Below are positions 1 through 33,070 of a stretch of 33,070 nt of DNA, in pieces; position 1 is the first letter of the stretch; every line of letters begins with the position of its first letter. Both the position numbers and the translations under genes were made by a program. The notes under the pieces are model-generated. The model saw only the letters and a program-made list of their open reading frames with translations, was not told the origin of the DNA and searched no databases. Source of the DNA: a virus; IMG/VR virus record IMGVR_UViG_3300033552_000037, positions 1 to 33,070 of that record, one strand, 5' to 3'.

Positions 1-97
1 AATATTCACGTCTTTCTTTCTCGTGCTGCCATTGAGAAAAAACCAAGGCAAATGCACCAACGAAAAGGGCTACTAAGATATAGGGTACAAATCGCAT
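1..97 (-). CDS. Spanin/Rz-like membrane protein, 5' part only
   Basis: An open frame starts at an ATG at 95-97 and runs off the left edge of the window, so only 32 codons are visible. It begins with a hydrophobic stretch (VPYILVALFVGAFALVF) that would be an N-terminal membrane anchor, followed at once by a charged, helix-prone segment (QWQHEKERREY). This layout, directly downstream of the holin candidate and the endolysin, is that of an inner-membrane spanin (Rz type), which helps disrupt the outer membrane at lysis. The assignment rests on position and topology; no family motif is visible and the C-terminal part is missing. Confidence 0.5.
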   Translation of the reverse strand, partial: MRFVPYILVALFVGAFALVFSQWQHEKERREY

Positions 98-146
98 AAA
101 AGCTAACAGAAGGTGGTTAATATGTACAGATTACTTAATTTTCTTA

Positions 147-407
147 TCATTTACCGCACTCGTTAGGTTTGTGCAAATCTTCGGTATTTTCCACGGTGAA
201 TTGAGCGATAGCAATAGATACAACCCCTGCAACTATCCCGTATTCTACAATAGTACCAAGCCACGCAGGGAGCTCTTCACCGTATGCCAGGGTAATAGCG
301 GTACATAAAGCCGCAAATGATGCAGCAATTCTTTTAACTCGTTTAAAAAAAGAAGGCGATTCTAAGCATAACCTTTTCCATAAAATACGTAAGCTTAATT
401 TTTTCAT
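147..407 (-). CDS. Holin candidate, two membrane segments
   Basis: This 86-residue protein has a basic N-terminus (residues 1-24), then two hydrophobic segments at about 25-43 and 48-70 separated by a short acidic turn (GEELP), and a polar C-terminal tail. Small size, two transmembrane segments and a place just downstream of the endolysin fit a class II-like holin that permeabilises the inner membrane so the endolysin can reach peptidoglycan. I do not recognise a specific holin family. It starts 2 nt after the endolysin stop codon, so the two are almost certainly co-transcribed. A different small membrane role remains possible. Confidence 0.55.
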   Translation of the reverse strand: MKKLSLRILWKRLCLESPSFFKRVKRIAASFAALCTAITLAYGEELPAWLGTIVEYGIVAGVVSIAIAQFTVENTEDLHKPNECGK

Positions 408-409
408 AA

Positions 410-844
410 TTATATTGGTCTAATAAAGCCTTTACACTTTGAGATCAAACGTACACGCCTGCAATTCTCAAATCCATTTCTGCTTCCTTCGTCATTTGTG
501 TTCCCTTCGATTGTGTGAATATTAAGACCTTCAACACGTTCAACAAATCCCGTATGTCCTAAGCCTTTGCCATAGTCCATAATAAATATGTCACCTGCTT
601 TAGGGGTTGTAAATTTCATATCCTTACTAACTTCATTCCACATCCTTAATACACCACCCGTTTTTATTAAATTATGATGTACATTAGCTTCTTTGCAGCA
701 CCAATAAACAAAGGCCATGCACCATGAATACCCTGGATTTAATCCAACAGATTTCAAATACTTATCTACTTGTGGTCCACTATTTGAACCCTTCGGAACC
801 TCCTCTACTCCAATCTGCGAAATAGCTATATTTATATGATTCAT
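410..844 (-). CDS. Endolysin, CHAP-type peptidase/amidase
   Basis: A 144-residue single-domain enzyme. The CHAP triad is visible: Cys42 in the GYSWCMAFVYWC block, His97 in GLGHTGFVE, and Glu113/Asn115 in TIEGNTN. CHAP enzymes cut peptide or amide bonds in peptidoglycan; this one would act in the periplasm after holin action. There is no signal peptide, which fits holin-dependent release. The start has a strong Shine-Dalgarno-like AAAGGAGGG 7 nt upstream, unusual in this window, and the ATG overlaps the stop of the upstream homing-endonuclease gene (ATGA). Its first 21 codons are repeated, in diverged form, at the start of that upstream gene. Confidence 0.88.
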   Translation of the reverse strand: MNHINIAISQIGVEEVPKGSNSGPQVDKYLKSVGLNPGYSWCMAFVYWCCKEANVHHNLIKTGGVLRMWNEVSKDMKFTTPKAGDIFIMDYGKGLGHTGFVERVEGLNIHTIEGNTNDEGSRNGFENCRRVRLISKCKGFIRPI

Positions 845-1443
845 TTTAAAGCCCTCCTTTTGTTACTTTCAACTATTGCCAATCTTAATTTTTCTGAAAT
901 CGGCTTTCCATAATTATGATTAAGATCACCCTTGTGGGCTATAGAGTTTTTGTAATTATGATCAGCGGTTTTAGGTATTCCTTTGGATGATTTAGATATT
1001 AATCTTCTAGTTTTTAATGAAGGAGAGTTTCCGATATTAGAGTAAGCAAATTGCTGCTTGTTATACCCTTTATTTCTTTTGTATGAAGCATATTTATCTA
1101 TCCAAAACTGCTCGCGCTCCTTTAATTCATACTGTTCACAGGTTTCAATTACTATAAAAAAGAAAGAATCCCAGCCGTATTTTTTTATAGCATTTGTCAA
1201 ATGAACATTCCTATGTGTATTGTTATTTATTTTCCAAATGTGGTTTTTAATTCTTTTATTGATATTAATAGAGCTTCCGATATATACTTTATTATCAAGC
1301 AGGCACTTTATTTTATATACACCAGATACTTTAGGGTAATTAATCCCTAAGTTAGACATATGTGTTTGAGCATCACCCCAGTTAGAACCCCTTGGTATTT
1401 CTTCGACTCCTATTTGTGATATTGCTATTTCAATTACCTTCAT
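841..1443 (-). CDS. GIY-YIG homing endonuclease with endolysin-derived N-terminus
   Basis: A 200-residue protein with the GIY-YIG nuclease core: GVY at 41-43, YIG at 54-56, the conserved Arg64 and a catalytic Glu near 111 (REQFWID). The C-terminal part (about 140-200) carries NUMOD-like DNA-binding repeats (GDLNHNYGK, SEKLR). Residues 1-24 are not part of this family: IAISQIGVEE-P-GSN is shared almost exactly with the first 21 residues of the endolysin that follows. An internal ATG at codon 29 (MSNLG, 1357-1359) is probably the ancestral start. The gene was therefore inserted near codon 24 of an endolysin gene, and a full endolysin gene lies directly after it. The encoded enzyme would cut endolysin alleles lacking the insertion and so spread itself. 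Confidence 0.85.
   Translation of the reverse strand: MKVIEIAISQIGVEEIPRGSNWGDAQTHMSNLGINYPKVSGVYKIKCLLDNKVYIGSSININKRIKNHIWKINNNTHRNVHLTNAIKKYGWDSFFFIVIETCEQYELKEREQFWIDKYASYKRNKGYNKQQFAYSNIGNSPSLKTRRLISKSSKGIPKTADHNYKNSIAHKGDLNHNYGKPISEKLRLAIVESNKRRALK
1372..1443 (-). repeat. Diverged duplicate of the endolysin 5' end
   Basis: These 24 codons parallel the endolysin start at 773-844. At protein level 14 of 16 positions in the shared IAISQIGVEE(V/I)P(K/R)GSN block are identical, but many third codon positions differ. The copies therefore have separate histories and did not arise by a recent local duplication. Confidence 0.8.
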
Positions 1444-1645
1444 GATCTTTATTTTTATCCTCCGTTATTATGCTGTCAATCCTGTTTGTAATTATGTATA
1501 AAACGCTCCCTTGTTGATTAAATCGCTCGTTAATGTGATGAAAAACAAACGCAAGTATGACTATAAGAAAAACTAATATCGTGCATAGAAACGTATCCCG
1601 AATTTCAGACCGTTCTTCTTCACTTGTATTTCCCTTCTTTTTCAC
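1430..1645 (-). CDS. Small single-pass membrane protein, lysis region
   Basis: A 71-residue protein with a charged N-terminus (about residues 1-17), one strongly hydrophobic segment (about 18-37, FLCTILVFLIVILAFVF) and a polar C-terminus. No ATG is available in this frame after the upstream in-frame stop, so the start is taken as GTG at 1643-1645. The 3' end overlaps the start of the homing endonuclease gene by 14 nt. Position in the lysis cluster suggests a role near the membrane at lysis, such as antiholin or spanin partner, but no family is recognised. Confidence 0.6.
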   Translation of the reverse strand: MKKKGNTSEEERSEIRDTFLCTILVFLIVILAFVFHHINERFNQQGSVLYIITNRIDSIITEDKNKDHEGN

Positions 1646-1662
1646 TTGTCTTTTCGTTTGTT

Positions 1663-2070
1663 TTATTCAGCATTACCAACTACATCAATATTATCTTTTT
1701 TGCTTTTTTCAGACCAATTTTTAATGCGTTGGCCAAGTTTTTTAAACTTCACCTTTTCTATTAAAATGTCTACTATGATTCGGAATAAAGAATCTTTATC
1801 GGCTAATAACCCTCTTAAAATAAAGCTTCCAACAACCCCTATTATAAGCGTTATTAAGGCTACTATTATAGTATTGCTTATGTTGGAATCTGAATTAGTA
1901 ACCGACTCAATAATAGGGTTTGCCTTTGCGTTTGCACTAGTTATAGACTCACCACTGATAACCCAAACGTAAATTATCGGTTGCAACGCATGATAACATA
2001 CCGATATCACGGATGTTAATATCCCACTCTTTAAATCTTTAATATCAAAATTGTGGAAATGGTGGTGCAT
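1663..2070 (-). CDS. Membrane protein with two hydrophobic segments, lysis region
   Basis: A 135-residue protein with a His-rich start (MHHHFH), a hydrophobic segment at about 17-39, a polar Ser/Asn-rich linker, a second hydrophobic segment at about 67-87 and a basic amphipathic C-terminus (KVKFKKLGQRIKNWSEKSKK). This topology also fits a holin or pinholin, so it competes with the product of 147-407 for that role. The ATG at 2068-2070 touches the stop of the upstream gene. No conserved family motif is recognised. Confidence 0.7.
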   Translation of the reverse strand: MHHHFHNFDIKDLKSGILTSVISVCYHALQPIIYVWVISGESITSANAKANPIIESVTNSDSNISNTIIVALITLIIGVVGSFILRGLLADKDSLFRIIVDILIEKVKFKKLGQRIKNWSEKSKKDNIDVVGNAE

Positions 2071-2330
2071 TATACCAATTCAGATTTTTTAACCAGAACT
2101 AATTCTTTTGTGTCAAAGTTCACACCTTTGGCTGCATATTCTAAAGGACAATAACCCAACAAATCGAGTGTAATTGTTAAATTATCATTCAGTTCTTTTA
2201 ATGACTTTTGAGCCTCTGTTTGGAAGTGATTATTCTTTGCAATTGCTTCGTTAAGTACTGCAAATGTTCCTTCTGAAAGTTTAATAGATATGTCTGTGTT
2301 TATTTCCTGTACTTCGATTGTATTTTCCAT
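2070..2330 (-). CDS. Small hypothetical protein between tail spike and lysis genes
   Basis: An 86-residue soluble protein with a probable central helix (about 25-55, FAVLNEAIAKNNHFQTEAQKSL region). It has a clear ATG at 2328-2330 and is directly followed by the next gene, so it belongs to the tail-lysis operon. Small proteins at this place in related phages can be fibre chaperones or lysis accessories; nothing in the sequence decides between these. Confidence 0.65.
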   Translation of the reverse strand: MENTIEVQEINTDISIKLSEGTFAVLNEAIAKNNHFQTEAQKSLKELNDNLTITLDLLGYCPLEYAAKGVNFDTKELVLVKKSELV

Positions 2331-2368
2331 GATATTTTTTTTACAAATATAATTAAATTATTGAATAA

Positions 2369-5149
2369 TTAAGGAACTAACACCCATCCAAAAGCAACTG
2401 CTCCCGTTAACGCTGTTAATGTAACAATGTCGTATGTTGTAGTTGTTTGATTTGTTACGTAAAAGCTTGCTGCACTTACTGCATTCTGTGCTACAGGTGT
2501 TACAACATAAGTATTATTTAATTGTGTTGGTATTGTAACCGTAAATGTAGATGTTGCTGTACCTGTTGCTGTAAATGTTCCTTTTATTACTTTTTGTGCT
2601 GCAATATCAGATAACCATGCTACTGTTTGACGTGTTAATGAAAACGGGGTTTGATAGAATCTTGTACCGTCAAACTCAAGGGCTCCAGAAATTGGCGTTG
2701 TTGCTAATGCTCCGGCCGCAACTGTACCTGCAACCGTTTGCGCTCCCGTTGTTGATCTTAAATAAGAAACCGAGTTTGTTGTACATGCCGTTACCGCTAC
2801 CGTAGCATTGTATCCAGTTGGTGTAATGCCTAACACCGTAATCATTTGCCCTACATAAAATGGAGGTGATAGCTGTGTGGCAAAACCAATAGTTGCGACA
2901 CTTCCCGTACCCGATGCCGAAGTAGTAACAAGCGTAAGGCTTGGAGTCATAACTATAGGTGCGCTCGTAGTTGTGCCGTGCTGCACGGTCAAGAACCCTG
3001 CTAACGGTGCACGCCCTAAGCCAAATTGATTAGCTGTATTTACTTCCCAAGCTTTTGTACCTGAATTTATTAAAGTAAAGTTGTTGGCAGAGTCGTTTAT
3101 AATCTGGTAAAAACTACCGCCAAAACTATTATTGCCGTTATATGTACTAAACTCAAGTACGGACTGAAATGATCCAGAAGGTTTTGTTATTTTAAAATAC
3201 ACATTACCTGATCCAGATATTCGAGCAGATGTATTGTCTGTTAAGTGCCAACCGTAAATGTCGTTTAATTGCAAAGGGCCGTTACGGTTATAAATCTGAC
3301 TTACAAACCCGTTGGGATTTGCAAAAGTCATGTGGTACGGGATAGTGTTGTCCGTTTTTGTTTCTAAATCTAGTACGGAATATACCCCTGCATTTGTAGA
3401 AGCTAATGCGACCGTTCCATATTGAGCACGAGTAACACCACTCATTGTTGTACCTGCAATATTGTTATAAGTAATTAATTCAACGGCATTATTAATGTTG
3501 TTGAATATCATTGCAGGGCCACGGTAATTAAATTGTGCAAATGTAGAAGAACCGACAAAACTTTTATCAGCGGTTCCCATTGGAGAAATTCCCGATTGAC
3601 TCCCTTTGATTATTTTAAGAGGAATTTGTGTGCGAATTTCGTTGTTTTTGTTTTTAGAATAATCCTTGCTAATATTTAAGTGCTGTAAAATAGCGTCACT
3701 CATTAGCTCATTTATTGCTGCGCCTGGGTGTATTCCGTCGTCAAATTGACTAAATGAACCAACTATGCTATTTAAATGAACTATTTTATTGGCCGGCAAA
3801 TTTGCATATATAGCGGCATTGAATATATTAATCTCTGTAGTATATGTATTCCTGTCTAACACAGTACAGAATGTTATATCTGTAAACCCTGCGTTATTCA
3901 ATCTTGTTATAAATGCTTGGTACTTCGTAAACGCTACCGTGCCTCCAGATGCAGAAACTTGATTTGACCCTAAAGGAAGTATAATCTTTTTTGGATTAAT
4001 CAAAACCAAATAATTAATAAATTCAGGTATATCAAAGTCGTCAATATTGGCCTGTCCACACGCCAATTTAACCAAGTCAACACCTGCATTATACAGGTTT
4101 GATTTATAGGTATATTCCTCGTTGTAGGTTGTAGCCCCTGCCGTAATTGAGTCGCCAATTATTACATATTCTGGATTGTATTTATTTAAATCTCTGAATA
4201 AGAATTTAGTAAACCCGTGATTTGCACCACCCATTGAGAAGATAGCCAACTTACCTATCCCTATTAATGAATTAGCTAACCCTAATTTAAGTTTAACCTT
4301 AAATGATATTGTGGGACGTGTTGAAACCGTAACATTTGTAGCGGTAATAAATACTTGATCTACGTTAAAAGTACATTTAATATCAATCAAATCACCTACA
4401 TTGACAGCGATAGACAACGTAGGCCCCACTATCCTGTCGGAAATATCTGCACCGCTATGAATTACCTTAAAAACTGATGCGCTCGAAACTGTTGTATCTA
4501 GTCCAAATTGGAAGTTACCTAAAAAGTAGGGTATGCCATACATTAACCCGTGTGTGTTAATGTCCCCAACTTTAGTTGTAACAGTAAATTGGAATTTATC
4601 GGACGCTACTTTATAAGCGTTAAGAGTCAATACGTTTCCACTACCTGCCGAACCGTTATTTACCGTAATTATTCCTGCACCTAAAGTCCACGTTGTTGTC
4701 CCTGCGTTTGTATAATTGGTTGCAACAGTACCAACAGCAAAAGCCTCTGAATATATTACACCAACTTCTTTATTTGTTAATTGATAGAAAGCATTATAAT
4801 CTCCTGCGGTTGGCATTGCTGCTGCTACTGTACGACCATTGAAGGACGTTAAGCCTGCGGAGCCGACACCAGAGCCAATTAAATAACTAGCCCACACGCC
4901 ACCTTGAAATACTCTATTAATTACCGATCCTGCAATTGCATAGGCTACGCCACCTATAGTTGATGTTCCTGCCAAAACCTTGACTTCGTATCCTAACCCT
5001 TCGACTCCTGTAGGATCTGTGAAAGTAGCCGATGCAGAAGCGTTATATAAGGCCCCGTTAACGGCTGTCGTGTTGGCTAAAACTACAATAGGATTTAATC
5101 CTACTATAATATCCCCTGTAAAATCTAACTTATTGTCTACGCTCTTCAT
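2369..5149 (-). CDS. Tail spike/fibre with SGNH (GDSL) esterase domain
   Basis: A 926-residue receptor-binding protein. A beta-rich N-terminal part (about 1-320) is followed by an SGNH-hydrolase domain at about 325-495. Block I is IIGDSITAG with nucleophile Ser334; block III is LPLGSNQ near 395; block V is DDGIHPG with Asp471 and His474. Such domains deacetylate or de-esterify surface glycans, so the spike probably edits O-acetyl groups on capsule or LPS during adsorption. The remaining 430 residues are low-complexity Gly/Thr/Ser/Asn-rich beta structure typical of fibre shafts and tips. The ATG overlaps the stop of the upstream fibre gene (ATGA), suggesting coupled translation. It is the last structural gene before the lysis cassette. 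Confidence 0.85.
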   Translation of the reverse strand: MKSVDNKLDFTGDIIVGLNPIVVLANTTAVNGALYNASASATFTDPTGVEGLGYEVKVLAGTSTIGGVAYAIAGSVINRVFQGGVWASYLIGSGVGSAGLTSFNGRTVAAAMPTAGDYNAFYQLTNKEVGVIYSEAFAVGTVATNYTNAGTTTWTLGAGIITVNNGSAGSGNVLTLNAYKVASDKFQFTVTTKVGDINTHGLMYGIPYFLGNFQFGLDTTVSSASVFKVIHSGADISDRIVGPTLSIAVNVGDLIDIKCTFNVDQVFITATNVTVSTRPTISFKVKLKLGLANSLIGIGKLAIFSMGGANHGFTKFLFRDLNKYNPEYVIIGDSITAGATTYNEEYTYKSNLYNAGVDLVKLACGQANIDDFDIPEFINYLVLINPKKIILPLGSNQVSASGGTVAFTKYQAFITRLNNAGFTDITFCTVLDRNTYTTEINIFNAAIYANLPANKIVHLNSIVGSFSQFDDGIHPGAAINELMSDAILQHLNISKDYSKNKNNEIRTQIPLKIIKGSQSGISPMGTADKSFVGSSTFAQFNYRGPAMIFNNINNAVELITYNNIAGTTMSGVTRAQYGTVALASTNAGVYSVLDLETKTDNTIPYHMTFANPNGFVSQIYNRNGPLQLNDIYGWHLTDNTSARISGSGNVYFKITKPSGSFQSVLEFSTYNGNNSFGGSFYQIINDSANNFTLINSGTKAWEVNTANQFGLGRAPLAGFLTVQHGTTTSAPIVMTPSLTLVTTSASGTGSVATIGFATQLSPPFYVGQMITVLGITPTGYNATVAVTACTTNSVSYLRSTTGAQTVAGTVAAGALATTPISGALEFDGTRFYQTPFSLTRQTVAWLSDIAAQKVIKGTFTATGTATSTFTVTIPTQLNNTYVVTPVAQNAVSAASFYVTNQTTTTYDIVTLTALTGAVAFGWVLVP

Positions 5150-6558
5150 ATCAAGTCTGAATCTATTACGTTATATGCGTTTGAAATTAAATTTGTGTAG
5201 GCGGCACCGGAAACGATGTTGAAATCTTTGTTTGATTCGCAATGTGAAATTTTAACATTTGCCCCCGAAGATATTTTTATAGAATCTTTAGTGATTTCAA
5301 GTTGTATTGATTCTGTATATTTTACAGATGCTCCGTCACCGATTGTAATTACATCTTTTAAAGATGTTGATATATTCTTAAACCTGCAATTGTAAATTGT
5401 GCCCAAATGAACGCCACTTGTTCCGCTTCCTTCACACCCTTCAATAACTCCAATGGCGGATGTTTTCCCAAAAGAGAAATTGCCTCCTTTGCAGTTTTTT
5501 ATTTTCCCTGAAACAGTTACAAGTGTTGGAGATGCACTGTTGCCACCAAATGAATATATTCCTGATTCACAATCCTGTATTATCCCAGAAATAACAACAT
5601 TGCAACCGCCACTTGAGCTTGATCCATAATTATTATCACCCGTAGATTTACACCCACGTATTATTCCAGAAATAAGTACTTCAAACCCAGAAGCGTTGCT
5701 GTTCCCAAAAGAAGAAAAAGGTGATTCGCAATCTTCAATTAATCCAGATATTATTACTCCACCTCCGCTGGCCCGCCCAAATGAAGTTCCGGTACTAGTG
5801 CATTTTTTTACTGTTCCTGAAATAGTAACTGCCGATGATGCGGAATAACCACAAGAGTTATTTAAAAATGAGCAATTTTCAACTATCGCGTTAGATAAAA
5901 TAGAACCTTGCAACACCGCCCCAACCGAACATTTAACATTATAATATTGCCCGTCCCACTCTGGCGCGTCTGTTGCTGCACTTATTATTACATTATCCCA
6001 TACACCAACATCCACAATACCAGTTCCGTGAGCAATTGAAAGGCCTGAAGCATTTGATATTGTCAAGTTTGAAATTTTATAAACAACGTTTGCTGAACTA
6101 ACTACAATTATAGATGTAAGTAGCGATGTTGAAAATATTTTTATATCTTCTTTTCTTCCAACACCTTCTATATTTACTAACCCATTCGCTAACATAGCAG
6201 TTGGTATGTCGTATCCACCTGACAATAAATACACAGTTGCTCTATTCGCCGATGTTAGGGATAAACCATTTGGAGTTTTAGCATTGCATGCAGCGATAGC
6301 AGCCAAAAGATTAACCCCGTTTTGCGCCGCGTTTCCTGTAGCTTTTACAACCTCATAATTTTGCCCTGAATATGGTATTCCCCCTATGCCGTCTACTAAT
6401 TCTTCGTGTGTTATTTTCCGAGATGAATTGACAGGGTAGTCAGGGGTTCCGTAAGTTCCAATGTTTTTGGAAACTTCGTACAAATCCTTTAGTCGAGCAG
6501 GATTATTTACCGACCCGTAAGGATCCAATTCAGGTATTTTCTTAGTAGGTATAGCCAT
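5146..6558 (-). CDS. Tail fibre, parallel beta-helix
   Basis: A 470-residue fibre protein. Residues 1-60 (IPELDPYG, LKDLYEVSK, SSRKITHEELVDGI) look like the conserved attachment end that docks fibres to the tail tip. From about residue 110 the sequence has the short strand-and-turn rhythm of a right-handed parallel beta-helix, as in pectate-lyase-like spikes. Residues 244-379 contain about six imperfect rungs of 24-27 residues with the pattern V-ISG-I--C-S. No catalytic residues are evident, so it may bind rather than cleave glycans. It starts at an ATG sharing one base with the upstream stop (TAATG) and overlaps the spike gene downstream. Confidence 0.8.
   Translation of the reverse strand: MAIPTKKIPELDPYGSVNNPARLKDLYEVSKNIGTYGTPDYPVNSSRKITHEELVDGIGGIPYSGQNYEVVKATGNAAQNGVNLLAAIAACNAKTPNGLSLTSANRATVYLLSGGYDIPTAMLANGLVNIEGVGRKEDIKIFSTSLLTSIIVVSSANVVYKISNLTISNASGLSIAHGTGIVDVGVWDNVIISAATDAPEWDGQYYNVKCSVGAVLQGSILSNAIVENCSFLNNSCGYSASSAVTISGTVKKCTSTGTSFGRASGGGVIISGLIEDCESPFSSFGNSNASGFEVLISGIIRGCKSTGDNNYGSSSSGGCNVVISGIIQDCESGIYSFGGNSASPTLVTVSGKIKNCKGGNFSFGKTSAIGVIEGCEGSGTSGVHLGTIYNCRFKNISTSLKDVITIGDGASVKYTESIQLEITKDSIKISSGANVKISHCESNKDFNIVSGAAYTNLISNAYNVIDSDLI
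5422..5829 (-). repeat. Imperfect tandem repeats encoding beta-helix rungs
   Basis: Within the fibre gene, about six units of roughly 72-81 nt encode the rung pattern (V/I)(I/V)-(I/V)SG-(I/V)--C. One Cys is present per rung, at residues 253, 277, 303, 330, 356 and 375. The repeats are diverged at DNA level. Confidence 0.75.
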
Positions 6559-9014
6559 TAGTTTACAACTCTTATATAGTCATCACTTGTTTGTCTTAAT
6601 ATATTATCGCTTGTAATTCGTCCTCCGTCGGGAATGTCTGTATTTTCAACCTCATAAATTCTAGCATATACCGTTACTTTTTGACCTTGCGGTATTTTGG
6701 TATAATCTAGTATCGCTTTCCCTGTAAAGGTATTAATATTTTTAGTTATTTCTACCTTTTTTAGCAACCCAACACCTTTCCAACAAGACAATGAATTCAC
6801 ATCATACACGCTAGATATGCGTTTTATTTCTGTTATTCCACCGCCTTCAAAAGATTCACACCAAAGAACCATAGCAACGTTTAAAATATCAGGTACAACG
6901 CCCGTATACTTTGTAAATTTCGCCTCAATTAATGTATCCTTTTGAGATTGATTTGAGTAAACGTATTTTTTAGGCCCCGAAACAATTTCGGTGTTAGTTG
7001 CTATGTCGAAACTTTTAATCTCACAATTTGACCAATCCGGATTAGAATTAAAATCTGTAGATGTTAACGGATAATCAAACGACTGTTCGAAGTTTTCACC
7101 GTTTTGCTCTAAATCAAAAGAAACCCTATATACACAAGTCCATCCGATTGAATTTATAAGTCTATTCCAAAAGTGATTAGACCCTTTAAATGGCAATGTT
7201 GAATCAAAAATAGATTCAGGTATTTCATTTAGCCCTGCTATTTTTAGCCAGTATTCCCATCTATTCATGAACGGGAATGACAACACCCATGCACGCACAT
7301 TGCCTATGTCAGAAGTATATTCTCGTTGGAAAGTAATTGTTTTTCTTATGCCGTCTTCTATTTTATACGGCCTGTCTCCAATAAAATCTATGTCCTGTAC
7401 TGCTGGCAAAGATCCTACTGTATTATAGTTCTCAGTTGAAATAAAGTAGCTATCAAGTACTATGTCTGCTTCTGTCGAGTGCTTTAGTACTATCTGAGGC
7501 GTTACCGATTTAATAATAATATTGTCATCTTCTAAGCCTGTATAATCTAATGTAAATAGCGTATTCGCAACCACGTCATCAACGGGAAACATTTGCAATG
7601 TAGGCTTTCCGTTTATTGTATTTTCGTATGGGTGTTCAATAAAAACATTATTTGCATCAAATAAATCAATCTTTGTCTTTTGAACGTAGATATAATTTAC
7701 ATCGACTAGCACATTTGTCTTATCCGATAATTCAGGAATAGTACTTGTATCTTCAATAATGCACCATAAAGCATATTGAGCGATATCGCCTTGTAATAAT
7801 ATTGGCAATTGGCCTGACCCTATTTCAATATTAGCTGTAATTTCTAAAATTGAAGTACTTATAACTTGGGCCTTAATATTTTTTATTATCTGCAATGATG
7901 TTCCGAACTTTTCCCCATTAACAACAACGTTATTGGCTATTAACTTTTTGCTGTCAAAAGAAAAGTTAGTTTCAATAGTTCTATCTGTATTTTGATAGAA
8001 CGTTTCATCTGAAGGCAAGTAATTAAATCCTAAAACTAAGGCCGTATTGACTGCGCTAAAATTATTCGTACTTGAATTTATTCTAAATTTAACCTCAATA
8101 GGAACGTATTCTAGTTGATTTGCAATGCTTAAATCTATCCTTTTAAAAGATAATGCAGTAAGCGCGTACGGTGGAATTGTTCCGTCAAATTTAGTATTAA
8201 ACCACCCAAATTGTCCTACGCCTTCTATTGGAAGTACGTTAGCGTCATTTACTATATACGCGTTTTTTTGGTATTCAATTTGACTACTATATTTTATATC
8301 GTTATCAGACTTGAAATAGTCTGGAGGCGTTCCATTTAATAGGCTACCGTATTGGCCTGTTAAAAATAATGGGCCTACAACAAACTCATGATTAATAATA
8401 ATTGATTGGGAAGCGTACGATGGAGTATTTCCGTTGCCTGAAACTTGTAGTTCTGTTGTCTTGAATTGCCAATCCTTAAGCCCGACCGATAAAGCAGGGG
8501 TTATACTAATTAACGAAACCTTTATAGTTGAATTTAAAATAAACTTTTGCAAAGACCCATCAACCAAAGAATTGAACCCACCGATTCCTAGTCCGTACTG
8601 ATATATAACAGACTTCATGTCCGTAGAGTTATATATTGCACCTCCATCAAGAAGCCTATTTGTGTAAGTATTTGACATCCTTGCTATACCTCCTGAAATT
8701 ATTTCGACAATCACGTCTGAAACTTCTACATCAGTTGGAAAAGTTTGGGATCTAAAAACTATAGTGTCCCCAACTTTGCACTCGTTAAAGAAATTGCCAT
8801 CTTCAACATACCATAAATCTGCATTATATACCTTTCCTGAAATTGAAGGATCTGGATTAAAATACCCCTTATTATCACCTGATAGTATTGTAGCTTGCTC
8901 AAAATAAATGACACTTTTAACATTTATTTTTTCGCCAATACAACCGTATAGAATACTAGATTCAATAGACCCTCTCGTTTGCGTTAAGTATTTTCTAGAT
9001 AATAAGCCTATCAT
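6558..9014 (-). CDS. Large tail-tip/baseplate structural protein
   Basis: An 818-residue protein without signal peptide, membrane segment or coiled coil, composed almost wholly of beta-strand-like, aromatic and Asn/Ser/Thr-rich sequence. It lies after the tape measure and hub-like genes and before the fibres, where siphophages encode tail-tip or baseplate components that hold receptor-binding proteins. I do not recognise a named domain. Start is ATG at 9012-9014, 2 nt after the preceding stop. Confidence 0.65.
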   Translation of the reverse strand: MIGLLSRKYLTQTRGSIESSILYGCIGEKINVKSVIYFEQATILSGDNKGYFNPDPSISGKVYNADLWYVEDGNFFNECKVGDTIVFRSQTFPTDVEVSDVIVEIISGGIARMSNTYTNRLLDGGAIYNSTDMKSVIYQYGLGIGGFNSLVDGSLQKFILNSTIKVSLISITPALSVGLKDWQFKTTELQVSGNGNTPSYASQSIIINHEFVVGPLFLTGQYGSLLNGTPPDYFKSDNDIKYSSQIEYQKNAYIVNDANVLPIEGVGQFGWFNTKFDGTIPPYALTALSFKRIDLSIANQLEYVPIEVKFRINSSTNNFSAVNTALVLGFNYLPSDETFYQNTDRTIETNFSFDSKKLIANNVVVNGEKFGTSLQIIKNIKAQVISTSILEITANIEIGSGQLPILLQGDIAQYALWCIIEDTSTIPELSDKTNVLVDVNYIYVQKTKIDLFDANNVFIEHPYENTINGKPTLQMFPVDDVVANTLFTLDYTGLEDDNIIIKSVTPQIVLKHSTEADIVLDSYFISTENYNTVGSLPAVQDIDFIGDRPYKIEDGIRKTITFQREYTSDIGNVRAWVLSFPFMNRWEYWLKIAGLNEIPESIFDSTLPFKGSNHFWNRLINSIGWTCVYRVSFDLEQNGENFEQSFDYPLTSTDFNSNPDWSNCEIKSFDIATNTEIVSGPKKYVYSNQSQKDTLIEAKFTKYTGVVPDILNVAMVLWCESFEGGGITEIKRISSVYDVNSLSCWKGVGLLKKVEITKNINTFTGKAILDYTKIPQGQKVTVYARIYEVENTDIPDGGRITSDNILRQTSDDYIRVVN

Positions 9015-9016
9015 AA

Positions 9017-9283
9017 CTACAATCCAGACTTTTTAAGCATATTAGTAAGCCCTGCCATAGCTTTATCCATTTTAGGTTTAATGCTGTGTAGCTCTTGTGA
9101 TTTAATATCAATCTCAGAAATATACCCATTCATTTTAGCACGCGTAACGGGATCTAAGCTGTCCACCAATTCAGGTGTAATTAATTTTTCAAACTGTTTT
9201 TTTAGTTGATCAACCACAGAAGCGGCAGAACTCATGCCCTCTAGCATTTTTGATAAGTCAGAATTATTCTCCGGTTGGTTCAT
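9017..9283 (-). CDS. Small helical tail-associated protein
   Basis: An 88-residue, mostly helical and charged protein with heptad-like spacing (SVVDQLKKQFEKLITPELVDSL, and IDIKSQELHSIKPKMDKAMAGL in separate stretches). The start lies inside the 3' end of the hub-like gene (20 nt overlap), and the stop is 2 nt before the tail-tip gene, so the three are translated from one message. It may be a small chaperone or a tail-tip subunit; no family is recognised. Confidence 0.65.
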   Translation of the reverse strand: MNQPENNSDLSKMLEGMSSAASVVDQLKKQFEKLITPELVDSLDPVTRAKMNGYISEIDIKSQELHSIKPKMDKAMAGLTNMLKKSGL

Positions 9284-11147
9284 AAATGTCCTGCTTTAAA
9301 TTATAAATATACTTTCTGCGAATCTTATAACTACAACTTGCTGTCTGCTTTGTAGGGTTGAATTTCAATGAAATCAATTCCCCCTCTTCGCCTTGCGGTG
9401 TAAATATAGCATTATTATTCCTTACAGTTTCATAATCGTCAAATGAAAATGGAAACTCTGGATTTTCTTTTAATACAAATTGATTCGCAGGTTTCCCATT
9501 GGATTCAACAAATGATTTTAAGTAATGGTAATTTTCATATAAGTAACGAGCATTTAACAGCTGCTTATTTCTCGCAGCCATTCGAGTGCTTCTTGGCGTT
9601 GTACTTTGATCTATAATGAACACCTTAGGGATAGTAACATAATCTGTTTCCATTTTAAGAACACCAACCCTATCTTTAATCATTTGTCCAAGTTGCGGAG
9701 TCTTTATTTTTTTAATTGGCTCTAACTTTATTTTAATTTTTATACCTATTGTGGACAATGATTTAAGTATGTTTTGAATTATCTCTATTAATACATTGAT
9801 AGCAATAATAGCAACATTTAAAGTAGTTATTATGACTGTCAAAGCTACCTGTATTCCTTTTGAAAATTCAAGCAAAAGCTCCTCTATTAGAGTTAATTCA
9901 GTTTTTGTTTTTCCTAAAGCAAACTGTATCCTTACTTCATTCAGACTCCTAAGAAGAGATCTTTGTTGGAATACTGCCGTTTTGGGAACAATGCTAACTT
10001 GTACAGAAGTTCCTAAATACTCTTGAATGGTATGCCTATCGTTTAAATCAGTCATGAATGAAACAATAATAGTAGAATTGAAGTCCTCATGGTTCAAAGT
10101 GAATGAGTCTTTATTATCGAACCTATCCGGAATAGTTATCCCGTTATTGCCTAGCTTAAAATCAAAAGGCTCAAAGTAAAGAACCCCGTCCGATATGACT
10201 ATTTTAGCGTTGAACATGGTTTTTAAAGCTCGCAAATAGTCTCCAAATGTCCCTTTAAAATACCCTATCTTTTCATTGTTATTTTTTAAATCTCCTGCCA
10301 ATCCTGCAAATATTCCGCTATTCCCTTCAAATACATTATACTTTTCTGGCATCAATACAAATCCCTTCCATTGCGGAGCCTGTAAAATGCTGCTTCTAAA
10401 TTGAAGGTTCATGTATTTGCACCCAATTTCAAACTGATCTAGCACAGTCATTACGTTGTGGTACTTAACAGGAGGGACAAGTAATGTAATAACTCGAATA
10501 ATCAAAGGTATAAGCGATGCAAATAATAAAACTAAGTAAACAATTTGCAAAATAAGCCTAGGTATGGCTGTCATTTCTAACGGATTGACAGAGTTTGCAA
10601 CAAGCTTTACTATTTCGGTTATTTGTTCCCTTATTTTGTCTACTATCAAAAATATAGTAACTAGAGTCATAGCAACTTCAAACCAATCTTGCTTCTTAAC
10701 AATAATGTAAGGTACAGGAATGAATTTATCTTTACTGAAATATCCAATCGAGTAGAGATATTCAAAAGAAAATGAGTCTGAGTAGTCGTTTAGCCAATCA
10801 ATAGAACCTGTTTCAACCGCAGGCGCTGTTACTTTGCCATTGTCGTATCGAGCCTTCCATAAGTCAACATAACCATCAAATATAGTGTATCGCTTACCGC
10901 GCTCGTTGGATAAAGTTATCTGTAGCTCTTTACCCTCAAGAATACCTACGCCTGTTTGATCTTTAAATTCTTTCTTTAAAATGAAAGCCCCGTCTATCCC
11001 GTCATTTTCCATAACGCCAAATTCAAAGTCGTTAATAGAAAGCGCTTGACCTGCTCCGTCTTTGTCCCAGTTTAACTCTAAAGATAATTCAGGGTAATTG
11101 TTCGGTGGATTTATTTCTGTTCCAAGAAGTTTGTATACTTGTTTCAT
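9264..11147 (-). CDS. Distal tail/hub-like protein with hydrophobic helices
   Basis: A 627-residue protein encoded directly after the tape measure gene, where siphophages encode the distal tail protein and hub. The N-terminal 130 residues and the central part (about 230-400) are beta-rich and resemble structural tail domains (LSLELNWDKDGAG, ITLSNERGKRYTIFDGYVDLW). Three strongly hydrophobic stretches are out of place in a capsid-type protein: about 156-170, 195-225 and 432-468. They could be buried core helices or segments that insert into the host membrane during DNA entry. The ATG overlaps the tape measure stop (ATGA). Tail location is secure from context; the exact role is inferred. Confidence 0.7.
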   Translation of the reverse strand: MKQVYKLLGTEINPPNNYPELSLELNWDKDGAGQALSINDFEFGVMENDGIDGAFILKKEFKDQTGVGILEGKELQITLSNERGKRYTIFDGYVDLWKARYDNGKVTAPAVETGSIDWLNDYSDSFSFEYLYSIGYFSKDKFIPVPYIIVKKQDWFEVAMTLVTIFLIVDKIREQITEIVKLVANSVNPLEMTAIPRLILQIVYLVLLFASLIPLIIRVITLLVPPVKYHNVMTVLDQFEIGCKYMNLQFRSSILQAPQWKGFVLMPEKYNVFEGNSGIFAGLAGDLKNNNEKIGYFKGTFGDYLRALKTMFNAKIVISDGVLYFEPFDFKLGNNGITIPDRFDNKDSFTLNHEDFNSTIIVSFMTDLNDRHTIQEYLGTSVQVSIVPKTAVFQQRSLLRSLNEVRIQFALGKTKTELTLIEELLLEFSKGIQVALTVIITTLNVAIIAINVLIEIIQNILKSLSTIGIKIKIKLEPIKKIKTPQLGQMIKDRVGVLKMETDYVTIPKVFIIDQSTTPRSTRMAARNKQLLNARYLYENYHYLKSFVESNGKPANQFVLKENPEFPFSFDDYETVRNNNAIFTPQGEEGELISLKFNPTKQTASCSYKIRRKYIYNLKQDIYEPTGE

Positions 11148-14100
11148 ATCCTGCCTTTTTTGTTTTTGTGAACAGTAACATTTTTAACCCCGTTTGCATA
11201 AACTGTTTCAATCAAATTTCCTAAGCTGTCAACATCAACCATTTGCGTAGGTTTATTTTTTATTTCAGTGAGCAACTTAACAATGTCTGAATTGCTTTGC
11301 ATTAACGCAACGCTGTTGGCTATATTTTCGGATGTGCTTCCTGTATTTCCGCTTGTGAAGGCTTCGTATTTTGGCATGTACAAATCCTTAAATGTTCCGT
11401 TATTAAGCGATTTTACAACGCCAGGATTGCCAACATTTGACTCAGCCTTAACAACACCCTCTTTCCTAGATAACATAAAAGGGATTGAATCCGACTTTGT
11501 TGTACCTGGGCCTTCTATCATGTCGTTACCTTCAGCCGCAAATTGCACTATGCCCTTTGCTAAGCCCTTAAATAATAATACATCTGCAATTGCACGCGCT
11601 CCGGCACTTGCTGGATTTGCCCCTGGTTGGCTTAATTCTGCATTGTACGCATTAAGTAAAGCCTGTGCAGTTTGTATCTGATCTTGAATTTTGGCCTGTC
11701 TTTTTGCTGCATCTTGCTGTGCTAGTTGCTGTTTTGCCAAATTGGCTTCTTCAAATGCCAATTGATTAGCTTGTCCGCGCGCTGCTAAATCTTGCTGTTT
11801 GGCAATATTAGAGTTCGTTTTATCAATTTGCCTTTGCTGTCTGTCGTTTTGTTGTGTGAATCTTTCATCTAAAGCCTCCGAAAATGCTCCTGAAGCTTTA
11901 TTTATATTGTCAACAACTATGTCAGTTTGCTTTATGAGTATTTGGTTTTGACGTTCTGCAATTTGCTTGTTTAAATCCTCTGTGGAGTTAGCACTTTCTG
12001 TATTTAACTTTTGAACATTTTGGTTGTATTGAGCTATCAATTTGGCGCGTTCAGAAGCCTTTAACTGTTCATCTGCAATTGATTTGTTTACATTCTCCTT
12101 ATCAATTTCGTATTGCTTATCCAATAATTCACGCTTCACTCGAGCCTCTTCTTCTGCAATAGCAATGCGTTCGTATGAAGCCTGTTGTGCTAAGCTTATA
12201 ATATTGGTGTTGAATACATTTTCATTTCTAAATAATAGTTCACTAGCCAATCGTTCCTGCTCTGCCTTGTTGGTCGATACCTCATTTAATGCCTGCAATT
12301 GTGTGTTTTGCTGAATAATTGCAATTTCTTGATCAAGTCTTTTGATCTTCCCAAGCCTTTCAATTTCTTCAATCTTAAAATTAGCAATACGTTCGTTGTT
12401 AGCTATTTCATTTGTTTGGGCTTCATTAACAACTTTTGCAACCTCTGTCGTAGCTTCTTCAGATAGCTTTGTCGCACGCAAATTCTTTAGTTTGCCAGCC
12501 AATACCACCGCATCAGTAGTCGCTATTAAGTCGTTTAGTTCGACTTCTGAAATGGCTTGCTCACCCCTACTAGTTTTTAATTGTGAAAGTATTCTTATTT
12601 CTTCATTTTGGGCAGCTAGTTGCTTACCTCTTAATTCATCATTTAAATTCTGACGGTCTTCAAGTTGTATTTTTTCATCTGCAACCTGTTTTGTAAGTAT
12701 TTGCACCTGTGCATCGGCTCCTAATTTCTTAGAACGGATTAATTCAACCTGGTTAATAATTTCAGTCTGTGCAATTTGCCTTCTTCGTTCTGCTTCCTGC
12801 CTGTCTAAGTCATCCAACGCATCGGCTGCCGCAAGTTGTGCTAAATACTTATCTTGTAACGCGTCAAGTTCTTCATTACCTGTCTTGATTGTTATTTTAG
12901 ATCTAAATACTTGCTCTTCTGTTAGCTTTCTAGATGCTTGTATTTCTGCTTCAGACAAACCAGACTTGCGCAAAGACAACTCTAATTGATCTCTAGCAAC
13001 ATCAAGTTCTTTGTCTGCAATACTTTTAGATATCTTTGCACCTTCTAATCTTAACTTAATAGCACCCTCTAAAGCGGCCTTTTGCTCGTTAAGCGATATA
13101 GTGTTATCGGCTTGTATTTCGTTCAAATCTTCTTCATCCATCTTTACTTTCGTAAGTGATATTTGAAGGATTCGTATTTGATCTTCGTATTCGAATATCT
13201 TTTTTGTAAGTGCATCATAAGCCGCAATCTGACTTTCCATAGCACTTACATTCCCATCGAATGCAGTAGTTAATTTAATTGTAGCCTCTTCTGAAAGCTT
13301 ATTTGCTGCGGCTATTTTCCGTTCTCCTTCCGCTCTTTTTGTTGCTGAAAGTGAGAATTTGTCAGTGTATCCATCAATTTTAAGAAGTAACGCGTTGAAT
13401 TTATCAACCAAACCACTGCCTATTTTACTAGCAGATCCGACAAGTACGTCAATAGTTCCCTTTAATTTATTTAACGCTAAATCAAATTGAAGCGCACCTT
13501 CACGGGATGAAGTGAAGAACGAAAATAACGAAGCAATAGCCGCAATTACTAAAGTAATACCAGCCGCCTTTAATGATTTACCTATCTTACTTGCTCCGTC
13601 GGCCGCTGTATCTTCTGCTTGCCTAACCTTTTTTAGTTGATCAACAAGCCCTCCAAACCCTGCTAAAACAGCCTTAGAGTTATTATCTAATTTGCCAAGG
13701 CCTGCGGAAAACAAGTCCGTGCCTTTTAATGCTTCTGCAACTTGATTCTTATAGTCACCTACATTACGGTTAAATTGTCCTACGTCTGAATCAACTTGCT
13801 TTAATTCCTTATCTAAAGCCTGTATAGACTTCTTTAAATCCTGCGTTGCTTTATCGGAACCTTTTCCTGCCAGCGCTAGCTCTTTATATTCCTTACGTAG
13901 ATCATTAAGGCGTTTTGATTGTTGAAAATATAATGAATTTTGTTGTTCTAAAACTTTGGCAGCCTTTAATTTTTCAGCGTTCGTTTTCTTTTCCTGGCTT
14001 TCTTCTGCCGCCTTTGCCTTTGTAACGGCCACTGTTGCTTCAGCTTCTAGCTTTTTAGTTTCAACTAAAATCTTTCTTTGCTTTGCTGACTTGTCTAAAA

Positions 14101-14302
14101 GCTCATTCTGCTTTTTTATTTCAGCGGACGTTTCCCCCTTCTTGACCTGAACTAACTGCTTAGTTGTTTCCTTACTTAATTCAACAACCGCCTTTTCAGT
14201 CTTGATAATTATATCGAGAAACTTTTCAGCGGAGGCCGTAGCGTTCTTAAATAAGTCTTTTTCGATTACGTCATTACCGGTAATCTTTTTAGATTCAGCC
14301 AT
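11144..14302 (-). CDS. Tape measure protein
   Basis: A 1052-residue protein and the longest gene in the window. It is rich in Lys/Glu/Ala/Gln coiled coil (about 30-175 and 320-900), with a Bacteroidota-phage hallmark near residue 174 (VGQFNRNVGDYK), a hydrophobic segment at 245-266 (AAGITLVIAAIASLFSFF) and the usual tape measure C-terminal motif (KSDSIPFMLSRKEGVV near 965). Such proteins set tail length and are ejected on infection; at about 0.15 nm per residue this length predicts a tail near 160 nm. Several open frames on the opposite strand in this region are composition artefacts. The start shares a base with the upstream stop (TAATG). Confidence 0.93.
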   Translation of the reverse strand: MAESKKITGNDVIEKDLFKNATASAEKFLDIIIKTEKAVVELSKETTKQLVQVKKGETSAEIKKQNELLDKSAKQRKILVETKKLEAEATVAVTKAKAAEESQEKKTNAEKLKAAKVLEQQNSLYFQQSKRLNDLRKEYKELALAGKGSDKATQDLKKSIQALDKELKQVDSDVGQFNRNVGDYKNQVAEALKGTDLFSAGLGKLDNNSKAVLAGFGGLVDQLKKVRQAEDTAADGASKIGKSLKAAGITLVIAAIASLFSFFTSSREGALQFDLALNKLKGTIDVLVGSASKIGSGLVDKFNALLLKIDGYTDKFSLSATKRAEGERKIAAANKLSEEATIKLTTAFDGNVSAMESQIAAYDALTKKIFEYEDQIRILQISLTKVKMDEEDLNEIQADNTISLNEQKAALEGAIKLRLEGAKISKSIADKELDVARDQLELSLRKSGLSEAEIQASRKLTEEQVFRSKITIKTGNEELDALQDKYLAQLAAADALDDLDRQEAERRRQIAQTEIINQVELIRSKKLGADAQVQILTKQVADEKIQLEDRQNLNDELRGKQLAAQNEEIRILSQLKTSRGEQAISEVELNDLIATTDAVVLAGKLKNLRATKLSEEATTEVAKVVNEAQTNEIANNERIANFKIEEIERLGKIKRLDQEIAIIQQNTQLQALNEVSTNKAEQERLASELLFRNENVFNTNIISLAQQASYERIAIAEEEARVKRELLDKQYEIDKENVNKSIADEQLKASERAKLIAQYNQNVQKLNTESANSTEDLNKQIAERQNQILIKQTDIVVDNINKASGAFSEALDERFTQQNDRQQRQIDKTNSNIAKQQDLAARGQANQLAFEEANLAKQQLAQQDAAKRQAKIQDQIQTAQALLNAYNAELSQPGANPASAGARAIADVLLFKGLAKGIVQFAAEGNDMIEGPGTTKSDSIPFMLSRKEGVVKAESNVGNPGVVKSLNNGTFKDLYMPKYEAFTSGNTGSTSENIANSVALMQSNSDIVKLLTEIKNKPTQMVDVDSLGNLIETVYANGVKNVTVHKNKKGRI

Positions 14303-14799
14303 TATTTTTTATTCTTTTCAAGGATGAAATTTACCATTTCGTAAAAGTCGGAAACCATTGTGCTTTTCCTGTCAATCTTAAAACCCATTTCATGTTCAAC
14401 CCACGGGATCAATTTAATCAATTTTTTACCATGTTCTTTTGATTTGCCAAGGGATTCTATTTCATCTTCTAATAAATCAATATGAATTTGAGCTGAAAAG
14501 TCGCCAGAATAAATCTGTTTGCACTTCATTATTTCAAGATCAACACGCAAAGACTGCATGTGAACGAACTCTTTTGTAACTCCAAATACATCTATAAAGT
14601 TATATTCTAGATCTTCAAATGCCTTTGTTACACGTTTGCAAATCTTACCCGTACGGCTTAATTGTGTAGGGTCTGAATTATCATAAAGCTTAATCCAATT
14701 ATCCACAGGCATTTCTTTGACCGTTCTATAGTACTTCGTTAAGTATCGACCTTCGTATTGATTCGCGAAGTATTGGTAACATCTTTTGACCAAGTTCAT
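14302..14799 (-). CDS. Protein preceding tape measure, possible tail assembly chaperone
   Basis: A 165-residue, mainly helical protein encoded immediately before the tape measure gene, the usual place of the second tail assembly chaperone in siphophages. Recognisable stretches are KEMPVDNWIKLYD and a charged C-terminal helix. It overlaps the upstream gene by 74 nt in the +1 frame, with no strong Shine-Dalgarno before its ATG at 14797-14799. An in-frame TAA lies six codons upstream of that ATG, so any ribosomal shift from the upstream gene must occur within the overlap. Translational coupling by termination-reinitiation is the simplest reading. No named family is recognised with certainty. Confidence 0.6.
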   Translation of the reverse strand: MNLVKRCYQYFANQYEGRYLTKYYRTVKEMPVDNWIKLYDNSDPTQLSRTGKICKRVTKAFEDLEYNFIDVFGVTKEFVHMQSLRVDLEIMKCKQIYSGDFSAQIHIDLLEDEIESLGKSKEHGKKLIKLIPWVEHEMGFKIDRKSTMVSDFYEMVNFILEKNKK

Positions 14800-15205
14800 A
14801 TTTACTGTTTTCTGTTAATCCTAATATTTCGCCAAACTTATCGACTAAATCGCCGTCCTCTTTGCTCGTATTTGCTACGATTACGAACCCATCTTTTTTA
14901 ATATCTACTCTAAATGAGTCGTAAAATACACCTGAATCGTATAATGTGTAAGGTTCACCAACCTCTTTACGGGAAACTAACCCGTTAAATATATACGATT
15001 CCTCACCGTTAAGTAATGCAGTAGTATAGGAATACGTACCTATTACGTTGTCATCAACATCTAACCCTTCTTTATAAAGCTGCTCAATCCTGTTTAGCCG
15101 GATAATGAATTGCTTTATTTTAGGTATAGCAAAGACTGAAACAGATACAGTATTTACATCTAGATTAATAGTATTTTCAGCTAATCGTTTCAGAGAGTCA
15201 AGCAT
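14726..15205 (-). CDS. Neck/tail completion-like protein
   Basis: A 159-residue protein of a type common near tape measure genes in Bacteroidota phages. It has a helical N-terminus (IKQFIIRLNRIEQLYKEGLD) followed by YTLYDSGVFYDSFRVDIKKD and a C-terminal helix. The D-(S/T)-G-x-(F/L)-x-x-S block resembles HK97 gp10-like tail completion proteins (DTG-L--S), a loose similarity seen by eye only. Its 3' end overlaps the next gene out of frame by 74 nt. It starts 2 nt after the small paralogue gene at 15208-15360 and is probably co-transcribed with it. Confidence 0.6.
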   Translation of the reverse strand: MLDSLKRLAENTINLDVNTVSVSVFAIPKIKQFIIRLNRIEQLYKEGLDVDDNVIGTYSYTTALLNGEESYIFNGLVSRKEVGEPYTLYDSGVFYDSFRVDIKKDGFVIVANTSKEDGDLVDKFGEILGLTENSKYELGQKMLPILRESIRRSILNEVL

Positions 15206-15207
15206 AC

Positions 15208-15360
15208 CTACTTAATTTCTTCATGCGTAAACCATGTTTCATTTTGAACGCCAATAACATGGCACAGCTCAGGTTGTTTACTATTGGATGAAGGGAAAGT
15301 AATACATAGCAATCCTGTTTCGGATACATAATACATACTTATTCCACTTTCTGTTGTCAT
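15208..15360 (-). CDS. Tiny conserved protein, paralogue of 28611-28769
   Basis: A 50-residue protein, ATG at 15358-15360 to TAG at 15208-15210, with the stop 2 nt before the next gene. It shares SMYYV, GLLCITFPSS, ELC, VIG and QNETWF in the same order and spacing with the product of 28611-28769, so it is a real gene and one of a duplicated pair. It has two conserved Cys and no membrane segment. It is the first gene after the terminator at 15389-15420 and may head the tape measure transcript. Function unknown. Confidence 0.75.
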   Translation of the reverse strand: MTTESGISMYYVSETGLLCITFPSSNSKQPELCHVIGVQNETWFTHEEIK

Positions 15361-15363
15361 GCC

Positions 15364-15371
15364 TAAATATA
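15364..15371 (-). promoter_or_regulatory. Candidate -7 promoter element for tape measure operon
   Basis: On the minus strand this reads TATATTTA, 7 of 8 matches to the Bacteroidota -7 consensus TAnnTTTG. It ends 3 nt before the ATG of the gene at 15360 and lies just after a terminator. The -33 position has only a weak TTT match. If active, the transcript would be leaderless. Confidence 0.35.
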
Positions 15372-15388
15372 CGTTATTTAATTAAACG

Positions 15389-15420
15389 AAAAAAGCCACA
15401 TACACGTCAATGTATGTGGC
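15389..15420 (-). terminator. Rho-independent terminator of the lipoprotein cassette
   Basis: On the minus strand a perfect 10-bp stem GCCACATACA / TGTATGTGGC (15395-15404 with 15411-15420, loop of 6) is followed by six T residues and then CG. It closes the operon 17301-15516 and precedes the gene at 15360. The U-tract is on the minus-strand side only. Confidence 0.88.
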
Positions 15421-15515
15421 AATAAATAATACTCATAAATATAGCGCCTACAACTTTGGGTTTATTTCATCCGGCCAAAGTCAGCTATAATGTTTTGCCA
15501 CGCTACTTCTAAATA

Positions 15516-15608
15516 TTACTTTACTCTTAAATACTCCTTAATTAAATTACCTTTCCTTCCGTGGTACTTACGAATCAATACGTATGTGTTACCGTTTATT
15601 GCTTTCAC
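15516..15608 (-). CDS. Small GTG-start ORF after lipoprotein, possibly truncated
   Basis: A 30-codon frame begins with GTG at 15606-15608, overlapping the lipoprotein stop (GTGA), and ends at TAA 15516-15518. The product is basic (ends KEYLRVK). Past this TAA the same frame stays open for 17 further protein-like codons (YLEVAWQNIIADFGRMK) to TAA at 15462-15464. It may be an originally 48-codon gene cut by one nonsense change. Stop overlap and composition support coding; size and the non-ATG start limit confidence. The remaining DNA to 15421 shows no other gene. Confidence 0.38.
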   Translation of the reverse strand: MKAINGNTYVLIRKYHGRKGNLIKEYLRVK

Positions 15609-16021
15609 TTCAAATCATTAAGCCTAACAAACGCATGAGACATTCCCTGTGCGCTATTGTTTAAAGCTGACTTATGTTGATAGTCCGCCCGTATGCTCAT
15701 TACGTCTGTACTCAGCCCACTTGTATTCATTGTAACAAAATACCCTATGCCCATGTTTCGGGCGTCATACGGCTCATACCTAACAGCACTATTAGTCTTG
15801 ATTGTATCTTGCATCCAATTGCCATTTACAACGCGTTTCCAAATGTATGGCACGCGGTTTGAGTAAAGGGTAAATTTGACTAGTGTAGTGTCTGTTTCGT
15901 TGGTGTTTGTAGTGTCTCCTATCACGGTTGCTGTTATGTTAGTTTGTGGTATTGGTTCGTCATCTTCGCCACAGGAAGTAAGTAAGATTGAAGCTAGTGC
16001 AATAAATAGTAGTTTTTTCAT
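15605..16021 (-). CDS. Phage-encoded surface lipoprotein, exclusion candidate
   Basis: A 138-residue protein with a textbook lipoprotein signal: MKKLLFIALASILLTSC, lipobox LTSC, Cys17 as the lipidation site. The next residues are GEDDE; acidic residues right after the lipidated Cys resemble described Bacteroidota lipoprotein export signals that send lipoproteins to the cell surface. The mature 122 residues are Thr/Asn-rich and beta-like (about 35-135) with no other Cys, and no enzyme motif is visible. It is not a virion-type gene. By analogy with phage lipoproteins such as T5 Llp and TP-J34 Ltp it may block superinfection by masking a receptor or stopping DNA entry; this is inference. It is the last full-size gene of an operon led by an XRE regulator. 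Confidence 0.85.
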   Translation of the reverse strand: MKKLLFIALASILLTSCGEDDEPIPQTNITATVIGDTTNTNETDTTLVKFTLYSNRVPYIWKRVVNGNWMQDTIKTNSAVRYEPYDARNMGIGYFVTMNTSGLSTDVMSIRADYQHKSALNNSAQGMSHAFVRLNDLK

Positions 16022-16239
16022 AGTTGGTTATTTGTTAGTGAAATATGTGGATGTTGTTTAATTGTGTATTCGAATGTGAGTAGCTTGTCGTTATGTTCTT
16101 TTCCTTTGCTTTCAAACTTAATAAATTCATCCATTAAGTCGCAAATATCAAAGCTTTCCCCGTTACCAAATGTGACAATCCAAACGATATCCGATCCCGA
16201 AAAGACCCCTTTTTGTTGTAAGAATTTAACTGCGCTCAT
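16018..16239 (-). CDS. Small hypothetical protein, lipoprotein cassette
   Basis: A 73-residue soluble protein with a beta-like N-terminal half (SDIVWIVTFGNGESFDICDLMDEF split by turns) and a polar C-terminus. The stop overlaps the start region of the lipoprotein gene by 4 nt, and its ATG overlaps the stop of the gene before it, so it is embedded in the same operon. No family recognised. Confidence 0.65.
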   Translation of the reverse strand: MSAVKFLQQKGVFSGSDIVWIVTFGNGESFDICDLMDEFIKFESKGKEHNDKLLTFEYTIKQHPHISLTNNQL

Positions 16240-16592
16240 GGTTTGACAATTTTAATTATTGTTTCAATGTTGCAATTGCGGCCGATTGAATCTTTTATCC
16301 TGCCAGATTCGACCTTAACCCAAACCGATTGTAATATAATATCTCCATAATTACGAACCAATTCAATAGCATGTTGATTATTTGCCCAATCCGACCCTAC
16401 AAATCCAATTTTTATTGTAGTAGGCTTAACGTCAGATTTCAAAAGCATCTTGTACATAACACGCTTACTCCTGAAAACCTTACCAACCAAACTATCGATT
16501 GAAATTTCTTTTGATTTAATCGGTTTGCCTGTTTTTAAATTAACTATACCGTTTTCGTGAATATTTTCGAATAATTGTCTAGCACTTTTCAT
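16236..16592 (-). CDS. Hypothetical protein, lipoprotein cassette
   Basis: A 118-residue basic protein (helical N-terminus KSARQLFENIHENG, then IGFVGSDWANNQHAIELVRNYG near 82-104). Overlaps of 4 nt on both sides place it inside the regulator-lipoprotein operon. No signal peptide or membrane segment is present. I do not recognise the family. Confidence 0.7.
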   Translation of the reverse strand: MKSARQLFENIHENGIVNLKTGKPIKSKEISIDSLVGKVFRSKRVMYKMLLKSDVKPTTIKIGFVGSDWANNQHAIELVRNYGDIILQSVWVKVESGRIKDSIGRNCNIETIIKIVKP

Positions 16593-17110
16593 AACTCAAC
16601 TTTTCTTTTTAATGCTTCATTAATAGCTTCAAGCTTGAAGTCTTCAAAAGAATCTATTGATTCACATAATGGACATGTGTTAAATTCATTACCTTCATCT
16701 GTATAGTCGCTTTCTATTTCATCATGCAAAACCATACACCCACAATCTAAACATTTTAATTTTGTTTTTTCATATTCAAATACATAGTTAGGATTTGGTG
16801 TATGATCAAAAACAAGATGGTCATTATTAAATGTAAAATCAGTTACGCCAAAAGACTTTAATTGTTCAATCTTTGATTTGTCAGTAACAATGCCTTCTAC
16901 TGAAATATATTCACCACCTGCACTCCTAAATACCTGCTCTGCTTTAGTGATAATATACCTATTATTATATCCTGAACTATCAAGTAATTTTTGATTCATT
17001 TTACCCTTGTATTCAAATGTTGCTTCTCCCTCCCTAACAATTATAGTTTTCGATTGACCATCTTTAGGATGTGGTTTTATTGAATACAAATCAATTAATA
17101 CTTTAATCAT
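16589..17110 (-). CDS. Zinc-ribbon protein, lipoprotein cassette
   Basis: A 173-residue protein with a beta-rich N-terminal part (about 1-110) and a zinc-ribbon near the C-terminus: CLDC at 120-123 (plus Cys125) and CPLC at 146-149, separated by an acidic loop. The last 25 residues form a charged helix. Zinc ribbons of this kind bind nucleic acid or proteins, so a regulatory partner of the XRE protein encoded just before it (ATGA overlap) is possible, though unproven. Not a virion-type protein. Confidence 0.72.
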   Translation of the reverse strand: MIKVLIDLYSIKPHPKDGQSKTIIVREGEATFEYKGKMNQKLLDSSGYNNRYIITKAEQVFRSAGGEYISVEGIVTDKSKIEQLKSFGVTDFTFNNDHLVFDHTPNPNYVFEYEKTKLKCLDCGCMVLHDEIESDYTDEGNEFNTCPLCESIDSFEDFKLEAINEALKRKVEL

Positions 17111-17301
17111 AACTCAACTTTAAAATTTAAAACCTTTTCAATATTTGCCAAGTCAAAAGGCCTTGGCTTGCGCTCGCTTCGTTCGATATAACCTACGTAA
17201 TTTGTAGTTTTTCCGATCAAAACAGCTAGATCCTGTTGACTTAACCCTTTAAACTTTCTACGCTTATTTATTTGCCTTCCTACCGATAATTTAATTTCCA
17301 T
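17107..17301 (-). CDS. XRE-family HTH regulator of the lipoprotein cassette
   Basis: A 64-residue protein that is a single Cro/C1-type helix-turn-helix domain (about 7-60): INKRRKFKGLSQQDLA, IGKTTNYVGYIERSERKPR, IEKVLNF. It has no dimerisation or cleavage domain. I place the start at ATG 17299-17301; a TTG two codons upstream (17305-17307) would add two residues but lies inside the -7 promoter element. Upstream DNA holds three palindromes sharing AACAA/TTGTT half-sites, one across the -33 element, so the protein very likely represses its own operon, which ends with the lipoprotein gene. Its stop overlaps the next start (ATGA). Confidence 0.88.
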   Translation of the reverse strand: MEIKLSVGRQINKRRKFKGLSQQDLAVLIGKTTNYVGYIERSERKPRPFDLANIEKVLNFKVEL

Positions 17302-17304
17302 ATT

Positions 17305-17336
17305 CAAACTTACTATTATCTAACGACAATAACAAA
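17305..17336 (-). promoter_or_regulatory. Promoter of the XRE/lipoprotein operon
   Basis: On the minus strand TTTG (17333-17336), a 20-nt spacer and TAAGTTTG (17305-17312) fully match the Bacteroidota -33 TTTG / -7 TAnnTTTG consensus. The -7 box ends 3 nt before the ATG at 17301, so the predicted transcript starts at or next to the start codon (leaderless). The -33 element lies inside the palindrome 17331-17344. Confidence 0.72.
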
Positions 17337-17375
17337 TATTTGTTACAATATTGTTTATTGTTTAACAATTGTTAA
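17331..17375. promoter_or_regulatory. Operator array: three palindromes with AACAA/TTGTT half-sites
   Basis: Three perfect palindromes lie in 45 bp upstream of the XRE gene: AACAAATATTTGTT (17331-17344), ACAATATTGT (17345-17354) and TTAACAATTGTTAA (17362-17375). All share an ACAA/TTGT core, as expected for multiple sites of one dimeric repressor. The first covers the -33 promoter element, giving a direct route to repression. AT-richness makes short palindromes common, but three related ones in this place are unlikely by chance. Confidence 0.68.
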
Positions 17376-17378
17376 CAT

Positions 17379-17410
17379 AAAAAAGAGCCTCAGCATGTGC
17401 CAAGGCTCTT
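17379..17410 (-). terminator. Rho-independent terminator of the cold-shock gene
   Basis: On the minus strand AAGAGCCT (17410-17403) pairs with AGGCTCTT (17390-17383) across a 12-nt loop and runs into six T residues (17384-17379). It lies 31 nt after the csp stop and just upstream of the operator array, so it separates the csp transcript from the XRE operon. Confidence 0.88.
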
Positions 17411-17441
17411 AAGTTCTTGCGGGTATTTGAACGGGTGTTTA

Positions 17442-17633
17442 TTAAATCACTTTCACACCAACACAATTAAGACCTTTTTTGCCTTCAATCGTATCAAATG
17501 TTACTTTGTCATCTGTTTTTAGATCGGTAGTCAATCCGCTTGCGTGTACGAATAGCTCTTTGCCTGTTTTGTCATCAATGATGAAACCAAAACCTTTTTC
17601 TTTATTATAGAATTTTACTTTACCTGTATTCAT
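17442..17633 (-). CDS. Cold-shock domain protein (CspA family)
   Basis: A 63-residue single cold-shock domain: GKVKFYN at 4-10, RNP1 KGFGFI at 13-18 and RNP2 LFVHAS at 27-32, ending NCVGVKVI. Csp proteins bind single-stranded RNA or DNA and act as RNA chaperones or antiterminators. The usual length is about 65-70, so it is complete. It is odd between two tail genes: it has its own promoter candidate upstream and a strong terminator downstream, and so forms a monocistronic unit, probably a host-derived moron. It may favour translation or transcription read-through of phage messages; the target cannot be told from sequence. Confidence 0.95.
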   Translation of the reverse strand: MNTGKVKFYNKEKGFGFIIDDKTGKELFVHASGLTTDLKTDDKVTFDTIEGKKGLNCVGVKVI

Positions 17634-17654
17634 GATACTTTTATTTACTGTTAA

Positions 17655-17681
17655 TGTTTATTTTGAACTTAAAAATAAACA
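17655..17681. repeat. Inverted repeat upstream of csp
   Basis: TGTTTATTTT (17655-17664) and AAAATAAACA (17672-17681) form a perfect 10-bp inverted repeat around a 7-nt loop. It overlaps the candidate -7 box of csp, so it may be an operator; it could also be a weak terminator-like hairpin for the upstream gene ending at 17705. Only two G-C pairs are present. Confidence 0.4.
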
Positions 17682-17704
17682 TAATTACTTATAAATCAAT
17701 GCAA
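17676..17704 (-). promoter_or_regulatory. Candidate csp promoter
   Basis: On the minus strand GTTG at the -33 position (17702-17705 region), an 18-nt spacer and TATGTTTA (17676-17683, 7 of 8 to TAnnTTTG) give a fair promoter match. The transcript would have a leader of about 35-40 nt before the csp ATG. Confidence 0.42.
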
Positions 17705-18622
17705 CTATTCCCTTAAATGAGTTAGGTTTTGGAAGTAAGGATTAAATTTAAGGATAACAGGCGCAAACATAACCCCCTGCACCCAAACAGGAGCATATTC
17801 TGAATTAGGCACAACCTCCCTGTCTACGTGTCTAGTCGGGTTTTGGCTATTGTAATCATTAATAATCACACGCCCCGACTGCATCATGTCTGTTCTTAGG
17901 AACCTATGAACAGGCTCAGGCATTCTACCTATTTGCCATGTAAACTCTTCTACTTGGTCATCTTGCGTCCATATTTGGGAACCATTTGGATACTTAATAT
18001 AAGTTCTTTCGAAATTGCTAGTTTCAAGTCCGAATATTGATCTAGGCAAACGAAGGGAATTATAATAGTTTAGATTCCCAAAGTCATCTATTTTAGAGTC
18101 AGATTCTTTAGAGCCTAAAATACCTTTTCGATACCATTCAGCTCGTACGGTAAAGTCTGCCCTATCGCTTGTATACTTTTGCAGTCTAAATTCAAATGAA
18201 TAGTAAGTAACAGCACCACCAATAGACGGAGTTCCCTCGCCTTTAAACCTATAAACACCCTCTCCTTTTGCAACGAGTATTTTAGCCCATTCAATTTGAT
18301 AACCGATTGCTTTTTCAGTGAATTTATTTGTGTAGAACCCAAACGCTTTAAATGTTCCATAGTCATCATTGACCAGTTCTTCATCTACATACACCCCGTT
18401 TACTTTTTTCTGAATATAAATCTTAGCATCCGGAAACAATTCACCAAAGAACCATATAACCGAGTGTTTATCGTTTTTATACTTAGATGTAAATGAAAGT
18501 TCCGCAAGTGCAGGAAGTTCAAAGCAGCATTCAGCCTTCTTTGGGATTAAGTCTAGGTTATCCGTACCCGTTCCCGTGGTATTTAGTATATAAAAGTCCT
18601 GCTTTATGGCTTGTCCGTTCAT
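17705..18622 (-). CDS. Tail-associated structural protein
   Basis: A 305-residue protein, beta-rich and aromatic throughout (WFFGELFPDAKIYIQKK, YYSFEFRLQKY, WQIGRMPEPVHRFLR), without signal peptide or membrane segment. Position between the major tail protein and the tape measure block indicates a tail role. I recognise no named domain. It follows the terminator at 18652-18683; no strong promoter was seen between, so read-through or a weak promoter must serve it. It ends just before the csp unit. Confidence 0.65.
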   Translation of the reverse strand: MNGQAIKQDFYILNTTGTGTDNLDLIPKKAECCFELPALAELSFTSKYKNDKHSVIWFFGELFPDAKIYIQKKVNGVYVDEELVNDDYGTFKAFGFYTNKFTEKAIGYQIEWAKILVAKGEGVYRFKGEGTPSIGGAVTYYSFEFRLQKYTSDRADFTVRAEWYRKGILGSKESDSKIDDFGNLNYYNSLRLPRSIFGLETSNFERTYIKYPNGSQIWTQDDQVEEFTWQIGRMPEPVHRFLRTDMMQSGRVIINDYNSQNPTRHVDREVVPNSEYAPVWVQGVMFAPVILKFNPYFQNLTHLRE

Positions 18623-18651
18623 AATATTTTATTTATGTAAATGTACTAAAT

Positions 18652-18683
18652 AAAAATGCCTTCACAATTAAGCGAAGGCATTT
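18652..18683 (-). terminator. Rho-independent terminator after major tail protein gene
   Basis: On the minus strand AAATGCCTTC (18683-18674) pairs with GAAGGCATTT (18663-18654) across a 10-nt loop, followed by TTTTTATTT. It begins 29 nt after the stop of the major tail protein gene. It would raise the relative yield of the abundant tail tube protein over distal genes. Confidence 0.85.
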
Positions 18684-18711
18684 CCAACATGAAAACCAAA
18701 TCAACAAACAA

Positions 18712-19632
18712 TTAAACAGTAAATGTTTTAGCAATAACTGGGGCAAAGTCGAAACCTGCTTTAACCGGAGTTAATTTCTTAACCACAGTTGTTAGTGTGC
18801 TAGGAATAACGAACACATACGTACCAGACAATGCAGGCGTTTCCGTTACCGATGTGATTACGATTGGAGATCCATTGCCCGTTAGGGTAAAGTCTGCCAA
18901 AACTAACCCAGACGCATTATATTTGTCTCCTTGAGTAAATAAAGTAGCAAGTTTTGCAGTGAATCCAGTTGTTGTAACGCTCGTAAACGTAGAGTACACA
19001 TCCAACAACCCCTTTAAGGATAACAAACCACCTTCAACTAAAGAATCATTATACACTCGCAGCAATGCATCATTTTCTTTCAATCCAAACTGAAACGATA
19101 CAGTCAAGTATTCATTTGTTGTAGATGAAGCAAAAATGTAATTAGAGTCCAAAGAAGAGGGTTGCATTTTGATTGGATATAAGTCTTGACCTTCTTTAGT
19201 CTTAACAATACCCATCAACTTACCTTGGCTATCTATTAAATAGAATGCTAACTCATCGCATTCACACGCTTTTAATTGTCCTAAGTAGATTGTGCTTTGG
19301 CCTCTTACTTGGAAATTGACAGTACGCGCGCCTTGCTTGATAAATTCACGTGAACCGTTATCAAGCTCTTCAAATGTTGATTCCGATCTCGTAGATTCAA
19401 ATGCATTTAAAGGGGTTGCGATTGGATACCAACGCTTAGATGCATCCGTCTGATTGATTTGTGCTGTTAAGAACGCATCATCAAGAACTTCGTTAGCTGC
19501 TATTTTATTTTCTGTTCCGTCGTTTGCATACGCATACGTAACAATTATGCCGGCTACATCTTTAAAGTTTGACCCGCAAACTTTAAGATAGCCAGTATTA
19601 CCGATTCCTGTTAAACATTCTTCTGCTGCCAT
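18712..19632 (-). CDS. Major tail (tube) protein
   Basis: A 306-residue protein with the N-terminal pattern of siphophage tail tube proteins (MAAEECLTGIGNTGYLKVCG) and a beta-barrel-like body to about residue 205, followed by a Thr/Val/Gly-rich beta domain (about 205-306) that may be an Ig-like decoration domain on the tube surface. It lies after the neck genes and is followed at once by a strong terminator, as expected for a highly expressed structural gene. The identification is by gene order and fold-like composition. Confidence 0.75.
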   Translation of the reverse strand: MAAEECLTGIGNTGYLKVCGSNFKDVAGIIVTYAYANDGTENKIAANEVLDDAFLTAQINQTDASKRWYPIATPLNAFESTRSESTFEELDNGSREFIKQGARTVNFQVRGQSTIYLGQLKACECDELAFYLIDSQGKLMGIVKTKEGQDLYPIKMQPSSLDSNYIFASSTTNEYLTVSFQFGLKENDALLRVYNDSLVEGGLLSLKGLLDVYSTFTSVTTTGFTAKLATLFTQGDKYNASGLVLADFTLTGNGSPIVITSVTETPALSGTYVFVIPSTLTTVVKKLTPVKAGFDFAPVIAKTFTV

Positions 19633-19642
19633 GATGGTAGTT

Positions 19643-19900
19643 TTAAATTAGTTTTATAAGTTTTTTTTCTAAAAGAATTTCAATAATAGACCCTTTCTTT
19701 TCAATTTTAGAACCTGGTGTAAGTTTGCCAAAACGTTCAATTACTTCAGCATTATACATTACAGATTCATCTATCAAAATAGGTTCAATAACATTTTCTT
19801 TTTCTTCCGAAACAACCGGCGTAATTTCTTCTAATGTTTCCACTGGAATAATTTTTTCGATTACTTCTTTTGATTCGTTATTATATGAATGTTTTTTCAT
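19643..19900 (-). CDS. Small acidic hypothetical protein
   Basis: An 85-residue protein with a very acidic, Glu/Val/Ile-rich first half (IEKIIPVETLEEITPVVSEE) that looks unstructured and a folded-looking C-terminal half (VIERFGKLTPGSKIEKKGS). It lies between the neck protein and tail tube genes with gaps of about 10 nt. Small proteins here can be head-tail joining subunits; no family is recognised. Confidence 0.65.
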   Translation of the reverse strand: MKKHSYNNESKEVIEKIIPVETLEEITPVVSEEKENVIEPILIDESVMYNAEVIERFGKLTPGSKIEKKGSIIEILLEKKLIKLI

Positions 19901-19912
19901 AATAATTTTAAT

Positions 19913-20617
19913 TTAACAATCAATGTCGCAACATGTACCGTAAATTGGTAGCGTAATATCTAATTGCTTACCGCTTAAATTGTCATTAAACAACATTCTG
20001 TCTGCTCCTTTAAAGTTGTAATTGGCAAACTTAATTTTATCCTCTGCCCTATAAACGCCTAACAATCCAATACCTTCACTTGATTTGCATGTTTCAATAA
20101 AGGTATTTAGCATGCTCCACATCGGCTCTATTGCATTGTCATCATAGTCATCCGATGTCCATTCTGAGAAATTAGCCTCCGTTAAGAAGAACAATGTTAA
20201 TCCCGGCTGTCTTTCAATTAATGGATCGTTTTCATCCATCGCATCAACATCTTCACTAAACGGCCGTAACAAATACACCATAGGTATTTTGTCTTTCATG
20301 TCGACTATTTGCGTGTTTTCCATGTTGACTTGAGTTATCGAGCCATGGCAAAAGAACGGTGAAGGCAAATCAAATATGCTTACTACAGGCAAAACGGAAC
20401 CCTTTACTAGTACGCTTTCATTGATTACTACATCTAATATTTCGTAATTATTGCCTGATATAGCAAATATTGTATTGCTGTTCTTTTGAAGGTAATGAGT
20501 ACGTCCAGTTGTAAGTAAATAAGTTCCATTTGAATTATCCGTTACCGATTTAATGGTAAAAGTAAACTTCATTTGCGAAACTAATTCCCTTACAATATTT
20601 ACAGTACTTTTCTTCAT
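19913..20617 (-). CDS. Neck/tail-terminator-like protein
   Basis: A 234-residue protein with an N-terminal helix (NIVRELVSQMKF), a small beta domain (about 18-75) and a C-terminal alpha/beta part with conserved-looking KGADRMLFNDNLSGKQ near 203 and a Cys-rich end (GTCCDIDC). It overlaps the connector gene upstream by 4 nt (ATGA) and precedes the major tail protein, so a neck or tail-completion role is likely. No named family is recognised with certainty. Confidence 0.6.
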   Translation of the reverse strand: MKKSTVNIVRELVSQMKFTFTIKSVTDNSNGTYLLTTGRTHYLQKNSNTIFAISGNNYEILDVVINESVLVKGSVLPVVSIFDLPSPFFCHGSITQVNMENTQIVDMKDKIPMVYLLRPFSEDVDAMDENDPLIERQPGLTLFFLTEANFSEWTSDDYDDNAIEPMWSMLNTFIETCKSSEGIGLLGVYRAEDKIKFANYNFKGADRMLFNDNLSGKQLDITLPIYGTCCDIDC

Positions 20618-21108
20618 AGCATTGAAGCATAATCTTTGTTAACGCCGGCATAAGTTGGATAAACAACATTGTCATAAGCGCATAAATACCTGACAACCTT
20701 AAAAGCTCTTATTGCACGGTTATAATAACCTATTAAAAAGAACTTGTTTGCTGGTTCAGACACTTCTGTAACGTTATTAACAGGGCCGTTCATGGTTGAT
20801 TTAACGCTGTTCTTTCTAGAATAAAAGAAGAACACATAAGCCAATACCATTTCCTTTAACCCTATATACTCGACATTTACTCCAACCATATCTTTTACAA
20901 ATGGATTATACAGGTCAAGATAAAGCGGCGCTTGTGGAACCTTAGCAATAGATAAGTCAGCCTGAAATAAACCTAACAATTCAGACCCTAACAACTGGGA
21001 TAATATTTGTTTCTCATATTTTTCAATGAATAAATTAATATTGTCCTGTCCGCTTTTGGCTAACTCGTAGTCTCCAACAAAGTCCGATTTATCAATTAGT
21101 ATTCCCAT
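20614..21108 (-). CDS. Head-tail connector (adaptor)-like protein
   Basis: A 164-residue mostly helical protein (FIEKYEKQILSQLLGSELLG, LKEMVLAYVFFFYSRKNS). A helical connector encoded after the capsid gene with a LL-G-EL-G block is typical of the adaptor that sits under the portal in HK97-like phages of Bacteroidota. It shares a base with the previous stop and overlaps the next gene. The family is judged by pattern and order. Confidence 0.65.
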   Translation of the reverse strand: MGILIDKSDFVGDYELAKSGQDNINLFIEKYEKQILSQLLGSELLGLFQADLSIAKVPQAPLYLDLYNPFVKDMVGVNVEYIGLKEMVLAYVFFFYSRKNSVKSTMNGPVNNVTEVSEPANKFFLIGYYNRAIRAFKVVRYLCAYDNVVYPTYAGVNKDYASML

Positions 21109-21311
21109 TACACAATTTTACCAATTCCTTTATCTTGTAATCTAGTAGCATGCAAAACGTGCAACTTATAAGTAGATCCGTCTTTCAAATGCTTTGTACC
21201 TTTAAATTCCTTTTCATGTTGAACTTTAAAAGTTACAATATCTGAAAACTTATATTCACCTTCAGGAATTACCTTAGATGCTTTTTCTTGAGATTCTTTA
21301 TTTTCTGCCAT
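21108..21311 (-). CDS. Small protein after capsid gene
   Basis: A 67-residue, Lys/Glu-rich protein with a C-terminal beta-like part (HLKDGSTYKLHVLHATRLQDKGIG). Short proteins of this kind often follow the capsid gene in Bacteroidota phages, and it may be a head decoration or connector-associated subunit. It is the first gene after the capsid terminator. Confidence 0.65.
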   Translation of the reverse strand: MAENKESQEKASKVIPEGEYKFSDIVTFKVQHEKEFKGTKHLKDGSTYKLHVLHATRLQDKGIGKIV

Positions 21312-21354
21312 TTCTGTAATATTTAATTTTGAATGTGATTTTTGTATTTTAATT

Positions 21355-21385
21355 AATACCCCTCAAATTTATTTTGAGGGGTATT
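21355..21385 (-). terminator. Hairpin terminator after major capsid gene
   Basis: A perfect 13-bp stem AATACCCCTCAAA (21355-21367) / TTTGAGGGGTATT (21373-21385) with a 5-nt loop lies 5 nt after the capsid stop. On the minus strand the following tract is only moderately T-rich (AATTAAAAT), so termination may be partial, which would let connector genes be expressed at lower level. Confidence 0.75.
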
Positions 21386-21390
21386 TTTAA

Positions 21391-22632
21391 TTATGGTTTC
21401 TCGATGTCAGCCATGATCGTTGCAAAGTTAGCATAGATAAATCCAGGCTTCTTAGCAGTAGATATATAATTGTAGAAGTATTGCTCAACCACAATAGTAT
21501 ATTGATTTCTGATAAAGTCGTCTCCATTGTAACCAATTCTTACAATGATTTCGCCTTTCAAATCAACATGGTAAACAGAACCGTCACCAATAAAGAAGTT
21601 TCCAATCGCAACGCGTGGATCAACTATTACTGTTCCGAACTCGTACGTTTTGCCATCCCATTGGAACGGAGGCATGATATAGTGACCATCAACTCCTTTT
21701 GTAAGCTTCATAGCCCATGCATCAGCAGGATTTAAAACTAATACGTTTGGAGTATAGTATAAAGATTGAAGCTGAGCTATTGCAGCACCGATTGCAGCGT
21801 ATCTATCAGCATTATCGATACTGGCATCTAATCCGTTATAAGCGTAAGGAGAAGCGTTTGCAATCATATCTGTCAGAATTAAATCTGTCATCTTGTTGCG
21901 CACATCAATTCTCATTAATTGCTTAATTGTAGACACCAATCTTGGGAAGTCTTGATCAAATTCCTCTGTAATTACAGAATAGCCAGCAGCCTTGCGATAA
22001 GATGCAGTACGTCTTTCGAATAAATACTGAACTAATGGCTTTAAAGCACCTTCAGCAGTGATATCAAAATCACCTTGCTTAGGTATTTCATCAAACCAAA
22101 TCAATGCGGCAGAATTAGTATTACCTACTGAAACGAAGTTCAATATAAATGGCAGTCCTCTTTCAATTGTGTAAGCTGGGCCGTCACCAAGTCTTAACAA
22201 TGCAGAAGCGGAACCTTGCTCTACAATAGATGCAGCATTACCACCAATCCCAACTGTACCAGTAACACCAGCCGCTTTAATTGTGAATGCAACACTTCCA
22301 GACTTGTTTAACTTGATTGATTCAAGGTCTGATTTTTTAGACTCTAAATCTTTTTTAAACGCATCTAGAACGTTTTCGCCTTCGCCTATTGATTTGTTTT
22401 CAAATTCAGCTAATTTAATGCCTTGAACTTTCAATTTATCAATAAGGTCGTTGTTAGCTTTCAAAACTTCAGTCTTAAATGCTTCAACTTCATCCTTAGT
22501 TGCAACGCCTTTCATAACGTTTGCGTGGTCTGCCTTTAGAGTTTCTTCTAATTTCTTAGACTCTTCTTTGATTTTTTCGGCTGCTTTTTCGCCAAATTTT
22601 ACGACTAATTCGTCGAATTCTTTTTGTTCCAT
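21391..22632 (-). CDS. Major capsid protein, HK97 fold
   Basis: A 413-residue protein. Residues 1 to about 108 are a charged coiled coil resembling the HK97 delta/scaffold domain (EKAAEKIKEESKKLEETL, AFKKDLESKKSDLESIKL). The rest has HK97-family blocks (GLPFILNFVSVGNTNSAALIW in part, AAGYSVITEEF, VLNPADAWAMKL, GNFFIGDGS). The prohead protease encoded just upstream presumably removes the N-terminal domain near residues 105-118 during maturation. A strong hairpin follows the gene. Confidence 0.92.
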   Translation of the reverse strand: MEQKEFDELVVKFGEKAAEKIKEESKKLEETLKADHANVMKGVATKDEVEAFKTEVLKANNDLIDKLKVQGIKLAEFENKSIGEGENVLDAFKKDLESKKSDLESIKLNKSGSVAFTIKAAGVTGTVGIGGNAASIVEQGSASALLRLGDGPAYTIERGLPFILNFVSVGNTNSAALIWFDEIPKQGDFDITAEGALKPLVQYLFERRTASYRKAAGYSVITEEFDQDFPRLVSTIKQLMRIDVRNKMTDLILTDMIANASPYAYNGLDASIDNADRYAAIGAAIAQLQSLYYTPNVLVLNPADAWAMKLTKGVDGHYIMPPFQWDGKTYEFGTVIVDPRVAIGNFFIGDGSVYHVDLKGEIIVRIGYNGDDFIRNQYTIVVEQYFYNYISTAKKPGFIYANFATIMADIEKP

Positions 22633-22644
22633 TTTTAGTAGAGT

Positions 22645-23487
22645 TTATAAGTTTATAATAATTTCTTTTTGTTTTATCATTTCAGATAAACTTTTTTGAG
22701 TGCTCAAAGGCGGCTCTATATTTTTTTGAGTGTCTGTAGACGGCTCAGATTGTTTTTCTTCTTCTATCATTCCACTGATCTCATTTGCACCCCAAAGAAC
22801 GAATGAAACTTCGTATAACTTAATTTCCGTTACCGCCCAAAAATAACCCTCTGAATCAATTGAGCTTTTGTTTAGAACGAACTGATAATATTGATTCCAG
22901 TTTTTGAAGTGTTCTTCATCCGCTGAATCATTAATACATAGCGTTAATTTAACGTATCGTAAGCCTATTGAATGCTGTTTGACCTTCTTGTCTACGTATT
23001 GGTTATATGATGACTTACAAAGGTTTTGGCGCACTTCTGAATCGAATACTAAACAGGTAGTTGAACCAACCATATTTAAACCTAAATCAGTAAGGGGTAT
23101 TACCTTTTCGTAAATATCAGTAAGGTATCCAATACGGGAATCTGTTTCGGTATCGTGGTTTTTAAGGTGGTAAATCAAATCTTTACCCTTTGGCCCCAAT
23201 TCCTTAATTGTTTTAGTGGCACACCCTGCAAACAATACATCTTGTTGATTATCGCACCAATTGAATGTATTACCAATTAAAGAAACTGGCTCTATTCCTG
23301 GTTGTAATTCAATAACTTCAGTTACCGCTTTGTTTGCTTTTATTGATTTTGTGATTGATTCTGAAAATAACTGATCGCAAACCTTATCGCGTTTCTTAAA
23401 TGTCTTTTCAGCTATGAGTCGTTTTTTATTGACTCTTAAAAAATCAAATAGCTCCGCCCCTTTAAATCCTTCTGAAATCCTGCTCAT
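22645..23487 (-). CDS. Prohead protease, HK97 (U35-like) type
   Basis: A 280-residue serine protease. The catalytic His is His111 in LKNHDTE and the Ser is Ser173 in KQHSIGLRY; the characteristic EVSFVLWGANE block (family form EVS-V--PA) follows near 228-238. It would cleave scaffold and capsid N-termini inside the prohead. The last 40 residues are polar and low-complexity (repeated STDTQKN/STQKS) and may be scaffold-like or self-cleaved. The ATG overlaps the stop of the small Cys-rich gene before it. Confidence 0.85.
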   Translation of the reverse strand: MSRISEGFKGAELFDFLRVNKKRLIAEKTFKKRDKVCDQLFSESITKSIKANKAVTEVIELQPGIEPVSLIGNTFNWCDNQQDVLFAGCATKTIKELGPKGKDLIYHLKNHDTETDSRIGYLTDIYEKVIPLTDLGLNMVGSTTCLVFDSEVRQNLCKSSYNQYVDKKVKQHSIGLRYVKLTLCINDSADEEHFKNWNQYYQFVLNKSSIDSEGYFWAVTEIKLYEVSFVLWGANEISGMIEEEKQSEPSTDTQKNIEPPLSTQKSLSEMIKQKEIIINL

Positions 23488-23627
23488 TTCTTTACAAGTT
23501 TATTTTGTGAAATGATTGATTCTTTGTCGGCTTTAGAAGCAGATAGTTTTTTCTTATTCACCTTTGCAGTGCATTCAGAATTTACGCATTTTTCACCGTG
23601 GTTGCACGGGTTGTTTTCTTCTGCCAT
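23484..23627 (-). CDS. 47-residue Cys-rich protein between portal and protease
   Basis: A short gene, ATG at 23625-23627, TGA at 23484-23486 overlapping the protease start (ATGA). The N-terminal third has Cys8-x6-Cys-x4-Cys with a His (NPCNHGEKCVNSEC), a possible small metal-binding knot; the rest is a basic/polar helix. The overlap with the protease gene supports translation. Function unknown. The 84 nt between it and the portal stop hold no clear promoter or gene. Confidence 0.62.
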   Translation of the reverse strand: MAEENNPCNHGEKCVNSECTAKVNKKKLSASKADKESIISQNKLVKK

Positions 23628-23711
23628 ATTTGCAATGGATTCTAGTTATGAATCAAATTACTATACAATAATACGTTTTTTATTTAATACAAACAAAAAC
23701 GGTCATTTTAT

Positions 23712-25106
23712 TTAAAATTTAGGTGCAGGACTTGGGATAACATCACCGCCTTCTATTGCTGGCAATCCTATCAAATCCCTTCTTTCGTTTTCGGTTGTTG
23801 ACTCCATAACTTTGGTAGCAACGATTGGAGAAAGAACGTTTAATTTGTCTGCAACCTCATTATTATCTGTTTCGCGTAATACTATTACCTGTTTGGCTTC
23901 ATCTTCACCATAGCCCCATTCGTTTGTAAGTATGAACACCGCTACATCATACGTAAACACTCCGTCTTTAACCGATTGGTTTAAGTCAGTAATAGCCTCT
24001 GTGATCGTTTTATTTTTCTCAAACCTCAAAGATTGTGCTTCCTGTAAGCAATCAATATTTGAAGTATCTAGGAATATTTCATACCCTAGAAAGTCTAATA
24101 TATGCTTATTTTCGGTAATTAATTTAGTAAAAGGGATTACACAATCGTTATACAAAGACTTATTCGATTCCTGCACATTGGCGAATTTCTTATTATCCGG
24201 ATCGTTTGCCTGTCCTGAATCAATTTGAAGTACTGTGCACAAATCCCTATTCTTATACTTATATCCGTCCCATAACTGAAAATCCTTAGCTGTTTTCCCA
24301 AGCTGAATGAATCGTAACTTAAAAGTAGAAGCTGCGATTTGGCCTGTTTTATTAGCGCCGCCTATTTGGCTATTTAATTTTGCCTGCAAATCATCTGATT
24401 CAATACCTGCTAATGGTTCGTCTGTATCGTTAGTAAGAATCCCGTTAACTCCTGAGTTCTTTAATGCTGCCGTGTCGGCTTGGTACATGTATTTCAGCGA
24501 CTCAATAGGCATTTGCGCAGCCTGAAAAGGACTTATGCCAAAATTGGTAGGACATTCGGATGTTATATCTGCAAACCGTATGAATATCATGTCATCATAA
24601 ATTAGGCTTACAGATGTCCCGTCCAATAAGTCTAATTTATATTTGAAAGTCTTTGAGCGATAAACCTCAACTACGTTAAGTGTATTTAATACTTTTAACT
24701 CGTCTGGGAATCCTGTGATCTTTTGTTTATATATAATACAAGTCCCTGTGGTAATTAACATATGTAAAGCCGAATTTACATCAAAGTCGAATGTTTTAGA
24801 CTTATAGGGCTTTCCTTTCCAATAAGGAGTAAAAACAATATTGCGTTGTGCTAAAAGTATTTTATTTACAACACCAAAACCCACTGGATTGTTTGAATAT
24901 CCCGTTTTAACTAAATGTCTTAACCCTTTCCAATTAAATTCATGGGATCCTGTTAAGTACTGCATGAAATTCTGGGTGGTGTATGAATTGTCTATTCCTG
25001 TCAATTCATTTGCATTGCCTATTTCTTCACCGTAAAAAAATGACTTTACAATAGGCACAATGCCCTTAAAATGTTTTTGCGGAACTAAGCTATTATTCTT
25101 TTCCAA
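23712..25106 (-). CDS. Portal protein
   Basis: A 464-residue HK97-type portal protein: FMQYLTGS near 47, the stem/clip-like mid part with GISPFQAAQMPIESLKYM near 200-220 and LQIDSGQANDPDNKKFANVQES near 308, and an acidic C-terminus. It forms the dodecameric ring at the head vertex through which DNA enters. The start is TTG at 25104-25106: a TGA lies two codons upstream in frame and the next ATG is at codon 48, inside conserved sequence. The TTG start may lower portal dosage relative to capsid. Confidence 0.88.
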   Translation of the reverse strand: MEKNNSLVPQKHFKGIVPIVKSFFYGEEIGNANELTGIDNSYTTQNFMQYLTGSHEFNWKGLRHLVKTGYSNNPVGFGVVNKILLAQRNIVFTPYWKGKPYKSKTFDFDVNSALHMLITTGTCIIYKQKITGFPDELKVLNTLNVVEVYRSKTFKYKLDLLDGTSVSLIYDDMIFIRFADITSECPTNFGISPFQAAQMPIESLKYMYQADTAALKNSGVNGILTNDTDEPLAGIESDDLQAKLNSQIGGANKTGQIAASTFKLRFIQLGKTAKDFQLWDGYKYKNRDLCTVLQIDSGQANDPDNKKFANVQESNKSLYNDCVIPFTKLITENKHILDFLGYEIFLDTSNIDCLQEAQSLRFEKNKTITEAITDLNQSVKDGVFTYDVAVFILTNEWGYGEDEAKQVIVLRETDNNEVADKLNVLSPIVATKVMESTTENERRDLIGLPAIEGGDVIPSPAPKF

Positions 25107-25123
25107 ATCTCATATTGTTTTTG

Positions 25124-25157
25124 TAAAGTTATAAAAATTTATTATAAGTAAGGCAAA
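25124..25157 (-). promoter_or_regulatory. Weak promoter candidate before portal
   Basis: On the minus strand TTTG (25154-25157) and TAACTTTA (25124-25131, 7 of 8 to TAnnTTTG) are separated by 22 nt, slightly longer than usual. It lies in the 129-nt gap between large terminase and portal, the largest gap in the head module, which otherwise holds no ATG-started gene. Confidence 0.3.
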
Positions 25158-25235
25158 TTAGTTTTTTCTTTAAAATGTACAACGTTTTGGGGATTAACCC
25201 CTAAATATTCTTTACAAAAACCTTTTATAATGCAA

Positions 25236-26690
25236 TTACAGCTTAAACCCTAACTCAAAATAAGTCCTCATCATGAACATATCCATTATATCGGGGGACT
25301 CACCGCCGATAAGTCCTTTCATTTCATCCTTGCCAGTCACCCGTAGTTTACCATCCATGTCGGGACGGCCTTTTCTTATTGATTTTCGCTCGTATAGGAA
25401 CCTTTCTTTAACGCTCATTTTGTTATCATACCTGTAGTTTGCTACTTTATCGGATATTGAATACTGATTATCATTGACAGATTTTGCACTTTCAAAATAG
25501 CATTGAGATTTTAAGTTTATATAAGCCTTCTTACCTCCTGCTATTGGTACTCTGTTGTTGTTAAAAGGGACTCCATTGATAATAAACCCTCCTAAATAAG
25601 ACCCAACCCCGTCATTATCGTAAACAATTGAACTGTTTGGAACAGAATGTAATTGAGCCATTTTCTTAATTGAATCTAACACCTGCTTACCGTCTGTCTT
25701 ATCAATTATTTCAATATCAATAAGCTCAAATCCATCCCAAACGCCAATAATATACTTATCAGCCCCCTGCATGGCTATATCGGCAGTTATGTACTTTTTG
25801 CCAGTTACGCAAGATTTAAGGCTTCCAAACATGTCTTTGAAGGATTTCAAATCATACAGTTCATTATTGTTCTGTGTCTTTTTCCAATTACCGTATAACA
25901 ATTGAAGTTGACTCTCTTTATCTAACGCCAATAATGAAGCTAAATATTGAGGGTTTGCACTCATTAAAGCTTTATTTTCGTAAATAGATCCTGTTAGAAA
26001 TGTGAAAGACTTTATTAAATCCTTATGAGTTGTTTGACCTTGAGAGGCTTCAATGATATTATCTACAATTGTTTTATTCGACTCGTAAACTTCATCATAA
26101 GAATTCCCCCAAATCACATTGTCTTCATTTACCATAAAATAACGCAGCTTGCCAACCCTGTCAGCAATTGGATACCCGCTATCTTGATCAATATACCACT
26201 CGATAAATTCAGCAACCCAACTATCGGGATCGGGGTTGCACGTAGCGCGAATATATGGCTTAACTCCACACGTTGACCTATTACGGGATAGCATATAGAA
26301 GAACTGTCCTTTAGAAAAATGGGTTAATTCATCAAAAGCAATGTAACATAACTGCGTACCCTGCCAATTGAATTTATCATCTTCATACTGTAAGTGCCTG
26401 AATACTATTCTATTTTGATTTGGGAACCTCCAATCTAAATTAGCTTTAGTTGCGCCAAGTAATGGGTAAATCTTTTTTGATTCATCCATAAGTCCGCCTG
26501 GATTCGTAATCTGAGGTGTTTCACGTCTAAAAAATACAGCGTTAAAGCCTTCTTTATTGATATGTCGCAACGATTCAATAAGCAATGTCCAAGTCTTTCC
26601 CACGCCGGCGCCTGAACCTCCAATTACAATGTCAGCAGAAGAACTTAAGAAGTTTTCTTGAAAACCAGATTGTGCGCGAATAATATTCAT
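25236..26690 (-). CDS. Terminase large subunit
   Basis: A 484-residue DNA-packaging motor. Walker A is GGSGAGVGKT ending at Lys32-Thr33; Walker B is CYIAFDE with Asp120-Glu121; the coupling region CNPDPDSW follows near 151-158. The C-terminal RNase H-like nuclease has Asp304 in YITADIAM and acidic residues in IVYDNDGVG (358-363). It translocates DNA into the prohead and cuts concatemers. The ATG shares a base with the small-subunit stop (TAATG). Confidence 0.95.
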   Translation of the reverse strand: MNIIRAQSGFQENFLSSSADIVIGGSGAGVGKTWTLLIESLRHINKEGFNAVFFRRETPQITNPGGLMDESKKIYPLLGATKANLDWRFPNQNRIVFRHLQYEDDKFNWQGTQLCYIAFDELTHFSKGQFFYMLSRNRSTCGVKPYIRATCNPDPDSWVAEFIEWYIDQDSGYPIADRVGKLRYFMVNEDNVIWGNSYDEVYESNKTIVDNIIEASQGQTTHKDLIKSFTFLTGSIYENKALMSANPQYLASLLALDKESQLQLLYGNWKKTQNNNELYDLKSFKDMFGSLKSCVTGKKYITADIAMQGADKYIIGVWDGFELIDIEIIDKTDGKQVLDSIKKMAQLHSVPNSSIVYDNDGVGSYLGGFIINGVPFNNNRVPIAGGKKAYINLKSQCYFESAKSVNDNQYSISDKVANYRYDNKMSVKERFLYERKSIRKGRPDMDGKLRVTGKDEMKGLIGGESPDIMDMFMMRTYFELGFKL

Positions 26691-27151
26691 TAATCGGCAT
26701 CTCTTTTATTACTTGGCAATTGGAATATTTGCACTTGGTTTATTGTTTTCCCATCGGTAGTAACATCAATCTTATCACCGTATTTATTCGGCCTTAATTT
26801 AGCTGCATACCATTTTCTAGCATCAATCCTCAACCTACTTCTATTTACCAACTCCTTATTTTCAACTGTATACGACTGATCTCCTTTAACAATCGTCATA
26901 AAATCATTAGATCCATCGTCTGCTATTTCTAGTATTTCTTCGGCCAATAAATCGGCTTGGCTATCTTTCGCGCGCGCGTACATGTTGCGAAAATCTTCAT
27001 TCTCGCTTATCCATCTGTATATAGTTACAGGGTGCGGATATAATTCATTATTGCATATTTGCTTTAAACCTAAAGCCTTAGAACTAATATCAAAACATAT
27101 TTGCTCAGCAATTTCTTTAGAGTATTTCGTAGGCCTTCCAATGTCTGCCAT
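26690..27151 (-). CDS. Terminase small subunit
   Basis: A 153-residue protein with an N-terminal HTH-like DNA-binding part (GRPTKYSKEIAEQIC, YPHPVTIYRWISENEDF) and the hallmark ARKWYAAKLRPNKYGDK near 122-138 of Sf6-like small terminases. It recognises the packaging site and stimulates the large subunit encoded next to it. Start is ATG at 27149-27151. Confidence 0.92.
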   Translation of the reverse strand: MADIGRPTKYSKEIAEQICFDISSKALGLKQICNNELYPHPVTIYRWISENEDFRNMYARAKDSQADLLAEEILEIADDGSNDFMTIVKGDQSYTVENKELVNRSRLRIDARKWYAAKLRPNKYGDKIDVTTDGKTINQVQIFQLPSNKRDAD

Positions 27152-27184
27152 AATTTTTATTATTTACTTACTTATACGAATATA

Positions 27185-27192
27185 CAAAACTA
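27185..27192 (-). promoter_or_regulatory. Candidate -7 element before terminase genes
   Basis: On the minus strand this reads TAGTTTTG, a full match to TAnnTTTG, 33 nt upstream of the small terminase ATG and just after the preceding gene. No good TTTG was found at the -33 distance, so it is tentative. It would start the late head transcript. Confidence 0.35.
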
Positions 27193-27220
27193 ATGGCTTA
27201 AAATGAAAATTGTTGTTTCT

Positions 27221-27439
27221 TTATACCTTGTAAGCGTTTAGAATTGCGTGTTTATTGTAATATGCATCAAAGTGTTCGCTTGCTGCTTCCAATGCCAATT
27301 TAACATGGTATTCAGCTACTAGTTGAGCGTACTCCTGAGCATATTTTTGTATCCCTTCGGATGTAAGGTCATCGTGATACATTCCATTAAAATGTTTACC
27401 AAACAGCTCTTCTGCACTCGGAAGTTCTTTATTTCCCAT
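27221..27439 (-). CDS. Small helical early protein
   Basis: A 72-residue acidic helical protein with the pattern YAQEYAQLVAEYHVKLALEAASEH, seen in many small hypothetical phage proteins of Bacteroidota. It precedes the terminase genes. Role unknown. Confidence 0.65.
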   Translation of the reverse strand: MGNKELPSAEELFGKHFNGMYHDDLTSEGIQKYAQEYAQLVAEYHVKLALEAASEHFDAYYNKHAILNAYKV

Positions 27440-27450
27440 TATTGATTACT

Positions 27451-27810
27451 TTAAAACTGAATTTTTCGAGCCTTTATTTTGACTACTTTTGTATATTCAA
27501 ACTCCGATTCTTCCGAAATAGAAGCGTTTTTAGTTGGAGGATATAAGTCATTTGGTGTGCAACTAAAAGCACAACATAGCATCCATACATTGGAACATGA
27601 AAGCCTATGTTTGCCAGCCTCAATATTTATCATAGAAGTTCTGGAAATACCTAAGAATAAAGCTAAATCAACTTGTGTTAAGCCTAATCCCTCCCTTTTT
27701 TGCCTTACTTTTCGTGCTATAAATTCTGTAATGTAGTTGGTTTTATCTAATTCATAAACCAAATTTTCAAAATCTTCTTGGATATAATCTTTTTTACTTA
27801 TTAGGGTCAT
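27451..27810 (-). CDS. XRE-family HTH regulator
   Basis: A 119-residue protein with an N-terminal extension (1-32, acidic helix), a Cro/C1 HTH at about 34-91 (VRQKREGLGLTQVDLALFLG, SRTSMINIEAGKHRLS) and a C-terminal tail ending in basic residues (KVVKIKARKIQF). The CTPNDLYPP turn after the HTH is typical of the family. It may switch between early and late genes because the terminase operon follows. Unlike the regulator at 17107-17301, no palindromic operator cluster was seen next to it. Confidence 0.85.
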   Translation of the reverse strand: MTLISKKDYIQEDFENLVYELDKTNYITEFIARKVRQKREGLGLTQVDLALFLGISRTSMINIEAGKHRLSCSNVWMLCCAFSCTPNDLYPPTKNASISEESEFEYTKVVKIKARKIQF

Positions 27811-27862
27811 TTCTCAATTCGTTTAAATATTTTTCATCGTATTTATTTAAAGCTTTTTCCAT
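27794..27862 (-). CDS. Possible 22-residue overlapping ORF
   Basis: ATG at 27860-27862 and TAA at 27794-27796 frame a charged 22-residue peptide (starts MEKALNKYDEKY). It overlaps the 3' end of the gene at 27843-28439 and the start of the HTH gene, bridging the 32-nt gap between them. It may serve as a coupling peptide, or may be chance. Confidence 0.3.
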   Translation of the reverse strand: MEKALNKYDEKYLNELRNDPNK

Positions 27863-28439
27863 ATAAGTTTGACTTTAATGCTTCAATTTCAGCATTTAGT
27901 TCGTCAATAGTTCTTTGAAGCTTTAAATTAGTAATATTATTTTGCATAACACATCCGTTTAATCTTCTGTTTTCTTCCAATTCCTGATCTACGCATAGAT
28001 TGGCGTAAGATTCCATCGTACAAACAACATCTTGAGCATCTGGACTACAATCCTCTAAATTTGCTTGAGGATCAATCCCAAACTGTTTTCTAAAATATTG
28101 TTCTGAATCCAACAGTTTGCTTTTAGAACTTAAATTGCCTATCATGTTTTCTAAATTATCAGTCATTTTATCTTTACCTAATTCGCTTACTCTGTTTTTT
28201 AACGGCTTACCCCTCATGTTTTCAAACACTGTTTCATGAAGAACTTTTTGAAAGTCGGGTTCAATTTGTATTTGTTTGCCATCTTTTTTATATCCCTCCA
28301 TTGCCTGTTTCAACCAATAAACGTTATGCGATTCTTTTAAAGCAGGGATTCGGGCTTGTAACCATCCTATCCAGTTGTTAAGTGTTTCTGTGCTCATTCC
28401 TCTACTTTTATTTAATGCTATGTAACCCCTTTCGTCCAT
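27843..28439 (-). CDS. Hypothetical protein with C-terminal coiled coil
   Basis: A 198-residue soluble protein. The N-terminal half (about 5-65) has LNNWIGWLQARIPAL and YWLKQAMEGYKKDGK, helical and possibly nucleic-acid binding; the C-terminal part (about 150-190) is a leucine-rich coiled coil. Six Cys are scattered without metal-site spacing. No family recognised. It lies directly upstream of the XRE regulator gene. Confidence 0.68.
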   Translation of the reverse strand: MDERGYIALNKSRGMSTETLNNWIGWLQARIPALKESHNVYWLKQAMEGYKKDGKQIQIEPDFQKVLHETVFENMRGKPLKNRVSELGKDKMTDNLENMIGNLSSKSKLLDSEQYFRKQFGIDPQANLEDCSPDAQDVVCTMESYANLCVDQELEENRRLNGCVMQNNITNLKLQRTIDELNAEIEALKSNLYGKSFK

Positions 28440-28443
28440 TAAT

Positions 28444-28614
28444 TTATGATATTTTAGTAATGAATTGATAGATACCTTTTTTTATTTCTAAAATATAGTG
28501 GTGTCTCATAAAGCATTGGAAGCTGTGAATATCAGAAAAAACATATCTTATATCAACCCTCCACGCTGGCATATACTCTACCCTGTATTTAGGCTTTGGT
28601 GTTTCTGGTTTCAT
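28444..28614 (-). CDS. Small basic hypothetical protein
   Basis: A 56-residue basic protein, ATG at 28612-28614 overlapping the stop of the preceding small gene (ATGA), TAA at 28444-28446, 4 nt before the next ATG. It is aromatic and basic (AWRVDIRYVF, FMRHHYILEIKKG). Exact fit between neighbours supports it as a gene. Role unknown. Confidence 0.6.
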   Translation of the reverse strand: MKPETPKPKYRVEYMPAWRVDIRYVFSDIHSFQCFMRHHYILEIKKGIYQFITKIS

Positions 28615-28769
28615 TCTTTCCTCTCGTTAGTCATTTCTTTATGCTTAAACCAAGTTTCATTTTGAAGTCCAATAACTGTACATAATTCAGCCTTTTCCCC
28701 ACTAGACGAAGGGAACGTAATGCATAGCAATCCTTTTGATGTGACATAATACATGCTTAGTTCTTTCAT
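28611..28769 (-). CDS. Tiny conserved protein, paralogue of 15208-15360
   Basis: A 52-residue protein, ATG at 28767-28769 (ATGA overlap with the preceding gene) and TGA at 28611-28613 (overlap with the next). It shares the ordered blocks SMYYV, GLLCITFPSS, ELC, VIG and QNETWF with the gene at 15208-15360; about 30 of 43 aligned residues are the same. The two copies lie in the early region and at the head of the tape measure block, so one product may act early and one late. No known domain. Confidence 0.75.
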   Translation of the reverse strand: MKELSMYYVTSKGLLCITFPSSSGEKAELCTVIGLQNETWFKHKEMTNERKE

Positions 28770-29134
28770 TTCTCATTTGGTTTTATCTCTGTTACCTTAT
28801 ACTTTTCAAACTCTTCAGGAACATGCATTAGATTCTTTTTACTCATTAACCATTGTAAAACATTTCCATTAGGAACATTTTTGCCGTTATTTTGACTTAT
28901 ATCTCGACAATCAAAGCCATATTGAACTGCGTCAATAATATCCTGTAATGTATATTCAACTTCTTTTATTTCTGTAATTGATACGGGTACGCATCGGTAT
29001 CCAAGTTTGTAAAATTCTTTCCATGTTAATTTAGGTGACATATCTAAATATTTTTTCTTAGTATACTTAGCCCGATAAGAGATAGTAGATAAAACTATCC
29101 GTTTACTTGTTGTTTTTATTGCGTATGCTTTCAT
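28766..29134 (-). CDS. Hypothetical protein
   Basis: A 122-residue protein with a very basic, Tyr-rich N-terminal part (KTTSKRIVLSTISYRAKYTK) and a mixed C-terminal part (YTLQDIIDAVQYGFDCRD, NVLQWLMSKK). The first 60 residues could contact nucleic acid. No family recognised. ATG at 29132-29134 is 3 nt from the preceding stop. Confidence 0.65.
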   Translation of the reverse strand: MKAYAIKTTSKRIVLSTISYRAKYTKKKYLDMSPKLTWKEFYKLGYRCVPVSITEIKEVEYTLQDIIDAVQYGFDCRDISQNNGKNVPNGNVLQWLMSKKNLMHVPEEFEKYKVTEIKPNEK

Positions 29135-29137
29135 CTG

Positions 29138-29344
29138 TTAGAAGTTAAAACGTGGACAAAATTCATTCTTAGATTCTAACAACTCCATTTCAAATCTAAT
29201 TTCTGAAATAACTTTTACCTTTTGGCGAATCCACTTTTCTTCTTCATAAAACTTATGTTCACTACAAAAGTTTGATTTTTGCCTTAATCTATCCTCTTCT
29301 TTTCTAAGAGTTTCAATCATTAATTTTATTCTTTCCGATATCAT
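29138..29344 (-). CDS. Small coiled-coil protein
   Basis: A 68-residue charged helical protein (MIETLRKEEDRLRQKSN, KWIRQKVKVISEIRFEMELL) with three Cys. It sits in the tight early operon. The ten bases TAACAGATGA span the start of this gene and also of the next one down at 29134, a shared start context. Function unknown. Confidence 0.65.
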   Translation of the reverse strand: MISERIKLMIETLRKEEDRLRQKSNFCSEHKFYEEEKWIRQKVKVISEIRFEMELLESKNEFCPRFNF

Positions 29345-29347
29345 CTG

Positions 29348-29662
29348 TTATACTGGTTTATTTGGTAGTGGCATCCAATGTGTTACTTGTGCATTTTGAT
29401 CCATCCACTTATCAAACGCCCACCAATAAAACTTTCTCTCTAATGTATCAAATCCGGCATGGTATGACAGGATCAGCTTTAATCCATTTTTCTTAACACA
29501 CAACACTTCGGAATTTGTTTCAGGGAGTCTATCCGATACACTTACCCACTCCGGCTCACTCGCTTTCTCATTAAGGAGTTCGACCAAGTTTTTATATGTT
29601 ATTTTCCCAAAATACAAATCCCGCCCTAATTCACGAAGGTATTCTACTGTTATCTTAGCCAT
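29348..29662 (-). CDS. DUF551-type protein
   Basis: A 104-residue protein. The C-terminal two thirds match the DUF551 pattern common in phages: EWVSVSDRLPETNSEVLCV near 37-55, a tyrosine/tryptophan core (YHAGFD, KFYWWAFD) and the terminal VTHWMPLPNKP. The N-terminal 35 residues form an extra helix (YLRELGRDLYFGKITYKNL). The molecular role of this family is unknown. Confidence 0.85.
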   Translation of the reverse strand: MAKITVEYLRELGRDLYFGKITYKNLVELLNEKASEPEWVSVSDRLPETNSEVLCVKKNGLKLILSYHAGFDTLERKFYWWAFDKWMDQNAQVTHWMPLPNKPV

Positions 29663-29665
29663 GTG

Positions 29666-29836
29666 TTATTCGTTTAAATGGGTGCGGAGTTCTTCAAGGG
29701 AATTGAAATCTTTAATGGTATCGTCCCAACCAAATTCTTGACCGTACTTAATTATAGAAATACTTTTGTCCTTATGAACATAAATAAAATCTGCTTCTGG
29801 ATATTTTTCAAAAACCTTTTCGATCAGCTCTTCCAT
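29666..29836 (-). CDS. Small acidic hypothetical protein
   Basis: A 56-residue acidic protein, ATG at 29834-29836, TAA at 29666-29668, 3 nt before the DUF551-type gene. The pattern (ELIEKVFEKYPEADFIYVH, GWDDTIKDFNSLEEL) suggests an alpha/beta fold. An opposite-strand open frame of similar length covers the same DNA, but the minus frame fits the operon and has normal composition. Confidence 0.6.
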   Translation of the reverse strand: MEELIEKVFEKYPEADFIYVHKDKSISIIKYGQEFGWDDTIKDFNSLEELRTHLNE

Positions 29837-29873
29837 TCCGTTATTCGTTTATGTGTTTACCTTGTTGATTGAT

Positions 29874-30059
29874 TTAGTCATAATCAGTTCTGCTATCACA
29901 TGATTTGCAACAGTTGTAATCTATTTGACTGAATTGTGTATATGCAGCCTGACAACATTCACCTATCACTATTTCACATCTTTCACAGGAAAATGTTTCT
30001 GATACATCTCCCTCGCATCGTTCACAAACTAATTTTTTGTTTCCTTCTATTGTGTCCAT
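29874..30059 (-). CDS. Zinc-finger-like protein, nine Cys
   Basis: A 61-residue acidic protein with cysteines at 12, 15, 25, 28, 35, 36, 50, 51 and 54: C-x2-C, C-x2-C, CC, CC-x2-C. Two zinc sites of ring-finger or FYVE-like cross-brace arrangement are possible. Small phage zinc proteins of this type often bind host factors. ATG at 30057-30059 lies 4 nt after the preceding membrane-peptide stop. Confidence 0.75.
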   Translation of the reverse strand: MDTIEGNKKLVCERCEGDVSETFSCERCEIVIGECCQAAYTQFSQIDYNCCKSCDSRTDYD

Positions 30060-30063
30060 ATTG

Positions 30064-30168
30064 TTATTTTTGAATTATGACTATAAATAAAACTACCAAG
30101 TAATGTAGAATAATAACACACCCTGCAAAGTGCCAAAATGATTGAAATACAAATTCTAATAGTCCCAT
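30064..30168 (-). CDS. 34-residue membrane peptide
   Basis: ATG at 30166-30168, TAA at 30064-30066, fitting exactly between neighbours (2 nt and 4 nt gaps). Nearly the whole peptide is one hydrophobic helix (FVFQSFWHFAGCVIILHYLV, then VLFIVII) with a short C-terminal QK. It would insert in the inner membrane. In the early operon this suggests host takeover or exclusion rather than lysis. Small size leaves doubt. Confidence 0.55.
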   Translation of the reverse strand: MGLLEFVFQSFWHFAGCVIILHYLVVLFIVIIQK

Positions 30169-30170
30169 AA

Positions 30171-30329
30171 TTAAATTGAATAAATCCGTTTATACTTCTT
30201 TCTCGTAACCGTTACCGTAAAATGATTTTCCCAAACACTTAACACACCACCCCTTCTTAATTCCTGCGCTTTACCTCCGTTAATCGAAAACATCATTTTG
30301 TGAGGGTATATGCTATGCAATTGAGCCAT
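30171..30329 (-). CDS. Small basic hypothetical protein
   Basis: A 52-residue protein, ATG at 30327-30329 and TAA at 30171-30173. It has MMFSINGGKAQELRRGGVL then a basic C-terminus (TVTRKKYKRIY). The frame is open 12 codons further upstream but without a start codon. Tight fit to the next gene supports it. The stretch 30330-30385 is non-coding as far as I see. Confidence 0.55.
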   Translation of the reverse strand: MAQLHSIYPHKMMFSINGGKAQELRRGGVLSVWENHFTVTVTRKKYKRIYSI

Positions 30330-30385
30330 TCTTGCAAATCTTTTACTTCTAATGTATGTGTCATATCACTTCTGTTTAAAATCAC

Positions 30386-30688
30386 CTATAGGCTTGCGTA
30401 TATTTGAAAACCCTCATCTGTATCGGCAATTGTAATGCCGTGGTGTATTGCAATAATTACTTCTTCTTCTGTAAAGTCTTCAAAGTCATCGAAATCGCTT
30501 CCTATATAAAGCGTATCATGCTCGCCGTGCAAGAAGTACGCCTGACTCTCATCTTTAAGTTTTGATGCCAAAAACATAATTGCCGAGGCCTGTTTGCAGG
30601 CACTAAATTTTATTTGCAATCCTTCAAAATCTTCAGGCAGGTCTTCATGCTTTTCAAACCATTCTACTAGTTGTTCTGTGTTATCCAT
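30386..30688 (-). CDS. Acidic hypothetical protein
   Basis: A 100-residue strongly acidic protein (EWFEKHEDLPEDFEG, IGSDFDDFEDFTEEEV). Highly acidic early phage proteins are often DNA mimics or inhibitors of host enzymes, but nothing specific is visible here. It is the first larger gene behind the promoter at 30813-30843. Confidence 0.68.
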   Translation of the reverse strand: MDNTEQLVEWFEKHEDLPEDFEGLQIKFSACKQASAIMFLASKLKDESQAYFLHGEHDTLYIGSDFDDFEDFTEEEVIIAIHHGITIADTDEGFQIYASL

Positions 30689-30699
30689 AATCGTATTAT

Positions 30700-30804
30700 T
30701 TACTTCTGTTTAAAATTACTATACTGTTTATTTTCCCACTTTTGATACCTGCAAATCAACCGGTTAAACCAAAACGGGTTACTCTCAAAGATTATGTTTT
30801 TCAT
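30700..30804 (-). CDS. 34-residue basic peptide, first gene after promoter
   Basis: ATG at 30802-30804, TAA at 30700-30702. A basic, aromatic peptide (NPFWFNRLICRYQKW). It begins 8 nt after the -7 element of the strong promoter candidate, so it would have a leader of only about 5 nt, and it ends 11 nt before the next gene. It may be a leader peptide or a small inhibitor. Confidence 0.5.
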   Translation of the reverse strand: MKNIIFESNPFWFNRLICRYQKWENKQYSNFKQK

Positions 30805-30812
30805 TTCTTATT

Positions 30813-30843
30813 CAAAGGTAACATTTACTAATTAATATACAAA
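30813..30843 (-). promoter_or_regulatory. Strong Bacteroidota-type promoter of the early operon
   Basis: On the minus strand TTTG (30840-30843), a 19-nt spacer and TACCTTTG (30813-30820) match the -33 TTTG / -7 TAnnTTTG consensus at every defined position and with optimal spacing. It would drive the operon from 30804 towards the terminase genes. The 5' leader is predicted to be about 5 nt. Confidence 0.75.
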
Positions 30844-30866
30844 CAAATTACCGATATTTATTTTAA

Positions 30867-31151
30867 TTATTTTTCCCACACCCAAGCGTGTGCGGCTGCT
30901 TTTCTGGTTCGGTTAGATATTATTCTATTGAATGCCAACGTTAAAGTATTCAGCTCTGTCAATTTAGCTATGAAATTATCCCAATTGGCAATACCCTTAG
31001 TGATATAACCTATTCGGGTTCTGCTTACATGAGATTCCTCCGATAAAGCTTTTATAGTTATATTAAAGTATTCTAAGTCATCATTTAATTTTTCAGGCCA
31101 ACCACTGCGAACCCTAACTTTTATTATTTCTCTTTTTACTTCCCGTGCCAT
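30867..31151 (-). CDS. Putative DNA-binding protein (HTH-like)
   Basis: A 94-residue basic protein with a HTH-like stretch at about 31-65 (IKALSEESHVSRTRIGYITK, then GIANWDNF). The arrangement helix-turn-SRTRIGYI recalls the recognition helix of phage repressor-type proteins. It is the last gene before the early promoter and could regulate it. The exact family is not recognised. Confidence 0.65.
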   Translation of the reverse strand: MAREVKREIIKVRVRSGWPEKLNDDLEYFNITIKALSEESHVSRTRIGYITKGIANWDNFIAKLTELNTLTLAFNRIISNRTRKAAAHAWVWEK

Positions 31152-31155
31152 TTGT

Positions 31156-31482
31156 CTAATATTTTTTGTTGTGCCAACCTAGTTTTTCTAGGTCTGTTTC
31201 TATTTGTATTACATTTAATGCCGTATAACGAAGCACTTTCCATCCTTCAATTTGTGCCAGATTGTATTTTTCGCAATCCATTGAATACCCCTTTATCGTT
31301 GTGTGCCTGCTTTTAACGCTAACAACGCCCTCATACTCAATCGCTACCATTATTAAAGGTATTGCATAATCAAATTTAAAACTTCGTTGCTTTGAGAATC
31401 TAAACTCTTTTTTAAATTCCAGCCCTGCCGATTTAAGAAAATGCTCGATTGCTAATGTTTGAACTCCTTTCAAAACAACCAC
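31156..31482 (-). CDS. PD-(D/E)XK-type nuclease (Vsr/resolvase-like)
   Basis: A 108-residue protein with the catalytic core FDYAIPLIMVAIEYEG (Asp38, Glu49, Glu51), SRHTTIKGYSMDCEKYNLAQ and GWKVLRYT, as in small phage endonucleases related to Vsr, DUF559 and Holliday-junction resolvases. Possible roles are recombination-intermediate cleavage or mismatch nicking. The start is GTG at 31480-31482, with 13 nt overlap with the HNH gene before it; a TTG at 31473 is the alternative. Confidence 0.78.
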   Translation of the reverse strand: MVVLKGVQTLAIEHFLKSAGLEFKKEFRFSKQRSFKFDYAIPLIMVAIEYEGVVSVKSRHTTIKGYSMDCEKYNLAQIEGWKVLRYTALNVIQIETDLEKLGWHNKKY

Positions 31483-31829
31483 CCCTTCTCCCGAGCTTCA
31501 ATCGGGTTATTATGTATATATAAATGGCCTTCACGGCTTACAGACAACCACGTGTTAGTGTCTAGGTAGTATTTATCCCTATCCTTTCCGCAATGCTTGT
31601 GATGAACTTCAGTAGCGAAATTCTGGGGGTATATTGCACATGTTGCATTTTCGGATAAGAATTGAATATTTAGTTTCTTATACTCAATATCTGCGACTTT
31701 CCGTTTAGCTGACTTCTTATTGATCGGCTTACGTGGCTTAGGTGGCTTTCCCTCTTTTGGAGGACTGAATGCAGATTGATCTTTTGATATTGGCCCTTTT
31801 TTATTCATATAAGTTAAATATTTTTTCAT
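31470..31829 (-). CDS. HNH-type nuclease-like protein
   Basis: A 119-residue protein: basic Pro/Lys-rich N-terminus (about 25-45, PPKPRKPINKKSAKRK), then an HNH-like core with Cys64, EVHHKH (His76, His77), LDTNTW and GHLYIHNNP (His102, His106). Such proteins occur in phage recombination or late-nuclease clusters. The start chosen is ATG 31827-31829, overlapping the methyltransferase end; an ATG at codon 8 (31806-31808) is also possible. Confidence 0.75.
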   Translation of the reverse strand: MKKYLTYMNKKGPISKDQSAFSPPKEGKPPKPRKPINKKSAKRKVADIEYKKLNIQFLSENATCAIYPQNFATEVHHKHCGKDRDKYYLDTNTWLSVSREGHLYIHNNPIEAREKGWLF

Positions 31830-32481
31830 CTATTTCTATGCCAAAAAAGTTTTTATTTTGCTCTTTACAAACAGCCCCAACTATTCCGCTTCCTAGAAAT
31901 GGGTCTAAAACAGTTCCATTTTCAGGACAAAAACAATTAACAATTATATTTATTAAATCTTTTGGCTTAGAAGGTATTTTTCCAGTATGTGGCTTATTAA
32001 AATGATAGTGGTCTCTTATCCAAGTGCCTTCATCTGACTTGTTAAATTGCTTTCCTTCTTCTTTCCAGTCTCCAAAAACTTTAGTGCTCCGCTTCATTGA
32101 TTTTGTTTTTTCTGAATAGTCAAGTCCAGTCCTAACATTTATGTAAAACTCTTTAGATAGCGTTAGTCAAAATATTTTTTGAAAAGAAACTAAAGGCATC
32201 TTCTTACTTACCCATGCGCCGCCATTTGAAAAAGTCCATATAATTTCACGTCTAAATATGTGGTTTACTTCATTTCTTAAATTATAATCAAACGGCTGTT
32301 TTGTGAAACAGATAATATTTCCAGTTAATTTAGTAACCCTAACAGCCTGGCAAATTAAACCTTCTTCACAAAGCTTGTCCCAATCTTGGTAGTTTGGATC
32401 TAATATTGTCAAATCTATGCTATGATCTTCTATTTTAGACATGATTTGCATCGAGTCTCCTAGTCTAATTATTTCGCTCAT
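31801..32481 (-). pseudogene. N6/N4 DNA methyltransferase broken by an in-frame TGA
   Basis: Two open frames, 32167-32481 and 31801-32097, are the halves of one 226-codon methyltransferase in the same frame. The N-terminal half has GDSMQIM and the catalytic DPNY (28-31); the C-terminal half has KPHTGKIPSKP and the SAM-binding LDPFLGSG (192-199), an order typical of beta-class enzymes. They are parted by one TGA codon (32167-32169, codon 105), after which the frame goes on with LTLSKEFYINVRTGLDYSEK. The site fits a conserved aromatic position, so TGG (Trp) to TGA is the likely change. Other genes here end with TGA, so the code is standard. The product would be a 104-residue fragment unless the stop is read through. 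Confidence 0.85.
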
Positions 32482-32786
32482 TTCCTTCCCATGCTAACAC
32501 ACTCATTCTCAAAATCCAAATCAATATCGTATTCCCCTACGTCCTCAAACTCCTGAACCAAGTTGCTAGGCATTGTAAGCCAATTAGATTTATTTATCAT
32601 GCTTACCCTTCCTTCCTGCACTTCGCCAAACCGTGATAGTTCGTAGTGCGTTATATGCTTGCGGATGTGTATTTCACTTCCTAACATTTCAACTACTTCT
32701 TTAGGTAGCTTAACCCTGTACTGATAATATCCACAAGTGCCGTTACTCGAATGCGAAAACTGAAACTTAATTATTTTAGCTATCAT
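32478..32786 (-). CDS. Hypothetical protein
   Basis: A 102-residue beta-rich protein (KIIKFQFSHSSNG, YQYRVKLPKEVVEMLG) with an acidic end. The KLPKEVVEMLG and WLTMPSNLV parts recall AbrB/SpoVT-like swapped-hairpin elements (LPKE---LG), but the match is weak. Overlaps of 4 nt with both neighbours place it in the early operon. Confidence 0.62.
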   Translation of the reverse strand: MIAKIIKFQFSHSSNGTCGYYQYRVKLPKEVVEMLGSEIHIRKHITHYELSRFGEVQEGRVSMINKSNWLTMPSNLVQEFEDVGEYDIDLDFENECVSMGRK

Positions 32787-32974
32787 TTGCTTTCTCTCCT
32801 TAATATTTCAATCGCTAGTTCGTAACATTTAATTTTTGCTTTAGAATCCAATATTCGTTTTTTATATTTTGCTTTTTCTTTAAATGTAAAATACGGAATA
32901 ATGCTTTTGTCGTAATCAATTAAATCTTTCTCTCTTTCTATACAGTACTCTAGTTCTTTTATTGCCTGTGTCAT
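32783..32974 (-). CDS. Small coiled-coil protein, tandem paralogue
   Basis: A 63-residue charged helical protein (ELEYCIEREKDLIDYDKS, then KAKYKKRILDSKAKIKC) ending LAIEILRRESK. The gene immediately upstream, cut by the window edge, ends QAIEILKRESK, and the DNA at the two 3' ends is nearly the same. They are tandem paralogues. Function unknown. Confidence 0.65.
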   Translation of the reverse strand: MTQAIKELEYCIEREKDLIDYDKSIIPYFTFKEKAKYKKRILDSKAKIKCYELAIEILRRESK

Positions 32975-33000
32975 TTGCTTTCTCTTTTTAATATTTCAAT
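32783..33000. repeat. Direct repeat at 3' ends of tandem small genes
   Basis: Bases 32783-32812 and 32971-33000 are a 30-nt direct repeat with two mismatches (CC against TT). Each copy holds a gene's last codons, its TGA and the overlapping ATG of the next gene. It probably remains from tandem gene duplication. Confidence 0.7.
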
Positions 33001-33070
33001 TGCCTGTTCAAAAGATAAAATATCCGATTTGCACTTTTCGACAAATACACGTCTTTCTTCTTTTTCTTCG
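32971..33070 (-). CDS. 3' end of a coiled-coil paralogue gene (partial)
   Basis: An open frame enters from the right edge and ends at TGA 32971-32973, overlapping the next ATG (ATGA). The visible 32 residues are charged and helical (EEKEERRVFVEKCKSD) and end QAIEILKRESK, like the downstream gene. The start lies outside the window. Confidence 0.6.
   Translation of the reverse strand, partial: EEKEERRVFVEKCKSDILSFEQAIEILKRESK

Follow-up and report, generated by a model that had tools for sequence, protein, structure and literature searches.

Why should a small operon encoding a lipoprotein and its own putative regulator lie in the middle of a phage tail gene cluster? The window studied here, 33,070 bases long, is a whole IMG/VR record, classed as linear and possibly a fragment. 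The phage is siphovirus-like, judging by its gene content. Several of its tail proteins have homologues of about 25% identity in Flavobacterium phages Fpv5, 1/32 and tant8-1, and relatives of its terminase are present in many Bacteroidota genomes. Judging by these similarities, the phage host is a member of the Bacteroidota. A search for near-identical DNA among phage records gave nothing useful, and a scan of genome contigs using region 9264-11147 as query produced no matches. When the terminase was used as an anchor for relatives, most contigs were found to end before the tail cluster. Elsewhere in the record, the beginning of an endolysin (410-844) recurs at the N-terminus of an adjacent GIY-YIG endonuclease frame (841-1443), which looks like an insertion into a second copy of the lysin gene. 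Two frames, 31801-32097 and 32167-32481, resemble a DNA methyltransferase split in two and are possibly remnants of a broken gene.

The relative most useful for comparison, IMGVR_UViG_3300036900_000158 (47,818 bases; hereafter G011, with loci L172, L177 and L178), is collinear with the window across the head and tail genes, most of which encode proteins of about 40-80% identity. In the window, a gene resembling that of a major tail protein (18712-19632; on the minus strand, as are the genes, promoter and terminators of the region described below) is 50% identical to its G011 counterpart (L178:6344-5415). It has no convincing family match, and its assignment, taken from the earlier note, is by position. 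A terminator hairpin follows (18654-18683; minimum free energy, MFE, of the stretch -20.8 kcal/mol, z -6.6) and is likewise present 3' of the major tail gene of G011. There, the next gene is directly the homologue of 14726-15205, a tail protein of family phrog_6195 (E 2.5e-15; 66% identical in G011), with nothing else between. Because these flanking tail genes are adjacent in G011, the window region ~15208-18700 is by this comparison an extra insert. It spans about 3.4 kb, with the terminator at ~18,680 as one limit and the gene at 15208 as the other. The earlier note had delimited a block at 15389-17410. The block is real and is absent from the same site in G011, but the true insert is larger, since it also takes in a tail gene (17705-18622) and a cold-shock gene (17442-17633). 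At the other end of the insert is a 50-residue gene (15208-15360), missing from the G011 site, whose paralogue lies far away in the record, at 28611-28769 (67% protein identity; 127 bp at 76% DNA identity). A coding tandem repeat with units of the EFRGGYFLGG type was also seen in G011 (L172 6003-6542; contig 41483-41715).

What does the operon within this insert contain? The gene order, overlaps, terminators, palindromes and lipobox described in the earlier note are all present, as verified by an overlap check, folding z-scores and shuffles. One terminator separates the cold-shock gene from the operon (17383-17410; 12-pair stem; stretch MFE -19.5 kcal/mol, z -4.3) and another closes the operon (15395-15420; 11-pair stem; MFE -16.9 kcal/mol, z -5.0); both fold far better than shuffled sequence. 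Between them are encoded an XRE regulator of 64 residues (17107-17301), a 173-residue protein with a C-terminal CxxC...CxxC zinc ribbon (16589-17110), two proteins of 118 and 73 residues without significant family match (16236-16592 and 16018-16239), a lipoprotein of 138 residues (15605-16021) and a 30-residue GTG-start frame that overlaps the lipoprotein stop codon (15516-15608). The five consecutive junctions linking these six frames are each a 4-nt overlap, ATGA or GTGA. The GTG frame is 87% identical to L172:4449-4538, with 3, 3 and 10 differences at the first, second and third codon positions, respectively. Given this conservation in G011 and changes mostly at third positions, we consider that the frame is a real coding gene.

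The zinc-ribbon protein matches Pfam Zn_Ribbon_TF below the cut-off (E 0.017). No homologue was found among viral contigs, phage records, relatives and 397 genomes, in a search run without a positive control. An exact 15-nt repeat, AAAGTTGAGTTATGA, is present on the minus strand at 17121-17107 and 16603-16589, that is, at both overlap junctions of this gene, and the XRE and zinc-ribbon proteins share the C-terminal end KVEL. The identical flanks on both sides suggest that the zinc-ribbon gene was added by recombination at a microhomology of the overlap junction. GC contents give a mixed picture, with 29% for the zinc-ribbon gene, 41% for the lipoprotein gene and 35% for the window.

The XRE regulator is a member of the HTH_3 family (Pfam E 1e-9; 38.3 bits versus a curated cut-off of 23) and has C-protein-like matches; PADLOC returned generic HTH matches only. 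Upstream of its gene, three palindromes with AACAA/TTGTT arms (17330-17375) are putative operators for this protein. They are TTAACAATTGTTAA (17375-17362), ACAATATTGT (17354-17345) and TAACAAATATTTGTTA (17345-17330), and the last one covers the -33 box of a predicted promoter. This cluster of three is the only one in the window, with 0.17 expected per shuffled window, and was reached in 0.8% of local shuffles. Both G011 promoters described below have the motif CAAATRTTTG at the corresponding position. The promoter itself is a Bacteroidetes-type element, TTTG-N20-TAAGTTTG (17305-17336). The pattern by itself is near chance (3 found versus 1.4 expected in the window), and the window element recurs with identical spacing at two homologous sites of G011. 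As a prediction, the own promoter proposed in the earlier note is therefore strengthened by homology. In F. psychrophilum, the -7 box has been mapped to positions -12 to -5 (PMC9723704). The same distance here would put the predicted transcription start at ~17300, so that the XRE message is probably leaderless. Given this promoter and the two terminators, the operon is probably expressed apart from the late genes, as had been suggested.

In G011, the two promoter regions align over 107 nt at 85% identity (E 6e-26), including 48 nt that are identical. One copy precedes the lipoprotein operon and the other precedes an XRE operon that includes a RecT gene. Given this near-identity, the lipoprotein and recombination operons of G011 are probably regulated together. 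A scan of viral contigs with the promoter pattern gave 79 matches, and related XRE or lipoprotein genes were found only at the two G011 copies.

Phage lambda bor and lom are morons, and Bor is a lipoprotein. Like morons, the genes considered here are extra genes with their own promoter and terminator, placed between genes that are adjacent in a relative. Unlike the lambda morons, they come with their own regulator, their promoter is shared with an early recombination operon in G011, and there is no sign of a prophage state. The lipoprotein gene could be a classical prophage moron, expressed in a lysogen for exclusion or conversion and held down by the XRE repressor. The promoter and terminator, the repressor-like gene and the empty site in the relative would all fit such a moron, but we regard it as improbable. 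A profile search detected no tyrosine integrase (PF00589) in the window, which is possibly a fragment, or in G011, lysogeny genes are reported absent from the distant relatives Fpv5 and tant8-1 (PMC7077304), and the near-identical promoter of G011 drives the XRE-RecT operon. Lysogenic conversion, one of the two roles proposed in the earlier note, is unsupported, given the lack of a detected tyrosine integrase and the distant relatives reported to be devoid of lysogeny genes. For the lipoprotein, the other role, superinfection exclusion, continues to be the most plausible guess.

Is the block a single unit? In G011, its parts are split over two loci. The first contains a homologue of tail gene 17705-18622, a terminator, the promoter, three small genes, the lipoprotein gene, a gene for a 73-residue membrane protein and the 30-residue gene; the three small genes are unlike the accessory genes of the window. 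The second, located after the lysis genes, contains the cold-shock gene (67% identical), a terminator, the promoter, a 61-residue gene and the XRE gene (51%), and continues to RecT. The cold-shock gene of the window (Pfam CSD E 1e-15) thus has its homologue 5' of the G011 XRE gene. The order in the window (17705-18622, cold-shock gene, terminator, promoter, XRE, accessory genes, lipoprotein) merges both loci. On the evidence of gene order, the insert is a mosaic of two G011-type loci rather than one unit. The description of the block as self-contained does not hold, as the lipoprotein has its partner in a tail gene outside the block, and the G011 counterparts of the XRE gene and promoter are part of an early regulatory locus.

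The tail gene 17705-18622 encodes a protein matching phrog_12180 (E 1.3e-19) over residues 30-264, which is most of the protein. Its homologues in Flavobacterium phages Fpv5, 1/32 and tant8-1 are located at the distal end of the tail operon; in these three phages and in contig L186 the gene comes after the large tail genes. In phage 1/32, the homologue (49% for the family part) is fused to a segment that matches (35%, E 3e-39) the tail protein encoded before the homologue in Fpv5. This position and this fusion indicate that the family is very probably a virion tail protein. By analogy with known systems, the protein is possibly receptor-binding. Its AlphaFold2 model was unusable (pLDDT 37). 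Counting against a receptor role, the window has other fibre-like genes at 2369-5149 and 5146-6558.

The lipoprotein has a signal peptide with a TSC lipobox, MKKLLFIALASILLTSC, the cysteine of which is invariant in five members. The acidic sequence GEDDE that follows the cysteine resembles the surface-export signals of Bacteroidetes lipoproteins (PMC5080379), the match being inexact in some members. The AlphaFold2 model is a predicted beta-sandwich (pLDDT 71) for which no significant structural match was found, and the folds of Llp and Cor were absent from the match lists. The best hit was MmpS5 (Z 8.3, rmsd 3.1, 89 aligned); such middling beta-sandwich matches were set aside as reflecting a common arrangement. 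A Cor-like homology (phrog_1119, E 0.0017) was rejected because the match disappeared once the signal peptide was removed, and the score against NF047972 was 13.5 bits for a cut-off of 31. As judged from these comparisons, the lipoprotein is not a Cor/Llp homologue. Matches to the lipoprotein profile in Flavobacteriaceae (20 of 397 genomes) were also rejected. Ten of the loci were examined: BLAST similarity was confined to the signal-peptide end, no homologue of 17705-18622 was nearby, and most matches lay in much longer frames.

How closely is the lipoprotein tied to the tail gene? Contigs were scanned with lipoprotein patterns as sole query. Full homologues were found in four other contigs, and a homologue of 17705-18622 lies just upstream in all five cases, window included. 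Identities to the window lipoprotein are 74-76% for L172 of G011, 34-38% for L008 and 32% for both L173 and L174. The gap between the tail gene and the lipoprotein gene is 10-18 nt in L008, L173 and L174, 967 nt in G011 and 1683 nt in the window, where it contains the cold-shock, XRE and zinc-ribbon genes and the two genes without family match. The histories of this pair and of the terminase are in conflict. L008 and L173 share 94% and 92% identity for the tail gene and the lipoprotein, respectively, yet have unrelated large terminases (28%). The corresponding values are 66% and 76% between the window and G011, with 31% for the large terminase, and 48% and 38% between the window and L008, with 79% for the large terminase. 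Thus, the terminase closest to that of the window is found in L008 and the closest pair in G011. The location of the pair also differs, as it is 5' of the terminase in L008, L173 and L174, in the tail cluster in the window and elsewhere in G011. This joint history in conflict with the terminase, together with the shifting genomic position, shows that the tail gene and the lipoprotein gene are a co-transferred module, exchanged independently of the terminase. Several phages (L183-L186) have the tail gene homologue without the lipoprotein; on this distribution, the lipoprotein is not obligatory for the tail gene.

Two alternatives bear on this linkage. In one of them, the lipoprotein would be an accessory surface protein altering the host in another way (fitness, adhesion or lysis timing), and its proximity to the tail gene would reflect shared mobility at terminator and promoter boundaries. 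The complete difference between the window and G011 in the genes separating the pair, as well as the phages having the tail gene only, are in line with this explanation. The constant linkage of the five lipoprotein homologues to the tail gene and the joint history of the pair against the terminase make it rather unlikely. In the other alternative, the lipoprotein would be a late virion or lysis partner, acting in tail assembly or as an outer-membrane spanin-like protein, and would be made with the tail genes. This would agree with the 10-18 nt gaps in L008, L173 and L174, where the two genes lie 5' of the terminase genes as if co-transcribed. However, a terminator and a separate promoter divide the two genes in both the window and G011, most relatives have no lipoprotein, and G011 has a separate spanin-like gene, read from sequence, at L177:8479-9099. 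We therefore give such a late role little credit. L008 and L174 have in common an element, GCGTAAATTTGTC, a few bases before the start codon of the tail gene homologue, which is likely a promoter of the pair's own (TAnnTTTG), from which the message would be near-leaderless.

The explanation that we tentatively prefer, while holding it somewhat short of an even chance, is that a tail protein, possibly receptor-binding, is paired with a cognate superinfection-exclusion lipoprotein expressed from an autoregulated promoter of early type. The host RNA polymerase would transcribe from this promoter shortly after the DNA enters the cell. The XRE protein would then bind the palindromes over the -33 box, capping expression of its own operon. 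The resulting short burst would place the lipoprotein in the outer membrane, where it would occupy or deform the receptor used by the tail of this phage. Related phages would be excluded, and the progeny would be spared binding to infected cells or debris.

Exclusion proteins of this kind are known beside tail genes. In T5, llp adjoins the gene of the receptor-binding protein pb5 (oad) on the downstream side, and Llp excludes superinfection (PMC9586334). As with T5 pb5/Llp, Cor of T1-like phages and Rtp45, the window has a small gene for a predicted outer-membrane lipoprotein beside a tail gene. Unlike Llp and Cor, to which it has no sequence or detected fold similarity, the window lipoprotein has 138 residues instead of ~60-78. 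Llp is periplasmic, whereas the GEDDE sequence of the window lipoprotein resembles a surface-export signal. The partner is a receptor-binding protein in T5; here, it is a tail protein with a putative receptor role. In small siphophages (Drexlerviridae and others, BASEL collection), the loci of receptor-binding proteins are thought to encode cognate exclusion proteins and to be exchangeable (PMC8594841). The window pair is similar in being an exchangeable association of a tail gene with a putative cognate exclusion protein. It differs in changing genomic position, the BASEL loci being fixed downstream of gpJ, and in belonging to phages of Bacteroidota hosts.

Superinfection-exclusion lipoproteins have been characterised mainly in coliphages, and none from Bacteroidota phages was found in the literature searched. 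A broader proposal, more doubtful than the explanation preferred above, is that Bacteroidota phages trade a tail-tip protein together with a dedicated lipoprotein, whose family has no relation to Cor/Llp, across unrelated packaging genes. This would let a phage switch receptor and, in the same step, close the corresponding door, the lipoprotein being placed under the XRE-controlled promoter of the recombination operon. If this is true, the linked, exchangeable pair would be a genomic handle on phage receptors in Bacteroidota and would make receptor-specific exclusion readily testable. The shared promoter suggests a way in which such a lipoprotein may be timed early in lytic infection.
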